This document shows positions 1-64,000 of a stretch of 64,000 nucleotides of DNA, piece by piece. The translations under genes and the position numbers were made by a program. The DNA lies in the NCBI RefSeq assembly GCF_016862195.1, contig NZ_BOMM01000036.1, positions 1-64,000 on the forward strand. The letters are read 5' to 3'. Numbering within the stretch: the stretch's first letter is position 1; each line of letters begins with the position of its first letter. The DNA comes from Paractinoplanes ferrugineus (GTDB taxonomy: Bacteria; Actinomycetota; Actinomycetes; Mycobacteriales; Micromonosporaceae). The notes beneath the pieces are model-generated. The model was not told the DNA's origin. It ran no database searches and saw only the letters and a program-made list of their open reading frames with translations.

Positions 1-25
1 AGCCGTCACCCTGCTCCACCCCAAC

Positions 26-60
26 GCCGGCCGCCGCATCCTTTGCGGGGGCCGGCCTTT
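26..60. terminator. hairpin terminator at left edge
   Basis: A 13-bp stem (26-38 with 44-56) contains one G-G mismatch and a 5-nt loop, and is followed by cttt. It probably ends a gene lying to the left of the window. Between it and the kinase start at 401 I see no convincing gene. Confidence 0.55.
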
Positions 61-400
61 CGTCCCCGAACCGGCCCCTCCCGGTCCCGCTGAGCCCGGT
101 CCCGCTGCGCCCGGCCCGTTTTCACTGAAGAAGGGGTCATCCCGCCGGCCACGATCCCGCCAAGTCCGGTGGGTGGGACGGATTGCCCACGATTTGGAAA
201 CGTGCCCGGCCAGGGACCCATGGGGCCAGAAGTTCGCTGGTCAGCGCGTGTTCGTGAAGGTGGAACGAGCGCCGGGCGCACGAGTGACGCGAATGCGGCT
301 ATCCCTACCAAAGGTGCGAACTTAGACACGCGGGCTTGCCAGGTGATCCGGACAAACAGCAGGATTCCGGGGCATCGCTGACGGCCTGAGGGGAGAGTTC

Positions 401-2617
401 GTGACCAAGGATCGCATGAGCGGCGTCGTACGCGCGGATTCCGCCGGCACGTCGGCCACGGATCTCGGCGGGCGATGCGTGGGCAGCTCCTATGTCCTGC
501 AGCATCCCATCGGGCAGGGTGCGACCGGCACCGTCTGGCGGGGTGTCGAACGCGGCACCGGCGAGCCGGTAGCCGTCAAGCTCCTGCACGAAAGTCTGCT
601 GCGGCAGCCCAAGCTTGTCACCCGCTTCGTACAGGAGCGCACGATCCTGCTGATGCTGCGGCACCGCAACGTGGTGCGGGTGCGGGACCTGTTCAGCGTG
701 GGTGAGACCCTCGGGCTGGTGATGGACCTCGTCGACGGCGGCAGCCTGCGCGATCATTTGCGCGAGAACGGGACGGTCGCGCCCGGCGAGGCGTGCCGGT
801 TCGCCGCCCAGGTCGCGTCCGCGCTGGCCGAGGCGCACGAACTCGGGGTGATCCATCGTGACCTCAAGCCGGACAACGTCCTGCTCCAGGTGCAGGGCGG
901 CGGACTGGACACGCGGCTCACCGACTTCGGCGTCGCCCGCATCCTGAACACAGCGAGCATGACCACCCCGGACGCTGTCGTCGGAACCCCGCATTACATG
1001 GCCCCGGAGGCTTTCCACGGGGTCAAGGCAAGTGCGGCAACTGATGTGTACGCGCTGGGCGTGCTCCTCTACGAGCTGGTCAGCGGACACCCGCCGTACG
1101 AAAGTGATTCGATCCCGCACCTGATGCGCCGGCACCTGGAAGGCCACCCGGTGCGCCGCGCCGGGATCCCGGACGTGATCTGGGAGCTGATCGAGGACTG
1201 CATGGCGACCGAGCCCCGGCTCCGTCCGAGCGCCGCCGAGCTGGTGGCGGCCCTGTCCGACGCGGCCGGACGCTGCGCGGAGGTCCCGGCCCTGCCCCGG
1301 CCCGAGGGCCACTTCACCGAGCCGGGAAGTGCCTACGCCGACGACTCGGCGTTCTACCCGAACCGCCTCGCCGCCCTCGACAGCGCCGGCGTGCGCCGCG
1401 ACGATGACGGCGGGATCGGCTGGCGGGGGCTCAACCAGGCCGGGCCGGGCAGCGTCCACGCGGGAGGAAGCGCGCCCGGCAATCGCGGCGTGAACGCCGG
1501 GCCCGACTGCGACTCGGGTGGCCCGGCGCGCGACCACGGCAGCGGGTGCGGCCTGAGCGGCAGCGGGCTCAGTGGCGGCGCGACCGGGAGTGGCGGGAGG
1601 GGTAGCGGCGCAACGGGGATCGGCCCCGGTGGGAGTGGGTTCAGCGGCGGCGGCGCAAGGGGGAGCGGCCGCACGGGCGGCGGGCTCAGCCGTGGCCGCG
1701 AAGGGGGGAACGGGCGGAGGCCCGGGGGGACTGTGGATCCGGAGTCGGTCGGTTTGCTTGCGGTGCCGCTTTCCGGGGAGCGGGGCGCCGAGGGGGCGAG
1801 TTGGCGGTGGGTCAAGCGGCCCGGGGCGATGGTGACGCTGGTTGCGGGGGTGGTGGCGGCGGTGGCGGTGGCCGCTACGGCGTGGGACTTCGGGCCGCGG
1901 GGTGGGGTGAGTCGGGACGAGGTGGGCAGTCAGTTTGTGGCGGTGGGGCCTACGCGGTCGGTCGGGCCTTCGGTGCGGGTGCCGAAGGCGTCGGCGCCGC
2001 GGAAATCGGCGCACCGGGCCGCGGCCGATGGGCACGAGCAGCGGGCCGCGGCTGACGGGCACGAGCAGCGGGCCGCGGCTGACGGGCACGAGCAGCGCGG
2101 TTCGGCTGCTGGACCTGGGCAGCGCGGTTCGGCCGCTGGGCATGAGCAGCCCGGTTCGGCCGCTGCGCGGGTGGTTACGCCCAGTGGCGTACCGTCGAAG
2201 GCTGCCGCACCGAGCGTGACTGAAACGCGGTCACCGCAACCGGAAGCTACGCCTTACGGGTCGTGGAAGTGTGGGCGGAGCATCGAGTTCGACGTGCGCG
2301 GCCGGACGCCGTTCGTGCTGCAACCGTGTCAGATGTCGGGGCGCGACGTGCGATATCAAGCGTTGCTGACGGCGCCGGGTGGGGGGATCGGCAGCATCAC
2401 TGTGTCGCTGCGGGAGGTGTCCAGCGGGCGCACTGTGGCCGGCCCGACGACGTGCGCGAACCTCGAGTTCGACGGCGATGCGTCGACCCGCGGATGCGAT
2501 CCGGTCGCCGCCCAGCCGGAAAAAGGCTACGCGTACCAGGTTGTCATGACATATCGCTATGAGCGGCAGGGGCGGACCGTTGCGAGCTCGGCGAAGGGTT
2601 CCGCCTTCACCTGGTGA
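401..2617 (+). CDS. membrane-anchored serine/threonine protein kinase (PknB type)
   Basis: 738 aa, GTG start preceded by GGGGAGAG. The N-terminal Hanks-type kinase domain (about 31-290) has the glycine loop GQGATGTVW (38-46), ATP lysine K60, catalytic loop HRDLKPDN (152-159), DFG (175-177) and APE (201-203), so it should be active. A long Gly/Ser-rich juxtamembrane segment (about 360-460) leads to one membrane helix near 476-497. Outside the membrane is a 9-residue repeat, AADGHEQRA-like, three near-identical copies (27-bp DNA repeat 2015-2095) and two diverged ones. A C-terminal domain of about 120 aa with several Cys follows; it is not a PASTA array, and the ligand is unknown. The L,D-transpeptidase gene starts 17 bp after its stop, so a role in cell-wall signalling is possible (inference). 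Confidence 0.9.
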   Translation: MTKDRMSGVVRADSAGTSATDLGGRCVGSSYVLQHPIGQGATGTVWRGVERGTGEPVAVKLLHESLLRQPKLVTRFVQERTILLMLRHRNVVRVRDLFSVGETLGLVMDLVDGGSLRDHLRENGTVAPGEACRFAAQVASALAEAHELGVIHRDLKPDNVLLQVQGGGLDTRLTDFGVARILNTASMTTPDAVVGTPHYMAPEAFHGVKASAATDVYALGVLLYELVSGHPPYESDSIPHLMRRHLEGHPVRRAGIPDVIWELIEDCMATEPRLRPSAAELVAALSDAAGRCAEVPALPRPEGHFTEPGSAYADDSAFYPNRLAALDSAGVRRDDDGGIGWRGLNQAGPGSVHAGGSAPGNRGVNAGPDCDSGGPARDHGSGCGLSGSGLSGGATGSGGRGSGATGIGPGGSGFSGGGARGSGRTGGGLSRGREGGNGRRPGGTVDPESVGLLAVPLSGERGAEGASWRWVKRPGAMVTLVAGVVAAVAVAATAWDFGPRGGVSRDEVGSQFVAVGPTRSVGPSVRVPKASAPRKSAHRAAADGHEQRAAADGHEQRAAADGHEQRGSAAGPGQRGSAAGHEQPGSAAARVVTPSGVPSKAAAPSVTETRSPQPEATPYGSWKCGRSIEFDVRGRTPFVLQPCQMSGRDVRYQALLTAPGGGIGSITVSLREVSSGRTVAGPTTCANLEFDGDASTRGCDPVAAQPEKGYAYQVVMTYRYERQGRTVASSAKGSAFTW
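2015..2095 (+). repeat. 27-bp in-frame tandem repeat in the kinase gene
   Basis: Three near-identical 27-bp units encode AADGHEQRA repeats in the extracellular linker of the kinase. Two diverged units (GSAAGPGQR, GSAAGHEQP) follow to about 2158. The copy number is likely to vary between strains. Confidence 0.85.
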
Positions 2618-2634
2618 GCCGCTACCGTCCGACC

Positions 2635-3399
2635 ATGAGGATCCTGCTTCTCGCGGGGCTGATCGTGCTCGGGCTCGCCACCCCCGCCCAGGCGGCCGAT
2701 CTGGCCCAGGCCGATCCGGCGTGGTTCCCGACGAGGCTGACCCACCTGGGTGACGCCAAGCAGGTAATCGTCGTCACCGGGCGCAGTCAGAAGTCGAGCT
2801 ACGCCACGCTGCGTACCTACCAGCGCGGGAGCGACGGGCGTTGGCGCGAGGCGTTCCCGGCGATGGCGGCGCGCAACGGCTACGCCGGCTGGCAGTGGGC
2901 GACCAGGCGGGTGCAGGACACCGGCACCACCCCGGCGGGCACGTTCCGGATCACCGAGACGTTCGGACTGGCGGCCCGGCCCAGCGGCACCCGGGTGCGT
3001 TATCGCCGGGTCGACGGCAACGACTACTGGGTGGGCGACCGGCGCGACCCGCGCACCTACAACCTGTTCCAGCCGAGCGCGTCGGCCCGGCGGACCTGGC
3101 GGATCTCGCAGGCCGAGCGACTGGCTTCCTACCCGACGCAGTACGCCTACGCGGCGGTGATCGACTTCAACCGGGCGGCGAGCGTGGCCTGGGATGCCCA
3201 GCGGCGCGAGTACGTCGCCCGGAAACCGGCCGTCGCGGGCCGCGGCTCGGCCGTTTTCCTGCACGTCAACGGCAAAGGCTCGACCGCCGGGTGCGTGTCG
3301 GTCAGCCGTACCGAAATGGTCCGGATCCTGCGGTGGCTCGATCCCGCCGCCCACCCGCGGATCGTGATGGCCCCGCTGGCCGACATCGGCAGGGCCTGA
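2635..3399 (+). CDS. secreted L,D-transpeptidase family protein
   Basis: 254 aa from the ATG at 2635; a GTG at 2614 overlapping the kinase stop is possible, but the ATG gives a clean signal peptide (MRILLLAGLIVLGL then ATPAQA, cleavage near 20). The C-terminal YkuD-like motif HVNGKGSTAGCVSV places the catalytic His at about 210 and Cys at about 220. This family forms 3-3 peptidoglycan cross-links or anchors proteins to the wall; whether this divergent, single-domain member does cross-linking is inferred. It probably forms an operon with the upstream kinase (17-bp gap). Confidence 0.8.
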   Translation: MRILLLAGLIVLGLATPAQAADLAQADPAWFPTRLTHLGDAKQVIVVTGRSQKSSYATLRTYQRGSDGRWREAFPAMAARNGYAGWQWATRRVQDTGTTPAGTFRITETFGLAARPSGTRVRYRRVDGNDYWVGDRRDPRTYNLFQPSASARRTWRISQAERLASYPTQYAYAAVIDFNRAASVAWDAQRREYVARKPAVAGRGSAVFLHVNGKGSTAGCVSVSRTEMVRILRWLDPAAHPRIVMAPLADIGRA

Positions 3400-3524
3400 A
3401 ATCAAGTCGCGCCCCACGGCGTTGCGACCTACCGTGATCCACATGTTCGCGTTCGGTTGGCAGCTGCCCTCTTCGGTGGCTCCCGTGCGCGTGCGTCCGC
3501 TCAGCGGCGCCGATACCCGAAGCT

Positions 3525-3563
3525 GACCCTTCCCCACCGGCAGCAGAACCCCGGGGAAGGGTC
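3525..3563 (+). promoter_or_regulatory. perfect 11-bp hairpin in the leader of the second tuf gene
   Basis: gacccttcccc (3525-3535) and its exact reverse complement (3553-3563) enclose a 17-nt loop, 83 nt before the EF-Tu start. No T-run follows. It could end the kinase/transpeptidase transcript or act as an attenuator for tuf; the sequence alone does not decide. Confidence 0.55.
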
Positions 3564-3645
3564 GCTGTCACCTGCGCGGGTTCTGACGCGGCGAGAAAAC
3601 ACCGCGGTCCGAGGAAGAAACAACCTTGCCACCAGTGAGGAAACC

Positions 3646-4836
3646 ATGGCCAAGAGCCAGTTCATCCGCAACAAGCCACACGTCAACATCGGGACGATGG
3701 GACACGTCGACCACGGGAAGACGACCCTGACCGCCGCCATCACGAAGGTTCTCGCCGACCGCGACCCGGCCGCCAACCGGTACGTCGCGTTCGAGGGCAT
3801 CGACAAGGCGCCGGAGGAGGCCGCCCGCGGCATCACCATCACCATCGCGCACGTCGAGTACGAGACCCCGACGCGCCACTACGCGCACGTGGACATGCCC
3901 GGCCACGCCGACTACGTGAAGAACATGATCACGGGGGCGGCGCAGGTGGACGGTGCGATCCTGGTCGTGTCGGCGCAGGACGGGTCGATGCCGCAGACGC
4001 GGGAGCACGTGCTGCTCGCCCAGCGGGTCGGTGTGCCGTACCTGGTGGTGGCGCTCAACAAGAGCGACGCCGTCGACGACCCCGAGCTGCTCGACCTGGT
4101 CGAGCTCGAGGTGCGGGAGCTGCTCTCCGAGTACGGCTTCCCCGGCGACGAGGTGCCGGTGGTGCGCGTCAGCGCGCTGCGGGCCCTCGAGGGCGAGCCG
4201 CAGTGGGTGGGTTCCATCGTGGACCTGCTCGAGGCGGTCGACGACTACGTCCCGGTGCCGCCGCGCGAGCTCGGCGAGCCGTTCCTGATGCCGATCGAGA
4301 ACGTCCTGTCGATAAGCGGCCGGGGCACGGTCGTCACCGGCAAGGTCGAGCGCGGCACGCTGCGCGTCGGCGACCCGGTCGAGGTCGTCGGCCTCGGCCC
4401 GACCGTGGCGAGCGTCGCCACCGGCCTGGAGATGTTCGGCAAGTCGCTGGAGTCGGCGCAGGCCGGCGACAACGCGGCGGTGCTTCTGCGTGGCGTGAAG
4501 CGCGAGCAGGTGCAGCGCGGCCAGGTGGTCGCGGTGCCCGGCAGTGTCACGCCGCACCAGAAGTTCAAGGCGACCTTGTACGCGCTGACCTACGCCGAGG
4601 GCGGCCGGCACACGCCGTTCGAGGCCAACTACCGGCCCCAGTTCTACTTCCACACGACCGACGTGTCGGGTGGCCTGGAGCTGGCCGGGGTGGACCTGGT
4701 GATGCCGGGTGACACGCTCGACTCCGTCGTCGTGGACCTCGGCAAGCCGGTCGCGCTCGAGGTCGGCCTGGGCTTCGCCGTCCGCGAGGGCAACCGCACC
4801 GTCGCCGCCGGCACGGTGACCGAGTTGCTCGACTAG
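3646..4836 (+). CDS. tuf: divergent EF-Tu (non-str-operon paralogue)
   Basis: 396 aa, the normal EF-Tu length. The ATG is preceded by GAGGAAA; the reading frame is open further upstream, but the protein match starts here ([14 protein letters not shown]). GTPase motifs: GHVDHGKT (19-26), DMPGH (83-87), NKSD (138-141). Delivers aminoacyl-tRNA to the ribosome in a GTP-dependent way. It is not in a ribosomal-protein operon, and it is divergent: usual DCPGH is DMPGH, REGG is REGN, and the C-terminus ends TELLD. E. coli position 124, normally Gln, is Arg (R127, in LLAQRVGV), a position where substitution gives kirromycin resistance. It resembles the specialised tuf3-type EF-Tu of streptomycetes, proposed for stress or elfamycin tolerance. 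Confidence 0.93.
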
Positions 4837-5378
4837 ACCGGATCGCGGCCCGGCTGGGATTCCCCGGCCGGGCCGTGCCCCCGCTGGTGGCGGCCGACCG
4901 TGCCGCCCAGATAGAACGTCATCTCGCCGAGGTCGCGGCCGAGCGAGCGGCGGATCTCGTTCAGCAGCACCAGATGCGCCTCGGCGGCCGGGCGGGATGC
5001 CTCGTCCAGGCCGTCCTCGTCGACCGGGTCGGTCACCGGGTCGCGGGTCGACACCGCGGACAGGAAGACACCGACCGCGCGCCCGAAGCCGTCGATCGCG
5101 GTGGCCACGCTCAGCGGCGCGACCAGGCTCGCCGACGTCAGGGCGACGCTCCACGCCGCCCAGTCGACATCGGCCGGCCGCCGGTCCAGGTGGGCGCGCC
5201 GCAACTCCATCATGAAACGCGAGTACTGCGCGAACAGCTCCTCGTAGGCGGTCAGCTGGCGGTCTCGCAGCCAATGCCGTTCCTGCGAACGCCGGGTGAC
5301 GGCCCCACCGACGACCACACCGAGCGTTGCCGAAAGGGCACCACCGAACGTCGTCAACACGACCGGCAAGATGTTCAT
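4833..5378 (-). CDS. small membrane-anchored protein of unknown function
   Basis: 181 aa. An N-terminal hydrophobic helix (about 4-27, [20 protein letters not shown]) is followed by a basic, mostly helical cytoplasmic region; no enzymatic motif is visible. It begins 27 bp after the GH30 gene on the same strand and may be co-transcribed. Its TAG stop shares the tetranucleotide CTAG with the stop of the convergent EF-Tu gene (4833-4836). Function not recognised. Confidence 0.65.
4846..4875 (+). terminator. hairpin downstream of tuf
   Basis: cggcccggc (4846-4854) pairs with gccgggccg (4867-4875) just after the EF-Tu stop. It lies inside the 3' end of the convergent gene, so it may stop transcription from both sides. 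Confidence 0.45.
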
Positions 5379-5405
5379 GACATCGAAGTGTGTCAGCTTC
5401 CGGCC

Positions 5406-7610
5406 TCAGCTGAGCCGCAGATAATCCAGGTTGAAGCCGCCGGTCTCGCAGAAGACGGTGATTTCCTGCGCACCGGCCGACAGCGCCACCGGGACGTGCA
5501 CCGACTGGTAGGCGGCCCACCCGCCGGTGTCCGGCACCGACACCGTTGCCAGCTTCGCGTCGGCGGCATCCCGCACCGAGATCGCGTCGGCGGCCACCGC
5601 GCCCGTACCGTTGGCTGTGCGCAGCTCCAGGTCGTAGGGGCCGGCCGTGGCGACGTCGACGCGGTACCGCAGCCAGTTGCCGGCCGCGGTCCAGCCGACG
5701 TTCCGACCGCCGCTCGCCGACGCGTTGCTCTCCACGAAGTTGGCGCCGCCGTCGGTCCAGCCGTGTTGCGCCACATAGGACTCGGCCTCCACGCGTTCGC
5801 CGATCGGGGCGCCGTGCGGGGCGACGATCAGGTGCACCGTCGTCGACGCGCGAGCCGCACCGTCGGTGACATGGAAGGTCAGCGTCTGCTCACCGGCTGT
5901 CGTCGGATGCACTGTCACTTCGCCGGTCTCCGCGTTCAATGCCACCCCGGCGGGCAGGTCGGTGGCGTAGAACGACAGGCGGTCGCGGTCACGGTCCGTG
6001 GCCGACAGCCGGAACGTCGTGGTCACGTACTGGTCGGCGGTCACCGGCGCCGTCGGCGCGAACACCGGTGCGTGGTTGCGGTGGGTGGTCGGCGGATGCG
6101 CATTCCAGCGGTACGTGGCGTACGCGCCGGCCGGCACCTCGACCACAAACGACTCGGCGCCGAGCAGAACTCGTACCTTCGACGGAACGGTGTTGCTGTT
6201 GGCGATGACGGCCGTGAATGCGTTTCCGTCCCGGTAGACGACGTTGCTGACGCCGTTCGCCGAGGCGCTCGACTCGACCCGGGTGTCGCCCGGCTTCAGG
6301 TATCTGGCGAACTGGCCCAGCGGGTAGAGCTCATCGCGTACCGAGAAGGTCTTGCTTGTCGTGTCGACCTTGACCAGGCGGTCGGGCCATTTCGTGGTCG
6401 CCGCGACCTGATCCCAGTCGACGTTGTTGTCCCGCTTGTCGGTCCAGTGCAGCGTGCCGCCGTCCTGGTCGGTCGCCTGCGCCCACAGCACATAGGAGCT
6501 CGCGTCGAGCCGGAAATAGTCGAGCACCGTCGCCGGGCTCAAATCGCTGGTCTCGGTCAGGTGGACCGGCTTGCCGAACTCCTCGTACGCGTCGCGCATG
6601 ACCGTCGGGTCGCCCCAATAGGGGTGGAACGCGATCGCGTCGGCCGCCTTTCGCGCGGCCGGGTCGTTCAGGATGCGGTAGTAGTTCTTGGTCTCGGTGC
6701 TCGCCGGGTCACGCCAATCCCAGAAGTTGAAGTCGTGCACGTAGAGGTCGGTGCGCAAGCCCGCTTTCCGGGTCTCCCGCTTGATCGCGACGGCCAGTTT
6801 CTGCTGCTGTTCGACGCTGATGTCCATGGCCGGATAGACCACGTCCATGCCCGGTTCGTTGAGCAGCGTCAGGGCGTCGATCCGCACCCCCTGCCTCGCG
6901 TACGCCTGGAGGTATTTCACGTAGTACCGCGCGAAGACGTCGATCGCGTCGTCCCGAAGTTTGCCGACCTGGTAGTAACTGCTCGTGCTGCCCGGCTTGA
7001 GCGCCACCTCGCCGAGGAACTTGTTGTTCGTCTTCATCCACGCCGGCGCACTCCAGGCCGACGCGAAGAAGGTCGCCTTCGGGTTGTACTTCAGAATCAG
7101 CCGGGCCGTCTCGACGATGTGCAGGTCGACGTCGCGCTGAATGGTGAAGTACTTGAGGTCGTAGTCGCTGGTGACCCCGGCCGGCAGGTCGTCGTAGGAC
7201 CAGAACGGCAGATGGTCGATCAGGTCCGGGCTGCCGATCGTGAGCCGGAACCGGTCGAGCCCGGCTCCCGTCCTCGGGTCGGCCAGCAGGCGGATCGCTT
7301 TCTCCCGCTCGGCCGGCGTCAGTTTCCAGAGGTTCGACACGCTCGCCTCGTCGAGCGAGAAGCCGATCCCGCTGTACTGCTGCCGCTCCTGACCGGGATC
7401 GACGACAACGGTCGCGTCCGCCCGCACGCCACGGTCCGCCCCCACCCGCACACCGGGCAGCTCTTCCCAGGCGTGCCCGGCCCCGCTCGAATACGTCCCG
7501 CTGACCAGCGCCCCGGGCCGATGCGGCCCGCCGGCCCTGGCCGGCTGACCCGCCCCCACCAGCCCCACCGCAGCCAGCACAGCAAACGCCGCCGCCGTCG
7601 ATCGCCTCAC
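5406..7610 (-). CDS. secreted GH30 glycosidase with Ig-like and CBM6-like modules
   Basis: 734 aa from the GTG at 7610, preceded by GGAGGG; the frame is open further upstream, but this start gives the signal peptide (VRRSTAAAFAVLAAVGLVGA, cleavage after QPARA). The catalytic barrel (about 45-500) looks like GH30 O-glycosyl hydrolase: the acid/base Glu is E252 in LLNEPGMD and the nucleophile E353 in HLTETSDLS. A cadherin/putative-Ig module (about 510-600) and a CBM6-type carbohydrate-binding module ending NLDYLRLS (about 605-734) follow. Likely acts outside the cell on a beta-linked glycan such as glucosyl, xylosyl or fucosyl polymer; the substrate cannot be read from sequence. Operator-like sequences lie upstream (7648-7697). 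Confidence 0.85.
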   Translation of the reverse strand: MRRSTAAAFAVLAAVGLVGAGQPARAGGPHRPGALVSGTYSSGAGHAWEELPGVRVGADRGVRADATVVVDPGQERQQYSGIGFSLDEASVSNLWKLTPAEREKAIRLLADPRTGAGLDRFRLTIGSPDLIDHLPFWSYDDLPAGVTSDYDLKYFTIQRDVDLHIVETARLILKYNPKATFFASAWSAPAWMKTNNKFLGEVALKPGSTSSYYQVGKLRDDAIDVFARYYVKYLQAYARQGVRIDALTLLNEPGMDVVYPAMDISVEQQQKLAVAIKRETRKAGLRTDLYVHDFNFWDWRDPASTETKNYYRILNDPAARKAADAIAFHPYWGDPTVMRDAYEEFGKPVHLTETSDLSPATVLDYFRLDASSYVLWAQATDQDGGTLHWTDKRDNNVDWDQVAATTKWPDRLVKVDTTSKTFSVRDELYPLGQFARYLKPGDTRVESSASANGVSNVVYRDGNAFTAVIANSNTVPSKVRVLLGAESFVVEVPAGAYATYRWNAHPPTTHRNHAPVFAPTAPVTADQYVTTTFRLSATDRDRDRLSFYATDLPAGVALNAETGEVTVHPTTAGEQTLTFHVTDGAARASTTVHLIVAPHGAPIGERVEAESYVAQHGWTDGGANFVESNASASGGRNVGWTAAGNWLRYRVDVATAGPYDLELRTANGTGAVAADAISVRDAADAKLATVSVPDTGGWAAYQSVHVPVALSAGAQEITVFCETGGFNLDYLRLS

Positions 7611-7647
7611 GAGCCCTCCAGCAGATAGATCAACCACTATCCGACCA

Positions 7648-7670
7648 AGTTTATTAATTCCTTTAACTAA
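7648..7670 (-). promoter_or_regulatory. AT-rich imperfect palindrome upstream of GH30
   Basis: A 23-bp stretch (AGTTTATTAA-n3-CTTTAACTAA) is almost free of G/C in a 70 percent GC background, 38 bp before the GH30 start. It looks like a regulator site or promoter core. The regulator is unknown. Confidence 0.35.
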
Positions 7671-7681
7671 GAAGCAATGCC

Positions 7682-7697
7682 TCCGAAACGTTCCGGA
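7682..7697. promoter_or_regulatory. LacI-type operator candidate upstream of GH30
   Basis: TCCGAAACGTTCCGGA is a palindrome with one mismatched pair and a central CG, as in LacI/GalR operators. It differs from the GGARAGCGCTYTCC operator found elsewhere in the window, so a different LacI protein would be needed. From 7698 to the methyltransferase stop at 7870 I see nothing else. Confidence 0.4.
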
Positions 7698-7869
7698 ACC
7701 GACCGCGACGCCGACGCCGGCCATCCAGGCGTCGAAGTCATTGGCCGGCGGCGCGTCCTCCCCGGCGAGCGGAAGCGCACAGCGGGCACCAGTTGAGGGC
7801 GCGCGCGGCACGGTAAGCCGGGGGACACGCTCGACGGAGGAAGGGGTGGTCCGGCGGCCGTCCGAGGGG

Positions 7870-8907
7870 TCAGGCGCGCGGGGGGCGCACGGTGCCGTCG
7901 GCGGTGAAGAGGGCGCGATGGAGCGGGGTCGCCCGGAAGGGGCCGCCGTGATGCGGGCTCTGCCAGGCGGGGGTGCCGGCGACGGTGAGTTCGTAGTCGG
8001 GGTGGACGGCGTCGTCACTCGGCCGGCGGGTGAAGGTGACGGGCAGGCGAGCGCCGCCAGTCACGGGGAGCGGGGACGGGAGTGGGGCGTAGACCGGGGC
8101 CCACGCTCGGGTGTCGCCGGTAAGGGTGTCTATCTCGCGGCCGCCTCGGGATTCGGCGGCCACCCTGGTCCACAGCAGCAAGCCGGTCACTGTGCCGGTG
8201 GCGGTGCCGATGCGCAGTTCGACGGTGGTGTGGTCGGTCGTGGGTGGGTGGTGCTGAGCGGCGAACACCAGGGACTCGACCGGGGCCGCGGCGGAGATGA
8301 TCGCCTCGGCGGCCGGGCCGGCCAGGCACAGGCGCAGGTCGAAGGGGGCGCCGGTGGCCTCGAAGATGCGGTGTACGTAGGGCCGGGCCGCGGCGGCCAG
8401 GGGCAGCTCCGCGCCGGTCAGGTCGACGGCGGCGGCCCAGGTCTGGATTCGGAACGGGATCCAGGTGCAGTCGGGGGTGCACAACCGGGCTCGCGCGTCG
8501 GCCAGGACGGCGATCGCGCCCTCGGCGGAGGCGATGTTGCCGACGATCTCGGAGACACAGACCTCCGCCCGTACGGGAAGGGTCGTGTCGCTGGAAAGAC
8601 CCGGCCGGACCGTGACCCGATCGGCCAGGCCGGCCTCGATGACCGCCTCCGCCGCTCGGTCGGCGGTGCGGCCGTCCGCCTCGATCGCGTAGACGTGCCG
8701 CGCGCCGGCGTGCGCCGCTTCGACCGCCCAGAGTGCGTCGCGACCGGTGCCGATGTCGACGACGACCTTGCCCGGCGCCGCCGCCCGGACGGCGGCGCGG
8801 TAGGCCCGATGGCGGTCGTCGGCGGTGTCGAAGGCGTCGTAGACCCGGTCGTCATAGGCTGGGTATTCGCCCATCGACGGGAACAGCGAGAAGAGTGACG
8901 TGGTCAC
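7870..8907 (-). CDS. PRMT-like SAM-dependent methyltransferase
   Basis: 345 aa, GTG start overlapping the upstream stop by GTGA, so it is translationally coupled to the PLDc_N gene. SAM-binding motif I VVVDIGTGRDAL (48-59), the acidic motif AIEAD (about 74-78) and a double-Glu region SEIVGNIASAEG (E120, E129) resemble protein arginine methyltransferases rather than small-molecule enzymes. The C-terminal half is a beta-rich domain, as PRMT barrels are. Bacterial members of this group are poorly characterised; some modify peptides. Substrate unknown. Confidence 0.7.
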   Translation of the reverse strand: MTTSLFSLFPSMGEYPAYDDRVYDAFDTADDRHRAYRAAVRAAAPGKVVVDIGTGRDALWAVEAAHAGARHVYAIEADGRTADRAAEAVIEAGLADRVTVRPGLSSDTTLPVRAEVCVSEIVGNIASAEGAIAVLADARARLCTPDCTWIPFRIQTWAAAVDLTGAELPLAAAARPYVHRIFEATGAPFDLRLCLAGPAAEAIISAAAPVESLVFAAQHHPPTTDHTTVELRIGTATGTVTGLLLWTRVAAESRGGREIDTLTGDTRAWAPVYAPLPSPLPVTGGARLPVTFTRRPSDDAVHPDYELTVAGTPAWQSPHHGGPFRATPLHRALFTADGTVRPPRA

Positions 8908-9311
8908 TCCGGGTCGGACTGCTGCCGGCGGCGCAACTCGTCCTCGCGGCGGCGGAGGTCGGCCTCCCAGGTCTTCATCATCGCCTCATCATCGCGTGCG
9001 GTGGACGCGAGGCTCTTCAGAAACTCCGGGTCGTCGTCGGGGGCCGTCGAGCGCTGACGCGGCCGCTCGTTCTCCGGGAAACCGCTGCCCGGCCGCCACA
9101 CCGTGCCGTTGCTCAGCCGCACCGCCGGGGCGGGCCGGCCGGCCACGAACCAGGCGATCGCCCCGACCGGGGAGAACAGCAGGATGATGAACACCCAGGG
9201 CGCTCGTGGCAGGGCGCGGATCAGGGACTCCTCGGCGGAGAGGCAGTCGATGAGCGCGACCACGAGCAGCGCGAGGTCCAGGAGCACGAACAGCGAGTAG
9301 AGGCGAACCAT
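8904..9311 (-). CDS. PLDc_N domain membrane protein
   Basis: 135 aa from the ATG at 9311 (MVRLYSLFVLLDLALLVV). Two hydrophobic helices (about 4-22 and 42-62, the second with PWVFIILLFSPVGAIAWF) match the short phospholipase-D nuclease N-terminal (PLDc_N) membrane domain; no HKD catalytic motif is present. A charged, Arg-rich C-terminal tail of about 65 aa follows. Overlaps the methyltransferase start by 4 bp. Function unknown. Confidence 0.7.
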   Translation of the reverse strand: MVRLYSLFVLLDLALLVVALIDCLSAEESLIRALPRAPWVFIILLFSPVGAIAWFVAGRPAPAVRLSNGTVWRPGSGFPENERPRQRSTAPDDDPEFLKSLASTARDDEAMMKTWEADLRRREDELRRRQQSDPE

Positions 9312-9904
9312 GGCGAGGATCCTGCCAAAGCGGCGGCGCTCGCGTGGTCCCGGAAAAGGTGCAAAAAGGTAGTTCGGCCGCAGCTCGACGACGCGGTGTC
9401 GAAGAGCAGCGGGTAGCCGAGCACGATCACTTTCGCGGCCGGGGCCTTCGCCTTGATCGCGGCGTAGGTCGCGTCGAGCTTGGCCGGCAGCGTGGCGGTG
9501 ATGTTGGCGATGGCGGCGTCGACCGTGCTCGTGCACGTGGCGTCGCCGGCGAACTGGCAAGTCAGCACGATCGGAGCGAAGCCCGCGTCATTGCCGCCGA
9601 TAGTGATGCTGATCAGGTCCGTGCCGCTCGGGATGGCCGGGGCCTGGGTGGCGAGGACATCGCCGGTGACGGCGCCGCCGCAGGTCAGGTCGGTGAACGA
9701 CTTCGGGGCGTGCTTGGCGACCCACTGGCCGGGGAAGCCGTTCGGGCTGCGTGCGCAGCTGCCGGACTGGCCGGGCGCGCCGACGCCCGACGAGTAGGAG
9801 TCGCCCAGCGCGACGTAGTCGACCGTGGATGCCGGGGCGGCGGCACCGACAACCAGGAACGAGGTGGTGACGAGACAGCCGAGGACGAGGTGACGGCGGT
9901 TCAT
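9221..9904 (-). pseudogene. C-terminally truncated secreted SGNH/GDSL hydrolase
   Basis: The frame gives 227 aa, but only about residues 1-182 look like a GDSL esterase: signal peptide (MNRRHLVLGCLVTTSFLVVG), block I GDSYSSG with nucleophile S36, the Gly block, and block III GGND (103-106). After SSSCGRTTF (near 9360) the frame becomes Ser/Arg-rich nonsense that runs antiphase into the PLDc_N gene. The block V Asp/His (SxxH) that completes the catalytic site is missing. I did not find it in the other frames downstream, so this looks like a 3' deletion rather than a frameshift. Esterase activity is unlikely. Confidence 0.7.
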
Positions 9905-10093
9905 CGGGGTGGCCTCCGGTCCGTGGGGGAGAGGAAGCCGGAGCTCCGGTTACCGCAAGGTAGGCCGGTCAGCTGGGACAAGAAACGTCCTGTTTTACCG
10001 GGACGGCGGAGTAAGATCGATGAATCGCGATCTCTCAAGATCGGTACAGCGGACCCTCAGCAACACCACAGTCGATCGCACTACCGTTCCGGT

Positions 10094-10468
10094 ATGGAAG
10101 AGGAACGGGCACGTCGGGTCGTCGACTCACTCCGCGCACGCAACGTCTTCGCCCACGTGAAGTTGCCGCAGGCCGGCATCACGCAATACGGCATCCGGGT
10201 GGTCCTGCCGGACGGCCGCGAGGCCATCTGGGACAACGACGGCACGGCCGGGCTCGAGGCTCAGATCATGCGGAACGGGGTCCTGGTCGGTTTCGTCGCG
10301 TCGATCCCCGACTCGGAGAATTTCGGCGACGGCCAGATCATCGAGGCGATCGCCACCGCCGACTACGACCGCCCGGTCGGCCGTTCCCGCCCCGCCACCC
10401 CGCGTGCGCCGGCCGCTCCGCCCAAAGCGCCGTCGCTCGGACAGCGGCTCCGGGGCGGTTTCCGCTAA
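10094..10468 (+). CDS. small conserved-looking hypothetical protein
   Basis: 124 aa from the ATG at 10094 (MEEERARRVVDSLRARNVFAHV). The first 90 residues look like a compact alpha/beta domain (GIRVVLPDGREAIWDNDG), followed by a Pro/Ala/Arg tail. No signal peptide. Not recognised as a named family. It stands alone, divergent from the truncated hydrolase. Confidence 0.6.
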   Translation: MEEERARRVVDSLRARNVFAHVKLPQAGITQYGIRVVLPDGREAIWDNDGTAGLEAQIMRNGVLVGFVASIPDSENFGDGQIIEAIATADYDRPVGRSRPATPRAPAAPPKAPSLGQRLRGGFR

Positions 10469-10483
10469 GCCCCGGCTGGGCCG

Positions 10484-10552
10484 GTCCGGTCAGGTCAGGT
10501 CAGGGCAGGTCCGGTCAGGGCAGGTCCGGTCAGGGCAGGTCCAGTCAGGGCA
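10484..10552 (-). repeat. 15-bp tandem array reiterating the HelD-like gene's stop region
   Basis: Three 15-bp units (ggtccggtcagggca; 10508-10522, 10523-10537, 10538-10552) plus degenerate 5-bp steps to 10484. Read on the minus strand each unit is CTGCCCTGA then CCGGAC or CTGGAC, so the last two codons and TGA stop of the adjacent gene (stop at 10545-10547) recur at 10515 and 10530. Confidence 0.8.
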
Positions 10553-12464
10553 GCGCCTCGGGAGCGATCAGGTCCTCCAGGCGGCGCAACGCCACCGGCC
10601 ACAACTCCGGGGTGAGGCTGCCGAGCAACGTCTCGGCAAGCGACCGCACCACCACGTCGATCGCCTCCCGCACCGCGGGCTCCAGTTCCGGCTCGGCCGG
10701 CCGCGGTGGCGGCGACCAGGTCACCGGCTCACGCTGCGCGAGAAGCGCGTCCGCACCGGCGGTGGAGGCACCGGCCTCGGCCGCGACGGAGGCCCCGCTC
10801 CCCTCGGAAGCGGAGGTCCCAGCGGGAGCTGAGGTCCCGGCAGCGGCGGGAGCAGCGGCGGTGGGAGCAGGGCCTGGGGGAGTCGGGCCCAGGGGAGCGG
10901 CGGCTGGGGGAGCAGCGGCCGCGCCGTATTCGACCGGCAGGTCCTCGGGCGCCCCGATGAGGTGCAGGAAACCGGTCGCTCGGGTCAGCGCGATGTACAG
11001 CAACCGGTGCCCGCGCGAGTCGTCGTCGAGGATGTAGCCGGGTTCGACCACCACGGCGGCGTCGAACTCCAGCCCCTTGGCCTCGTGCGGGGCGAGCAGC
11101 GCGACCCCGGCTCCGCCCGGTTCGTCGTCGCCGGCCGGGTGCCAGGGGAGACCTTCGTCGTCGAGCGCCGCCTCGACCTCGGCGCGGCAGCGGGCGGGGC
11201 AGACCACGGCCACCGAGCGCCCCCGGTCGGCGTGTTCGGCGGCGGCGGTGGCGACGAGGCGGCCCCGGGTGGTGACGTCGGCCGGCGTGATCACCGGCTC
11301 GGAGTTGCCGTCGCGTACCGTCGTCGGTGCCTGCACGCTCGGCGCCGCCATCGGCAGGAGCTCGGCCGCGAGATCGAAGATCTGCCGCGGGATGCGGTAG
11401 CCGAAGCGCAGCTCGCGGTGCTCGTGCGGGATCGCCGCGGGTAGTTCCGCTTCCAGGTCGTGCCAGTCGTCGCGGGCCCACAGTCCGGTCGACTGGGCGA
11501 TGTCGCCCACCACCGTTATCGATCCGGTCCGGGAGCGCCGGGCGATCGCCCGCATCTGCATCGGGGACAGGTCCTGCGCCTCGTCGACCACGACGTGCAG
11601 AAAGCCCTTGACTTCGAGGCCGGTCAGGTGGTCGACCTCGTCGAGCAACGGCAGGTCGGCATCGAACCAGAGGTCCGAGTCGTCGTGCCGGTACAGCGAC
11701 GCCACCTCGCGGTCGGTGAACTCGCCGCCCGCCGCCGCGGCGAGCAGCTTGCGGGAGCCGAACAGCTCGCGCAGGAATCGCGCCGGCTCGAACCGGGGCC
11801 ACAGCCGGTCGGCCAACTGGTCGGCGGCCTCCAGGACGAGCCGCGGGTCCTTGCTGGCGGCGGCCATGGTCGCCCGCAGGATGCGCCGCCGGTCGCCGAT
11901 CGGGGCCTCGCTCGCCACCGCCGTCTCGATCATCCGCCGGACGATCATCGAGTCGAGCTTGACGGTCTGTCCGCCCACGTCGATCGACGCCGGCACCTCC
12001 GCCGCCGGCCGGCTCTGGTGCTGGGCGTAGGCGCGCTTGAGCAGGCCGACCATCCGGGACTCGCCCTTGAGCCGGGCGATGTGCGGGGCCTCGTCGCGTA
12101 CGCCCGGGGTCCGGGAGAGCAGCGCCCCCACCGCCCGATGCACCACCCGGTCGTAACCCCAGCCGGTGAGCACGTCGTCGGTGAACCGGGCGAACGCCTC
12201 GGAGGGGCCCACCACCAGGGTCTCGGCGTCGTCCAGCAGGCCCTCGTCGAGCAGCCACGCCACCCGGCGCAGCGCCGTCATCGTCTTGCCGGTGCCCGGA
12301 CCGCCCTGCACGATCAGCACCCGGTCGAGCTCGGTGCTGACCACGTCGTCCTGGGCGGCCCGGATCGTGGCCACCAGGTCGGGACCGGCTGCCACGCTGT
12401 CCCGGCTCAGCACGGCGAGCAGATCGTCGTCCACCGGGGCGCCCGGGTCGGCGGGGCGGAACAT
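10545..12464 (-). CDS. HelD/UvrD-like superfamily 1 ATPase lacking the N-terminal arm
   Basis: 639 aa. Walker A GGPGTGKT is at 54-61, only about 30 residues after the DLVATIRAAQDD segment that precedes it in HelD proteins. Walker B VVVDEAQDLS is near 292-301, and a C-terminal UvrD-like motor (KGLEFDAAVVVEP, LLYIALTRA) follows. HelD proteins (700-770 aa) remove stalled RNA polymerase and give rifampicin tolerance in actinobacteria through an N-terminal coiled-coil arm in the secondary channel. That arm (about 150 aa) is absent here; the upstream DNA is filled by the DUF6510 gene. An Ala/Pro linker (about 510-590) precedes a helical C-terminus. Last gene of a four-gene minus operon. Confidence 0.75.
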   Translation of the reverse strand: MFRPADPGAPVDDDLLAVLSRDSVAAGPDLVATIRAAQDDVVSTELDRVLIVQGGPGTGKTMTALRRVAWLLDEGLLDDAETLVVGPSEAFARFTDDVLTGWGYDRVVHRAVGALLSRTPGVRDEAPHIARLKGESRMVGLLKRAYAQHQSRPAAEVPASIDVGGQTVKLDSMIVRRMIETAVASEAPIGDRRRILRATMAAASKDPRLVLEAADQLADRLWPRFEPARFLRELFGSRKLLAAAAGGEFTDREVASLYRHDDSDLWFDADLPLLDEVDHLTGLEVKGFLHVVVDEAQDLSPMQMRAIARRSRTGSITVVGDIAQSTGLWARDDWHDLEAELPAAIPHEHRELRFGYRIPRQIFDLAAELLPMAAPSVQAPTTVRDGNSEPVITPADVTTRGRLVATAAAEHADRGRSVAVVCPARCRAEVEAALDDEGLPWHPAGDDEPGGAGVALLAPHEAKGLEFDAAVVVEPGYILDDDSRGHRLLYIALTRATGFLHLIGAPEDLPVEYGAAAAPPAAAPLGPTPPGPAPTAAAPAAAGTSAPAGTSASEGSGASVAAEAGASTAGADALLAQREPVTWSPPPRPAEPELEPAVREAIDVVVRSLAETLLGSLTPELWPVALRRLEDLIAPEALP

Positions 12465-12479
12465 GTCTGGCCGGCCGGG

Positions 12480-12743
12480 TCAGGAGCCCGCGAGGGGCAG
12501 CTCGAGGCGGACGGATCCGCGCAGGTCGAGGAAGACCCGATCGGGTGCGTGCACCATCCGCAGCACGACATCCGAGCAGTGCGGGCAGCGGGCCACCTGC
12601 CCCATGCCGTGACCCCACAGGAGCAGCGTCGCGACGGCATCGGCGTGGCCGCAGCCGGCACAGGTGTACCGGGCGACGGTCACGTCGACCGCGAAGAGCT
12701 CCCGCAGGTCGCCGGCGAGGGCGTTGCCGTCGAGAGGGTTCAT
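12480..12743 (-). CDS. DUF6510-like zinc-ribbon protein
   Basis: 87 aa with two Cys pairs, CAGCGH (about 28-33) and CPHC (about 53-56), which should bind one zinc. The start ATG overlaps the stop of the upstream oxidoreductase (ATGA). This family is commonly found beside the FNR-like and sulfite-oxidase-like genes seen here, suggesting a shared redox process; the molecular role is unknown. Confidence 0.65.
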   Translation of the reverse strand: MNPLDGNALAGDLRELFAVDVTVARYTCAGCGHADAVATLLLWGHGMGQVARCPHCSDVVLRMVHAPDRVFLDLRGSVRLELPLAGS

Positions 12744-13477
12744 GACGTGCCTCCGAAGCGTTCCGTGCGGATCCGCTTGGGGTCATGGCCGAGAGCGACC
12801 AGGATGTCCGCGGCAGTCTCGACGAACGTGGTCGGACCGCAGACGTAGCAGTCCGGGGTGAAGTCGGCGGGCCAACCGTAACTGTTGATCGTGGCCACGT
12901 CGATCCTCTTCGCGGGGGGCGTCCGGGTGTAGACCCACCGAACGTCAAGACCGGGATCATCGCGTACGCGTCGGGCAAGCTCGTCGGCGTAACAGGCGTC
13001 GGCCGGCGTGCGTACCGAATAGATCAGCCGGAACGGCTGTTTGGCCTTCGCCTCCGCACGGGCCCGGATCATCGCCATCAGCGGGACCACGCCCGATCCC
13101 CCGGCGATCAGGAGCACCGGGGCCGGTTGGGTCTCGCGCCAGACGAACCAGCCACCCACCGGGCCGCGCAGCTCGAGTTGTTCGCCCACCTCGATCGTGT
13201 CGGCCAGATAGGGCGAGACCTCACCGTCGGCCACCCGCTGCACCGTCAGCTCGACCGTTTTGGCCGTGGGTGACCAGCCCGACGCGATCGAATAGCTTCG
13301 CTGCGCGCGGTAGCCGTCCGGCGCGGTGAGCCGGACGTCGACATGCTGACCGGGCAGGTGACCCGGCCAGTCGGGCACGTCGAGGATCAGCGTGCGGGCT
13401 GACGGGGTCTCCCACCGTTCGCCGGTTACGGTGGCTTCTCGCCAGGTCAGTCGCCCTGGTAGCGCTGCTCGAGCCAT
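12740..13477 (-). CDS. FAD/NAD(P)-binding oxidoreductase (ferredoxin reductase type)
   Basis: 245 aa from the ATG at 13477, which overlaps the upstream gene by 31 bp; the frame is open beyond it, but no better start fits the fold. FAD-binding RSYSIAS, NAD-binding LLIAGGSGVVPLMA, YVCGPTTFVE and a C-terminal ERFGG define the FNR family. No 2Fe-2S domain. It probably passes electrons between NAD(P)H and the neighbouring molybdoenzyme (inference from coupling). Confidence 0.85.
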   Translation of the reverse strand: MARAALPGRLTWREATVTGERWETPSARTLILDVPDWPGHLPGQHVDVRLTAPDGYRAQRSYSIASGWSPTAKTVELTVQRVADGEVSPYLADTIEVGEQLELRGPVGGWFVWRETQPAPVLLIAGGSGVVPLMAMIRARAEAKAKQPFRLIYSVRTPADACYADELARRVRDDPGLDVRWVYTRTPPAKRIDVATINSYGWPADFTPDCYVCGPTTFVETAADILVALGHDPKRIRTERFGGTS

Positions 13478-14046
13478 GGGTCTCCGTACATGTGGTAGCC
13501 GGCGGCTTCCCAGAAGCCGGGCTCGTCCTCGTTCATCAGGGTCAGGCCGTTGACCCACTTCGCCGACTTCCAGAAGTACAGGTGGGGCACGATCATCCGG
13601 GCCGGCCCGCCGTGCTCCGGTTCGAGATCCTCGCCGTCGAACTTATAGGCGATCCAGGCCTTGGAGTCCAGCAGATCTTCGAGCGGGACGTTCGTCGTGT
13701 AGCCGCCGAAGCTGTGCACCATCGTGTAGTCGGCGGCGGTGTCGACGTCTTCGAGCAGCGTGTCCAGCGAGACGCCACGCCAGGTCGTGCCGAGTTTCGA
13801 CCATTTGGTGACGCAGTGGATGTCGGTGGTGACGTCCTCACTCTTGAGGGCGAGGAATTCCGTCCAGTTCCACTCGGTCTTCTGGCCGGTCTCGGTGGTG
13901 ATGGTGAAGTGCCAGCGGTCGAGCGGGATGCGGGGTGTCGGCCCCGCGCTGAGCACCGGGAAGTCGTGGGTCAGGTATTGACCTGGAGGCAGACCGTCGA
14001 CCGACTCGCGTCGCCGGCCGCCGAAGCCGCGGGAAATGATGGCCAT
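13447..14046 (-). CDS. sulfite-oxidase-like molybdopterin oxidoreductase
   Basis: 199 aa, SUOX-fold core of the MsrP/YedY type. C78 in DIHCVTKWSKLG is the expected Mo ligand; EHGGPARMIVPHLYFWKSAKW is the conserved cofactor-binding stretch (quoted in part: GGPARMIVPHLYF). No twin-arginine signal or dimerisation domain, so it is probably cytoplasmic. First gene of the four-gene operon 14046-10545. Substrate not predictable; relatives reduce oxidised methionine or oxidise sulfite. Confidence 0.85.
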   Translation of the reverse strand: MAIISRGFGGRRRESVDGLPPGQYLTHDFPVLSAGPTPRIPLDRWHFTITTETGQKTEWNWTEFLALKSEDVTTDIHCVTKWSKLGTTWRGVSLDTLLEDVDTAADYTMVHSFGGYTTNVPLEDLLDSKAWIAYKFDGEDLEPEHGGPARMIVPHLYFWKSAKWVNGLTLMNEDEPGFWEAAGYHMYGDPWLEQRYQGD

Positions 14047-14114
14047 GGTTCCTGAGTAAACCGCATGATCATTTCGCGCGGGAGAATCGATTTTGATGAT
14101 CTTGATGACTTCGC

Positions 14115-14134
14115 GGTTTTGGTCCGCTTTATCC
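14115..14134 (+). promoter_or_regulatory. shared upstream element, copy 1 (LLCWR gene 1)
   Basis: GGTTTTG-N6-CTTTATCC, 57 bp before the start of the first LLCWR gene. It matches the elements at 17008-17027 and 18439-18458 at the 12 positions conserved in all three, with the same 20-bp length. Confidence 0.5.
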
Positions 14135-14191
14135 AGCCCGATGGGAGCATGAGGTTCAGGCCCGTGACCGCGGGCGGTAGGGATTTCTCAC

Positions 14192-15067
14192 ATGGGCAAG
14201 CACGCCGCCCCCGGTCGCCGACCCAGCCGGCGCCAGTGGCTCTCGCTCGGCGCGGTCGTCCTCGCGGCGGTCTCCGGCGGCGGAGGGTACGCGGTGAGCA
14301 CCCGCCTCGATGGCGAGAACCTGGTGACCGCCGAGCCGTACGCCTCGATCCCGGCCCAGCCACCGACCGACCGGCCACCGACCGACCAGCCACCGACCGA
14401 CCGGCCACCGCTCCCGCCGGCGCCGGTTCCTTCGGCGCTCTCGCCGGCACCGATGGCCACCCCGGCCAAGAGCGCGGCGCGTTTCTCGGTGAGCCCGTCG
14501 GTGCCGGCCGCGTTGCCCGCCCCGTCGGTGCCGCCGCCCGCGCAGTCACCGGCGCCCGGCGCGAGACCCCGGACGCCGGGGCCCGGCCCGCGGACGGCGG
14601 GGTCCAACTCACCCGCGCGGGGGCCAGGGGGGTCAGGGCCAGCAGGGTCGGGGCCAGTGGGGTCGGGGCCAGTGGGGTCGGGGCCAGTGGGGTCGGGATC
14701 GGCCGGGTCGGGATCGCTCGATCAGCGGGGGCTCGGTGCGGCCGGGGCCGGGATCGAGAAGGTCGGCGTCCGCAGCGAGCACCGGCCCGACGGCTCGCTG
14801 CGGATCATCACCGCCCGGTCGGATCTGACCGGGCAGCGGGAGCTCCGCTGGGCGGCCGACGCCGGCCGCCCGATCGGCGACCTGCGCTGTACCCAGAACC
14901 TGCACTTCAACGACGACGCGCGCCCGTCGAGGCAGCCGAACCTGCTGCTCTGCTGGCGCACGTCGGCCACCCGGAGCGTCGTCACGCTGATGGTCGATCA
15001 TGGCGGCCACCCGTCGGTGGCCGACAGCGCCGGCGTCATCGCCCGGGAGTGGGCCGCGCTCAGCTGA
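14192..15067 (+). CDS. LLCWR-family membrane-anchored protein 1
   Basis: 291 aa. A basic N-terminus and one helix (about 16-36, WLSLGAVVLAAVSGGGGYAV) anchor it with the bulk outside. A long Pro/Thr/Ser linker holds PPTDR/Q repeats (14361-14409) and a GPVGS 15-bp repeat (about 14627-14715). The C-terminal 92 aa is a domain shared with the genes at 17066, 17731 and 18530: SLRIITARSDLTGQ, WAAD.G, Cys in LRCTQN, LLLCWRTS, then SVVT and a final EW. The two invariant Cys could form a disulfide. Not a family I recognise. Its last codons and stop lie in a palindrome shared with the convergent protease gene. Confidence 0.75.
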   Translation: MGKHAAPGRRPSRRQWLSLGAVVLAAVSGGGGYAVSTRLDGENLVTAEPYASIPAQPPTDRPPTDQPPTDRPPLPPAPVPSALSPAPMATPAKSAARFSVSPSVPAALPAPSVPPPAQSPAPGARPRTPGPGPRTAGSNSPARGPGGSGPAGSGPVGSGPVGSGPVGSGSAGSGSLDQRGLGAAGAGIEKVGVRSEHRPDGSLRIITARSDLTGQRELRWAADAGRPIGDLRCTQNLHFNDDARPSRQPNLLLCWRTSATRSVVTLMVDHGGHPSVADSAGVIAREWAALS

Positions 15068-15072
15068 GCGCG
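15055..15072. other. 18-bp perfect palindrome carrying both convergent stop codons
   Basis: cgcgctcagctgagcgcg is perfectly self-complementary. It supplies the TGA of LLCWR gene 1 (15065-15067) and of the protease (15060-15062), so both proteins end Ala-Leu-Ser. A bidirectional terminator role is possible, but there is no loop or T-run. Confidence 0.75.
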
Positions 15073-16910
15073 TAGGTGACCTCCGCGGTGATCTCGGTGC
15101 TCGGAACGATGAGCCGGATCCGGAACGGTCCGTAGGCCCGCTGCTCCTGCGCCACCTGGCCGTCCGGTCCGGTGCGCACCGAGGTGCAGGTGAACGGCTT
15201 GTTCTGGACCGAGACACACAGGTCGACCGGCCGGTTCGGCACCGGGCGGCCCGCCGACAGGACCGTGAACGTCGTGTAGGTGCCGTTGCCGGCGGGCGCC
15301 CACCGCCGCAGCGCGCCGGCATCGATCGTCAGCTTCGGCTCGGGCGTGGCCTCCGGCGTCGGCGTGCTCTCCGGCGTCGGCGTGGCGTCCGGCTTCGAGG
15401 TGGCCTCCGGGGTGGGTGTGGCTTCCGGTGTCGGTGTGGCGTCGGGTGCCGGTGTGGCGTCGGGCGCGGTGGTCGCTTCGGGGGACGGCGTGGGCGGGGT
15501 GGCCGGGGCCGGCGGCGTCACCGCGGCGAGCGCGGCGGTGAGGTCCAGGCGCCCGTAGCCGGAGTCGTCGTCGCGGCCCGGAGTGCCGAGATCCGCTGAC
15601 GAGGATTCGAGGGCCTGTTCCACCTGGGCCGGCGTGAGTGTGCGGTCGACCGAGCGGAGTAGCGCGGCCGCGGCGGCGACGTGCGGTGCCGCCATCGAGG
15701 TGCCGCTCATGCCGGCGTACCGGTTCGCGGGGTAGGTGCTGACGATGCCGTACCCGGGGGCGGCCATGTCCACATAACCGCCCGCCGTCGAGAACGAGGC
15801 CACGCTGTCCGACTGGTCGGTCGCGGCGACCGCGATCACACCCGGCTGCGCTCCCGGGTAACTGGCCGGACTGCCCTTCTGACGCTCGTTCCCGGCGGCG
15901 GCGACGATCACGACCCCGCGGCTGCGGGCGTACTCGATCGCGGTCGTCATCGACTGCTCCGGGGAAGCGCCGCTGATCGACAGGTTGACCACGTCGGCAC
16001 CGTGGTCGGCGGCCCACACCACACCGGCGGCCGCGTCCGACATGTAGCCGGCGCCGTTGTCGTTCAGGACGCGTACCGGAAGGATTTTGACATCCGGCGC
16101 GATGCCGGCGATGCCCAGGCCGTTGCCGGCGGCGGCGGCGATGGTGCCGGCGACGTGCGTGCCATGACCGTGTACGTCGTGCGACGGTCCGACCGTGCCC
16201 TCGGTCAGGTCGGCCCCGGGCAGCACCTGGCCGGCCAGGTCGGGGTGGGTCACGGCGACGCCGCTGTCGAGCACGGCGACCGTGACTCCCGCGCCGGTCG
16301 TGCGGGCCCACGCCGGCGGGGCGTGGATGGCGTCGAGGTCCCACTGATAACCGCGGTACGGGTCGGTGCCGGTCCCCACGGCGGCGACCTTGACCGGGAC
16401 GTCCAGTTCGACGCCGACCGCGCCGGTGGTCCGCTGCGCGCGGCGCACCTGGCTGACCGCGCCGGCCCGGTTGTTCGCGGTGTGCACCGCGATCACCGGG
16501 CGGCCGTCCCTGCCGATCGTGGTGGTGACGATGCGGGCCGGGTGCGCGGCGGAGACCTTGCGCGGCACCAGCGTCTCGGGCGCGACGTCCAGGTTGCGGG
16601 TCGCCCGGCCGGCGGGCTCGCGCTCGATCGCGGGCCGGGTCGCGGCGGCCCGCGCTCCCGCCGGCACCGAGCCGTCCGCAGCCGAGCCATTCGGAGCCCA
16701 GCCATTCGGAGCCGAGCCATTCGGAGCCGAGCCATTCGGAGCCCAGCCATTCGGAGCCCAGCCCGAGGGAAGCGCGGGCCCGCCGATGGCTGTGTCGATG
16801 GCCGCCGGGCCGGTCGGCATGGTGATGCCGTCCGCCAGCATCAGCCCGGCGCCGGCCAGGGCGCCCACCGTCAGAACGGCCGCACCGTAGCGTCGAATTC
16901 GCTTGTCCAT
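15060..16910 (-). CDS. secreted S8 subtilisin-like serine protease
   Basis: 616 aa from the ATG at 16910 (GGGGAGG 6 bp upstream); longer starts exist, but this one gives the signal sequence (RRYGAAVLTVGALAGAGLML). Catalytic triad: D215 in AVLDSGV, H249 in HGHGTHVAGT, S405 in GMSGTSMAAPHVA. Between the signal and protease domain is a 15-bp/5-aa repeat (WAPNG/SAPNG, 51-75) and a probable I9-like propeptide region. After the protease (to about 490) comes a Pro/Glu/Ala/Thr repeat (PDATPTPEATP) and a C-terminal beta domain of about 90 aa with two Cys. No C-terminal membrane helix, and no ESX genes nearby, so not a mycosin. It sits among the LLCWR genes and could process them (inference). Confidence 0.9.
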   Translation of the reverse strand: MDKRIRRYGAAVLTVGALAGAGLMLADGITMPTGPAAIDTAIGGPALPSGWAPNGWAPNGSAPNGSAPNGWAPNGSAADGSVPAGARAAATRPAIEREPAGRATRNLDVAPETLVPRKVSAAHPARIVTTTIGRDGRPVIAVHTANNRAGAVSQVRRAQRTTGAVGVELDVPVKVAAVGTGTDPYRGYQWDLDAIHAPPAWARTTGAGVTVAVLDSGVAVTHPDLAGQVLPGADLTEGTVGPSHDVHGHGTHVAGTIAAAAGNGLGIAGIAPDVKILPVRVLNDNGAGYMSDAAAGVVWAADHGADVVNLSISGASPEQSMTTAIEYARSRGVVIVAAAGNERQKGSPASYPGAQPGVIAVAATDQSDSVASFSTAGGYVDMAAPGYGIVSTYPANRYAGMSGTSMAAPHVAAAAALLRSVDRTLTPAQVEQALESSSADLGTPGRDDDSGYGRLDLTAALAAVTPPAPATPPTPSPEATTAPDATPAPDATPTPEATPTPEATSKPDATPTPESTPTPEATPEPKLTIDAGALRRWAPAGNGTYTTFTVLSAGRPVPNRPVDLCVSVQNKPFTCTSVRTGPDGQVAQEQRAYGPFRIRLIVPSTEITAEVTYALS

Positions 16911-17007
16911 GCCTTGCCTCCCCGTCGAACAGACGCCCGAATATTCGTCCGGACCGGGGCGGCGCTGGTGAGAGCCGCGGTGCGAGGTGAGTGCCAAACG
17001 GGTAGGC

Positions 17008-17027
17008 CGTTTTGCCATCTTTTGTCC
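17008..17027 (+). promoter_or_regulatory. shared upstream element, copy 2 (LLCWR genes 2-3)
   Basis: CGTTTTG-N6-TTTTGTCC, 38 bp before the GTG of LLCWR gene 2 and 98 bp upstream of the divergent protease start, so it could serve both. See copies at 14115 and 18439. Confidence 0.55.
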
Positions 17028-17065
17028 ACTCAGCTGGCACGATTGGCCGGGAGAGGAGGCGGGAC

Positions 17066-17734
17066 GTGAGCAACCGTGACGACGACGAGGGCGTGGTCTA
17101 CCACTCGGCCGTGCAGGAGCAGCGGCGGCGACGGCGCACCCAGGCGATCGTCGGCACGATCGGCCTGGCCGCGATCCTCGGACCCACCGCCTACTTCGTG
17201 ACCGCGCAGATCCTCGACGGCCGCCGGCCCACCGTCACCCAGGACATCGGCGCGCTCGCCCCGATGCCACCGACCGAACAGGCCACCCCGGCCCCGGCCG
17301 CGAGCAGCGGATCACCTTCGACGGCGGTCCGGTCGACGATCGCCGCGGTCCGCCGGTCGACCAGCCCCACCCCGGTGCCGTCGGTCCCGTCCGGGGCCGC
17401 CGACCAGCTGTCGATCCAGGGGGTCGGGGTCACCGAACGGAACTTCACCACCGCCGACGGAACGGTCCGGGTGCAGTCGGCTCGCTTCGACCTGACCGGC
17501 CAGCGGGACCTGGCGATGGCCGGGGACAGCGGGCGCGCGTACGGCACGGCTCGCTGCACGCAGAACATGCGCTTTCCCGACGATCCGAACGTACGCGAAA
17601 TGCCGTCGATGCTCCTGTGCTGGCGGGTGTCGCTGAGCCGCAGCGTGGTCACCATGGCGGTGGCCGCGGCCGGCAAGCCATCGGCCGCGCGCAGCGTCCA
17701 ACTCCTCGAGCAAGAATGGGAGAGGCTCGGATGA
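17066..17734 (+). CDS. LLCWR-family membrane-anchored protein 2
   Basis: 222 aa, GTG start preceded by GAGAGGAGG. A charged N-terminus (RRRRR near 25) and one helix (about 29-51, AIVGTIGLAAILGPTAYFV) precede a Ser/Thr/Pro linker. The C-terminal LLCWR domain runs about 125-222: TVRVQSARFDLTGQ, ARCTQNMRF, MLLCWRVS, SVVTMAV, EWERL. Overlaps gene 3 by ATGA, so the two are an operon. Divergent from the protease. Confidence 0.75.
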   Translation: MSNRDDDEGVVYHSAVQEQRRRRRTQAIVGTIGLAAILGPTAYFVTAQILDGRRPTVTQDIGALAPMPPTEQATPAPAASSGSPSTAVRSTIAAVRRSTSPTPVPSVPSGAADQLSIQGVGVTERNFTTADGTVRVQSARFDLTGQRDLAMAGDSGRAYGTARCTQNMRFPDDPNVREMPSMLLCWRVSLSRSVVTMAVAAAGKPSAARSVQLLEQEWERLG

Positions 17735-18414
17735 GCCGGCCGACTCCGCGCTCCGGCCGGAACCGGCAGATCGCGATCGGCGCGGCCACGGCCCTGGTCG
17801 TGGTGGTCGGCGGGGGTGCCTTCCTGGTCGGCTCCCGCGCCGACGACAGCGCCCCGCGAGACGCCGACGCGATCGGGCCGGCCGCGACTGCGCCCGCCGG
17901 CAACGTGCCGGCTCCGGAGCCGCAGGCGTCGACTCCGCCGGTGTCCGGAACGAGGGCCGGTGCCGCCAGGAGGACACGATCCCCCGAGCCCGCGGTGCGC
18001 ACGGAGGTCGACGCCGCGCGGTCTCGGGCGGCGGCGGCCGGCAACCCGGTTCAGCGCCCGCTCACCCCCTCGGCGCAGCCGAAGATCGCGGCCGCGGCCG
18101 TCGACTCGCTCGTCGAAGAGGAGCGGCCGCTTCCGGGCGGCGGCACCCTGCGGATCAAGTCGGCCCGCTACGACCTCAGCGGCCAGGGCGAGTTGCTCTG
18201 GGCGGCGGATGGCGGGACCCCGGCCGGTGGGGCGCTCTGCACCCAGAACTTCCGCTTCGCGCAGGGCCAGAAGCCTGCCGTACGCGCGAACATGCTGCTG
18301 TGCTGGCGTACCACGGCCGATCGCAGCGTGACTGTGCTGGCCGTGACCCCCGAGGAAGTGCCGAACTCGGCCCAGGTCCTCAACGTCCTCGACACCCAGT
18401 GGGACCGCCTGTAA
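17731..18414 (+). CDS. LLCWR-family membrane-anchored protein 3
   Basis: 227 aa; ATG overlaps the previous stop (ATGA). One N-terminal helix (about 15-35, IGAATALVVVVGGGAFLVG), an Ala/Pro/Arg linker, and the C-terminal domain (about 130-227): TLRIKSARYDLSGQ, LCTQNFRF, MLLCWRTT, SVTVLAV, QWDRL. Same two conserved Cys as its paralogues. Confidence 0.75.
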   Translation: MSRPTPRSGRNRQIAIGAATALVVVVGGGAFLVGSRADDSAPRDADAIGPAATAPAGNVPAPEPQASTPPVSGTRAGAARRTRSPEPAVRTEVDAARSRAAAAGNPVQRPLTPSAQPKIAAAAVDSLVEEERPLPGGGTLRIKSARYDLSGQGELLWAADGGTPAGGALCTQNFRFAQGQKPAVRANMLLCWRTTADRSVTVLAVTPEEVPNSAQVLNVLDTQWDRL

Positions 18415-18438
18415 CTGAGAGCCGGCTGGCTGATTGCT

Positions 18439-18458
18439 GGTTTTGCCGTGCTTTGTCC
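18439..18458 (+). promoter_or_regulatory. shared upstream element, copy 3 (LLCWR gene 4)
   Basis: GGTTTTG-N6-CTTTGTCC, 71 bp before the start of LLCWR gene 4, in an otherwise unremarkable 115-bp gap. The TTTTGCC and TTTGTCC halves form an approximate direct repeat about one helical turn apart. Confidence 0.55.
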
Positions 18459-18529
18459 GATGCGTTGCGACTATGAATGTTCGGAGGCCCGCCCCGGCGG
18501 GCCCAACGCCGAACAAAGGGATAGTCGAC

Positions 18530-19255
18530 ATGACCATCGAAGACGACGGCGTCGATCAACCGAGAGTCAGCCGCCGCCGTAAACAGATCGCCGGCGTGCT
18601 CGGCCTGGCCGCCGTGCTGGGTGGTGGAGCCTATGCGATCACCTCGGAAGCGACCGGGAAATCGTCGACCGCGCAGAATGCCGGCGCCGTCGAGTCCCTC
18701 CCGACCGGCGAGGCCGACTCGGTGACGAGTTCCGCCTCCGCCCCGGCTTCCGCGTCCGCCACCGGGAAACAGGCGGGCCCGATCCTGCCGAAGGTGTCCT
18801 TGACCGACCCGGTGGTCAAGGAGGAAGTCAGCAAGTCGCCCGAGGAGCGGATCAAGGCGGCCCGGGAGGCGGCGGCCAAGGGCGGTGTGTCGGTCAAGCA
18901 CCCGCGCACCGCGACGTCGGTCGGATCGCCGGAGGAGGGCGGCGTCACCGAGCAGAACATCGGGTCGCTCAAGGAGGGCGGCTCGATGCGGATCGTCTCC
19001 GCCCCGTACGACCTGACCGGCCGGCGGGAGATGCTCTGGGCAGCCGACGGCGGCCACCGGGTCGGCACCGCGAAGTGCACGAACAAGCTCCAGTTGAGCA
19101 ACGAGGACGAGCCGACGGCGCGGCCGACGTTGCTGCTCTGCTGGCGTACGTCGGCGAAGAAGAGCGTGATCACCGTGGCGGTGGTGCCGACCGGTCGGCC
19201 GAACGCCGCCAAGAGCGTCGCGGCGCTCGACAAGCAGTGGAACAAGATGCCCTGA
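18530..19255 (+). CDS. LLCWR-family membrane-anchored protein 4
   Basis: 241 aa, ATG with AAAGGG upstream. One N-terminal helix (about 24-42, IAGVLGLAAVLGGGAYAI). The linker is more charged than in the paralogues (VVKEEVSKSPEERIKAAREA, likely helical). C-terminal domain about 145-241: SMRIVSAPYDLTGR, AKCTNKLQL, LLLCWRTS, SVITVAV, QWNKM. Has its own upstream element and a strong terminator behind it, so it is a separate transcription unit. Confidence 0.75.
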   Translation: MTIEDDGVDQPRVSRRRKQIAGVLGLAAVLGGGAYAITSEATGKSSTAQNAGAVESLPTGEADSVTSSASAPASASATGKQAGPILPKVSLTDPVVKEEVSKSPEERIKAAREAAAKGGVSVKHPRTATSVGSPEEGGVTEQNIGSLKEGGSMRIVSAPYDLTGRREMLWAADGGHRVGTAKCTNKLQLSNEDEPTARPTLLLCWRTSAKKSVITVAVVPTGRPNAAKSVAALDKQWNKMP

Positions 19256-19275
19256 CCGGCTTTCCGCGAATCGAA

Positions 19276-19310
19276 CAGCGGCCCGGAGCGAATGCTCCGG
19301 GCCGCTGCTA
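19276..19310. terminator. strong bidirectional terminator
   Basis: A 14-bp perfect stem (19276-19289 with 19294-19307) with a GAAT loop lies between convergent LLCWR gene 4 and the TIG-protein gene. Confidence 0.85.
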
Positions 19311-19337
19311 TTCGGTGCTATCTGCGGATCTTCCCGA

Positions 19338-21590
19338 TCAGAACGAGGAGACCGTGAAGGTGGAGCCGCTGGAGATCATGCTCTGGATGTAGGTGACATC
19401 CGAGCCGTTGGCGCCCACCGCGGTGTTGCTGACGTAGATCAGGTTGTAGGCACCGTCCGGAACCGGCAGGGTCGCCGACAGGACCTGGGTGCTCTCGGTG
19501 GTCGGGCCGCCGCTGGCGTTGGCGCTCAGCACACCAGCGGTTCCGCTGGTGTAGGTGAGCAGCTTCTGGCCACCGACGAGCGAGGTCGCGCTCACCAGGA
19601 AGCGACCCTCGTCGGCCTTGAGCAGGGGCGTGAGGGCGTTGGCCGCGAGGGCGGTGCTCGCCGCGCTGGTCGTGGTGGTGGTGATGGTCCGGACCAGCGG
19701 CGACGAGAACGTGGCGTTGCCCGTCGTGCCGGTGCCGGTGGCGTTGTTCGAGATCAGGACCGTACCGGTGTCGATGTACCGCAGGACGGTCGTGCCGGCC
19801 GGCACGTTGGGGCTGGTGACGGTCGTACCGACGAGAGCGTCGGTGAACCCGGTGGCGGAGTCGACCAGGACCCGGCTGCCGGCGGTGGTGCCGATCGTGC
19901 CGGAGATGGTCGCGGGCGCCACGGCGGCCACGTAGCCGGCGCCGGTGCTGGCCAGACGCTGGGTGAGGTCGAGCGTGCAGATGACCTCGGTGTCGCTGAG
20001 GACAAGCGGGTTACCGCACTCGGCGATCGGCGGGTTGGCGCGGTTGCTGCTCGCGTTCGCCGACGGGTCGTAGGTCCCGCGGGTGAGCACGATGTGCGAA
20101 CCGGTCAGCAGCGTGTTGCCCCAGGAGGCGCTCTGGAAGCCGACGCCGTTGACGACCAGGTCGATCGCCTTGGTGTTGGGCGCGGTGTTCGGGCTGACCT
20201 TGAGCGCCGCGGTGAACGAGAACGCGTTGGACAGCGTGAACGAGCCCGCGTCGGTGGTGAGCACCAGCGCGACGTTGTTGGCCGGCGCGTGCTGCGGCGT
20301 GATCGCCGAGAACGCGGTGGCGCTGATCGGCACGATGTTGGTCAGCGCCGTGCCACCCAGGGTGGCGGTGATCTTGCCGGTCTCGATCGGCAGCGCGGTA
20401 CCGGACACGATGATCTTGCTGCCGCCCAGGGCCGGGCCGGCCTTCGGGCTGATCGCGGTGGCCGACGGCACGGTCGTCAGGGTGTACGGCACGCTGGCGA
20501 TCAGCGCCCCGCCGCTCTGGTTCGCGTAGACGCAGATGTTCCACGTCGTGGCGGAGTTCGGCGCGTTCGTGAAGAGCGCGGGAACGGTGACCGCCAGGCG
20601 CGAGTCGGTCAGCTTGCGAATCTTGCTGGACGCGACCGACTGGCCACCGGTGAGCGTGCTGCCACCGGCCGAGCCGGTGGTGCCCAGGTCCGCGTAGGTA
20701 CCGGCACACGCCGACGACGTGATGTTCACGCCGGGGGTGTCGTTGCCGGCCAGGAACATGTTGGGCGAGGTGATGTTCAGGCCGTTGAGACCGCCGTACG
20801 GGCCGGTGTTCTGGCTGAGGCTGAGCTGGCCGACGTTGTAGGCCGCCTGCGAGATCAGCGCGCTGCTGGTCGCCGTGCCGTTGTAGAGGCAGATGTTGTA
20901 GGCGGTCAGCAGGCCGGTCGTGGAGGAGACACCCGACGGCGTGGTCAGCGTCGCGCTGCCGTCCGTGTTCTTGGTGACGGTCGACGTGGTGCCGGTGGTC
21001 GGCGTCGCGTAGGTCGCCGTGCAGTCCGCGGTGTTGAACACGGCGCCGATGGTGGTGACGCCGGTGAAGACCGGGTAGCTGGCCTGCGGGGTGATGGTGA
21101 CCGAGTCGCCACCACCGGTGATACCGGTGGTCGAGCTCAGCGTCGGCACGTAGCCGACGGTGAGCGTGTAAGCGGTGTTGCTGCCCTGCAGCAGGCTGGT
21201 GGCGGCGGTGCTGCCGTCGTAGGCGCAGACGTACCACTTCTTGACCGTGCCGTTGGTGCCGGCCGTGGCCGGGGGAACGGTGAAGGTCACCGTGGCCGAG
21301 GCGCCGCCGGGCGCGGTGGTCGTGGCGGGCACAGCGGAGGTGCTCGCCGCCACGTACTTCGCGTTACAGCTGGCCGACTGCAGCTCGATCTTGGTCGATG
21401 CCGTGAACGGCGTGGCCGAGGTGACGTCGTCGGTCAGCGTGACCGTGTCGCCCGGGGCCGCCACCGGCTTGCTCAGACTGATCGCGGCGAATGCCGCATT
21501 GGGGGCGACGAGGAGTGCGGCCGTGACCGCTCCCGTGCCCAGCCCGGCGGCTACGGCAAGCCGTGACCGGGCGAACTTGGACTTGCGCAT
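19338..21590 (-). CDS. large secreted TIG/Ig-like repeat protein A
   Basis: 750 aa, ATG with GGAGG upstream. Signal peptide about 1-35 (LAVAAGLGTGAVTAALLVA, then AFA). The N-terminal part holds three repeats of about 100 aa, each with the signature WYVCAYDG / YNICLYNG / WNICVYAN and a second Cys. An IPT/TIG domain starts with ISPKAGPALGGSKIIVSG (about 380-465). The C-terminal third has Ser/Thr/Gly-rich modules with SPNVPAGTTV, reminiscent of phage tail-fibre repeats, and ends STFTVSSF. No LPXTG motif or membrane helix, so release or non-covalent surface attachment is likely. Paralogous to 27287-29701. Role unknown; adhesion or surface layer is a guess. Confidence 0.75.
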   Translation of the reverse strand: MRKSKFARSRLAVAAGLGTGAVTAALLVAPNAAFAAISLSKPVAAPGDTVTLTDDVTSATPFTASTKIELQSASCNAKYVAASTSAVPATTTAPGGASATVTFTVPPATAGTNGTVKKWYVCAYDGSTAATSLLQGSNTAYTLTVGYVPTLSSTTGITGGGDSVTITPQASYPVFTGVTTIGAVFNTADCTATYATPTTGTTSTVTKNTDGSATLTTPSGVSSTTGLLTAYNICLYNGTATSSALISQAAYNVGQLSLSQNTGPYGGLNGLNITSPNMFLAGNDTPGVNITSSACAGTYADLGTTGSAGGSTLTGGQSVASSKIRKLTDSRLAVTVPALFTNAPNSATTWNICVYANQSGGALIASVPYTLTTVPSATAISPKAGPALGGSKIIVSGTALPIETGKITATLGGTALTNIVPISATAFSAITPQHAPANNVALVLTTDAGSFTLSNAFSFTAALKVSPNTAPNTKAIDLVVNGVGFQSASWGNTLLTGSHIVLTRGTYDPSANASSNRANPPIAECGNPLVLSDTEVICTLDLTQRLASTGAGYVAAVAPATISGTIGTTAGSRVLVDSATGFTDALVGTTVTSPNVPAGTTVLRYIDTGTVLISNNATGTGTTGNATFSSPLVRTITTTTTSAASTALAANALTPLLKADEGRFLVSATSLVGGQKLLTYTSGTAGVLSANASGGPTTESTQVLSATLPVPDGAYNLIYVSNTAVGANGSDVTYIQSMISSGSTFTVSSF

Positions 21591-21924
21591 GCGAGGTCCT
21601 CCTACGGGCCCGTTGGGCCACGTCTATGGATGGGTGAGCCCGGACACTCGATGAGCAGTCACGGGCTGTCTCGCCGGAAGCGTAACGATTCGTAGTTGCC
21701 TGATAGCTAAGAGTCATGAATTTCATTAGATGTCGGACAAGTTGTCGGCACTAGCACGGATCGAGCGCGTTGTCAGGCGATCCGCGAAATGCGGTTCCGT
21801 GGAATTGAGGGTCGCCTTACCTAAATTGTAAATAGTCGCGTGAATTGATCGCGTCGAGTTGGGTAAAGAACGGCCATTGGTTTATCGTCGTGTCGTATCC
21901 ACGCGAGACCCGAGGGAGCCCGTC
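21591..21924. other. 334-bp intergenic region, no gene
   Basis: Divergent upstream region of TIG protein A and the DUF1540 gene. It is locally AT-rich (for example 21700-21730 and 21818-21850), as expected for promoters, and holds imperfect repeats of gtcggacaagttgtcgg near 21732. I see no defined operator or RNA. Confidence 0.5.
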
Positions 21925-22218
21925 ATGACGCAGATGATGGAAATGCCGCGCGTTCAGACTTGTACCGTGAGCGCGTGCAGCTACAACCACGACGGTTGTA
22001 CGGCGTACGCGATCACCATCGGCAGCGCGAGCTCGGCCGAGTGCGACACGTTCTACGAAAGCGCTGAGAAGGGCGGCCTCGGCAGGCCGCTGGCGCAGGT
22101 GGGCGCGTGCAAGCGGGCCGAGTGCAAGCACAACGCCGAGCTGGAGTGCAGTGCGCCCGCGATCGTGGTCGGCGAGTCCGGCGACAAGGCCGACTGCCTG
22201 ACCTACGAAAAGAAGTAA
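21925..22218 (+). CDS. DUF1540 domain protein (Cys-rich)
   Basis: 97 aa with two DUF1540-type units: CTVSACSYNHDGCTAYAI (18-35 or so) with a later Cys, and CKRAECKHNAELECSAPAI. The Cys spacing suggests two small metal-binding folds. No signal peptide. Family function is not established. Single-gene unit followed by a textbook terminator. Confidence 0.8.
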   Translation: MTQMMEMPRVQTCTVSACSYNHDGCTAYAITIGSASSAECDTFYESAEKGGLGRPLAQVGACKRAECKHNAELECSAPAIVVGESGDKADCLTYEKK

Positions 22219-22233
22219 TCGCGTTCACGAACC

Positions 22234-22273
22234 AGCGTCCGGCGCCCCGGGAATGGAGCGCCGGACGCTTTTT
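22234..22273 (+). terminator. intrinsic terminator with T-run
   Basis: agcgtccggcgc (22234-22245) pairs perfectly with 22258-22269, followed by TTTT. It closes the DUF1540 gene. Confidence 0.9.
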
Positions 22274-22288
22274 GTCGCCCTTTTCCAA

Positions 22289-22305
22289 AGGTAAGGCATG
22301 CCTTT
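22289..22305. promoter_or_regulatory. possible iron-box (DmdR/IdeR-like) sequence
   Basis: AGGTAAGGCATGCCTTT matches 12 of 17 positions of the actinobacterial iron-box core AGGTTAGGCTAACCTAA and contains the palindrome AAGGCATGCCTT. It lies about 40 bp upstream of the NUDIX -35. Weak evidence. Confidence 0.25.
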
Positions 22306-22331
22306 GTTGAGGCGAGGCTAGGAAAAGAAAC

Positions 22332-22396
22332 TTGACGCGTGGCGGTCGCTGAGCTAGGTTGTTCTCAGTTCGAGACAGACTCAAGATGAGAACAAC
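22332..22396 (+). promoter_or_regulatory. promoter and operator of the NUDIX operon
   Basis: TTGACG (22332-22337), 17-bp spacer, TAGGTT (22355-22360) fits a housekeeping promoter. A perfect 10-bp inverted repeat, gttgttctca (22358-22367) and tgagaacaac (22387-22396), overlaps the -10 and the expected start site, a repressing position. The NUDIX protein itself has an NrtR-like C-terminus and may bind here. Confidence 0.6.
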
Positions 22397-22410
22397 TGAG
22401 GAGGCGCGCC

Positions 22411-23151
22411 ATGGGAGAGGAGGAGTTCCTTGCCGGCTACGACGCGCGGGACTACCCGGCCGTCGCGGTCACCGTCGACGTGGTGGCGCTGACCATCCGA
22501 GCCGGCCGGCTGTGTGTCCTGCTGGTCGAGCGGGGCGAGCACCCGTTCGCCGGCCACCGGGCGCTGCCGGGCGGGTTCGTCCGGCCCGACGAGACACTCG
22601 ATGCGGCCGCGCTGCGCGAGCTGACCGAGGAGACCGGCCTGGGCGTGCTCGAGCGGGCTCACCTGGAGCAGTTGAAGACCTACGGCGACCCGGGTCGCGA
22701 CCCACGCATGCGAGTCCTCTCGGTCGCCTACCTGGCCTTCGCGCCCAGCCTGCCGGAGGCGCGAGCGGGGGGCGACGCCTCGGCGGCCTACTGGGTGCCG
22801 GTCGAGGAGGCGTCCGGCCTGGCCTTCGACCACGGCGCGGTGCTGGCCGACGGCCTCGACCGGGCCCGCGCGAAGCTCGAATACACGCCGCTGGCCACCG
22901 CGTTCGTCGAGCGCGAGTTCACCATCGGCGAGTTGCGTCAGGTCTACGCCGCGGTGTGGGGCGAGGAACTGCACGCCGGCAACTTCCACCGCAAGGTCCT
23001 GTCGGTGCCGGGCTTCGTGGAGAGCACCGGCGGGACCACCGCCAAGGGCGGCGAGCGCGGCGGGCCGCGGGCCAAGCTCTACCGGGCCGGTGACGCGCGC
23101 CTGCTGCATCCGGCACTGCTGCGACCGGCCCGCGAGGACGGCATCCGATGA
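22411..23151 (+). CDS. NUDIX protein with NrtR-like DNA-binding C-terminus
   Basis: 246 aa; ATG with GAGGAGG-like SD. Complete Nudix box: G55, E61, RELTEETGL (69-77), so hydrolase activity is plausible. The C-terminal half (FTIGELRQVYAAVWGEELHAGNFHRKVL) is the winged-helix seen in NrtR-type regulators, which sense ADP-ribose-like ligands. In typical NrtR repressors the catalytic box is often degenerate; here it is intact, so it could be enzyme, regulator or both. First gene of a five-gene operon; overlaps the next gene by ATGA. An inverted repeat covers its promoter. Confidence 0.8.
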   Translation: MGEEEFLAGYDARDYPAVAVTVDVVALTIRAGRLCVLLVERGEHPFAGHRALPGGFVRPDETLDAAALRELTEETGLGVLERAHLEQLKTYGDPGRDPRMRVLSVAYLAFAPSLPEARAGGDASAAYWVPVEEASGLAFDHGAVLADGLDRARAKLEYTPLATAFVEREFTIGELRQVYAAVWGEELHAGNFHRKVLSVPGFVESTGGTTAKGGERGGPRAKLYRAGDARLLHPALLRPAREDGIR

Positions 23152-24062
23152 TCGACTTCGACGCGGCGGTCGCGCTGATCGACGACCACGACTCGTGGCG
23201 ATCGCTGGCCGCTTCCCTCGACGCGGAGACCGACGCCGGCGGGGGCGACGAGACGACGTACCGCAAACTGGCCAAGCTGATCCACCCGGACGCCGCCGGT
23301 GCGCGACGCGGGGTGACCGCGACGGCGGCTTTCGCCAAGCTCGGCCGGCTCTACGCGGGTCGGGAGGAGGCCGGCCGGGTCGTGTTGAGCGGGGACATCG
23401 CCGACCTCACCCGCGTCGGAGCGGTGCTGCGCAAGGTGCCGCGCGAGCCTCGGGACAACGACCTGATGGAGGCCGAGGCGGCGGCGCTGCGACAACTGGC
23501 GGACCGGGGCGATCCGAAATACCGGCCCTACGCCCCGAAGCTGATCGACAGCTTCGTGCACGAGGACCCGCGGCGAAACCGGCGGGTGGTCAACGATCTG
23601 GAGTTTCTGGCCGGCTTCGTGCCGCTCACCGGCCTGAAGCTGGACTGGCGCGACGCCGCCTGGATGTGGCGCCGGCTGCTGGTCGCGCTGGGCTGGGCGC
23701 ATCGGGCCGGCGTCGTGCACGGCGCGGTCTTCGAGGAGCACGTGCTGATCCATCCCGGCGAGCACGGCCTCGCGCTCGTCGACTGGTGCTACGCCGTCGC
23801 CCGCCCGCAGGCGCTCATCAAAGGCAAGCACTATCCGCCCGAGGTCACCGAAAACCGGGAGAACCTCCCGGCCACCGACATCTACCTGGCCACCGCGCTG
23901 ATGCGCCGGCTGATCGGCGCGGGCATGCCGGCGCCGCTGAAGCGCTTCGCCGAAGGCTGCATGTTCGACGCGCCGCGCATGCGCCCGCAGGACGCGTGGC
24001 GGTTGCTGACCGAGCTCGACGAGATCCTCGGGCCGCGCAAGTTCCGGCCCTTGTCGCTGTAG
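23148..24062 (+). CDS. J-domain / pseudokinase fusion protein
   Basis: 304 aa. The N-terminus has a J-domain-like stretch YRKLAKLIHPD (39-49; HPD 46-48), the motif that stimulates Hsp70. The rest resembles a protein-kinase fold, but catalytic motifs are degraded: the HRD loop reads GVVHGAVFEEHVL (about 188-200) and DFG reads VDW (about 211). The C-lobe pattern ATDIYLATALMRRL and RPQDAWRLLTEL is kept. It is therefore probably a scaffold or regulator, not a kinase. Coupled to NUDIX by ATGA; the VWA gene follows after 11 bp with a perfect SD. Confidence 0.75.
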   Translation: MIDFDAAVALIDDHDSWRSLAASLDAETDAGGGDETTYRKLAKLIHPDAAGARRGVTATAAFAKLGRLYAGREEAGRVVLSGDIADLTRVGAVLRKVPREPRDNDLMEAEAAALRQLADRGDPKYRPYAPKLIDSFVHEDPRRNRRVVNDLEFLAGFVPLTGLKLDWRDAAWMWRRLLVALGWAHRAGVVHGAVFEEHVLIHPGEHGLALVDWCYAVARPQALIKGKHYPPEVTENRENLPATDIYLATALMRRLIGAGMPAPLKRFAEGCMFDAPRMRPQDAWRLLTELDEILGPRKFRPLSL

Positions 24063-24073
24063 GAGGAAAAATC

Positions 24074-25030
24074 ATGGGAAGCGGACGCTGGTCCACCGAT
24101 GTCTACACCGCTGCTGCCAACTACCGCACCGCCAACGGCGCGAGCGCCTTCGCCTACAGCGACGGCGGCGCCAAGAAGGCCCACCCCGCGCTCGACCCGA
24201 ACGGCGTCGACCGGCGGGAGAGCCGCGACAGCGAAGAACACCCTTTCAGTACGCCCATCGCCGTCCTGTTCGACGTCACCGGCTCGATGGGCTCGGTGCC
24301 GCGGGTGCTGCAGACGAAGCTGCCGCAGCTGCTCGGCCTGCTGACCCGCAAGGGCTACGCCACCGACCCGCACATCATGTTCGGCGCGGTCGGCGACGCC
24401 ACCTGTGACCGGGTGCCGCTGCAGGTCGGCCAGTTCGAGTCGGACAACCGGATGGACGACGACCTGGCTCGCATCGTGCTGGAGGGCGGCGGGGGCGGTC
24501 AGAAACGCGAGTCATACGAGCTGGCGATGTACTTCATGGCCCGGCACACCGCGCTCGACTCGCTCGCCAAGCGGGGCCGCCGGGGTTACCTGTTCCTGAT
24601 CGGCGACGAGATGCCCTACCCACAGGTCAAGCCGGCCGAGGTGCGCCGCTTCATCGGCGCCGAGCTGGGCGAGCCGATGAGCACCGAGGGGATCATCGCC
24701 GAGCTGCGCCAGAGCTTCGACATCTACTACATCATGCCGACCGCGGCCGGTTGGGGCGGCGACGCCGAGATCCTGACCCGGTGGCGTGCGCTGCTCGGGC
24801 AGAACGTGCTCGAGCTCGACGACCTCGACGCGGTGTGCGAGACCATCGCGGTCACGGTCGGCCTCGGCGAGGACACGATCGATCTCGGCCAGGGGCTCGC
24901 CGATCTGGTCGAGGTCGGGTCGTCGGCGGGCGATTCGGTCGGCAAGGCGCTCGCCCCGCTCCAGCGGGGCCCGGTGGTGCGCTCCTCGCTCGACGTGACC
25001 GACGCGCCGTCGGGGAACGTGCGGCTGTGA
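24074..25030 (+). CDS. VWA domain protein
   Basis: 318 aa; ATG preceded by AGGAGGAAAA. The von Willebrand A fold has a MIDAS-type motif FDVTGSMG (D67, T69, S71), with LVGQFESDN and FLIGDEMPY as later strands. No signal peptide, so it is cytoplasmic and probably metal-dependent in partner binding. The N-terminal 60 aa is not recognised. GTGA overlap couples it to the PurA-like gene. Confidence 0.8.
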   Translation: MGSGRWSTDVYTAAANYRTANGASAFAYSDGGAKKAHPALDPNGVDRRESRDSEEHPFSTPIAVLFDVTGSMGSVPRVLQTKLPQLLGLLTRKGYATDPHIMFGAVGDATCDRVPLQVGQFESDNRMDDDLARIVLEGGGGGQKRESYELAMYFMARHTALDSLAKRGRRGYLFLIGDEMPYPQVKPAEVRRFIGAELGEPMSTEGIIAELRQSFDIYYIMPTAAGWGGDAEILTRWRALLGQNVLELDDLDAVCETIAVTVGLGEDTIDLGQGLADLVEVGSSAGDSVGKALAPLQRGPVVRSSLDVTDAPSGNVRL

Positions 25031-26238
25031 ACGAGCACGTCGCGGTGGTCGACCTCGGCTACGGGGACGCCGGCAAGGGAACCGTCGTCGACGCTCTCTG
25101 CGCGTCGGCGCCGGTGCGGGCGGTGCTGCGGTTCAACGGGGGAGGGCAGGCCGCGCACAACGTGGTCCTGCCCTCGGGCCGGCACCACACGTTCGCGCAG
25201 TTCGGGTCGGGCACCCTGCGCGGGGTGCCCACCCATCTGACCCGGTTCATGGTTGTCGATCCGCTGTCGCTGGCCCTCGAGGCGGCCGCTCTCGGCAACC
25301 CGTTCCACCTGCTCACGGTGGATGAGAACGCCCCGCTCGCCACTCCGTGGCATCGGGCGGCCAACCAGCGCCGCGAGGTCGCGCGAGGGGCGGCCCGGCA
25401 CGGTTCGTGCGGCCTGGGCATCGGCGAGACGATGGCGTACGGTCTGTCGCACGCCGACGCCCCGCGCGCGGGGGATGTCCGTTCCCCGGCCCTGCTCCGC
25501 CGCCGCCTCGCGGCGGTCGAGGACTTCTACGGCGCCGACCCGCAGATCTCCCTCGACGAGGTCGTCGACGTCTTCCGCGCTTTCGGGCAAGCGGTGTCGA
25601 TCGTCGGCGGCGCGTACGTCGACCGGCTGCTCGGCGAGGGTCCGTGTGTCTTCGAGGGCGCGCAGGGGGTGCTGCTCGACGAGTGGCGCGGCTGGCACCC
25701 GCACACCACCTGGTCGACGACGACCTTCGACAACGTGGCGGAGCTGTGCCCGTCGTTCGTACGGCTCGGGGTGGTCCGCACCTACACGACGAGGCACGGC
25801 GCCGGCCCGTTCGTGACGGCCGACCCCACCCTGGCGTTGCCGGAACCGCACAACGGGGTGGGTGAGTGGCAGGGCGCGTTCCGGGCCGGCCACTTCGACG
25901 CCGTCGCCCACCGCTACGCCGTCGAGGTCTGCGGCGGCGTGGACGAGCTCGCGGTCACCCACCTCGACGTGCCGGCCCGCGTTCCCGGCCTGCGCGTCTG
26001 CACCTCCTACGACCTCGAGGGCGTCGCGTGGAACCGGATCGTGCCCGGACCCTTCCGCGACCTCGCCTATCAGGAGGGACTGACTACGCTGCTGGCGCGG
26101 GCGCGGCCGGGCGCCACCCACCGGCCCGACGACTGGACCGGTGAGATCGGCTCGCTGCTCGGCGCCCCGGTCACCCTCGAGTCGTGGGGCCCGACCGCGG
26201 ACGACAAGAGGCACGTCGCGGCGAAAGGCTCAGCATGA
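25027..26238 (+). CDS. adenylosuccinate-synthetase-like enzyme (divergent)
   Basis: 403 aa, GTG start in a GTGA overlap. The PurA fold is clear: P-loop GYGDAGKGT (11-19; catalytic Asp kept), GGGQAAHN (catalytic His kept), FEGAQGVLLDEWRG, YTTRHGAGPF and AVTHLDVP. PurA joins IMP and aspartate using GTP. Here the substrate-recognition loop TGRRRR is replaced by WQGAFR, GHNAGHT by GQAAHN, and GTTGRGIGPAY by GSCGLGIGETMAY. Those changes remove arginines and threonines that hold IMP and GTP, so it is probably not the housekeeping purine enzyme; another nucleotide or amine may be the substrate (inference). Confidence 0.75.
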   Translation: MNEHVAVVDLGYGDAGKGTVVDALCASAPVRAVLRFNGGGQAAHNVVLPSGRHHTFAQFGSGTLRGVPTHLTRFMVVDPLSLALEAAALGNPFHLLTVDENAPLATPWHRAANQRREVARGAARHGSCGLGIGETMAYGLSHADAPRAGDVRSPALLRRRLAAVEDFYGADPQISLDEVVDVFRAFGQAVSIVGGAYVDRLLGEGPCVFEGAQGVLLDEWRGWHPHTTWSTTTFDNVAELCPSFVRLGVVRTYTTRHGAGPFVTADPTLALPEPHNGVGEWQGAFRAGHFDAVAHRYAVEVCGGVDELAVTHLDVPARVPGLRVCTSYDLEGVAWNRIVPGPFRDLAYQEGLTTLLARARPGATHRPDDWTGEIGSLLGAPVTLESWGPTADDKRHVAAKGSA

Positions 26239-27146
26239 TCGAAGTGACCGCCGGCCTGATCCGGGATCTCCTCCGGGCGCAACGTCCCGACCTCGCCGAG
26301 CACCCGGTGCGGCTGGGCGCCCGGGGCTGGGCGGCCCAGCTCTGGCGCCTCGGCGACGATCTCGCCGTCCGGCTCCCGTGGGCCACCGCCGACGCCGGCA
26401 CGCTGCTGCGTAACGAATACACCTGGGTGCCGGCGCTGGCCCCGGGCCTGCCCCTGCCGGTCCCGGTCCCGCAGTTCCTCGGCGAACCGTCCGACCTCTT
26501 CCCGCACCCGTGGCTGATCACCACCTGGCTGCCCGGCACCCCCGCCGATCAGGCCCCGATCACCCGGAACTCAGCCCACTCCCTGGCCGCGTTCCTGACC
26601 GCTCTGCACCAGCCCGCCCCCGGCGACGCTCCGACCGGCCAGGACCGCGGCGGTCCGCTGGCCGAGCGGGCCGAGGGTTTCGCCCGAGGTCTGGCCGCGG
26701 TGACGGAACTGGGACTGATCGACGACCCGGAGGCGGTGGACGCCGTCTGGCAGGACGCCCTGGAAGCCCCGGCGTGGACCGGCCCACCCCTGTGGCTGCA
26801 CGCCGACCTGCACGCGGCCAACGTCCTGACCACCGAGGGCGCCTTGAGCGGCATCATCGACTTCGGCGACATGTGCGCCGGCGACCCCGCCTACGACCTC
26901 TCCGCCGCCTGGCTCCTGCTCCCCGACGCCGACGACTTGCTCACCGCCTACCGCCCACCCGCCACCGCGGCGCCGGGCCCGGGGCCTGACGGCGCCACGG
27001 TTCGGCGGGCTCGGGGGTGGGCCATGGCTCGGGTGCTCAGCGGGTTGCTCATCGGCGATGCCGGCGTGCACGGCCGGCCCGGCGGTAAGGCCGGTTGGGG
27101 GCCGCCCGCCCGAGCCGCCCTGGGCCGGCTCCTCGGCCACCGCTAG
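26235..27146 (+). CDS. aminoglycoside-phosphotransferase-like kinase
   Basis: 303 aa, ATG overlapping the PurA-like stop (ATGA). Brenner motif HADLHAAN (189-196) and IIDFGD (about 208-213) are intact, so phosphotransfer is expected. Relatives phosphorylate antibiotics, homoserine, choline or other small molecules; as the last gene of this operon it more likely acts on a metabolite tied to the PurA-like enzyme than on an antibiotic (inference). C-terminus is Gly/Pro/Arg rich. Confidence 0.8.
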   Translation: MIEVTAGLIRDLLRAQRPDLAEHPVRLGARGWAAQLWRLGDDLAVRLPWATADAGTLLRNEYTWVPALAPGLPLPVPVPQFLGEPSDLFPHPWLITTWLPGTPADQAPITRNSAHSLAAFLTALHQPAPGDAPTGQDRGGPLAERAEGFARGLAAVTELGLIDDPEAVDAVWQDALEAPAWTGPPLWLHADLHAANVLTTEGALSGIIDFGDMCAGDPAYDLSAAWLLLPDADDLLTAYRPPATAAPGPGPDGATVRRARGWAMARVLSGLLIGDAGVHGRPGGKAGWGPPARAALGRLLGHR

Positions 27147-27286
27147 CCGCCAGTCCGACCTTTCCCCCATCACCTACATTTCGTAAAAGTCATGATGAGC
27201 GGGGTTAGGCTTTTTCCGGAGCCGGCCGTCCACCCCCGCAGCGGGTCTCCTCCCACCTCGTCACATTCGTCGTAGGAGAACTCCGC

Positions 27287-29701
27287 ATGCCCTCGTTCCG
27301 ACTGCTGGCGGCCGGCGTGGCCGGTGCCGCCGCCGTCCTCGTCGCACCGGCGGCCGCCCTCGCCGCGCCCGTCCTCGGGCCGGTGGTCGTGCCGGTCGGC
27401 GGCACCGCCACCATCACCGACCCGGCCGCCAACTATCCGAGCACGGTCGCGGTGCAGCTGAACACCGTCGCCTGCCCCGCGAAGATCGCCCTGGCCACGA
27501 ACACCGGCCCGTGGATCCCCGCGGTCACCGCCAGGACCAGCACCTCGGTCAGCTTCACGGTGCCGACCGGGCCGGTCACCGGCACGAACGGGGCGGTCAA
27601 GGCGTACAACGCCTGCGTCTACGACACGGCGGCGGGCAACAGCGCCCTGCAGGGCAGCACCACGCTGTACGTGGGTGCGCCGCTCGCGGTCAGCCAGGCG
27701 AGCGGGCCGGCCGGGGGCGGCAACCAGCTCACCGTCACGGCCAGACCCGAGACGCCGGTGTTCACCACCCCGGCAAGCGTGACGGCCACCTTCACGACCG
27801 GCTCGTGCGGGGCGACGTTCGGCACCGCCAACCCGGCCAACCTGGTCGCCACCAACGTCACCAAGCAGTCCGCCACCGCGGTCGGCCTCACCGTGCCACC
27901 GGGGGTGGTCGCGACCGGCGGGGGCGCGCCGACGGCGTACACCATCTGCCTCTACGACGGTTCCGCCGCGACCGCGGCACTGCTCAGCGCGGCGCCGTAC
28001 GGCGCCAACGTGGCGACCGTGAACCCGCCCGCCGGGTCGTACCTGGCCAACAACGCCGTCTCGGTGTCGTCGTCGATGCCGTTCCTGACCGGCGTCCCCG
28101 CGCCCGGCGTGCTGCTCGTCACCGGCGCCGCCTGCCCGCCCGCCTACAGCACGACGGCGACCGGCCCGGCGCCGGTCGCGCTCACCGGAACCGCGGTCCG
28201 CCGGATCACCTCCGGCCGGCTGCTGCTCAACGTGCCGCCGCTGACGCTGACCGGCAACCAGCCGACCCCCTACCAGGTGTGCGTCTATGCGAACAACGCC
28301 GGCGGGGCCCTGGTCGCGTCGGCCACCTACACGGCGGCGCTGACCGCGACCCCCACCGCCGTGACGCCGTCGGCCGGGCCGATGTCCGGGGGCAACACCG
28401 TCACCGTCCTCGGCACCGACTTCCCGACCGAACCCGGCCGGATCACCGCCACGCTGGGCGGGGTGGCGCTGACCAACATCCAGCTGATAAACGACCGGGC
28501 GTTCACCGCGCTCGCCCCGGCACACCCGGCCGAGGACGACGTCACGCTCATCGTGACCACGCCGATGGGCACGCGCACGCTGGTCGGCGCGTACTCGTAC
28601 CTCAATATGATCAAGGCCGCGCCGAACACCGCGCCCAGCAGTGCCGGCAACGTGGACGTGGTCCTGCAGGGCAGCAAGTTCCTGTCGATCCCGTTCGGTG
28701 CCGCCGGCACCGCGGCCCGGATCTTCCTCGTCGACGGTGTCTACAACGGCGCCGACGCCGGGGACGGCAGCCGGGCCAACGGTCCGGTCGCCGAATGCGG
28801 TGACGTGCTGCCGATCACCGACGAGGAACTCGTCTGCACCCTCCAGCTGGGCCGCCGGTTCAACGCGGCCGGCACCGGCTACTTCGACCCGGCGACCTAC
28901 GCGAACAACGTGGACGACGCCAACGTCATCGCCGGAAGCCGCCTGGTCACCTCGGGGGCGGGCCGGTTCAACCGCAACGACACCGGATTGCCGGTCACCT
29001 CGCCGAACCAGCAGCTGAGCCCGGGCCTCACGATCAGCGCCGTGCTCAGCCCCACCCGGGCCCTGCTCTCCAAACCGGCCACCGTCGGCGGCTACCTGCC
29101 CCTGGCCATCGGTGGGCCGCTGCGCGGGTTCGGCAACGCGCTGATCACCACCGCCGGAAGCGCGACGGTGAGCCTCATGCCGGGCTGGACCTTCACCAAG
29201 GCCGACGTCGGTCGCGTCTTCGGCAACACGACCGGGATCGCGAACGGCACCTCGATCCTGTCGATCGGCCCCGGCGGCACCACCGCCACCCTGTCGGCGC
29301 CGGCCACCGCCGGCACCACGTTCACGCTCACCGGCGTCACCGCGACCGACGGCTCCACCGTGATCACCAGCGCCGCGCTGACCGGCAACGAGGCGCCCGC
29401 CATGATCGGCACCAACTCGCTCGGCATCCCGGTGGGCAGCTCGATCATGTCGGTCAACCCGGCCGGCGGCGGCGCCGTGGGCAGCGCCACGATCTCCATG
29501 CCGGCGGTCGGCGGCGGAACGGGCAGCCTCACTCTCAGCCGGCAGAGCAACGCCATGCTCTTCGGCGCCACACCGGTGCCGAACGGCTCCTACCACCTGA
29601 CCGTCGTGAGCAACGGCGCGCCGGACGCCGCTCTCACCGATCCCGACTACTTCCAGACCGACGTGACGAGCAGTTCCACGTTCACGGTCGCGCCGTTCTG
29701 A
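27287..29701 (+). CDS. large secreted TIG/Ig-like repeat protein B
   Basis: 804 aa, ATG with AGGAG upstream; signal peptide about 1-26 (LLAAGVAGAAAVLVA, then ALA). Same plan as protein A (19338-21590): three Cys-containing repeats with YNACVYD / YTICLYDG / YQVCVYAN, a TIG domain starting VTPSAGPMSGGNTVTVLG (about 362-445), the shared segment AECGDVLPITDEELVCTL, Ser/Thr/Gly modules with PSPN/IPVG-like turns, and a matching end STFTVAPF. Transcribed in the opposite direction from A, about 6 kb away. Probably exported and surface-associated; function unknown. Confidence 0.75.
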   Translation: MPSFRLLAAGVAGAAAVLVAPAAALAAPVLGPVVVPVGGTATITDPAANYPSTVAVQLNTVACPAKIALATNTGPWIPAVTARTSTSVSFTVPTGPVTGTNGAVKAYNACVYDTAAGNSALQGSTTLYVGAPLAVSQASGPAGGGNQLTVTARPETPVFTTPASVTATFTTGSCGATFGTANPANLVATNVTKQSATAVGLTVPPGVVATGGGAPTAYTICLYDGSAATAALLSAAPYGANVATVNPPAGSYLANNAVSVSSSMPFLTGVPAPGVLLVTGAACPPAYSTTATGPAPVALTGTAVRRITSGRLLLNVPPLTLTGNQPTPYQVCVYANNAGGALVASATYTAALTATPTAVTPSAGPMSGGNTVTVLGTDFPTEPGRITATLGGVALTNIQLINDRAFTALAPAHPAEDDVTLIVTTPMGTRTLVGAYSYLNMIKAAPNTAPSSAGNVDVVLQGSKFLSIPFGAAGTAARIFLVDGVYNGADAGDGSRANGPVAECGDVLPITDEELVCTLQLGRRFNAAGTGYFDPATYANNVDDANVIAGSRLVTSGAGRFNRNDTGLPVTSPNQQLSPGLTISAVLSPTRALLSKPATVGGYLPLAIGGPLRGFGNALITTAGSATVSLMPGWTFTKADVGRVFGNTTGIANGTSILSIGPGGTTATLSAPATAGTTFTLTGVTATDGSTVITSAALTGNEAPAMIGTNSLGIPVGSSIMSVNPAGGGAVGSATISMPAVGGGTGSLTLSRQSNAMLFGATPVPNGSYHLTVVSNGAPDAALTDPDYFQTDVTSSSTFTVAPF

Positions 29702-29710
29702 CGCGACCGC

Positions 29711-31173
29711 TCACTCCGGCCGGTTACCGGCGTCGCCACCCACCCGGTAGGGCGTGGTGACGCCGGTGTAGGCCAGGTGGGCGAGCAGGCCGTCGGCCGC
29801 GTGCTCCAGGTTGTGACAGTGGTCGACCCAGATGCCGGGGTTGTCGGCGACGAACGCGATCTCGTAGGTCTCGTCGTCGCCGACATCCAGCGAGTCGAAC
29901 CACCACGGACTGCCGGTGGCCTTGACGCCGTTGCGGCTCAGCACCACGGCGTGGTGGCCGTGCAGGTGCATCGGGTGCACCTCGCCGCTGGTGTTCGCGA
30001 TGGTCGTCCGGACGATGTCCCCGGTCGACACCATGAACATCGGCACGTCGGGGAAGAGGTGGCCGTTGATCGACCACCACAGGCCGGGCTTGCGTCCATG
30101 AAGCCCGCGCGGCGCCCGATCCGGTAGTCGAAGTTGCGATCGGCCTTGGCCGGATCGAACCCGAGGCCGGTGGCCACCCCGTAGCTGAGCAGGTCGACCG
30201 TCTGCGCCGGCCCGCCCGCCGGGCCGGCATCACCCTGGCCGCCGGCACCGCTGCCGCTCCCACTGCCGTCGGCGGTGGCGAGGGCCGCACCCGCGCCCAC
30301 ATCGAGCCGCACCCGGCCGTCGGCGGGTACGACGAGGTCGACGTCGATCCGCCCGCCGGCGGCCACCACGACCGACCTGTCCGTGACCTCCGGGGGCTGC
30401 TCGACGGCCCGGCCGTCGATCGCGCTGACCCGGTAGCTCGCGCCGGTCACCCAGGCACGAAGCGGCCCCGCATCGGTGTTGAGCACGCGGAGTCGGACTG
30501 TCCGGCCGGGTTCGGCGCGCTCCAGCCGCACCACGCCGGGCCGTCCGTTGACGGTGCGGCGCCCGTCATAGGTGTGCACCGTGACCACCTGATCGACGTC
30601 CGGCGGCCGAGCCGCCGGGTCGGTGATCACGAGCGCGCCGAGCAGGCCCTTCCTCACCTGCTCGTGGCCGACCTGGTGCGAGTGGTACCAGTAGGTGCCC
30701 GCGTCCTGGGCGGTGAACCGGTAGACGTGGCTGCGCCCCGGCCCGACCGCGTCCTGGGTGACCCCGGCGACGCCGTCCTCCGCGTTGGGCACGTCGAGGC
30801 CGTGCCAGTGCAGCGTGACGCCGTCACCGACGTTGTCGTTGACCAGTGTCACCTGCACCAGTTGGCCCTTGGCCGCGCGAATCTCCGGCCCCGGCGAGCT
30901 CCCGTTGACCGTGTACCGGCCGTTCTCGACGCGCACGGTCAGCGTGACACTCACTTCGGGGTTGCCCGCACTCGGCCCGGTCAGGGTCGCCACGTCGAGG
31001 CCCCCGGGGCCGTGCGAATGGCCGCCGGACGGCCCGCCACCGAAGTCGGCATAACCCATCGTGGCCATGTCGTAGGTGTCCGGAACCAGGCTCTGCTGCC
31101 AGAAATAGCCGAGCGGACCCAGGACCGCCGGTGCCGCCCCCACGGCGATGCCGGCCTTGACGGAGTCGCGCAT
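29711..31173 (-). pseudogene. multicopper oxidase with a -1 frameshift
   Basis: The first frame (31173-29938) holds a cupredoxin pair with copper motifs HWHG (122-125) and YHSHQ (163-167). Near 30093 it loses frame at GFMDASPACGG. The missing part continues at once in another frame: FMVSTGDIVRTT, HPMHLHGHHAVV and WVDHCHNLEH, which complete the T1 and trinuclear copper sites. Inserting one base at about 30093 would restore GFMDGKPGLWWSINGHLFPD. So this is a recent frameshift or a sequencing error. The intact enzyme would oxidise metals or phenols outside the membrane. It follows the DUF6220 gene by 4 bp. Confidence 0.85.
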
Positions 31174-31177
31174 CCGC

Positions 31178-31600
31178 TTACGCGGCGACCGGCTGCGCCG
31201 CCGAGCCGGCGAGCCGGGCCTTGCGCATGGCGATCGAGGCGACCGCGGCGAGGGCGAACGCGTTTATCGCGTGCAGCACACCGACGAACGGGAGCGCCTT
31301 GCCCGCGTACGCGAGAAGGATTTGAAGCACCAGGACGCCGAACGTGATCGCCGCCCACTTGACGCCGCCCGGAATGCGGGCGAAGAACGCCACGATCAGG
31401 AAGGCCAGGGCGACCAGCGGGATCACCATCTCGCCGAGCACCTGGTGCAAGGCGAGGCCGCCGTTCTCGGTGTCCTTCGTGTAGAGAACGCCGTCGTCGG
31501 TTCGGTGCACCATATCGAAGAGTGCAAATGCGATGGCGGCCGTCTGGATGACGACTCCAGCGGCAATGATCATGGCAAGGACCCGGTAGACAGCGCGCAC
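31178..31600 (-). CDS. DUF6220-like four-helix membrane protein
   Basis: 140 aa, GTG start. Four hydrophobic segments: about 5-27, 52-72, 82-102 and 106-126 (LHAINAFALAAVASIAM). A HQVLGEMVIPLVALAF helix and PGGVKWAA loop match the DUF6220 pattern as I know it. Operonic with the multicopper oxidase, suggesting a shared membrane redox or metal role (inference). Confidence 0.65.
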   Translation of the reverse strand: MRAVYRVLAMIIAAGVVIQTAAIAFALFDMVHRTDDGVLYTKDTENGGLALHQVLGEMVIPLVALAFLIVAFFARIPGGVKWAAITFGVLVLQILLAYAGKALPFVGVLHAINAFALAAVASIAMRKARLAGSAAQPVAA

Positions 31601-31698
31601 GACTTCCCCCTCAGCAGTGTGTCGCGTGAGCCTGAACGCGCCATATTCTGCCCCGGCGGGGAAGAGTGTCCTCGGTGACCCTCAGGTTACGCACAGCG

Positions 31699-32859
31699 TC
31701 ACAGGTACATTCCGGTCGGCGGCGTCGTGGTCGGAACCGTCACCGGCTGAGCGCCGGTCCGCAACGCGTACAGCTGCGCGAGGGTGGCCCCCTCGGAGCC
31801 GATCCCGCTCGGTGAGCCCAGCCACTCGCTCGCCTCGGCGTAGGGGAGCCGGCCCACTTCGATGCTGGCCAGGCAGCGTCCCGGTCGGACCACCGCGGGG
31901 TGCAGGCTCGCCAGGTCCTCGTTGGTGGTGATCGCGATGAGCGCGTTGCGGCCCTGACCGAGCAACCCGTCGGTGAGGTTGAGCAGCCGCGACAGCGACT
32001 GGCCGGCGCTCGCCTTGGCCTCCCCGCTGATCAGCTCGTCGCAATCCTCGAGCATGAGCAGGCGCCAGCGCGGCTCGTCCTCGTCGCCACTGCCCAGCGC
32101 CACACTCATCAGGTAGGCCGGGTCGTTGAACAGCCGCTCCGGGTCCAGCACACAGTCGACCTGGCACCACGTGCGCCACTGCTGGGCGAGGGCCCGCAAC
32201 GCCGTCGTCTTGCCGGTGCCCGGCTCGCCGTACAGCAGCAGGAGCCGCCCGTTGACCACCGAGCCGTCGAGCGTCATCAGCTTGTCGAGGGTCTGCGCCA
32301 CCGGCGACGCGTAGTTGCCCCGGATCTTGTCCCAGGGCGCGGCGTCGATCTCCCGCTGCACGCGGCGCGGTCCGTGCGGACCGAAATGCCAGAATCCGAT
32401 GGGTACGGAATCGGTGGTCGGTTCCGGTTCCTCGACCGCGTTGTCCTTCACCGTGTCGAGCACCGACTCGGCCAGTTCGGACGTCACCGCGGTGACCGTG
32501 ATGCGGGCGCGCCGGCTCTGCCTCCAGCGCGTGACGTGCAGCGTCCAGCCGTCGCCGACGGAGAGCCGGCTCTGCCCGTCGTCCTCCACCGCGTCACGCA
32601 CGATCTGCGCGTCGTCGCTGGACAGCGGGGCGTCGGCGCGCACGTTCTCCAAGTACGTGCTGCGGCCGAACGGCTCCCGCCCGGTCGCGAAGGCGTCGAG
32701 CGCAAGCAGGTCGACCACGTCCACCAGCCGGTCGGCGTCATCGACGGAACCGGACAGCGGCAGGGCGCCGTGGGCCGGCGAGGTCACCGACTCCACAGCC
32801 CGCCCGGCATGCCGGTCGACAGCCTGATGGGGAGTACGCATCCTGCGATGATCGTCCAT
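31699..32859 (-). CDS. DUF5925-type AAA ATPase
   Basis: 386 aa from the ATG at 32859 (an ATG at 32841 is an alternative). The N-terminal 190 aa is the actinobacterial DUF5925 region; the C-terminal AAA domain has Walker A YGEPGTGKTT (about 209-218), Walker B LLMLEDCDEL (about 266-275), sensor-1 AITTNED and an arginine-finger-like RPGR. It resembles FtsH/proteasomal-type AAA modules without a protease. Client unknown. Confidence 0.75.
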   Translation of the reverse strand: MDDHRRMRTPHQAVDRHAGRAVESVTSPAHGALPLSGSVDDADRLVDVVDLLALDAFATGREPFGRSTYLENVRADAPLSSDDAQIVRDAVEDDGQSRLSVGDGWTLHVTRWRQSRRARITVTAVTSELAESVLDTVKDNAVEEPEPTTDSVPIGFWHFGPHGPRRVQREIDAAPWDKIRGNYASPVAQTLDKLMTLDGSVVNGRLLLLYGEPGTGKTTALRALAQQWRTWCQVDCVLDPERLFNDPAYLMSVALGSGDEDEPRWRLLMLEDCDELISGEAKASAGQSLSRLLNLTDGLLGQGRNALIAITTNEDLASLHPAVVRPGRCLASIEVGRLPYAEASEWLGSPSGIGSEGATLAQLYALRTGAQPVTVPTTTPPTGMYL

Positions 32860-32899
32860 CGATGGCCCGGTGGCATCCGGTTTTCCCGAGGTTCCCCCT

Positions 32900-32987
32900 C
32901 GGCTCGTCCCAGCCCGGCCGGCGGCTCAGCCCAGCCGGCCAGGCGGCTCGTCGCAGCCCGGCCGGCGGCTTTTCTCAGCCGGGCCGG
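32900..32987. repeat. 22-bp tandem array at the 3' end of the Ddn-like gene
   Basis: Four 22-bp units of the form cggctcgtcccagcccggccgg (32900-32921, 32922-32943, 32944-32965, 32966-32987). The last unit contains the TGA stop of the reductase gene (32975-32977); in the other units that triplet reads TGG or TGC on the coding strand. Confidence 0.8.
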
Positions 32988-33415
32988 CGGCTCAGGACGA
33001 AGACCGGGATCAGCCGGCTGGTCTTGGTCTGGTAATCGGCGTAGTTGGGGAACGCCTCGACCGACCGCTTCCACCACAGGTCCCGTTCCTCCCCGGAGAC
33101 CTCGCGGGCCAGGTAGTCGTGCTTCTCCACGCCGTCCTGCAGCTCGACGTGCGGTTGCTTGCGCAGGTTGTAGACCCACACCGGGTTCTTCGGCGCCCCG
33201 CCGAGCGAACCGACCACGGCGTACTCACCGTCGTGCTCCACCCGCATCAACGCCGTCTTGCGTAGCTTGCCGGTCTTCGCGCCCACCGAGGTCAGCACGA
33301 TGACCTGCATGCCTTGCAACTCGTTGCCCTCGGTCCCGCCGGACGCCTCGATCTTCTCGGCCTGTTCCCGAGCCCAGTCGGATGTGCTCGGTGCGTACTC
33401 TCCGCTCAATGGCAT
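32975..33415 (-). CDS. deazaflavin (F420)-dependent nitroreductase/quinone reductase
   Basis: 146 aa, full length for the Ddn/DUF385 split-barrel family. Conserved [15 protein letters not shown] and [13 protein letters not shown] segments bind F420. The family uses reduced F420 to reduce quinones or nitro compounds. ATG at 33415. Its C-terminal LSRRPG and stop lie inside the 22-bp array. Confidence 0.85.
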
Positions 33416-33424
33416 TGATCCATT

Positions 33425-34600
33425 TTACGACCCGGTGTTCTGGAGCCGTTCGGCGAAGGCCTTGAGGTCCCGCCGCTCGATCGCCGCCGCCATCAGATCG
33501 GGAAACGCGTCCGGGGTGCACGCGAAGGCCGGCACCCCGAGGGCGGCGAGCGCGGCCGCGTTCTCATGGTCGTACGCCGGTGCCCCCTCGTCGGAGAGCG
33601 CGAGCAGGACGACCACCTGCACCCCCGCCGCGGTCATCTCGGCCACCCGCCGCAGCATCTGCTCGCGCACCCCGCCCTCGTAGAGGTCGCTGATCAGCAC
33701 GAAGACGCTGTCCCGCGGCCGGGTGATGAGCTGCTGGCTGTAGGCGATGGCCCGGTTGATGTCGGTGCCCCCGCCGAGCTGGGTGCCGAACAGCACCTCG
33801 ACCGGATCGCTGAGCTGCTCGGTCAGATCGACGACGGCGGTGTCGAAGACGACGAGCGAGGTGCGCAGCGACCGCATCGACGCGAGCACCGCCGCGAACA
33901 CTCCCGAGAACACCACCGACGCGGCCATCGACCCGGACTGGTCGACGCAGAGCACGACATCACGCTGCACGGCAGTGGTCCGCCGCCCGTACCCGACGAG
34001 CCGCTCCGGAATCACCGTGCGGTGCTCGGGCTGATAGTGCTTCAGGTTGGCCCGGATCGTCCGGTCCCAGTCGATGTCGGCGTGCCGGGGCCGGTTGATC
34101 CGGGCGGCCCGGTTGAGCGCCCCACTGACCGCCGCCAGGGTCTTCTGCGTGATCCGTTTCTCCAGCTCGTCGACCACCTGCCGAACCACCTGCCGGGCCG
34201 CCTCCTTGGTCTTGGCCGGCATCACCCCGTTCAGCGAGAGCAACGTGCCGACCAGATGGACGTCCGGTTCGACGGCCGCCAGCATCTCCGGCTCCAGCAG
34301 CAGCCGGGTGAGGTCGAGCCGCTCGATCGCGTCGGACTGCATCACCTGCACCACAGTCGACGGAAAATACTCCCGGATGTCGCCGAGCCAGCGGGCCACC
34401 TTGGGCGCCGACCCACCGAGCCCCGCCGACCGTTTGCTGCCGGTCCCGGGATCCCCGGCTCGGCCCGCGTCGTAGAGCGCCGCCAGCGCCGCGTCCATCG
34501 CCCCGTCGCGCCCGTCAGCCGACCCGAGCGCTTCCTCCGCCGCCCCACCGAGCACCAGCCGCCACCGCCGTGCCCGCTCCGGCCCACTCTCCGTACTCAT
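33425..34600 (-). CDS. VWA domain protein of the MoxR/DUF5682 operon
   Basis: 391 aa, ATG at 34600 overlapping the DUF5682 stop (ATGA). An N-terminal helical region (about 1-200) precedes a CoxE-like VWA fold with MIDAS motif CVDQSGSM (about 216-223) and later LGGGTDINRA. Last of a four-gene operon read from 41451. MoxR ATPases usually remodel partners together with a VWA protein, so it is the likely MoxR partner. Confidence 0.85.
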   Translation of the reverse strand: MSTESGPERARRWRLVLGGAAEEALGSADGRDGAMDAALAALYDAGRAGDPGTGSKRSAGLGGSAPKVARWLGDIREYFPSTVVQVMQSDAIERLDLTRLLLEPEMLAAVEPDVHLVGTLLSLNGVMPAKTKEAARQVVRQVVDELEKRITQKTLAAVSGALNRAARINRPRHADIDWDRTIRANLKHYQPEHRTVIPERLVGYGRRTTAVQRDVVLCVDQSGSMAASVVFSGVFAAVLASMRSLRTSLVVFDTAVVDLTEQLSDPVEVLFGTQLGGGTDINRAIAYSQQLITRPRDSVFVLISDLYEGGVREQMLRRVAEMTAAGVQVVVLLALSDEGAPAYDHENAAALAALGVPAFACTPDAFPDLMAAAIERRDLKAFAERLQNTGS

Positions 34601-37600
34601 CGCGCCCCTTCCCCGACCCGTCCCGCGCTGTCGCCTTTCCCCGGGCTGTCGCCTGTCCCCGCGCTGTCGCCCGTCCGCCGGCCATGGCCCGTCCCCGCGC
34701 CTGCGGCCATCGCGCCGGCGGTGATCTCGGCCGCGTTGATCGCGCCGGCGTTGATCGCGCCGGCGTTGATCGCGCCGGCGTTGATCGCGCCCCCGTTGAT
34801 CTCGGCGGCGTTGATCTTGTGGCCCAGCAGGGCACTCAGTGTGGGCAGCACCAGGTCCGCCGCCGCCGGGTCGAAGCCGAGCCCACCCTCGAGCACGACC
34901 GCCCGCTTCCCGGAGATCCGCTCGCCGATCGCCCGCCGTTCCCCGGCCTCGAACGCACCGAACGTGCGCCGCAGCAACGGCAGAACGTTGTCGAACGCGG
35001 CGGCCGGAATGTCGGCAAGCCATTCGTCGAGCAGCCCCAGCAGCTCGTCGTCGTGCACGAGCAGGAGCCCACCGCCGGAGAGGAAACCCTCCACCCAGGC
35101 CGCCCCGTGCGCCGGCGGCGTGCCGACGGTCAGCGGCAGCCGAAGCCGCCGGCGAACCTCGGCCGCGTCGAGCCGCCCCGCGTCCATCAGCAGCCGGGTG
35201 AGCCGCCCGGCCAGCAGCCCGTGCAGGTCCCCCCGCCCGGCCAGCGACGCCAGCGTGGCGAGCCAGCGCTCGCGCAGGTCGTCGTCGGACAGCAGCCCGA
35301 TCGCCGAGTGCACCCCGTCGATCCGGTCACGCAGCACGGCGGCCGCCTCGTCGGAGACCGACCCGACCACCGACGGCAGCCCCGCGCAGACCCGGGTGAG
35401 CAGGCTCGCCGTCACGGTCGCGAGCCCGGCCACATCGGTCTGCCGCACATCGCCGTAACGCAGCGTCCGCGCGAGCGCCGGAATCGCCGCCATCAGATGG
35501 TTGACGTCGGCGTCGAGCGCCGCGCGCGTGTCGAGCGCCGCCAGCACCCGCGGATAAGCGCCGCCGAGATCGCCCAGCAGGCAGGTCTCCACCAGCGCGG
35601 TCACCTCGGCGAGCGTCTCCGCGTCGGCCGCCGCCTTGATGACCTTGCTGGTCGCGGCGGCGACCACGGTGGTGCCGAACATGCTGCTCTCGACCAGCCG
35701 TACCGCGAATTCGGGCTGCCATCGCAACCGCCACTCCTCGCGGAACGTGCCTGTCCCCCCGCGCCGGGCCGGCGGCGGCTGCCCCCACGGCACGTCGAGC
35801 ACGCGCAGCCGATGCAGCAGCCGGCTGCGCCCGAGCCCGATCTCCTTGCGAAGGTCAAGTTCAAGATCCTGATCCAGGGCCGAGGGCTTCAGCCGCAGCG
35901 CGCGCTGCTGCGCGGCGAGATCTTTGGCCAGGGGTACGGCGGGCATGTCCTCCGGTACGCCACCGAGCCGCTCACCGACCACAAGCCGGTTGTTGATGAG
36001 GTTGACGCGCAGCGGCTCCCCGTCGCACAGGACCGCTTCCGCCGCCTCGGTCACTTCGGCCAGCCCCGCAAGCGGCCGCCCGCGAATCGTCGCCAGTGCT
36101 TCGGCCAGCCGGGTCGCCTCGATGACGTGCGCCGACGAGGTGGGCACCCCTTCCGCCCGCAGCACCCCGGCCGCATCGACGAGCCACCGGGGAACGACCT
36201 CGTCCGCAGTGGCGAACAGGTGGTGGTACCACCCCGGCGAACGCACCCCCGCCCCGTAACCGGACCCCGAGGCCAGCCGCCCATAGGTCCACGGCACCCA
36301 CGTGAACGCCACCTTCGCCTTACGCCGCCCCTTGAGCAGCGCCGCGTCGTCCTTGGCCGCAACCTTCCGGGTCAGCGCCGGCACATGCCAGGCCCCGCAC
36401 ACCACCGCGATGTCGTCGTAGTGCTTGCGCGTCTCCCGCAGCACGGTCCGCATGTAAGCCTCGCGAACCAGGTCATCGGGATCCTCCGGAAAAGACTCCC
36501 GGATAGCGGTCATAGCCTCGGCGATCCCTTCGAACGCCGGCATCCCCCGATGCTCGACCACGTCCTCCCACCACCGCTCCGGGTCGTCGTACCCCGCCGC
36601 CGCAGCCAACTCCCCGATCGGATCCACCGGCCGCACCCGAACATCCCCTTCTCCAACCATGCCCGGCGCCGCATCGCCGCTCTCCACCTCCCCGGTTCCC
36701 GCCACCCCAGCCGGGCTCCCGCTCGGTGCGCTCCCGGTTGATGTGCGCGGGCTTGATGGGCTCGGGATTGATGGGCTCGCACTGGTCGGGCTCGCACTGG
36801 TCGGGGTCGTGCTGGTCCGGTTCGCGCCGGGAGGTGTCGTGCTGGCCGGGCTCGCGCCGGGCCGGGTCGCGTCGGGCGGGGTCGCGCTTGACGAAATCGC
36901 GCTGGATGAGATGACGCCGGGCAATGCGGCGCGGGGTGCGGGGGCGCTGGATGAGGGGGCGCTGGATGAGGGGGCGCTGGGCTGGGCCTCGCTGGGGACG
37001 GGGGAGCTAGCACCCGCAGGAGCTGAGCAGGACCGGGCCTCGCTGAGCGGGGGCGCGCTGGATGAGACGGCGCCGGCCGAACCAGCACGGATCGACGTCG
37101 CGCCGGTCATGGCCTCGCCGAACTGGGTCGCGCGCGGTGAAACGGCGTCGCGCAGGGTCGCGCCGGGCGGGGTCGCGCTGGGTGGGATGGGGCCGGGACG
37201 GAGTGAGGCGGCGCCGGGCGAGGTTGCGTTGCTGGGAGCGGCGCCGGCGGGGGACGGGTCGGCGGGGGCGGTGCTCGGGTGGTCGGGGGACGCGGGCGGT
37301 GTGCGGGCGGGGGTGGGGGAGCGGCGGGGGGGGGGGTCGCTGGTCAGGCGATAGGCGAAGGGGAGGTCGAAGAAGCGGACGGGGATGTCGTGGGTGACGG
37401 CCCAGTGGATGGCCTGCCACTCCGGGGAGAAGACGGCGAACGGCCAGAAGGCGGCGCGGGCGGGGTCGTCGGGGGCGTAGCCGAGCAGGGCCACGGGGGG
37501 CTCCAGGGCTGGGTCGGCGACCCATTTGAGCAGGTCGTCGGCTTCTGGGGGGCCCTCCACGAGGAGGATCTGGGGTGGGTGCTCGGTGAGGGAGGCGACC

Positions 37601-37656
37601 ACGGCGCGGGCTGAGCCGGGGCCGTGGTGGCGGATGCCGTAGAGGTGTTCAGGCAT
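34597..37656 (-). CDS. DUF5682 family protein with a large low-complexity insert
   Basis: 1019 aa, ATG at 37656 overlapping the MoxR stop by 8 bp. The N-terminus has YGIRHHGPGSARAV and LLVEGPPEADDLL, and a later CGAWHVPAL; these His/Glu motifs resemble the TraB/ChaN fold, so a metal-dependent activity is possible. An insert of about 230 residues (about 110-340), nearly all Ala/Ser/Pro/Thr/Gly with no cysteine-free domain pattern, splits this region. The remaining 500 aa is helical repeat-like. The C-terminus carries a GAINA repeat. Family role unknown. Confidence 0.75.
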   Translation of the reverse strand: MPEHLYGIRHHGPGSARAVVASLTEHPPQILLVEGPPEADDLLKWVADPALEPPVALLGYAPDDPARAAFWPFAVFSPEWQAIHWAVTHDIPVRFFDLPFAYRLTSDPPPRRSPTPARTPPASPDHPSTAPADPSPAGAAPSNATSPGAASLRPGPIPPSATPPGATLRDAVSPRATQFGEAMTGATSIRAGSAGAVSSSAPPLSEARSCSAPAGASSPVPSEAQPSAPSSSAPSSSAPAPRAALPGVISSSAISSSATPPDATRPGASPASTTPPGANRTSTTPTSASPTSASPSIPSPSSPRTSTGSAPSGSPAGVAGTGEVESGDAAPGMVGEGDVRVRPVDPIGELAAAAGYDDPERWWEDVVEHRGMPAFEGIAEAMTAIRESFPEDPDDLVREAYMRTVLRETRKHYDDIAVVCGAWHVPALTRKVAAKDDAALLKGRRKAKVAFTWVPWTYGRLASGSGYGAGVRSPGWYHHLFATADEVVPRWLVDAAGVLRAEGVPTSSAHVIEATRLAEALATIRGRPLAGLAEVTEAAEAVLCDGEPLRVNLINNRLVVGERLGGVPEDMPAVPLAKDLAAQQRALRLKPSALDQDLELDLRKEIGLGRSRLLHRLRVLDVPWGQPPPARRGGTGTFREEWRLRWQPEFAVRLVESSMFGTTVVAAATSKVIKAAADAETLAEVTALVETCLLGDLGGAYPRVLAALDTRAALDADVNHLMAAIPALARTLRYGDVRQTDVAGLATVTASLLTRVCAGLPSVVGSVSDEAAAVLRDRIDGVHSAIGLLSDDDLRERWLATLASLAGRGDLHGLLAGRLTRLLMDAGRLDAAEVRRRLRLPLTVGTPPAHGAAWVEGFLSGGGLLLVHDDELLGLLDEWLADIPAAAFDNVLPLLRRTFGAFEAGERRAIGERISGKRAVVLEGGLGFDPAAADLVLPTLSALLGHKINAAEINGGAINAGAINAGAINAGAINAAEITAGAMAAGAGTGHGRRTGDSAGTGDSPGKGDSAGRVGEGAR
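34735..34809 (-). repeat. 15-bp tandem repeat at the DUF5682 C-terminus
   Basis: Five in-frame 15-bp units (gttgatcgcgccggc and variants) encode AGAIN-type repeats within the coding region, near residues 950-975. Confidence 0.85.
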
Positions 37657-38710
37657 CGCGGGCGGCCCGGTAGAAGTCGAGCCAGTCGGGGCGTTCGCGG
37701 ACGACTGTCTCGAGGTATTCGCGCCAGACGACGCTGTCGGACACCGGGTCCTTCACGACGGCACCGACGATGCCGGCGGCCACGTCGGCGGGGTGCAGGG
37801 TGCCGTCGCCGAAGTGCGCGGCCAGGGCCATGCCGTTGGTGAGCACGGAGATGGCCTCGGCGGTGGAGAGCGTGCCGGTGGGGGATTTCAGCTTGGTACG
37901 GCCGTCCTCGGTGAGGCCGCCGCGCAGCTCGCGGAAGACCGTGACCACGCGACGGATCTCCTCGAGGGCGGTCGGCACCTCGGGCAGGTCGAGTGATCTG
38001 CCGAGCTGGGCCACCCGGCGGGCGACGATCTCGACCTCCTCGTCGGCGGAGGCCGGCATCGGCAGGACCACTGTGTTGAACCGGCGGCGCAGGGCGCTGG
38101 ACAGTTCGTTGACGCCGCGGTCGCGGTCGTTGGCGGTGGCGATCAGGTTGAAGCCGCGCTGGGCCTGGATCTCGGTGTTGAGCTCGGCGACCGGCAGCGT
38201 CTTCTCGGACAGGATGGTGATCAACGCGTCCTGCACGTCGGACGGCACCCGGGTGAGCTCCTCGAGCCGGGCGATCGTCCCGGTCTGCATGGCGCGCATG
38301 ATCGGGCTGGCCACCAGCGCGGCCTCGGTGGGACCCTCGGCGAGGAGACGGGCGTAGTTCCAGCCGTACCGGATGGCTTCCTCGGCGGTGCCGGCGGTGC
38401 CCTGCACCAGCAGCGTCGAGTCGCCCGAGATGGCCGCGGCGAGGTGCTCGGAGACCCACGTCTTGGCGGTGCCGGGCACGCCCAGCAGCAGCAGTGCGCG
38501 GTCGGTGGCCAGGGTCGCGACGGCGACCTCGACGAGGCGGCGCGGGCCCACGTATTTCGGAGTGATCTTGGCACCGTCGCCGAGGAGGTAGGTCACCACT
38601 GCCTGCGGGGAGAGTCGCCACCCCGGCGGGCGGGTGCGGTCGTCGGCCGCGGCGAGCAGGGCCAGCTCTTCAGCGTATTGATCCTCGGCGTGCGGGCGCA
38701 GCGCGGTCAC
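37649..38710 (-). CDS. MoxR-type AAA+ ATPase
   Basis: 353 aa from the GTG at 38710 (GTGA overlap with the SWIM gene); the frame is open upstream but antisense to that gene. Walker A LGVPGTAKT (76-84), Walker B region GTIARLEELTRV (about 143-154), sensor and arginine-finger region ALRRRFNTVVLP. MoxR proteins are chaperone-like ATPases acting with VWA proteins; its VWA partner is two genes downstream. Confidence 0.85.
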   Translation of the reverse strand: MTALRPHAEDQYAEELALLAAADDRTRPPGWRLSPQAVVTYLLGDGAKITPKYVGPRRLVEVAVATLATDRALLLLGVPGTAKTWVSEHLAAAISGDSTLLVQGTAGTAEEAIRYGWNYARLLAEGPTEAALVASPIMRAMQTGTIARLEELTRVPSDVQDALITILSEKTLPVAELNTEIQAQRGFNLIATANDRDRGVNELSSALRRRFNTVVLPMPASADEEVEIVARRVAQLGRSLDLPEVPTALEEIRRVVTVFRELRGGLTEDGRTKLKSPTGTLSTAEAISVLTNGMALAAHFGDGTLHPADVAAGIVGAVVKDPVSDSVVWREYLETVVRERPDWLDFYRAARDA

Positions 38711-41451
38711 TGGAACTCCTGAGACATCTCGTGGCGGAAGGTGAGCGTGCGGGCGAGGTCGGCGACCGGACGCACCCGCGACTGGTCGGCCGGTTCTTGA
38801 TCGAGCTGGACGGCGAGGCGGCCGACCAACTCGGCGTAGGTCGGGGGCATGGCGATCGAGGCCGACCGGCAGAGCTCGCCGAGCTGCCAGGTGTGCCGGT
38901 CGGTGCGGGCGCGGTGGGCGATGGTCTCGAGCACCGCGACGGAGAGCTCCTCGGGCCAGGCGCCCGGGTGGATGGCCAGCAGCCGGTGTGCCATGCCGTC
39001 CTCGCGGCGCAGCGCGTCGGCGGCGAGCCGGCCCAGCTCGACCGGTGGCAGCACCAGGTGCAGGTCCCACCGGACGGACTCGCGCAGGTTGCCGCCGGCC
39101 CCGCCGAGCAGCGCGGTCGCCCACCCGGCGTGGTTCTGCGCGACGGCGGCCTTGGCCCACCCGTGCACCAGCGCGCTCTCCCAGTCGTTGCCGTGGGCGA
39201 GGCGCAGCATCACGGCCGGGTCGGACGACCAGATCGACAGCGGTGCGCCGGCCAGGATCTCCTCGAGCAGCCAGGCGCTGACACCGAGGCCGCGAGCCGG
39301 GGTCGCGGCCACACCGTCGCGCCGCAGGCCGGTGTCGAGGTCGTCGGGCGGCGTGACGACGAGCCGTCCCGCGTCGAGCCGCACGGCCGCCTGGGCGCGC
39401 TGGGCCATCCGCGCCCCGAGCGCCGAACCCGGCAGGGTGCGCAGCAGGTCGAGGGCGGCCTCGCGAACCTCCTTGCGGCGGTCGTCGAGGGCCTGGTCGA
39501 GGAACGGGTCGTCGGCGCTGGACAGGCCGGTGCCCAGGACGGTCACGAACCGCGCTCGATCGTCTGACGACTCCTGCGCCCAGGACTTCTCGAGCAATTC
39601 CCGGGCGGCGGCGGGGTCTCGGCGGCGCAGCTCGGTCAGATGGCCGAGACGCTCGCCGACCGTGCCCGTCGCCCAGGCCTCGGGCGCGGCGTCGGCCGCC
39701 GACTCGTCGCGCAGCCAGCCCCAGTCGGCGCGCATGCCGGCCAGCCAGGCGCCGCGCCGCCCAGCCACCCGGGCCAGGGCGGGGCGGATCATCGAGTTGC
39801 GGCGTCCCGCGTCGAGCAGGGCGGGCAGCACCACCGGCGGCACGTGGCCGCCGGTTGCGGCGGCCAGGTCGAGCCACTGGGCGAGGAGTTCCTGGGCGAG
39901 CTGGGCGCCACCGGGCACGCCCTCACCGAGGATGCGCCCCAGGCGCCGGCCGGCCGCCTCGGGCAGCGGTGGGGTGGTCTCCGGCGGAGCCGGCGGGATC
40001 GGGGTGTGGCCCGAGGCGGCCGGGGTCAGGCCGGCTCGGCGCCGGGTCAGGGCCACCGCTGCCGCTTCCAGCAGGCCCGGCCACGGCCGGCGAGCGGTGC
40101 CGACCAGGGCGGCGGCGAGCAGGTCGGGCGGGAGCTCGGGCTCGCGCGGCGCACCCGAGTCGAGCCCGGCCGGGGCGGCCGGGACGAACCGGCCGTCGTG
40201 CCAGGCGGCGAGCGGGCGCAGGCCGGTCGGCGACCACTCCGCCGCCACCACCGCCGGGGTGGCTCCGGCCGTGGCGAGCAGCCACCAGGGCTCACGGTGC
40301 GCGGTGCCGAGGGGCAGCGCGGCCCCGGACTCGTCGACCAGCCAGCCGTCGTCGCTCGGCGTGACCCCGCAGAGCAGCACCGGAGCGTCGACGCGCCACG
40401 GCTCGCCGGCCAGCATGGCGGCCCACCCGGCGAGAGCCTCGGCCAGGGGTGTCGCCCCCGCCGGCCGGGCGAACGGAGTGGCGGCGCTGTCCCGCGACGC
40501 GACCAGGGCGCGCAGCGGGGCCGCGCCGGGATAGAACGTGAGGTCGCCGCGGAACTCGGTGCCCGGGACCAGGTCGGAGACGAGCGGCTGGCCTCCCGCG
40601 GCGAACGCGAGAACGAGCGCGAACCGGCCGGTCGACGAGCCGCGCAGCCACGTGCGGCGGGTAGTCAGATTGCCGTCGTCGGACTCGGCCTGGCCGAGCA
40701 CCTGCCACCGGTCGGAAACCCGAGGCCCGGCGAGCACCTCCTCGGTGCTGACCGGGAAACCGACCCGGCTGCGGACGGTGGCGGCCAGCGCGGGCGGCAG
40801 CTCGCCGAGCCGGTCGTAGCCCGCGACCAGCAGGTGCAGCAGCGCCAGCTCACCGAGCAGCCGATCGGCCCAGTGCGGGCCGATGCCGGCGATCGAGCCG
40901 AGTCGCCGGACCGCCCCCGCGGCCCCCGGGGCCTGGGCGTCGACGAGCCGCGCCGCCATGGTGTCGAACGGCTTGGAGCCGCCACGCTGGGCGCCGGCCA
41001 GACCCTGGCGCACCTGGTCGTCGAGCCAGCGGGCCAGCTCGGCCAGGCCGCCGGCGACCCGCTCGGCCCGCTGCTCGGCTCGTTTCGCGGCGGCGGCCGG
41101 ATCGGGCGTGGACTCGGCTCGCGGCTTGGCCGCCTTGGCCGCCCGAGCCGCCTGCCACGCACGCGCGAACTCGGACGCCGGCGCGTCGGACACATCGGAC
41201 TCGGCCCAGAGCAACAGCAGGCCGAGCGAGTGCTTGCACGGGATCTTGCGGCTCGGGCAGGAGCACTTGAACGCCGGCCCGGCGAGGTCGACGCACACCT
41301 GATAGTTGCGGCAGCGGCCCCAGAGAATGTCGTCGAGCCGCCCCGACTCCGACCAGGAGCCGGGAGCGGACAGGCCGCGCGCCGTTCGCACCGACGCCGG
41401 GTCGGGTGCGAGCGTCTCGACCTGGGCGGTGGACCACTTCTCAACGGGCAC
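38707..41451 (-). CDS. SWIM zinc-finger protein fused to a DUF5691-like domain
   Basis: 914 aa from the GTG at 41451 (AGGG 8 bp upstream; a TTG at 41457 is the alternative). SWIM motif CSCPSRKIPCKH (63-74) binds zinc and usually DNA or protein. The region to about 430 is SWIM-associated; from LLAAALVGTARRPWPG (about 445) on it resembles DUF5691, helical HEAT-like repeats. These parts are, to my knowledge, usually separate genes beside MoxR and DUF5682. First gene of the operon; 60 bp separate it from the divergent SDR. Confidence 0.75.
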   Translation of the reverse strand: MPVEKWSTAQVETLAPDPASVRTARGLSAPGSWSESGRLDDILWGRCRNYQVCVDLAGPAFKCSCPSRKIPCKHSLGLLLLWAESDVSDAPASEFARAWQAARAAKAAKPRAESTPDPAAAAKRAEQRAERVAGGLAELARWLDDQVRQGLAGAQRGGSKPFDTMAARLVDAQAPGAAGAVRRLGSIAGIGPHWADRLLGELALLHLLVAGYDRLGELPPALAATVRSRVGFPVSTEEVLAGPRVSDRWQVLGQAESDDGNLTTRRTWLRGSSTGRFALVLAFAAGGQPLVSDLVPGTEFRGDLTFYPGAAPLRALVASRDSAATPFARPAGATPLAEALAGWAAMLAGEPWRVDAPVLLCGVTPSDDGWLVDESGAALPLGTAHREPWWLLATAGATPAVVAAEWSPTGLRPLAAWHDGRFVPAAPAGLDSGAPREPELPPDLLAAALVGTARRPWPGLLEAAAVALTRRRAGLTPAASGHTPIPPAPPETTPPLPEAAGRRLGRILGEGVPGGAQLAQELLAQWLDLAAATGGHVPPVVLPALLDAGRRNSMIRPALARVAGRRGAWLAGMRADWGWLRDESAADAAPEAWATGTVGERLGHLTELRRRDPAAARELLEKSWAQESSDDRARFVTVLGTGLSSADDPFLDQALDDRRKEVREAALDLLRTLPGSALGARMAQRAQAAVRLDAGRLVVTPPDDLDTGLRRDGVAATPARGLGVSAWLLEEILAGAPLSIWSSDPAVMLRLAHGNDWESALVHGWAKAAVAQNHAGWATALLGGAGGNLRESVRWDLHLVLPPVELGRLAADALRREDGMAHRLLAIHPGAWPEELSVAVLETIAHRARTDRHTWQLGELCRSASIAMPPTYAELVGRLAVQLDQEPADQSRVRPVADLARTLTFRHEMSQEFQ

Positions 41452-41511
41452 GGGCAAACCCTAGACGCGCCGTACGACACTTCCCGGCCCCATCGACCAT
41501 AAGGTGGACGC

Positions 41512-42156
41512 ATGCGGGTAGTGATCTTCGGGGCGACCGGAATGGTGGGGCAGGGCGTGCTCCGGGAGAGCCTCCTGGCGCCCGATGTCGAGCAGGTCCT
41601 GGCCGTGGTGCGCACGGCCACCGGCGTACGTCATCCGAAGTTGACCGAAGTGAAGTTGACCGACTTCGGTGATCTGAGCCCGATCCGGGACGAGCTGACG
41701 GGTTTCGACGCCTGCTTCTACTGCCTGGGCGTCTCCTCGGTGGGGATGGACGAGGCGAGCTACACGAAGGTGTCCTACGACTATCCGATGGCCGCGGCGC
41801 GCACCCTCGCCGAGATCGACCCGCGGACCTGCTTCATCTACGTCAGCGGAGCCGGCACCAGCGCGCAGAGCCGGCAGATGTGGTCGCGGGTCAAGGCCCG
41901 CACCGAGCGCGAGGTCATCGAGCTGCTTCCGAACGGCTACGCCGCGCGGCCGGGGATGATCCAGCCGATGCACGGCGTGCGGTCGAAGACGCGCTGGGTC
42001 AACACGATCTACACGGCCGCCGCGCCGCTGGTGCCGGCGCTGGAGCGGGCCTTCCCGAAGTATGTGACCAGGACCGACCTCATCGGCCGGAAGATGCTCC
42101 AGGTGGCGAGGGTCGGCTTCCCCCGCCACGTCCTGGAGAACGCCGACCTCAGATAG
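41512..42156 (+). CDS. atypical SDR / NAD(P)-binding epimerase-like protein
   Basis: 214 aa, ATG with AAGGTGG upstream. Rossmann motif VVIFGATGMVGQGVL (3-17). The usual YxxxK is not in its standard place; IYVSGAGT and a RVKARTERE helix suggest the short atypical NmrA/HTATIP2-like group. Substrate unknown; such proteins often sense NADP(H). Converges with and overlaps the next gene by 8 bp. Confidence 0.75.
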   Translation: MRVVIFGATGMVGQGVLRESLLAPDVEQVLAVVRTATGVRHPKLTEVKLTDFGDLSPIRDELTGFDACFYCLGVSSVGMDEASYTKVSYDYPMAAARTLAEIDPRTCFIYVSGAGTSAQSRQMWSRVKARTEREVIELLPNGYAARPGMIQPMHGVRSKTRWVNTIYTAAAPLVPALERAFPKYVTRTDLIGRKMLQVARVGFPRHVLENADLR

Positions 42157-43153
42157 CCCCGTGCGCGGCCGGCACCGTCTCGGCCGGCGAGGGCGGCCCC
42201 GGCGGCGTCCCGTCCCCGAACGGCCGGCCGCCGAGCTTCTCCCGCCCGTGCGGCTCGAGCCAGTTCGCCAGTAGTGGGCCGGCGGGCACGATCCCGGTCG
42301 GATTGATGTCGCGATGAACGACGTAGTAGTGCTGCTTGATGTGGACGAAGTCGATCGTGTCGCCGAATCCGGGCGTCTGGAACAGGTCCCGCGCGTACGC
42401 CCAGAGCACCGGCATCTCGATGAGCTTGTTGCGATTGCACTTGAAGTGGCCGTGATAGACCGGATCGAACCGCGCGAGCGTCGTGAAGAGCCGCACGTCG
42501 GCCTCGGTGATCGTGTCCCCGACCAGGTAACGCTGCGTCTCGAGGAGCCCCGACAGCTTGTCCAGCCGGTCGAAGAGCCGGTGGTAGGCCTTCTCGTAGG
42601 CCTCCTGGGTCCCGGCGAACCCGGCCCGGTAGACGCCGTTGTTGACGTCGCTGAACACGAACCGGTTGATCTTGTCGATCTCCGCCCGCAGTTCCTCCGG
42701 GTAGAGCGCGGGAGCCCCGGGCCGGTGATGGGCCGACCATTCCAGGGACAGATCGAGGGTGATCTGGCTGAAGTCGTTGGTCACCACCTGACCGGTCGGC
42801 ACGTCCACCATCGCCGGCACCGTGATGCCCTTGTCGTAATCGGGGTAACGGGCGAGGAACGCCTCCTGGAGCCGTTCGATGCCGAGCACCGGGTCGCGTC
42901 CGTCCGGGTCGAGGTCGAACGTCCAGCTCCGCTCGTCGTGGGTCGGCCCGGCGATGCCCATGGAGAGAACGTCTTCGAGCCCGAGCAGCCGCCGCACGAT
43001 GATCGCTCGGTTGGCCCACGGGCAGGCGCGGCTCACGATGAGTCGGTATCGTCCCGGTTCTACGGGATATCCGTCACGCCCGTCCGCGGTGATTCGGGTT
43101 GGAATGTACCGCTGATCCCGGTTGAACTCACCGGACGGGTTCACATAAGCCAT
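42149..43153 (-). CDS. glutathionyl-hydroquinone-reductase-like GST (ECM4/YqjG type)
   Basis: 334 aa, ATG at 43153. Catalytic Cys C44 in SRACPWANRA, followed by the thioredoxin-like fold and a GST helical domain with DVNNGVYRAGFA. Family members remove the thiol adduct from hydroquinones. Actinobacteria use mycothiol rather than glutathione, so the physiological thiol is probably mycothiol (inference). Divergent from the antiporter with a 44-bp gap. Confidence 0.85.
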   Translation of the reverse strand: MAYVNPSGEFNRDQRYIPTRITADGRDGYPVEPGRYRLIVSRACPWANRAIIVRRLLGLEDVLSMGIAGPTHDERSWTFDLDPDGRDPVLGIERLQEAFLARYPDYDKGITVPAMVDVPTGQVVTNDFSQITLDLSLEWSAHHRPGAPALYPEELRAEIDKINRFVFSDVNNGVYRAGFAGTQEAYEKAYHRLFDRLDKLSGLLETQRYLVGDTITEADVRLFTTLARFDPVYHGHFKCNRNKLIEMPVLWAYARDLFQTPGFGDTIDFVHIKQHYYVVHRDINPTGIVPAGPLLANWLEPHGREKLGGRPFGDGTPPGPPSPAETVPAAHGAI

Positions 43154-43197
43154 GCCGTTATCCTGCCTCGCCGGAACCGGTCTGGCAGAGTTGTCGG

Positions 43198-44298
43198 ATG
43201 GCAGCCAAAATTCGTGATTACCTAGCCCACTGGACCGTGGCCGTCCCGATCGTCGCTGTCGCCGCCCTGATCCTGACGTGGGGCCGTGACCTGCCACCAC
43301 CCGCCGTGGTGATCGTCGCCCTCCTGCTCGGCGCGGCCGTGCTCGCCGCCGTGCACCACGCCGAGGTGGTCGCCCACCGGGTCGGTGAGCCGTTCGGCTC
43401 GCTGGTGCTCGCGGTGGCCGTGACGATCATCGAGGTCGCCCTGATCGTCACCCTGATGATCAGTGGGGGCGAGAAGGCCCAGTCACTGGCCCGAGACACC
43501 GTCTTCGCCGCCGTGATGATCACTTGTAACGGTCTGCTCGGCCTGTCGCTGCTGGTCGGCGCGGCCCGCCGGCACGTGGCCGTGTTCAATTCCGAGGGCA
43601 CCGGGGGAGCCTTCGCGACCGTCACCACGATCGCCACGCTCAGCCTGGTGCTGCCGAACTTCACCACGAGCCGGCCCGGCCCGCAGTTCACGCCGACCCA
43701 GTTGGCCTTCGCCGCGGTCGCCTCGCTCGCCCTCTACGCCCTGTTCGTCACCGTGCAGACCCGGCGGCACCGGGACTACTTCATGCCGATCACGACGGCC
43801 GGCCAGGTGATCGACTCCGAGGAGCACCTCGAGCCGCCGAGCAACCGCACGACGTACCTCAGCCTGGGCCTTCTGCTCCTGGCCTTGATCGGTGTCGTCG
43901 GCCTCGCCAAGGGCGTCTCGCCGTCGATCGAGTCGGCGGTCGACGGCGCCGGGCTCCCGCAGTCCTTCGTCGGTGTGGTGATCGCCCTGCTGGTGCTTGC
44001 GCCGGAGACGATCGCGGCCGTCCGGGCCGCCGCCCGCGACCGCGTGCAGACCAGCCTCAACCTGGCACTCGGCTCGGCGATGGCAAGCATCGGCCTGACC
44101 ATCCCGGCGATCGCCATCGCGATGATCTGGCTGGACGGCCCGCTGCTGCTGGGCCTCGGCGGCACCCAGATGGTCCTGCTGGCCCTCACCGTCGGGGTGG
44201 GCACCCTCACCATCGTGCCTGGCCGCGCGAACGTGCTGCAGGGCGGCGTCCACCTGGCCCTGCTTGCCGCCTTCCTGTTCCTGGCGGCGAGCCCCTAA
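43198..44298 (+). CDS. ChaA-like cation/proton antiporter (CAX family)
   Basis: 366 aa, about ten to eleven helices. Two repeats carry acidic motifs: HHAEVVAHRVGEPFGSLVLA with TIIEVALI (about 52-85) and LVLAPETIAAVRAA (about 267-280). CAX/ChaA exchangers export Ca, Na or K ions against protons. No obvious SD in the short gap, so translation may be leaderless. The gene is followed by repeats, not by a terminator. Confidence 0.85.
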   Translation: MAAKIRDYLAHWTVAVPIVAVAALILTWGRDLPPPAVVIVALLLGAAVLAAVHHAEVVAHRVGEPFGSLVLAVAVTIIEVALIVTLMISGGEKAQSLARDTVFAAVMITCNGLLGLSLLVGAARRHVAVFNSEGTGGAFATVTTIATLSLVLPNFTTSRPGPQFTPTQLAFAAVASLALYALFVTVQTRRHRDYFMPITTAGQVIDSEEHLEPPSNRTTYLSLGLLLLALIGVVGLAKGVSPSIESAVDGAGLPQSFVGVVIALLVLAPETIAAVRAAARDRVQTSLNLALGSAMASIGLTIPAIAIAMIWLDGPLLLGLGGTQMVLLALTVGVGTLTIVPGRANVLQGGVHLALLAAFLFLAASP

Positions 44299-44330
44299 GT
44301 CAGGCTCCCTGGTCGTTGGCCGGCGAGCCC

Positions 44331-44411
44331 TCAGGCCGACTTGCGGCCGTTGGCGGTGAGCTGTCAGGCCGACTTGCGGCCGTTGGCGGTGAGCTGTCAG
44401 GCCGACTTGCG
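44331..44411 (-). repeat. 33-bp tandem array reiterating the LacI gene's stop region
   Basis: Units at 44331-44363 and 44364-44396 are identical, and a partial third (44397-44411) is the true gene end. On the minus strand each contains CGCAAGTCGGCC then TGA, so the terminal Arg-Lys-Ser-Ala and stop of the LacI gene occur three times. Confidence 0.9.
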
Positions 44412-45431
44412 CAGCACCAGCGTCGGCTCGTAGATCACCGAGGAGACCCGCATCTCCGCATCCTCGATGCGCGCCAGCAGCAGACGCGCGGCCTCGGCCG
44501 CCATGTCCTCCAGCGGGTGACGCACGGTCGTCAGGGCCGGCTGCGCCGTGACGGCCGCGCTGCTGTCGTCGAAGCCCACCACGGCCACATCCTCGGGAAC
44601 ACGGCGGCCGGCGTCGCGCAACGCCAGCAGCGCACCGGCCGCCATCACGTCGTTGGCCACGAAGACACCGTCGAGGTCGGACGTCTGCGACAGCAGCGTG
44701 CGCATCGCGTCCTCGCCGCTCTCCTGCGTGAAGTTCCCCGCCACGATCGGCACCCACCCGTGCCCGTGCTTCGCCATCGCCCGCCGAAATCCGGAAATCC
44801 GGTCGTGGCTGGCCGGCACATCAGCCGGCCCGGAGATCATCGCGACCCGCTGACACCCACGCCCCAGCAGATGCTCGGCGGCAAGCGTCGCCCCCGACTC
44901 GTTGGCCAGGTCAACGTAATTGATCGGCACCGGTTCAGCCGGCCGCCCGATCATCACAGCCGGCACGCCGCCCTCGGTGAGCATGCCGGGCAGAGCATCG
45001 ACAGCCGGCAGCGACAACACGATCACCCCGTCGGCCTGCCCGTTGCGCAGATCCCCGACCAGGCGCTTCCGCCCGTCGTCACTGCCCACGATCTGCAACG
45101 CGAGCTGCACCCCGGACTGCCGCAGCACACTCATGAGCCCGCCCACGACCCGCCCGAAATAGGGATCGGCGAAGAACCGGCTCATGAACGGATCGTCGTC
45201 ATGCGACTCCGAATCCGACACCACGAGGGCAACCGTCCCGGTCCGGCGAGTGACCAACGACCGCGCCATCCGATTGGGCACATAACCGGTCTTCCCCACC
45301 GCGTCCCACACGACCTCGTGCAGCTGCGGATCCACATTGCGGATCCCATTGACCACCCGCGACACCGTCGCCCGCGACACCCCCGCCACCCGCGCGACAT
45401 CCTCGAGCGTAGGCAGCCGGTCACGTTGCAT
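44397..45431 (-). CDS. LacI/GalR-family transcriptional regulator
   Basis: 344 aa from the ATG at 45431 (the frame is open upstream, but the HTH starts here). DNA-binding LPTLEDVARVAGVSRATVSRVVNG is at about 6-30 (quoted in part: DVARVAGVSRATVSR), hinge PNRMARSL, then a periplasmic-binding-type effector domain with GVFVANDVMAAGAL. A perfect operator, GGAGAGCGCTCTCC, sits 20 bp upstream of its own start, and the same sequence recurs before the two discoidin-domain genes, so it is likely their sugar-responsive repressor. Ligand probably an oligosaccharide. Confidence 0.9.
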   Translation of the reverse strand: MQRDRLPTLEDVARVAGVSRATVSRVVNGIRNVDPQLHEVVWDAVGKTGYVPNRMARSLVTRRTGTVALVVSDSESHDDDPFMSRFFADPYFGRVVGGLMSVLRQSGVQLALQIVGSDDGRKRLVGDLRNGQADGVIVLSLPAVDALPGMLTEGGVPAVMIGRPAEPVPINYVDLANESGATLAAEHLLGRGCQRVAMISGPADVPASHDRISGFRRAMAKHGHGWVPIVAGNFTQESGEDAMRTLLSQTSDLDGVFVANDVMAAGALLALRDAGRRVPEDVAVVGFDDSSAAVTAQPALTTVRHPLEDMAAEAARLLLARIEDAEMRVSSVIYEPTLVLRKSA

Positions 45432-45451
45432 GCGGCCTTTATAGCACATGA

Positions 45452-45465
45452 GGAGAGCGCTCTCC
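45452..45465. promoter_or_regulatory. LacI operator 1 (autoregulatory)
   Basis: GGAGAGCGCTCTCC, a perfect 14-bp palindrome 20 bp before the LacI start. Confidence 0.75.
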
Positions 45466-45783
45466 GAGTCTTTCTTACCGTACGACCGTCCACCTCCCCG
45501 CCGAATCAGGCCGCCCCGCCCACCAGCGCGACCTCCTGCCCACCCACCGCCGACAACGCGCCTCTCGCGCACGGCGGCTCCTGCGCCCCAAACCCACAGA
45601 TCCGACGGCGGTCACACCCGAGCCCTCGTCTGCCCGCCCCAGCGGATCGGTCTGCCGTGGAGCACCAACCCACCGATGGCCGAAGCCCAAGACGCTCCGG
45701 GCCGCCACCGAGAACAAGCTCCGGGGCGCGCGTTGTCTCCCGAACGCGTTGTCCCCGAACGCAGCGCCTCCCGCCTGCAGTGC

Positions 45784-45874
45784 CTGCCAGGCAGGCTGAG
45801 TGGCTCCCGCCTGCAGTGTCTGCCAGGCAGGCTGAGTGCCTTGCGCGCGCTGTGCCTTCCAGGCAGGCTGAGTG
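45784..45874. repeat. three-copy repeat with an inverted core
   Basis: ctgccaggcaggctgagtg at 45784-45802 and 45820-45838, and a variant (cttccaggcag...) at 45856-45874, spaced about 36 bp. The gcctgccaggcaggc core is self-complementary. A further ttgcgcgcgctgtg repeat continues to about 45910. Confidence 0.8.
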
Positions 45875-46046
45875 CCTTGCGCGCGCTGTGCCTTGCGCGC
45901 GCTGTGTCTCCCAGTTGGGCGCTCGTTCAGTCTTCCGGTTCGAGCATCCGAGGGACAGTCGACTTTGGTCTAGGAGATGTCGTGGCGTCCGCGGATTGCT
46001 TGTCTTCGCGGGCCGTTGGTCTTCGCTGGGCCGCCGGCCTCTGTGA

Positions 46047-46126
46047 GACGGCGGCCGGCTGAGACGGCGGCCGGCTGAGGCGCCGGCGGGCTGAGACGGC
46101 GGCCGGCTGAGGCGCTGGCCGGCTGA
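46047..46126. repeat. 16-bp tandem array, five units
   Basis: gacggcggccggctga at 46047, 46063 and 46095, with variants (ggcgccggcgggctga, ggcgctggccggctga) at 46079 and 46111. Every unit ends ctga. No supported gene ends here. Confidence 0.85.
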
Positions 46127-46508
46127 GAGTTGCTGGCCTTCGGGAACGTCAGCTGGCTGCGGAGGCCGGCCGGCTGGTCGTTCGGGAGGCCGGGCGCGCG
46201 AGGCGCCGCGCCTCGGGGGCACCCTCGGGGATTTGCGAGCTTTGCTCCTGGGGTGTCGCTCCTCGGTGGCCGTCTGGATGCGGCTCCGTCTCCATGCGGA
46301 GGCGCGCCCAAATCTCCTGCGGAGGGTCTCGCGCGTCCGCCGAGGCCACATCTTCGGGGAGAAAGGGGTCTCCGGGGCACTTCAAGACCCCATCTTCCCT
46401 GATGAAGGGCCGCTGGAGAGCAACGAAACCGCCAGGGGCGCCGGCGGCGGGCGGTTGGTTCCGGAACTGGGATGCATTGACGGGGGTGACATGTCGGCGT
46501 AACACTTC

Positions 46509-46522
46509 GGAAAGCGCTCTCC
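46509..46522. promoter_or_regulatory. LacI operator 2
   Basis: GGAAAGCGCTCTCC, one mismatched pair from a perfect palindrome, 60 bp before the discoidin/DUF1996 gene. Confidence 0.7.
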
Positions 46523-46581
46523 AAAGGCCGCCTCGCGTTCCCCGCGCGGGGCGTACACGTCTATCCCCCTGGAGATCCCGA

Positions 46582-48006
46582 GTGAAGACTCCAAACGAAC
46601 AACGCCATCGCCATCGCCACTCCATGCGGCGGATCGTGGCGCCTCTCGCGGTCACCGCCGTGGCCGGGACGTTGACCGTCGTCGGACTGCAAGCGGCGCA
46701 CGCGGCGGACACTCTGCTTTCGCAAGGTCGGCCCACCCTTGCCTCGTCGACGGAAAGTGGCGGCTCGCCGGCTGCGGCGGCTGTCGACGGCAATTCCTCG
46801 ACGCGGTGGGGGAGTGCCTGGAGCGATCCCCAATGGCTGCGCGTCGACCTCGGCGGTTCGGCGAGCATCACGTCCGTACAACTGCAGTGGGAAACCGCGT
46901 ACGCGAAGGCGTATCAGATCCAGACATCGGCTGACGGCAATGCCTGGACCACCGTCGCCGCGAAGAGCAATGGTGCCGGAGGCACCGAGACGCTCACAGT
47001 GAGTGGCACCGGGCGCTATGTCCGGATGTACGGGACGCAGCGCGCTACCACCTACGGTTACTCGCTGTTCGAGTTCAAGGTGTTCGGCTCGCTCTCCAGC
47101 CCGCCCGCCCCGGACGGACCCGGCTATGTGCCGGCGAACCCGCCGGTCACCGGGGTCACCCCGTCGACCGCCGTGCCGCCGGACACGAATCCGCCCACCA
47201 CGCACCACGAGTTCCAGGCCAACTGCTCGGTGAGCCGCACCAACCTGCCGGACGACCCGATCGTCTTCCCGGGCCTGCCGGGGGCCTCGCACTCGCACAC
47301 GTTCATGGGCAACGCGACCACGAACGCAATGACGACGCTGGGTAGTTTGCAGGCTGGTGGCACCTCATGCATCACGCCCGGTGACAAGACCGGTTACTGG
47401 ATGCCGACGCTGCTCAACGGCACCACCGCGGTGCAACCGGTCGGCCGCCAGGTCATCTACTACAAGAGTGGGGTCATCGACTATCGCAGCGTGCGGCCGT
47501 TCCCGGTCGGCCTGCGTTACGTGGTGGGCAGCCCGACTGCGACCATCGACGACTTCCGGAACAGCCCGGGTGCGGTCGAGGGCTTCGAGTGCGGAGACAG
47601 CACGTTCAACTGGGACATCCCGGCGAACTGCCCGGCCGGCACCCAGCTGAACGCCCGCTACCAGGCGCCGAGCTGCTGGGACGGCCTGCACCTGGACACG
47701 CCGGACCACAAGAGCCACATGGCGTACCCCGTGCTCGGGGTCTGCCCGAACGATCACCCGGTCGCGGTGCCGATGATCGAGTTCAAGATGGCGTGGCCGG
47801 TAAGCGGCAACATGAGCAACGTCCACTTCTCCAGCGGGCGTGGCTTCAGCTTCCACTACGACGTCTACAACGCGTGGGACGGCCCGACTCTGGCCGCCCT
47901 CACGACCCACTGCATCAACGGTGGTCTGCAGTGTGACCCGCGCGGTTTCGACCTCTACAAGCCGGACCGTGGCGCCGCCCTGAACGAGAACTACGTGCTT
48001 CCCTGA
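46582..48006 (+). CDS. secreted discoidin (F5/8 type C) plus DUF1996 protein
   Basis: 474 aa, GTG with GGAG upstream. Signal peptide ends AAHAA (about 41). An F5/8 type C carbohydrate-binding domain (about 42-170: SSTRWGS, DPQWLRVDLG, YAKAYQIQTSADG) is followed by a Pro-rich linker and DUF1996 (about 210-474: HHEFQANCSVSRTNLPDDP, FPGLPGASHSHTFMG, CWDGLHLDTPDHKSHMAYP). DUF1996 occurs in secreted proteins of fungi and actinobacteria next to glycan-binding modules; activity is unclear, though conserved His and Asp hint at metal. Its discoidin domain is close in sequence to those at 51113-54517 and both share the LacI operator. Confidence 0.85.
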   Translation: MKTPNEQRHRHRHSMRRIVAPLAVTAVAGTLTVVGLQAAHAADTLLSQGRPTLASSTESGGSPAAAAVDGNSSTRWGSAWSDPQWLRVDLGGSASITSVQLQWETAYAKAYQIQTSADGNAWTTVAAKSNGAGGTETLTVSGTGRYVRMYGTQRATTYGYSLFEFKVFGSLSSPPAPDGPGYVPANPPVTGVTPSTAVPPDTNPPTTHHEFQANCSVSRTNLPDDPIVFPGLPGASHSHTFMGNATTNAMTTLGSLQAGGTSCITPGDKTGYWMPTLLNGTTAVQPVGRQVIYYKSGVIDYRSVRPFPVGLRYVVGSPTATIDDFRNSPGAVEGFECGDSTFNWDIPANCPAGTQLNARYQAPSCWDGLHLDTPDHKSHMAYPVLGVCPNDHPVAVPMIEFKMAWPVSGNMSNVHFSSGRGFSFHYDVYNAWDGPTLAALTTHCINGGLQCDPRGFDLYKPDRGAALNENYVLP

Positions 48007-48011
48007 TTTGT

Positions 48012-48048
48012 TTGAAAGGGGCGCCATCTCTGCTGGCGCCCCTTTCAA
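48012..48048. terminator. bidirectional terminator
   Basis: A 14-bp perfect stem (48012-48025 with 48035-48048), 9-nt loop. It ends the DUF1996 gene and overlaps the stop of the convergent lipoprotein gene. Confidence 0.9.
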
Positions 48049-48605
48049 GATGCTTTCTGGGAAGCGTTCTTCAGCGTGGTTTCGGCCAATTCACGGGTAC
48101 GCAGAATTTGTGTCGCCAGGGAACGGGTCTGCTCCTCGACTCCCGATTTGTCTTCGCTTTCCGCGAGGTTCTGACTCTGGTCCAGATGCTCCTGGATGAG
48201 TTTCAGAACGTACGCGTCGAAGTCTTTTCCGGTGAGCGCGGCGGCCTTGGTCACGTCGTCCGGGGTGACCATGCCGGGCATCGGCATCCCCTTGTGCGGG
48301 TTTTCCGACGGCAGGCCCGCCTGGTCGTGCAGCGCTCGCAGCGCGCTCAGCTCGGCGGTGGTGAATCCCTGCACCTGTAAGGCCAGGGCCTGCAGCGAGT
48401 CGCTGCCGCTGTGTTCGGGAACGATCTCCAGAAGCGGGAGCAGCTCCTCGTCCATCGCGATGTTGATCTCGATCCAGGCGAGGTCGGTGCCGCCGAACTG
48501 ACTGGCCGCACGCGCCGCCGGGGTGGGTGCCGGATCGGCCGCCGAGCTGGTGCAGCCGCTCAGCAGCAGAGTGCCGGCGAGCAGGACTCGGGCTATCGCT
48601 TTCAC
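48045..48605 (-). CDS. DUF305-like lipoprotein
   Basis: 186 aa with a lipobox LLLSGC (C18), so it is probably membrane-anchored outside the cell. The DUF305/ferritin-like helical pattern is present (TDLAWIEINIAMDEELLPLL, LKLIQEHLDQSQNLA), and the middle GLPSENPHKGMPMPGMVTP loop is typical, but the paired His expected in the first helix (HH) is not there. Copper or iron binding is therefore uncertain. Divergent from the guanidine riboswitch. Confidence 0.7.
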   Translation of the reverse strand: MKAIARVLLAGTLLLSGCTSSAADPAPTPAARAASQFGGTDLAWIEINIAMDEELLPLLEIVPEHSGSDSLQALALQVQGFTTAELSALRALHDQAGLPSENPHKGMPMPGMVTPDDVTKAAALTGKDFDAYVLKLIQEHLDQSQNLAESEDKSGVEEQTRSLATQILRTRELAETTLKNASQKAS

Positions 48606-48765
48606 GCCGGTAAGTCTGGTCTTTTACCTTTACGTATGTCAACGATTAGATATCGATGGGTCGCAACGCTCTTGTAACAATTAACCGGCTTCGATGGATT
48701 AGTTTCCACGGCGCCTCGGTGGGGTGTTGCTATCCTTGTCTTAGATGCCCGCTTATGCGGCCATC

Positions 48766-48808
48766 CCGGACGAGGGCGTGTCGTACCCGGCTATGACAAG
48801 ACGACCGC
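48766..48808 (+). ncRNA. guanidine-III (ykkC-III) riboswitch
   Basis: ccggacgagg, then gtgtcgtacccgg, then tgacaagacgac closely follow the known guanidine-III aptamer: the ACGAGG core, a P1 stem closed by CCGG with CCGG, and a pseudoknot of gtcgt (48779-48783) with acgac (48801-48805). It ends 17 nt before the start of a guanidinium exporter gene. Being this near the start, it probably exposes the ribosome site when guanidine binds. Confidence 0.9.
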
Positions 48809-48824
48809 GATGGAGTGACTCGTC

Positions 48825-49139
48825 ATGGCATGGACCGTTCTCGTGGTTTCCGGCGCGTTGGAGACCATCTGGGCGATTGCCCTCGATCGCAGTTCCGGAT
48901 TCAGTCGACTCGCGCCGACTGTGATCTTCGTGGTCGCGCTGGTGCTCAGCATGATCGGGCTCGGTTACGCACTGCGCACGATCCCGATCGGCACCGGTTA
49001 CGCGGTGTGGGTGGGAATCGGCGCGGTCGGTACGGCAGTGGTCGGCATGGTGGCGCTCGGTGAGCCGGCCAACCTCGTACGCGTCATGTGTCTGTTGATG
49101 ATCGTGGCCGGCGTCGTCGGCCTCAAGGTGTTCCACTGA
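48825..49139 (+). CDS. sugE: SMR-family guanidinium exporter (Gdx/SugE type)
   Basis: 104 aa with four membrane helices. The essential Glu is E13 in SGALETIWA. GEPANLVR and the IPIGTGYAVWVGIGAVGT stretch fit the Gdx subgroup, which exports guanidinium in exchange for protons, rather than the multidrug EmrE subgroup. The guanidine-III riboswitch immediately upstream supports this. Confidence 0.92.
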   Translation: MAWTVLVVSGALETIWAIALDRSSGFSRLAPTVIFVVALVLSMIGLGYALRTIPIGTGYAVWVGIGAVGTAVVGMVALGEPANLVRVMCLLMIVAGVVGLKVFH

Positions 49140-49143
49140 GCGA

Positions 49144-49183
49144 CGGTGCGCCCCGCGCGGCAAGCTCGCGGGGCGCACCGTTT
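49144..49183. terminator. bidirectional terminator
   Basis: A 14-bp perfect stem (49144-49157 with 49167-49180) followed by ttt, between convergent sugE and the small coiled-coil gene. Confidence 0.9.
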
Positions 49184-49190
49184 CGCCTGG

Positions 49191-49466
49191 TCACATCGAG
49201 ATGTCGAGCTTGCTCTTGTAACCGCTGATGCTGTTGGTGCGCGAATCCTCGTTCTCGCGCTTGGCCGCCTGCTGCTCGCGCTGGACCGCCTGCTGCGCCC
49301 GGAGAACCGCGGCCCGGTCCTCGGCGATGATCCGGTCGTGGTCCGACTCGGCGACCTTGGCGGCGGCCTTCGCGGCGAGGTCCTGGGTCAGCTTCTGCTG
49401 GTACTTCTCGAGCTCGGACTGGGCGGTGCTGTTGCTGCTGGTCGAGCCGATCGCGGTGATGCTCAT
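49191..49466 (-). CDS. small Ala/Gln-rich helical protein
   Basis: 91 aa from the ATG at 49466, preceded by AAAGGA; the longer frame start is not needed. Starts SITAIGSTSSNST, then a charged heptad-like stretch about 18-72 (LEKYQQKLTQDLAAKAAAKV) that should form a coiled coil. No signal peptide or known domain. Confidence 0.6.
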   Translation of the reverse strand: MSITAIGSTSSNSTAQSELEKYQQKLTQDLAAKAAAKVAESDHDRIIAEDRAAVLRAQQAVQREQQAAKRENEDSRTNSISGYKSKLDISM

Positions 49467-49561
49467 GGTGATGGTCCTTTGCCGGTGGGGGACTCGGTCG
49501 CCCGGTCCCATCGTCCGGCTCGGCCCGATCATGTGAACTTCCGCCGGCGAACTCCTGCCGC

Positions 49562-50347
49562 TCACGGCTCCATGTCGACGCCGACCGCGTAATGGTCTGA
49601 GGGGTGGATGCCGCCGATCGGCCGGTCGCCGGCCAGGAACGCGCCGTGCACGGCGAGCGGCAGGCCGGGGCGGCCGGGCCGGGCCAGGATGTGGTCGACG
49701 CGGCGGTCGAGCTGCTTGGGCGCGTCGGGCGCGCAGGGCAGCCGCGAGTCCAGCGTCACGGCGCCCGGATCGGCGCCGGCCGCCACCCAGGTGTCGACCA
49801 TGGCGTCGAGCAGCGGAAGGAGCTCGGGCTGGTCCGGCGCGGCGTTGAGATCAGCAAGCAGGAGTACGGGCATCGGCCCGTCCAGTCCGGGATCGGTGGC
49901 CAGCGCCGCCAGCGCCCGGGTCTGCGCGAGATGATCGCCGGCGAACCGCTCCTCCCACTCGGTGCCGGCCACGATGACGTGCAGTGGTCCGCGCGGATGA
50001 TCGAGGCTGGCCCGCAACGCCGCCGGGGCCGGCCCGCCGCGCTGCTCGTGCGGCAGCTCGCAGCGCTCCCGAGACAGGATCGGCCAGCGGCTGAGCAGCC
50101 CGAGTCCGAAACCGATCCCCGGGTGCTCCGGATCCTCCACGCCCGGCTCGGTGGCCGGGATCCACGCCGCGTGCAGGCCGCCCGGCCGGGCGAGACGCTC
50201 CGCCTGGTCGGTGCCGTCACCCGACCAGGCCTCGACGAGTCCGAGCACGTCCGGCCGATACGTTCCGACCGTCGCGGCGATGCTCTCCTCGCGCCGCCGC
50301 CAGTTCCCGCCGAACCGCCACCACACGTTCCAAACCATGACGCGCAT
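49562..50347 (-). CDS. endonuclease/exonuclease/phosphatase (EEP) family protein
   Basis: 261 aa, ATG at 50347. EEP motifs: MVWNVW near the start, GLVEAW, LLADLNAAPDQPE, RRVDHILARPG and the terminal HPSDHYAVGVD give the Mg-binding Asn/Glu, catalytic Asp-Asn and His. No signal peptide. Could be a nuclease or a phosphodiester/inositol phosphatase; substrate not visible. Confidence 0.85.
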   Translation of the reverse strand: MRVMVWNVWWRFGGNWRRREESIAATVGTYRPDVLGLVEAWSGDGTDQAERLARPGGLHAAWIPATEPGVEDPEHPGIGFGLGLLSRWPILSRERCELPHEQRGGPAPAALRASLDHPRGPLHVIVAGTEWEERFAGDHLAQTRALAALATDPGLDGPMPVLLLADLNAAPDQPELLPLLDAMVDTWVAAGADPGAVTLDSRLPCAPDAPKQLDRRVDHILARPGRPGLPLAVHGAFLAGDRPIGGIHPSDHYAVGVDMEP

Positions 50348-50371
50348 CGATACAAGGTACTCAATTAGGGG

Positions 50372-51112
50372 TTATTCGGGGCCGACTTCGCCAGTGCTTC
50401 GTGATCCGGCATCGGTGTAGGGCGGGAGAAGATGGATCAGCTCGGGGTCGCCCGCTTCGGTGAGCGCGCGGACGGTTCCGGCGAGAATGTCGGCGATCTG
50501 GATCTCGGGGTGTCGGAGAGCCTCGAGGAACCGGATGTCCCGCAGCGGGCAGCGTTCCTTGAGGACTTCGACGCGTCGCGGCGGCAGCTGTGTCTGCCGG
50601 TCGTGGGCGATCGTCACCGGACCCCAGTGGGTGACCGCGGCGACGATTGCCGGGACCAGCGGATCGAGGACGGAGCGGCCGACCGGATCCGCGCTCAACC
50701 ATTCCCGGAACGCCGCTGCCCGGTGGCGGGCGGTCGGCCGCAGAACGTCGAGATCGGGCTCTGCCTTGGTCCGGAGAATGTCGTTGGCGCTCTCGGGGCC
50801 GGGAAACTCGCCACCGACGTGTTCGTCGAAGACCCGGCGGACAAATGCCGGTTTGTCGAGGAGGAAGACGTGGCCCCGACCGTACACCGGACCCGATTCG
50901 CCGAGGAACCAGCGCAACGTCCGGCGATGCTGCGGCCGGAGCAGATGGTTGGCTTTGTACTCGGTGGCCGGCGACCTGATGCGGACACGCAACTCGGCCA
51001 GCACGGCGGCAGGTTCCGCCAGGCTGACCGAGGCGTGCGCGAAGAGCCGGGTCGTGGAGCCGATGAGCTTCTCACCCTCGTACCCGGACTCGTCGCAGGC
51101 GATCTCCAGCAT
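50372..51112 (-). CDS. DUF3800-like protein (RNase H-like fold)
   Basis: 246 aa. N-terminal ACDESGYEG (5-13) and C-terminal IQIADILAGTVR are the acidic motifs of DUF3800, an RNase H-like family often found in mobile or defence contexts; HDRQTQ supplies a third polar site. Its ATG begins directly after the stop of the giant glycosidase gene with no gap, so it may be translationally coupled. A link to that enzyme is not expected. Confidence 0.7.
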   Translation of the reverse strand: MLEIACDESGYEGEKLIGSTTRLFAHASVSLAEPAAVLAELRVRIRSPATEYKANHLLRPQHRRTLRWFLGESGPVYGRGHVFLLDKPAFVRRVFDEHVGGEFPGPESANDILRTKAEPDLDVLRPTARHRAAAFREWLSADPVGRSVLDPLVPAIVAAVTHWGPVTIAHDRQTQLPPRRVEVLKERCPLRDIRFLEALRHPEIQIADILAGTVRALTEAGDPELIHLLPPYTDAGSRSTGEVGPE

Positions 51113-54100
51113 CTATTGCTTATATACGCCGAACTCCCACAGTGAATAGCCATATGTGGTCGCCCGGCCGGTTGCCTCGACCCGCACGTAGCGGCCGGAG
51201 CCGCTGATGCTCAGGTCGTCGAAACCACCGTCACCGCTGGATGTGCTGTAGACCGTGGTCCAGTTCGAACCGTCCGCCGACGTCTGCACCTGATAACCGG
51301 TCGCATAGGCGGCCTCCCAGGCCAGCTGCACGTGGTTGAACGATTGCACCGAGCCGAGATCGACCCGCAGCCACGCGGTGTCCACCCATTCGCCGGCCCA
51401 GCGGGTTCCGTAGTCGCCGTCCGTCGCGTACTGCGGCAGCTGCGGCCCGTTCGTGCCGGTCGGCTGGTAGGTCGACGCCGTGGTGGTTTTTCCCCTGGCG
51501 AGATTCGTGCCTGGAACGGTCGGTGGCACCACGCGAATCGACCGTTGCTCGATACCGACGTTGCCCTGACCGTCGTACGCGTAGACGTAGACCTTCCAGA
51601 CGCCCAGCTTGTCCGGTGCCCTGGCGGTGAACGAACCGTTTCCGTTGTCGGTGAAGGTGACGTTGGTCAGGCCGGTCCCGCCGGTGATGTGCTTGTCCGA
51701 GTACATCAGGTTGTAGCGGATCAGATCGCCCTGCGGATCGCTCGCCGTCGCATCGACGGTGAACGTTCCACCGGCCGGCACTGCGGTCTGGTTCGACACC
51801 GACATCGACGAGATGACCGGTGGCGTGTTCGCCGGGGTCTGACCCGAATAGGCCTGCGCGAGAGCGTAGTAACCGAGTCGGCGCCACCCGCCGGTGAACG
51901 TGTTCAGCCACACTCCGCCGAAGTCGTTCTCGAGACCGTAATGGAACTCGGTCACGCCGAGAGCCACTCCCGGATGGGCGTTGATCGTGTTGACGCTGTT
52001 CGTGTAGCCGTCGCGCTTCTGCACGTCGGTCGGCTCCGTCGGTACGCCGTTGACGTCGTTGGGGACCTCCCATTCACCGGCCGGCCCGCCCTCGGTGACG
52101 ATGTACGGCTTGGTGTAACCGCCCGCCACCCAGTCGTTGTAGACGTTGCCGATCGCCCCGTACGAGTTGACCGCGAGCAGATCCAGATCGGGGGCGTACT
52201 GCTTGTAATAGGGCCAGGCGCCGGTATAGGCGTCGGTCGACGTGACCGGGTGATTCGGGTCGGCCGCGTGAATGGCCTGGGCCAGCTGGTTGACGAACTT
52301 GGCGTAACCCACCCGGCGCGCTTCCACCTCGGCCGCCGACAGCCCGTGGTCCTGCATGGTCAGGATGACCTCGTTGCCGACGTCCCACATCAGTACGCCC
52401 GGCTTGTTCTTCAGGGTGTTGACCCGGTTCACGATCTCGGTCTTGACCGAGTTCATGTAGGCCGTGTCGTTCGCATAGTCGGCGCCCTGGTTCAGCCAGT
52501 GCCCGACGACCACCTTGATGCCCTGCTGCGCCGCCTTGTCGAGCAGGCCGGGGGTGTTCGCGTCGTCCACGCCCCAGATCCGGATCGTATTGACGCCCAT
52601 GTTCTTCAGGTCGCGCAGGTATCCGTCGGCGGCGGCCTGCGGCGGACCGTAGGTCAAACCCTTCAGCCGGTACCCGGCACCGTTTACCTGAAGCTGCCAG
52701 TTGCCCTGGGTGCCGGTCACCTTCACCACGCTCGGTGCGGTCGGCGTCGCCGGGTCGGTCATCGCCGTCGCCGCGGTGCCGGTCGCCCGGGACACGCTGA
52801 CCGAATCCACACTCAGCACGCCACCGGACGTGGTGTCGGCGGTCGGAGTGGTACGGCCGGCGATCGCGTTCGGCAGCGACCCGCCGATGGCCAGGTCCAG
52901 GCGCAGGAAGAAGCCGTGGTGCACGGCCGCGTTCCAGGCCGTCACGCCGACCTGCGACTCCCGTACGATCCAGGTCTGCCGACCGTCGAGAGAGAACCGG
53001 ATCTCCTCGTCGGTCTTGGTCCGGTCGATGACCTGCGAATACTCGTGGTAACCGGACTGGCAGCCGAGGCAACTCGCGAAGCCTGACGAGCGCCCGTTAT
53101 ATTCCGCGCACGGCCCGTCCGGCGCGGTGCCGCAGTGCAGTGTCTGCGCCAGCTGGTTGCGCCCGTTGACGTCGGTCATGATGTCGGTCTCGCCGACGCC
53201 CGGCCAGTTGTTGTAGTTGCCGCGATACGCCGCTCCGGTAGCGCGGAAGCCCGGCCAGTAACCGAGCGCATTGGCCACGTCGGGTTGCTTGAGCACCGCG
53301 GTGAACTTCGTCCGGGTGCCGGCGAGCGGTTCGAAGTCGGTGCGCTGCGTCTCGAGCCGTCCCGACGTCCAGTTGCCGGCACCGTCGCGGATCGCCTTGA
53401 TGGTCAGCTTGCCGGCGCCGTCGAGCGAGACGTTCGCCGTGCTCGCGGACGCCGTCTCGACCTCGCCGGTGCCCCAGTCGGCGGCGCCGCCAGGGTAGGA
53501 GGTGCCGGTGCGCAGCAGCCAGTTGGCGCCGCTCGGCGAGGTGTTGGCGGCCCCGTCGAAGCTGTCCGACCAGACAGTGGTGAAGTCGCCCGTGGTGGGT
53601 GTGCCGCCGCTTGTGAAGACCTTGAACTCGAACAGCGAGTAGCCGTAGCCGCCCGGACGCGCTGTGCCGTACATGCGGATGTAGCGCCCGTTACCACTCA
53701 CCGTGAGCGTCTCGGTGCCGCCGGCACCGTTGCTCGTGGAATAGATGTCGGTCCAGGTGCTGCCGTCCGTCGAGGTCTGGATCTGGTACGCCTTGCCGTA
53801 CGCGCCCTCCCACTGGAGCCCGACCTGGCAGATGTTCTGCGCCGAGCCGAGGTCGACGCTGATCCACTGGGGATCACTGAACGTGCTCGACCAGCGCGTA
53901 CCGGCGTTGCCGTCGGTGGCGTTGGCGGCCGCGACGTCCGCGCCCTCCTGCGACGATGCGGTGGTCGGCCGGCCCTGAGCGGCGTTGGTGGTGCCGCAGG
54001 CGGCGGGCGTGCTGCCGGTGGAGCCGTAGACCTTGAACTCGAACAGCGAGTAGCCGTAGCCGCCGGGCCGCGCCGTTCCGTACATGCGGACATAGCGCCC

Positions 54101-54517
54101 GCTGCCACTGACCGTGCGCGTCTCGGTGCCGCCGGCGCCACTGGTGGTCGAATAGACGCTGGTCCAGGTGTTGCCGTCGGTCGAGGTCTGGATCTGGTAC
54201 GCCTTGCCGTAGGCGCCCTCCCATTGCAGAACCACCGAGGTGATGGTCGCGGGCGCGCCGAGGTCGACGCGGATCCACTGCGGATCGCTGAACGTGCTGG
54301 ACCACCGGGTGCCGGCGTTGCCGTCGGTGGCGTTGCCCGGCGCGGTGTCCGCGCCTTCCTGAGAGGACGCGGTTGTCGGTTTGCCCTGCGAGAGCAGCGT
54401 GTCGGCGGCATGCGCGCCGAGCTGCGCCACCGCGAGATAGGCCGCGACGAGCGCGAGGACAACGATGGGTACGAGGCGCCGCCACAACAGCCGAGGCGGC
54501 GAGGATGCCGTGTTCAC
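51113..54517 (-). CDS. secreted multimodular beta-glucan-active protein (F5/8C, GH16-like, GH5/GH2-like, F5/8C)
   Basis: 1134 aa from the GTG at 54517 (GGAG upstream). A signal/anchor helix (about 13-33, ends AHAA). Modules in order: F5/8C (38-165), F5/8C (175-300), a GH16-like concanavalin fold (about 310-580), a TIM barrel (about 605-890) with acid/base E716 in WDVGNEVIL and nucleophile E809 in IVTEGGPAG, an Ig-like domain (about 890-985) and a third F5/8C (about 995-1134). In the GH16 motif EXDXXE the sequence is GETDIMTDV: E443 and D445 remain but the acid/base Glu is T448, so this domain may only bind. Preceded by two LacI operators. Confidence 0.85.
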   Translation of the reverse strand: MNTASSPPRLLWRRLVPIVVLALVAAYLAVAQLGAHAADTLLSQGKPTTASSQEGADTAPGNATDGNAGTRWSSTFSDPQWIRVDLGAPATITSVVLQWEGAYGKAYQIQTSTDGNTWTSVYSTTSGAGGTETRTVSGSGRYVRMYGTARPGGYGYSLFEFKVYGSTGSTPAACGTTNAAQGRPTTASSQEGADVAAANATDGNAGTRWSSTFSDPQWISVDLGSAQNICQVGLQWEGAYGKAYQIQTSTDGSTWTDIYSTSNGAGGTETLTVSGNGRYIRMYGTARPGGYGYSLFEFKVFTSGGTPTTGDFTTVWSDSFDGAANTSPSGANWLLRTGTSYPGGAADWGTGEVETASASTANVSLDGAGKLTIKAIRDGAGNWTSGRLETQRTDFEPLAGTRTKFTAVLKQPDVANALGYWPGFRATGAAYRGNYNNWPGVGETDIMTDVNGRNQLAQTLHCGTAPDGPCAEYNGRSSGFASCLGCQSGYHEYSQVIDRTKTDEEIRFSLDGRQTWIVRESQVGVTAWNAAVHHGFFLRLDLAIGGSLPNAIAGRTTPTADTTSGGVLSVDSVSVSRATGTAATAMTDPATPTAPSVVKVTGTQGNWQLQVNGAGYRLKGLTYGPPQAAADGYLRDLKNMGVNTIRIWGVDDANTPGLLDKAAQQGIKVVVGHWLNQGADYANDTAYMNSVKTEIVNRVNTLKNKPGVLMWDVGNEVILTMQDHGLSAAEVEARRVGYAKFVNQLAQAIHAADPNHPVTSTDAYTGAWPYYKQYAPDLDLLAVNSYGAIGNVYNDWVAGGYTKPYIVTEGGPAGEWEVPNDVNGVPTEPTDVQKRDGYTNSVNTINAHPGVALGVTEFHYGLENDFGGVWLNTFTGGWRRLGYYALAQAYSGQTPANTPPVISSMSVSNQTAVPAGGTFTVDATASDPQGDLIRYNLMYSDKHITGGTGLTNVTFTDNGNGSFTARAPDKLGVWKVYVYAYDGQGNVGIEQRSIRVVPPTVPGTNLARGKTTTASTYQPTGTNGPQLPQYATDGDYGTRWAGEWVDTAWLRVDLGSVQSFNHVQLAWEAAYATGYQVQTSADGSNWTTVYSTSSGDGGFDDLSISGSGRYVRVEATGRATTYGYSLWEFGVYKQ

Positions 54518-54572
54518 GGAAACTCCAGGGGATAGAGCGGCCAGGGCACCGGGGAATGTGCTGAGCACTCGG

Positions 54573-54586
54573 GGAAAGCGCTCTCC
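54573..54586. promoter_or_regulatory. LacI operator 3
   Basis: GGAAAGCGCTCTCC, 56 bp before the GTG of the multimodular glycosidase. Confidence 0.7.
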
Positions 54587-54719
54587 GTCCGTCCGCGAAG
54601 TGTTACGCCGCCCTTTCCGTCATGTCAATACCGAGGGACCCTCCAGGCCTCTTAATCCCCACAAAACCCCACACCCTCTTGACGTCAGCCCTCCACCTGG
54701 CGCACGGTGGTCAAAGTTT

Positions 54720-54733
54720 GGAGAGCGCTTTCC
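54720..54733. promoter_or_regulatory. LacI operator 4
   Basis: GGAGAGCGCTTTCC, 147 bp upstream of operator 3 (about 14 helical turns), which would allow looping by a LacI dimer of dimers. Confidence 0.65.
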
Positions 54734-56280
54734 AACAAGGTGGCCGGCGGCCGCACCCGGTCGCCGGCCACCCACCCCCAGTCTGCTGGGGTGTCGTTGA
54801 GTTCCGCCCCTCGCTGAGCGCCGGCCTCTGAACCGCACGCCGGGTAGCAGGACTCGGGCGTGCGGCACCCGGCCCACACCCGATAAGGCCAAGCCGAACC
54901 CAGCGGTACTCGGCTTGCGCTTTCTCCGTCCTCTCCGCCCTTTCTCGTCGCCCTCGGCCCTCGCGCCTTGCGCTTTAGCTGCGCCGCCGACCCGAGCCTG
55001 CCTCTCATGCGCTACCTCCCGGCCAGAATTTGCAAGGTCCCATGATTGCCCGTCGACCCATCAATTCCCTTGTCTCGGCAGGGCGTCGCGCTATCAGCGG
55101 ACTGAATTGCACGTTCCTTTACTCGGAGTGGCCGTGAGTCACGGGTGTGGCCCTGGGCCGCCAACCTTCCTCGCCGAGTTGAATGACCCACGTCGCAATC
55201 TCCACCCCCGTTCCGGGTAATGGTGGCGGCCCGGCCGGCTTCTTGTCCGCTGATCTGGTCGATTGCCGCCTTTTCCCCGGGTCGCCAAAACGGGAAATTG
55301 GCACGACTCTGATCGCTAGGCGCGGGCCGCCACCACGATTCCGCGTGACGGGTGTCTGGCAGGTGGAGGTTTCGCCGGCCTCCGCCCGAACTGTGGATGC
55401 CGTCGACGATCGGCTCCGCATGATCATGCAAGCCCGCCTCTCCGCACCGGGATGAACAGCCGCGTAACCGGCACAGCTTTTGAGCGTGGCGGCGCTTCGA
55501 TCCCCACCGCCTGTGCCGCTCATGCGCGCGGCGAAAGGCGTCACCCGCCGGCGAACAGCTTCGTGATTTCGTTCGGTCTCGCATGCTGGCGAGTTCCGCG
55601 CTGATGAACATGTGCAGCTGCCGCATGAATAGCTTATCCAGCATTCTTCGCCGTGTCAGATTGAACGATCATGCCAATCCGAGGTTGGCAACAGCAGCGT
55701 TGGCGCGACCAATCAACATTTGAGTTCTCGGCTTGTCAGGCGTGGGGGAAAGGCTTGCCCTCCGGGAGCCTCGGGTGCGAAGCGCTCGAATTGAAGACCG
55801 GCCGGAAGCGCGAGTTCGGTGGACTTTCGAACTGAGCCGTGCAGGAGAACGGAGCCGGAACGAACCGAGATGCAGAGGTAGGGCGCAGGCAGGCCGGGAC
55901 CGGAATGCGGGCAAGGGCGGACCGGAATGCGAGGGGCGGGCGGGGCAAGGGTGCCCAGGAGGCGAGGTGGACCCGGAGGTGAGGGGGGATTAGGAGGCGA
56001 GGGGGCGGACTGGGGTACGCGGAGGGCGGGCAGAAGTAGGAGGGACCCAGGGCCGATGACGAAGCAAAGAAGGGCTGGGAGGCTGGGCGAACCACGGCGG
56101 ATCCGGCAGGGCAGACAGGGGCGGGAAGAGGCGCCGGCCGCGAGGAAGGTGGGCAGAGCGAAGCTGCGCACGGGCCTCTGGAGAAAAGTTTGTGGGGGAT
56201 GTCGAGCAACGGGAGTGGGCTCCGACTATCCGCTGACAGTGGCCGTGACATGGCGGTGCCTGGATGAGTAGGAGATCGAT
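54734..56280. other. 1.5-kb region with no supported gene
   Basis: No open frame has a recognisable domain or a good SD. A minus frame 55012-55644 starts with a plausible MLDKLFMRQLHMF but turns into Arg/Ser-rich sequence, so it may be a decayed relic. 55000-55700 is less GC-rich than its surroundings. 55880-56060 is strongly purine-rich on the plus strand. A short hairpin, ccccag-tctg-ctgggg, is near 54777. No integrase or transposase remnant is visible. Confidence 0.5.
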
Positions 56281-56637
56281 ATGAAGTACATGCTGATGAT
56301 GTTCGGGGACGCCACCGACATGATGGAGGTGCGGTCCAAGGAATGGGTGCGGGACATGATCGCCTTCATGCAGGAGTTCAACGCCAGGCTGATGGCCGCG
56401 GGGGAGTTCGTGGACGCTCAAGGGCTTGACGTTCCGGCTACCGCCAAGACGGTGAGTCTCGCGGACGGGCAGGTCGTCGTGTCCGACGGGCCGTTCGCAG
56501 AGTCGAAGGAGGCGCTTGCGGGCTACTGGCTGCTTGACGTCAAGGACGAGGCTCGTGCGATCGAGCTCGCCGGTGAGGTCGCGGTCTGGGCCCAGCGCCT
56601 TGAGCTGCGCAAGATCGGGGAAGCGCCGGAAATCTAA
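56281..56637 (+). CDS. YCII/DGPF-domain protein
   Basis: 118 aa. MKYMLMMFGD at the start and VSDGPFAESKEALAGYWLLD in the middle (quoted in part: DGPFAESKE) identify the YCII-related DGPF family. In actinobacteria these genes pair with ECF42 sigma factors, as here. Precise chemistry unknown. Its last codons and TAA begin the tandem array that follows. Confidence 0.9.
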   Translation: MKYMLMMFGDATDMMEVRSKEWVRDMIAFMQEFNARLMAAGEFVDAQGLDVPATAKTVSLADGQVVVSDGPFAESKEALAGYWLLDVKDEARAIELAGEVAVWAQRLELRKIGEAPEI

Positions 56638-56740
56638 GCAAAAGCGGGCAAGCGCCGGAGGTCTGAGCAACGCGGGCAAACGCCGGAGGTCTGAGCAACG
56701 CGGGCAAACGCCGGAGATCTGAGCAACGCGGGCCAGCGCC
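56617..56740 (+). repeat. 28-bp tandem array reiterating the YCII gene's stop region
   Basis: After the true stop (gccggaaatctaa), the sequence gcaacgcgggcaaacgccgg-aggtctga recurs: 56638-56666 (29 bp), 56667-56694, 56695-56722, and a partial copy to 56740. Each copy ends in TGA. The array fills the gap to the sigma-factor start. Confidence 0.88.
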
Positions 56741-56749
56741 GTCGGCGGG

Positions 56750-57979
56750 GTGAGCACGGGAGGGCGGCGGGTGGTGGGGGAGATCGAGGGGCTGCTCAAG
56801 GAGCTTGCTCCGCAGGTGCTGGGCGGGCTTGTTCGGCGGTTCGGGCAGTTCGATGCGGCGGAGGACGCGGTTCAGGAAGCTCTTCTCGCTGCCTCGCTTC
56901 AGTGGGGGCGGGAGGGGGTGCCGGACAATCCGCGGGGGTGGCTGTTCTCGGTTGCCTCGCGGCGGCTGGTTGACGAGTTCCGCAGTGCCAGTGCGCGTCG
57001 CCGCCGCGAGACGGAGGTCGCCCTCAAGGACGTGACGGCTGAGGTCCCGGGTACCGATGACACGCTTGAACTGCTGTTCCTCTGTGCTCACCCGGCTCTG
57101 TCGGGGCCGTCCCAGCTTGCGCTCACCCTGCGAGCTGTGGGCGGCCTGACGACAGCGGAGGTCGCGCAGGCGTTCCTCGTACCGGAAAGCACCATGGCCC
57201 AGCGGATCAGCCGCGCGAAGCAGTTGATCAAGCGGAGTGGGCGGGGGTTCGAGGCGCCGCCGGAGGCGGAGCGTGGTGCGCGTCTGAGCGTGGTTCGGCA
57301 GGTGCTTTATCTGATCTTCAACGAGGGCTACACGGCGTCGGGTGGGCCGGCGCTGCAGCGGGCCGAGTTGACCGCCGAGGCCATCCGGCTGACCCGCCTG
57401 CTGCGGGCGGTGCTGCCCAAGGACGGCGAGACCGCCGGTCTGCTGGCGCTGATGTTGCTCACCGACGCGCGGCGGCGGGCTCGGACGGATGCCGACGGCA
57501 ACCTGGTTCCGCTGGACGCCCAGGACCGCACGCTGTGGAGCAAGGAACAGATCACCGAGGGTGTCGCCCTGGTCTCGGCGACGCTGGGGCGTGGACCGCT
57601 CGGGCCCTACCAGCTGCAGGCCGCCATCGCCGCCATCCACGACGAGGCGCCCGGGGACGACGAGACCGACTGGCCGCAGATCCTGGCGCTCTACGAGGTG
57701 CTGGAGAAGATCGCGCCGGGGCCGGTCGTGACGCTGAACCGGGCGGTGGCGGTGGCCCGCGCCAACGGGCCGTTGGCCGGTCTCGCGGTGCTCGCCGAGA
57801 TCGGCGACGACGCCCGGATGGAAGGGAACCACCGGGTCGAGGCGGTGCGGGCGCATCTGCTGGAGCGGGCCGGTTTCCGCGCGGAGGCGCACGACGCGTT
57901 CAACCGGGCCGCGAAGCTCACCGCGAGCGTGCCGGAACGCCGCTACCTGGAGGGAAAAGCTCTTACAGTGCTCGAATGA
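56750..57979 (+). CDS. ECF42-type RNA polymerase sigma factor with C-terminal extension
   Basis: 409 aa, GTG start. Sigma region 2 (VRRFGQFDAAEDAVQEALL), region 4 (GLTTAEVAQAFLVPESTMAQR, quoted in part: EVAQAFLVPESTMAQR) and a C-terminal extension of about 230 aa (DUF6596/TPR-like, ending AAKLTASVPERRYLEGKALT). ECF42 proteins need this extension for activity and typically drive their neighbouring DGPF gene. No anti-sigma factor is nearby. Confidence 0.9.
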   Translation: MSTGGRRVVGEIEGLLKELAPQVLGGLVRRFGQFDAAEDAVQEALLAASLQWGREGVPDNPRGWLFSVASRRLVDEFRSASARRRRETEVALKDVTAEVPGTDDTLELLFLCAHPALSGPSQLALTLRAVGGLTTAEVAQAFLVPESTMAQRISRAKQLIKRSGRGFEAPPEAERGARLSVVRQVLYLIFNEGYTASGGPALQRAELTAEAIRLTRLLRAVLPKDGETAGLLALMLLTDARRRARTDADGNLVPLDAQDRTLWSKEQITEGVALVSATLGRGPLGPYQLQAAIAAIHDEAPGDDETDWPQILALYEVLEKIAPGPVVTLNRAVAVARANGPLAGLAVLAEIGDDARMEGNHRVEAVRAHLLERAGFRAEAHDAFNRAAKLTASVPERRYLEGKALTVLE

Positions 57980-58000
57980 AGAAACCGGCATGATGGTTCG

Positions 58001-58684
58001 GTGACCGAAGCCAAGGGCCTGGTCCTCGTGGTCGAGGACGAGCGGCCGATCGCTGACCTGGTGCGGCTCTACCTGAGCCGGGACGGCTTCGGCGTGCAGG
58101 TCGAGCACGACGGCATCGCCGGACTGGCCGCGGCGCGCCGGCTACGGCCGGTCTGCTGCATCCTCGACATCTCGCTGCCGGGGCTCGAAGGCACCGAGAT
58201 CGTGCGGCAGTTGCGAGCGGAGGGTGACTGGACGCCGGTCATCTTCCTTACTGCCCGTGACGACGAGATCGATCGGATCCTCGGTCTGGAGATGGGCGGC
58301 GACGACTATGTGACCAAGCCGTTCAGCCCCCGTGAGCTGGTCGCCCGGGTCAAGACGCTGCTGCGGCGGGCGGCCGGTCCGCCCGACGGTGGCCGGGTCC
58401 GCACGCTCGGGCCGGTGGTGCTCGACCCGGCGCGGCGCCTGGTCACCGTGCACGGGGCGGCACTGTCGCTGACGACCACCGAGTTCGACCTGCTCGGGCA
58501 CCTGCTCGGCCGGCCGGGCCGGGTGTTCACCCGGGAGGAACTGCTGGCCAGCGTCTGGGGATACGCGTCGGCGGCCGGCACCCGCACCGTGGACGTGCAC
58601 GTGGCGCAGGTGCGGGCGAAACTCGGCGAAGCGGCGTCGCTGATCCGCACGGTGCGGGGCGTCGGTTACACCGCCGATGCTTAG
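58001..58684 (+). CDS. OmpR-family response regulator
   Basis: 227 aa, GTG start. Receiver domain with acidic pocket VVEDE (10-14), phosphoacceptor D56 (CILDISLPG) and K in VTKPFS; C-terminal winged helix ending RTVRGVGYTADA. Its stop overlaps the histidine-kinase start by 8 bp, so they are a pair. Confidence 0.92.
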   Translation: MTEAKGLVLVVEDERPIADLVRLYLSRDGFGVQVEHDGIAGLAAARRLRPVCCILDISLPGLEGTEIVRQLRAEGDWTPVIFLTARDDEIDRILGLEMGGDDYVTKPFSPRELVARVKTLLRRAAGPPDGGRVRTLGPVVLDPARRLVTVHGAALSLTTTEFDLLGHLLGRPGRVFTREELLASVWGYASAAGTRTVDVHVAQVRAKLGEAASLIRTVRGVGYTADA

Positions 58685-60023
58685 CCGGATCAGGGGCCAG
58701 GTCGTCCTGGTCACCGCCGCCACCGCGGTGATCGCCGTGATCGTGACGGCGCTGGTGGCGATCCCGGTGGCGATCCGGTCGGTCAACTCGCAGGCCCGCG
58801 ACCAACTGGTGGAGCAGAGCAAACTCGCGGTCGAACTCCTGGCGACCGAACGCCCCGCCGTCCGGGAACGCATCGTCACCGAACTGCGCGAGCAGGGCAT
58901 CGAGGTCTACCTGATCCGGGCGGGCGTCGCCGACCATGCGGGCCTGCCGAAACGGGTGATCCAGCAGGTCGCAGACGACGCCGAGGTCGACGCCCGGGCA
59001 CTGGTGAACGGTCGCCGGTCGTTCATCGTCGGCCGGCCGCTCACCGGCCGTGACGCCGGCGTGGTGCTCACCCGCACGATGGCCACCGGCATCGGTGGCA
59101 AGGTGCTCGGCAGCATCTGGATCGCGTTGCTCGCCGGCCTCGCCTGCGGCATCGGCGCCGGCGCGCTGCTGGCCCAGTTCATCGCGCGGCCGATCCGCCG
59201 GGCGGCGTCGGCGGCCGGCAAACTCTCCGCGGGCGACCGCTCGGTGCGCATCTCCCGGCAGGGTCCGGCCGAGGCCGGCGAGCTGGCTGACGCCATCAAC
59301 CAGCTCGCTGCCGCCTTGCAGGTCAGCGAGGGCCGGGAGCGGGACTTCCTGCTGTCGGTCTCGCATGAGTTGCGTACGCCGTTGTCGACGATCCGTGGCT
59401 ACGCGGAGGCACTCGCCGACGGCGTGGTCGGCCCGGACGGTGCGGCGAAGGCCGGGTCGACGATGCTCGCCGAGGCGGAACGCCTGGACCGGCTGATCTC
59501 CGACCTGCTGGTTCTCTCCCGGTTGGAGGCGGCCGACCTGCCCATCGACGTGGTGGAGGTCGACGTGACCGAGCTGGTCCGGGGTGCCGGCGAGGCGTGG
59601 GCTGCTCGATGTGCCACGGACGGCCCGCTGTTACGCGTACATCTGCCGGACTCGCCGTTGATCGTCGAGACCGACCCGGGACGCATCCGGCAGGTGATCG
59701 ACGGCCTCTGTGAGAACGCGTTGCGTGTGGTTCCGGCGGGGGTTCCGCTGGTGCTGGCGGCGCGCGCGGGCGCCGACGCGGCGGTGATCGAGGTCCGCGA
59801 CGGTGGCCCCGGGTTCACCGACGACGACCTGGCGGTGGCGTTCGAGCGGGGCGCCCTCAACCGCCGTTACAAGGGGATTCGCAAGGTCGGCAGCGGTCTG
59901 GGCCTGGCCCTGGCGGCGCGTCTGGTGGGCCGGCTCGGCGGCCGGATCAGCGCCGGGCACGCGCCCGAGGGCGGCGCGATGTTCACGGTGGAGCTTCCTT
60001 ACCCGGCCCGAACATTGCCCTGA
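58677..60023 (+). CDS. sensor histidine kinase
   Basis: 448 aa. Two membrane helices (about 10-32 and 141-165) enclose an extracytoplasmic sensor of about 108 aa; then HAMP, HisKA with H230 in SVSHELRTPLS, and HATPase with N box (CENALR), DGGPGF and KVGSGLGLALA. Signal unknown. ATG overlaps the response-regulator stop. Confidence 0.92.
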   Translation: MLSRIRGQVVLVTAATAVIAVIVTALVAIPVAIRSVNSQARDQLVEQSKLAVELLATERPAVRERIVTELREQGIEVYLIRAGVADHAGLPKRVIQQVADDAEVDARALVNGRRSFIVGRPLTGRDAGVVLTRTMATGIGGKVLGSIWIALLAGLACGIGAGALLAQFIARPIRRAASAAGKLSAGDRSVRISRQGPAEAGELADAINQLAAALQVSEGRERDFLLSVSHELRTPLSTIRGYAEALADGVVGPDGAAKAGSTMLAEAERLDRLISDLLVLSRLEAADLPIDVVEVDVTELVRGAGEAWAARCATDGPLLRVHLPDSPLIVETDPGRIRQVIDGLCENALRVVPAGVPLVLAARAGADAAVIEVRDGGPGFTDDDLAVAFERGALNRRYKGIRKVGSGLGLALAARLVGRLGGRISAGHAPEGGAMFTVELPYPARTLP

Positions 60024-60058
60024 CCGAAGCCTGCGGTTCGGCGCGCAGTCTTTGACCC

Positions 60059-60595
60059 ATGAGACGAACCCTTCTGGCCCTGGGCCTCACCGGCACGCTG
60101 GCCCTGGCCGGCTGCGGCCTCGACAAGACCGCCACCGCTTCCGGCTCGGCCGCTTCCGATTCGACCAATTCCGGCTCGGCCGCCTCGGATTCGGCCGGCT
60201 CCGGGCTCGGTGACGAGGCAGCCGCGCTTCAGCTCGTCGGGCTGGACACCGGGCTGGCCGACAAGGCGTCGGCCGGCACCGGCGACGCCCCGCGCAAAGC
60301 CATGCGTAAGTATCTGAATCGGAACACCCTGCACGGTGAGGTCGTCATCCAGACGAAGACCGGCACCAAGACCGTCGTCGTGCAGCGCGGCTCGGTCACC
60401 GCCGTGACGACCGACAGCGTCTCGGTGAAGTCGACCGACGGTTTCACGCTCACCTGGAAGTTCGGCGACAAGCTGCGCATCGTCCAGGCCCGCAAGAAGG
60501 TCGATGCGTCGGCGTTGAAGACCGGCGTGGAGATCGGCATCGCCGGCGCCAAGGACGGCGGTGTCACCTCGGCGCAGCTGGTCGCGGTCAAGTAG
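60059..60595 (+). CDS. putative lipoprotein
   Basis: 178 aa with lipobox ALAGC (C19). A Ser/Ala/Gly/Asp linker with repeats (GSAASDS) is followed by a beta-rich domain containing VVIQTKTGTKTVVVQRG and FTLTWKFGDKLRIVQ. It starts 35 bp after the histidine kinase and may be in its operon, as a target or accessory sensor (inference). Confidence 0.7.
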   Translation: MRRTLLALGLTGTLALAGCGLDKTATASGSAASDSTNSGSAASDSAGSGLGDEAAALQLVGLDTGLADKASAGTGDAPRKAMRKYLNRNTLHGEVVIQTKTGTKTVVVQRGSVTAVTTDSVSVKSTDGFTLTWKFGDKLRIVQARKKVDASALKTGVEIGIAGAKDGGVTSAQLVAVK

Positions 60596-60624
60596 CGCGG
60601 TCAGTCGAAGCGTCCGGGTAAAGG

Positions 60625-60658
60625 GCCGCGGCCCGCCTCCCCCGGGGCGGGCCGCGGC
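60625..60658. terminator. bidirectional terminator
   Basis: A 13-bp perfect stem (60625-60637 with 60646-60658), 8-nt loop, between the convergent lipoprotein and DUF5995 genes. Confidence 0.88.
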
Positions 60659-60675
60659 GCATCAGTAAGGCTCTT

Positions 60676-61452
60676 CTACTGCAGGAACTCGCCGAGCGGG
60701 GACAGCAGCAGTCGCCCCAGGTCGGCGGAGATCCGGTCGAGGTGCGCGCGTTCCTTGTCGGTGGCGCCCATGTCGTGGCGCAGGCCCCACAGTTTCTGGG
60801 CGTTACGCCACGCGACATTCCTCGTGTACTCCACCGCCTCGCCCTGCCACCAGTCGTCGAGGCAGCCGTTCATCGTGTCGATGAGCAACTGCCACTTGTC
60901 GAGGTAGCCCCGGCGCAGGCCGGGGATGGACACCGCGAAGATCTCGTTGATCTGCAGGTAGTCGTGGTGCTGGTCGCTGTCGTCGATCGGGTCGGTGCCC
61001 AGGTGGTCGAACGTGGTCACCAGCGCGAACGGCAGGTCGAAGTTGATGTGCGCGTTCACCCCGGCGCACGCGGCCGGCAGCGGACGACAGTCCGGCCCGG
61101 GGATCCGCTGGAACAGTCCGGCCCAGACGCGCGGGCAGCGCGGGCTTTCGCTGGGACCGGCCCAGGCCCGAAGCGCGTCGAAATAGCGCGCCGCGAACTC
61201 CACGTCGAGGCGCGAGAGGAAAGCCGGGTCCTTGAACTTGCCCGCGTAGAGGCGCTCGAGCACACCCTCGGTGATCGTCAGATACAGGCTGTTGAAGTCG
61301 CAAAGCGGGTTCCCGGCCAGCAGCGGTGGCACGCGGCCCAGAATGTCCTGCAGCTTCGTCAGCTGATCAACCACGGCGGGTACGTCGTCGGGGTGCGATT
61401 GCAGCAAGTCGTACATCTCCTGCCGCACCGGGCCCCAGACCGACTGGGTCAT
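60676..61452 (-). CDS. DUF5995 family protein
   Basis: 258 aa from the ATG at 61452, chosen because GGAGG lies 5 bp upstream; an ATG at 61551 would add 33 aa but has no good SD. Conserved-looking AGVNAHINFDLPFALV and a HHDYLQINEIF helix match the actinobacterial DUF5995 pattern; the paired His suggest a metal site. Helical, no signal peptide. Function unknown. Confidence 0.7.
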   Translation of the reverse strand: MTQSVWGPVRQEMYDLLQSHPDDVPAVVDQLTKLQDILGRVPPLLAGNPLCDFNSLYLTITEGVLERLYAGKFKDPAFLSRLDVEFAARYFDALRAWAGPSESPRCPRVWAGLFQRIPGPDCRPLPAACAGVNAHINFDLPFALVTTFDHLGTDPIDDSDQHHDYLQINEIFAVSIPGLRRGYLDKWQLLIDTMNGCLDDWWQGEAVEYTRNVAWRNAQKLWGLRHDMGATDKERAHLDRISADLGRLLLSPLGEFLQ

Positions 61453-61611
61453 CGGTTCCTCCAGATGCTTCTCCACGCGGAGGGCCCCCAGCACCGGACC
61501 GGCGACGGTAGCCGCCGGGCCGGTGCTCCCCCGTGCGAAGAAGCCTTCCATCGGCGGCTCGCGAGGGGATCGGTAGATCTACGTATTACTGGCGCGTAGG
61601 TAACGGAAAGG

Positions 61612-64000
61612 TCACGCCGCGGTGAGGAAGACCCGGCTGGCCTGCACCCGAGTGCGTACCTGCAGCTTGTCGAAGATGTGACCGACGTGGACGCCGACCG
61701 TGCGCTCGGAGATGAACAGCTTCTCGCCGATCTCCCGGTTGGTCAGGCCCTCGGCCATCGCGGCCAGCACCTCCCGCTCGCGCGAGGTGAGAATGCCCAG
61801 CTCATCGCCCGGATTGGGGTCCGGCGGGCGCAACGGCAGGGTCGGCACGTCGTCGGCGAGCGCGACTCGGAACCGCTGGGCCGTCGCGATGATCTCGTCG
61901 GCGAGCGGTCGCGCGCCCATCGCGATCGTCGTCGCGTACGCCTCGCGCAGCGCGATCACCGCGGTGGCCTTGCGTGTCGACGTAGTCCGCCGGGTGAGCG
62001 CCGCCTCGGCCCGCCGGAGCCGGGAATAGGCGGCCGGGTAGGGCTGGCTGCGCCGATCCCAGGCGGTGGCGGCCCGAAGCCAGGGCTCCGGGTCGTGCCG
62101 CTGCTCGATGCGGCTGATCTCGGCGTTGCACAGTTCGATGTAGCCGTCGATGACCGCGCGCACCGGGGTCGCGGCACTGTCGACGCCGTCGGTCATCCGC
62201 TGCACCACCGTCTTGAGCCGGCGGAGCGCACCCGGGTCGACCTGCTCGCCGTCGCTCAGGGCCTCGGCCTCGGCGCGCAAGCCGTGCCAGGCCAGGATGC
62301 CGAGCAGCATCAGGTCGTCGGCGCGGGTCTCGGTGAGTCCGCGTTGCACGGCCGCGCGGGCCTGGGTGTGCTGGCGCTGCCACATGGCAAGACCGGAGCG
62401 CAACGTCAGCATCGGCAGCACGTGCCTGGCGCCACCGCCCGCGAGCAGGGTGGCGACGGCGTCGAGATCGCGGGTGGCGGCCTCGATGTTGCCGAACCCG
62501 ACCCAGAGCCGGCAGCGGGCCAGCAGCAGCTCGACCGCGTCGGCGCCGGACGGCCGGTGCCGCATGGCCGCCTCGAGCACCGTGTCGGCCTCGGACCACT
62601 GGCCGACCCGGAACAGGCCGTTGCCGGCGATGGCCAGCAGGCGGGTCTGATAGGTGCGGCCCACCCCCAGCGAGGCCAGCCGCTCGGCGCCGCGGCGGGC
62701 CACCAGCACGCCCTCCTCGACCTTGTTGAGCGGCCCGGTGAGCAGCTCGGCGAGGTGCAGATAGGCCACCCCCAGGTCGTCCGGGTGCCCGGAGCGCTCG
62801 GCGATCTCCACCGCCTGCCGGATGACGGCCAGACCGGCGTCGGGATCCTCCCGGAACGCCGAGCTGAAACCGAGCGCGGCACTGGCCCGCACCAGGTCAG
62901 CGGTGCTGCCGTTCTCCGCGGCCAGGTCGAGGGCCTCGGCGGCGCGCTCGAAGGCATCGGCGTAACGGCAAAGATGAACAAGCAGTTCAGCGAGGTACGC
63001 CGCGGCCGACGCCCGCTGGCGCGGGGTGCAGTCGGGCGCCTCGAGAGCCAATTGGTACTCCACCTCGGCCGTCGCCGACCGCCCCGCCGCGGCGAGGTAG
63101 CGCGCGCGACGAAGATGCAGGTCGCAGCGGCCCGGGGCGTCCGGGCGCCCGGCCAGCTCGGCCAGCCGGGCCAGGGCCCGCTGGTGCTCCCCGCACAGGT
63201 GGGCCGACTCGGCCGCGTGCGCCAGCAGCTCGGTGCGCTCGGGGGCGTCGTCGGCGGTCAGGTCCAACGCCAGGGACCAGTAACGATGGGCCTCGGTGAA
63301 GCCGTACAACTTCTCCGCCGACCGCGCCGCCGCGACCACCGAAGGCAGCGCCCGGGCCGGCTCACCGGCCCGCTGCCAGTGATGCGCCAGGCGGGCGTGG
63401 TCGATCGTGCCGCCGGCCTCCATCGCCTCGGCATAACGCCGGTGCAGCGACGTGGCCTCGGCCGGCAGGACCTCGGCCTCGAGGATCTCGGCCACCAGCC
63501 GGTGCCGCAGCCGGTAACCCTCCGCCGAGCTGGCCACGAACCGGTGCGCCACGGCCGCCCGGATCGCCTCGATCAGCTCGTCCTCGCCGAGTTTGGTCAC
63601 CCGGGCCAGCACGGCGTGCTCGATCGGCTCGACACCGGCCGAGATCGCGTGGACCACCGAGTGGGCCGGGGCCGGCAACTCGTCCACCCGGGACAGGAAG
63701 ATCTCGCGCAGCGTGTCGGACAGCTCGACCCGGCCGTCGCGCAGGTCACGGGCCAGTTCCTCGACCACGAAGGGGTTGCCGCCGGAGCGCTTGAAGACCC
63801 GGTCGGAATCTTCCGGTTCGACGGGGCCCCCGGTGATCGCGCTGACCAGCTCCTGCGTCTGGGCCCGGTCCAGCGGGGAAAGATCCACGACGCGTACGGA
63901 CCGGAGCCGGCGCAGCTCGGCGAGCACCCGGCGCAGCGGGTGGGCGCCGTGCAACGCCTCGGCCCGCACCGCGGCCAGCACCGACAGCTCGACGCCGCCG
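61612..64000 (-). CDS. large LuxR-family (LAL-type) regulator, 5' end outside window
   Basis: At least 796 codons are in the window and the frame stays open to its right edge, so the start and the Walker A motif are missing. Visible: part of an ATPase domain (RSGGNPFVVEELARDL, about 65-80 from the first Met at 63981), a long TPR-like helical region, and the C-terminal LuxR HTH (LTSREREVLAAMAEGLTNRE, then SERTVGVHVGHIFDKL). LAL regulators often control secondary-metabolite or catabolic genes. Confidence 0.9.
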   Translation of the reverse strand, partial: GGVELSVLAAVRAEALHGAHPLRRVLAELRRLRSVRVVDLSPLDRAQTQELVSAITGGPVEPEDSDRVFKRSGGNPFVVEELARDLRDGRVELSDTLREIFLSRVDELPAPAHSVVHAISAGVEPIEHAVLARVTKLGEDELIEAIRAAVAHRFVASSAEGYRLRHRLVAEILEAEVLPAEATSLHRRYAEAMEAGGTIDHARLAHHWQRAGEPARALPSVVAAARSAEKLYGFTEAHRYWSLALDLTADDAPERTELLAHAAESAHLCGEHQRALARLAELAGRPDAPGRCDLHLRRARYLAAAGRSATAEVEYQLALEAPDCTPRQRASAAAYLAELLVHLCRYADAFERAAEALDLAAENGSTADLVRASAALGFSSAFREDPDAGLAVIRQAVEIAERSGHPDDLGVAYLHLAELLTGPLNKVEEGVLVARRGAERLASLGVGRTYQTRLLAIAGNGLFRVGQWSEADTVLEAAMRHRPSGADAVELLLARCRLWVGFGNIEAATRDLDAVATLLAGGGARHVLPMLTLRSGLAMWQRQHTQARAAVQRGLTETRADDLMLLGILAWHGLRAEAEALSDGEQVDPGALRRLKTVVQRMTDGVDSAATPVRAVIDGYIELCNAEISRIEQRHDPEPWLRAATAWDRRSQPYPAAYSRLRRAEAALTRRTTSTRKATAVIALREAYATTIAMGARPLADEIIATAQRFRVALADDVPTLPLRPPDPNPGDELGILTSREREVLAAMAEGLTNREIGEKLFISERTVGVHVGHIFDKLQVRTRVQASRVFLTAA

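Follow-up and report, generated by a model that had tools for sequence, protein, structure and literature searches.

A predicted membrane-anchored LLCWR protein family encoded tail-to-tail with secreted TIG or S8 proteins in Actinoplanes and related genera

Actinoplanes and relatives have elaborate hyphal and sporangial surfaces. Among systems with which a membrane-anchored surface protein might be compared, Lif proteins have an Ala/Pro-rich, variable spacer and an extended, helical fold, and their genes are co-directional with the client gene, while mycosins have a C-terminal membrane helix. LipH has been described as a cognate foldase anchored in the membrane, and Lif as a steric chaperone that is bound to it (PMC13381987, PMC7046727). 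The fold neighbours of Tsi3 named by its authors are MOG1P and PsbP (PMC3792639). Retention of secreted proteins on Actinoplanes-type surfaces was little described in the literature searched. Nothing on the present locus or domain was returned by these searches (most subscription papers lay outside them), and the accessible passages of PMC10733313, PMC6599336, PMC11205660 and PMC7682106 were unrelated to either.

Four genes with a shared C-terminal domain

The window, i.e., the whole stretch of Paractinoplanes ferrugineus DNA that was analysed (64,000 nucleotides), contained the following features.

14192..15067, + strand: LLCWR protein 1, 291 aa; N-terminal anchor, 161-residue linker; domain at about 14780-15064
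15060..16910, - strand: secreted S8 subtilase (P0005), 616 aa; PF00082
17066..17734, + strand: LLCWR protein 2, 222 aa, GTG start; domain at about 17438-17731
17731..18414, + strand: LLCWR protein 3, 227 aa; domain at about 18121-18411
18530..19255, + strand: LLCWR protein 4, 241 aa; domain at about 18959-19252
19338..21590, - strand: secreted TIG protein (P0006), 750 aa; signal peptide, end STFTVSSF; PF01833
27287..29701, + strand: another TIG protein, from the P0006 family, 804 aa; end STFTVAPF

All four LLCWR proteins (P0001-P0004) followed one ground plan, in which basic residues, a hydrophobic N-terminal segment (the membrane anchor) and an A/P/S/T-rich linker of about 100 residues (81-161) precede a C-terminal domain of 95 residues that contains two invariant Cys. 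The initial annotation had proposed a four-member family defined by two invariant Cys, D-L, LLCWR and a final W, and this was upheld: the four domains gave a 99-column alignment in which identity per column averaged 63% and 23 columns were invariant, including both Cys, D-L, LLCWR, S-V and the final W. Chance can be set aside for the homology of the four genes, because P0004 as a lone query against the 9.4 Mb assembly recovered the other three proteins at 3.5e-29, 1.4e-23 and 9.2e-22; no further LLCWR domain was found elsewhere in the assembly with this query. Gene 1 lies tail-to-tail with the S8 gene, which overlaps its 3' end by 8 bases, and gene 2 lies head-to-head with it, as had been described. 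The start of gene 3 overlaps the stop of gene 2, and gene 4 is convergent with the first TIG gene (82 bases between stops). That TIG gene, at 19338-21590, was absent from the initial annotation; the second TIG gene has no adjoining LLCWR gene. Terminators were found in neither of the two convergent gaps, and the region total was 1 site vs. 1.9 expected.

The family-wide set comprised 145 ORFs of 73 loci, giving 148 domain rows (including three spurious second rows). Both Cys columns were 100% Cys where filled, and the domain end, aligned or extrapolated, reached the stop in 140/148 rows. A hydrophobic 19-mer (Kyte-Doolittle ≥1.6) was present upstream of the domain in 136/148 rows, with net positive charge before it in 135 of these 136. 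By sequence and comparison, the LLCWR proteins are predicted to have an N-terminal anchor and an outer domain. The spacer between them had a median length of 101 residues (quartiles 94-107, range 53-161), and this length was kept while spacer sequences differed. The suggested selection on the end domain was supported.

The domain belonged to no named family, again as the initial annotation had it. With E ≤1 as the limit, P0001-P0004 hit 0 Pfam families; 68 family members likewise had no Pfam match, NCBIfam returned nothing credible for the four proteins, and PDB sequences searched with two profiles returned nothing credible (best E 0.16). Weak NCBIfam matches to GltJ (0.0059, 0.064) were set aside, as they cover the low-complexity linker and not the domain. 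AlphaFold and Foldseek, both named in the initial annotation as checks, gave a confident alpha/beta model of the domain and no match at E 0.001 or better (best E 0.18), respectively. Compared with known structures, the model had no match at Z ≥8 and weak matches to Mog1p/PsbP-like folds (Z 4 to 6.1, each spanning some 70-95 residues), namely DcrB, PsbP, Eag chaperones, Tsi3, the PknH extracellular domain and mycobacterial Apa/TiME. The immunity protein Tsi3 was among the top matches (Z 6.1, 85 residues, 3.3 A), and the chaperones SciW and EagT6 scored Z 5.2 and Z 4.7. Profile comparison gave a probability of 0.5% over 26 columns for PknH_C (PF14032, a profile of only 10 rows) and 0.7% over 30 columns for Lpp-LpqN (PF10738, a 4-row profile).

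Distribution and tail-to-tail partners

The LLCWR domain was found in 70/300 genomes, which belong to Actinoplanes and to five further genera in its family. Outside the family, a search of 394 class-wide genomes (own included) gave two weak partial matches, of 23.9 and 24.9 bits, which were taken by judgement as shadow frames. The near-obligate companion of the domain is the TIG protein family, beside gene 4 here: it was present in 69/70 domain-bearing genomes vs. 5/230 others, and all 7 Actinoplanes genomes without the domain were also without it. The TIG family occurred without the domain in five genomes of one genus, and one genome (G260) carried the domain without the TIG family; both cases count against binding of the partner by the domain. 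P0006 matched PF01833 at 35 bits (cut-off 20.9), and no sortase-type signal was seen by eye in the TIG proteins near LLCWR genes. AlphaFold modelled the TIG C-terminus at low confidence (mean pLDDT 52.4, pTM 0.41), and the LLCWR domain profile matched the TIG end profile with a probability of 0.9%.

P0005 matched PF00082 at 9.5e-60 (202.8 bits, cut-off 21.8), with readable Asp/His/Ser motifs (DSGV, HGHGTH, GTSMAAPH) and, by eye, a P/T-rich linker and an Ig-like C-terminal tail. A locus-type S8 gene was present at the locus in 48/60 Actinoplanes genomes (one of the 12 loci without it, G149, is cut by the contig end) and at 0/10 loci in other genera, a count that leaves out five S8 genes >700 aa, all from the loci of a single non-Actinoplanes genus, with 32-41 bits to the query. 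The proposed co-occurrence of domain and protease was seen at most Actinoplanes loci and at none in the other genera. Full-length S8 homologues (49-52% identity) were also found in five genomes without the LLCWR domain.

Genes were called with a home-made caller, which missed 6/145 domain ORFs and so left a called domain gene in 72/73 loci; 9/72 fetched loci were <19.9 kb, the contig ending there. The gene after the LLCWR gene was convergent in 115/120 cases (69 TIG, 42 S8), vs. 284/847 for other genes in the same loci. The next gene was on the same strand in 5/120 cases, which counts against partner binding. Co-divergence was estimated as the partial correlation of distances with NUDIX neighbour-gene distances held fixed (999 permutations), and only pairs whose locus also carried a NUDIX gene were used (47/69 TIG and 36/42 S8 pairs). 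Partial r was 0.33 (n = 46) and 0.37 (n = 34) between the domain and its own TIG protein, and 0.61 (n = 36) between the domain and its own convergent S8 (each 0/999 permutations). Mismatched pairs from the same loci gave 0.08 (44/999) and 0.09 (58/999), and TIG-paired domain genes vs. the head-to-head S8 gave 0.08 (121/999). Domain divergence therefore follows the gene's own tail-to-tail partner beyond the neighbour-gene control, and hardly the other partner type of the locus. S8-paired domain genes vs. the head-to-head S8 gave 0.86 (n = 8, 1/999), a value that counts against partner binding.

A domain tree was built with FastTree (101 columns, 139 rows). Partner type was clustered on it, with 13 changes for TIG (43.8 when shuffled) and 8 for S8 (38.2 when shuffled). 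Among TIG- and S8-labelled rows, parsimony gave at least 7 changes between the two partner types, a rough number because 43/136 inner branches of the tree were unresolved. Window gene 2 grouped weakly (support 80) with S8-paired genes, even though the run of genes to which it belongs leads up to the TIG gene. Sequence and comparison together indicate that an LLCWR gene and its tail-to-tail partner form a genetic unit. A pair that is convergent in nearly all cases and has apparently changed partner type more than once is unusual, and gene order of this kind can point to interaction partners.

Proposed function and alternatives

Tail-to-tail encoding and joint divergence suggest that each LLCWR protein holds or folds its own partner. 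Worded broadly, the data suggest a membrane-tethered ectodomain that would act beyond the membrane as a tether or a foldase, binding the secreted partner cognate to it. The preferred reading, to which we give a probability of roughly 40%, is that of a type II protein whose outer domain binds the tail-to-tail secreted partner, most likely keeping it in or on the wall. The basic N-terminus would stay inside, one helix would cross the membrane, the flexible spacer of about 100 residues would supply reach, and the disulfide-capable alpha/beta domain would sit outside and bind the TIG surface protein or, often in Actinoplanes, the S8 protease. The partner, which has no readable anchor of its own, would then most likely be held in or on the cell wall. 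TIG and S8 partners share no common end motif, so it is not evident that the domain would bind the two in one way. A further-reaching version is put forward tentatively and with some doubt: an undescribed form of Gram-positive display, in which a lineage-specific tethered receptor on a length-limited spacer through the wall captures a co-inherited partner, and the tail-to-tail unit persists even when its partner slot changes from TIG to protease.

A putative membrane-anchored foldase of the Lif/LipH kind, folding or chaperoning the cognate partner on its exit from the Sec channel and then releasing it, is possible but rather doubtful. The arrangement of anchor, variable spacer, ectodomain and gene beside the client, the co-divergence specific to the own partner and the weak matches to SciW and EagT6 would all fit, but the LLCWR proteins matched nothing in Pfam, their predicted fold differs from that of Lif, and work at the membrane would not require spacer length to be kept so narrowly around 100 residues.

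It is unlikely that the pairing is genomic only, with a convergent cassette that is acquired, lost or duplicated as one piece and encodes products with no need of contact. Tail-to-tail genes that merely travelled as cassettes would be expected to show co-divergence and clustering too. Linkage alone could yield co-divergence, and in 2/4 domain-less loci fetched (L147, L149) the SUOX/FNR and DUF1540/NUDIX flanks adjoin without the cassette; the other two were uninformative, L148 having no SUOX/FNR in the stretch and L150 being cut by the contig end. However, the equally close head-to-head S8 of TIG-paired genes did not co-diverge with them (0.08), and in other genera, where domain genes stand singly and their locations seem to differ, a convergent TIG gene was kept in 9/10 cases.

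A protective inhibitor, with the domain shielding the producer from its own S8 in the manner of an immunity protein and the TIG pairing as a side line, is improbable: the Tsi3 match and the strong co-divergence with the convergent S8 would favour it, but most convergent partners are TIG proteins, by sequence not enzymes, no locus-type S8 lies near the domain in other genera, and five domain-less genomes carry full-length S8 homologues. The processing model of the initial annotation, with the protease at the heart of the system cutting the LLCWR linkers to release or activate the domains, is very improbable, for although S8 adjoins LLCWR genes in most Actinoplanes loci and flexible linkers could be cut, the domain family persists without S8 at 10/10 other-genus and 12/60 Actinoplanes loci, S8 homologues occur in the five domain-less genomes, and linker length is kept where linker sequence is not.

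A surface-display or folding mechanism is directly testable, since the domain is modelled with confidence, its cognate partner is clear, mismatched pairs serve as controls and some 70 natural variants have been sequenced.

Comparison with known systems

The LLCWR proteins resemble Lif/LipH in having an anchor, a variable spacer, an ectodomain and a gene beside a secreted client, and differ in having no sequence match to them and another predicted fold, with TIG or S8 proteins as putative clients and convergent genes. P0005 resembles mycosins in its TIGR03921 score of 258.8 bits, which is below the equivalog cut-off of 278.75, but by eye it ends in the Ig-like tail and has no C-terminal membrane helix; no type VII secretion gene was recognised by eye among the called neighbours within the window. 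The modelled LLCWR domain has weak structural matches to Mog1p/PsbP-like domains, several of those matched being extracytoplasmic protein-binding domains, but it is shorter than they are, and its Cys pair and LLCWR motif are peculiar to it. P0006 is like IPT/TIG surface proteins by its above-cut-off PF01833 match, whereas the TIG proteins near LLCWR genes are set apart by a common C-terminal stretch ending (S/T)FTV(A/S)x(Y/F).

Locus layout and the LLCWR domain

The four LLCWR proteins proposed in the initial annotation were borne out, and each comprises an N-terminal membrane anchor, a spacer and a C-terminal two-Cys domain. The genome that holds the locus is 9.4 Mb with 71% GC.

Features of the locus (coordinates, strand, description)
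12740-13378, -, FAD/NAD reductase gene, cassette flank
13447-14046, -, molybdopterin oxidoreductase gene, cassette flank
14192-15067, +, LLCWR gene 1, with S8 on the opposite strand
15060-16910, -, secreted S8 protease (subtilase), on the strand opposite to the LLCWR genes
17066-17734, +, LLCWR gene 2
17731-18414, +, LLCWR gene 3
18530-19255, +, LLCWR gene 4, 3' end faced by the TIG gene
19338-21590, -, secreted TIG protein, facing the end of gene 4
21859-22218, +, Cys-rich DUF1540 protein, cassette flank in 51/73 loci
27287-29701, +, second member of this TIG family, no adjoining LLCWR gene

At many loci the cassette is bordered by the oxidoreductase and reductase genes, which are retained where it is missing. 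The S8 protein carries short WAPNGSAPNG-type repeats towards its N-terminus (16600-16770, minus strand), likely its prodomain or a linker.

The domain alignment comprised 148 rows, drawn from 145 ORFs at 73 loci. Both Cys were invariant wherever the column was filled, and D, L, CWR, S, V, P and the final W were >90% conserved. No match was found in family libraries (Pfam, NCBIfam) or PDB sequences, nor any characterisation of the family in the literature searched, and when its profile was set against those of mycobacterial PknH_C and LpqN sets the probability was <1% for each. The gene 4 domain, modelled with AlphaFold (20-row input; mean pLDDT 90.3, pTM 0.83), comprised two strands, a short helix, a strand run and a final helix bearing the invariant Trp; the two Cys sit within the strand run, in the strands at residues 49-52 and 69-75, and probably form a disulfide. 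Foldseek returned no significant match for this model. VIA-align matches were mainly of Mog1p/PsbP type (Z up to 6.1 among Tsi3, RseB, SciW, PknH, Apa, TiME, DcrB and PsbP), a range (Z <8) in which, by the tool's own warning, similarity may reflect just a common arrangement.

A hydrophobic 19-mer lay upstream of the domain in 136/148 rows and, because the 15 residues preceding it were net positive (135/136), the positive-inside rule predicts that the domain faces outside. Spacer length had a median of 101 (quartiles 94-107, range 53-161; genes 1-4: 161, 81, 100 and 107), with Ala, Pro, Ser and Thr enriched; a conserved length with varying sequence suits a spacer role.

Distribution and partner genes

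The domain was present in 70/300 genomes of the family and 6/44 genera, comprising 60/67 genomes of the source genus (source genome counted) and 10 elsewhere, and a class-wide sample of 394 genomes (source genome counted) gave no credible match. Named carriers were Actinoplanes, Paractinoplanes and Winogradskya species and one actinobacterial MAG; the same-genus group corresponds to Actinoplanes sensu lato. The LLCWR family is real and lineage-specific.

The downstream neighbours of 139 called domain genes were a convergent TIG gene (69), a convergent S8 gene (42), a same-strand domain gene (18), another gene (9) or the contig end (1). Among the 120 domain genes followed by a gene of another kind, the neighbour was convergent in 115, vs 284/847 for other genes at the same loci. 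TIG genes lay near domain genes in 58/60 same-genus and 10/10 other-genus genomes; the latter each carried one domain gene, with a convergent TIG gene opposite in nine and a same-strand TIG gene upstream in the tenth. Locus-type S8 genes, often in tandem, occurred in 48/60 same-genus genomes. The cases in these neighbour counts are related by ancestry and non-independent. The initial annotation had placed the surface family around the protease; the family stands, but that emphasis was misplaced (locus-type S8 at 0/10 other-genus loci), the core of the system being the TIG partner.

The TIG end profile matched 74 of the same 300 genomes, including 69/70 with the domain (exception G260) and five, all of one genus, without it; 7/7 domain-less same-genus genomes also lacked the TIG family. 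In two of these (G192, G111) the usual flanks, SUOX/FNR and DUF1540/NUDIX, were separated by a few kilobases in which nothing matched the domain, TIG or S8; two further loci were uninformative. Association with S8 is looser: almost full-length homologues (49-52% identical) occurred in 4/7 domain-less same-genus genomes and in G028 from another genus, whereas the S8 tail was unmatched in six domain-bearing same-genus genomes and only weakly matched in two more. Up to 9 TIG end-profile matches occurred in some same-genus genomes, and the TIG family has therefore expanded past its LLCWR partners.

The 69 convergent TIG proteins shared a C-terminal end in which V-P-x-G-x-Y and STFTV(A/S) were almost fixed (Y, T and V in 69/69). 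A loose form was found in 66/69 vs 32/48 other TIG genes, and so marks the family, not the pairing. The S8 partners ended differently, in one or two Ig-like domains, and full-length S8 homologues also occurred in genomes without the LLCWR domain.

On a weakly resolved domain tree (FastTree), partner type was strongly clustered, with at least 7 TIG/S8 changes required. LLCWR genes adjoining another secreted-looking protein type outside the TIG label (cluster C28; L090, L099, L106 and others) formed a separate branch. With NUDIX distances as the species-divergence control, domain distances correlated with those of the gene's own (tail-to-tail) TIG end (partial r = 0.33, n = 46) and own S8 (0.61, n = 36; 0/999 permutations as high for each), vs 0.08 (44/999) and 0.09 (58/999) for mismatched pairs at the same loci. 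TIG-paired domain genes vs head-to-head S8 gave 0.08 (121/999). S8-paired domain genes vs head-to-head S8 (0.86, n = 8, 1/999) and all head-to-head S8 pooled (0.45, n = 30, 0/999) count against a simple story. On these sequence distances, co-divergence is partner-specific.

Proposed function and comparison with known systems

Sequence and comparison establish the outward topology, the conserved spacer length, the convergent pairing, the co-occurrence with TIG and the partner-specific co-divergence; that the LLCWR domain physically binds its partner is inferred, as is what such binding would serve. A tether for the secreted partner is preferred, because the spacer keeps its length and no anchor can be read in the partners. 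A dedicated foldase would account for the gene pairing equally, and the cassette may conceivably be inherited as a unit without contact between its products. A role as protease inhibitor or substrate, the latter close to the protease-processed system first hypothesised, leaves both the TIG pairing and the protease-less loci unaccounted for.

Tsi3, one of the fold neighbours, binds a cognate secreted protein (PMC3792639), which offers a lead only. LLCWR proteins are not Lif/LipH foldases by sequence; the likeness lies in their proposed way of working, as cognate partners anchored in the membrane (PMC13381987, PMC7046727).
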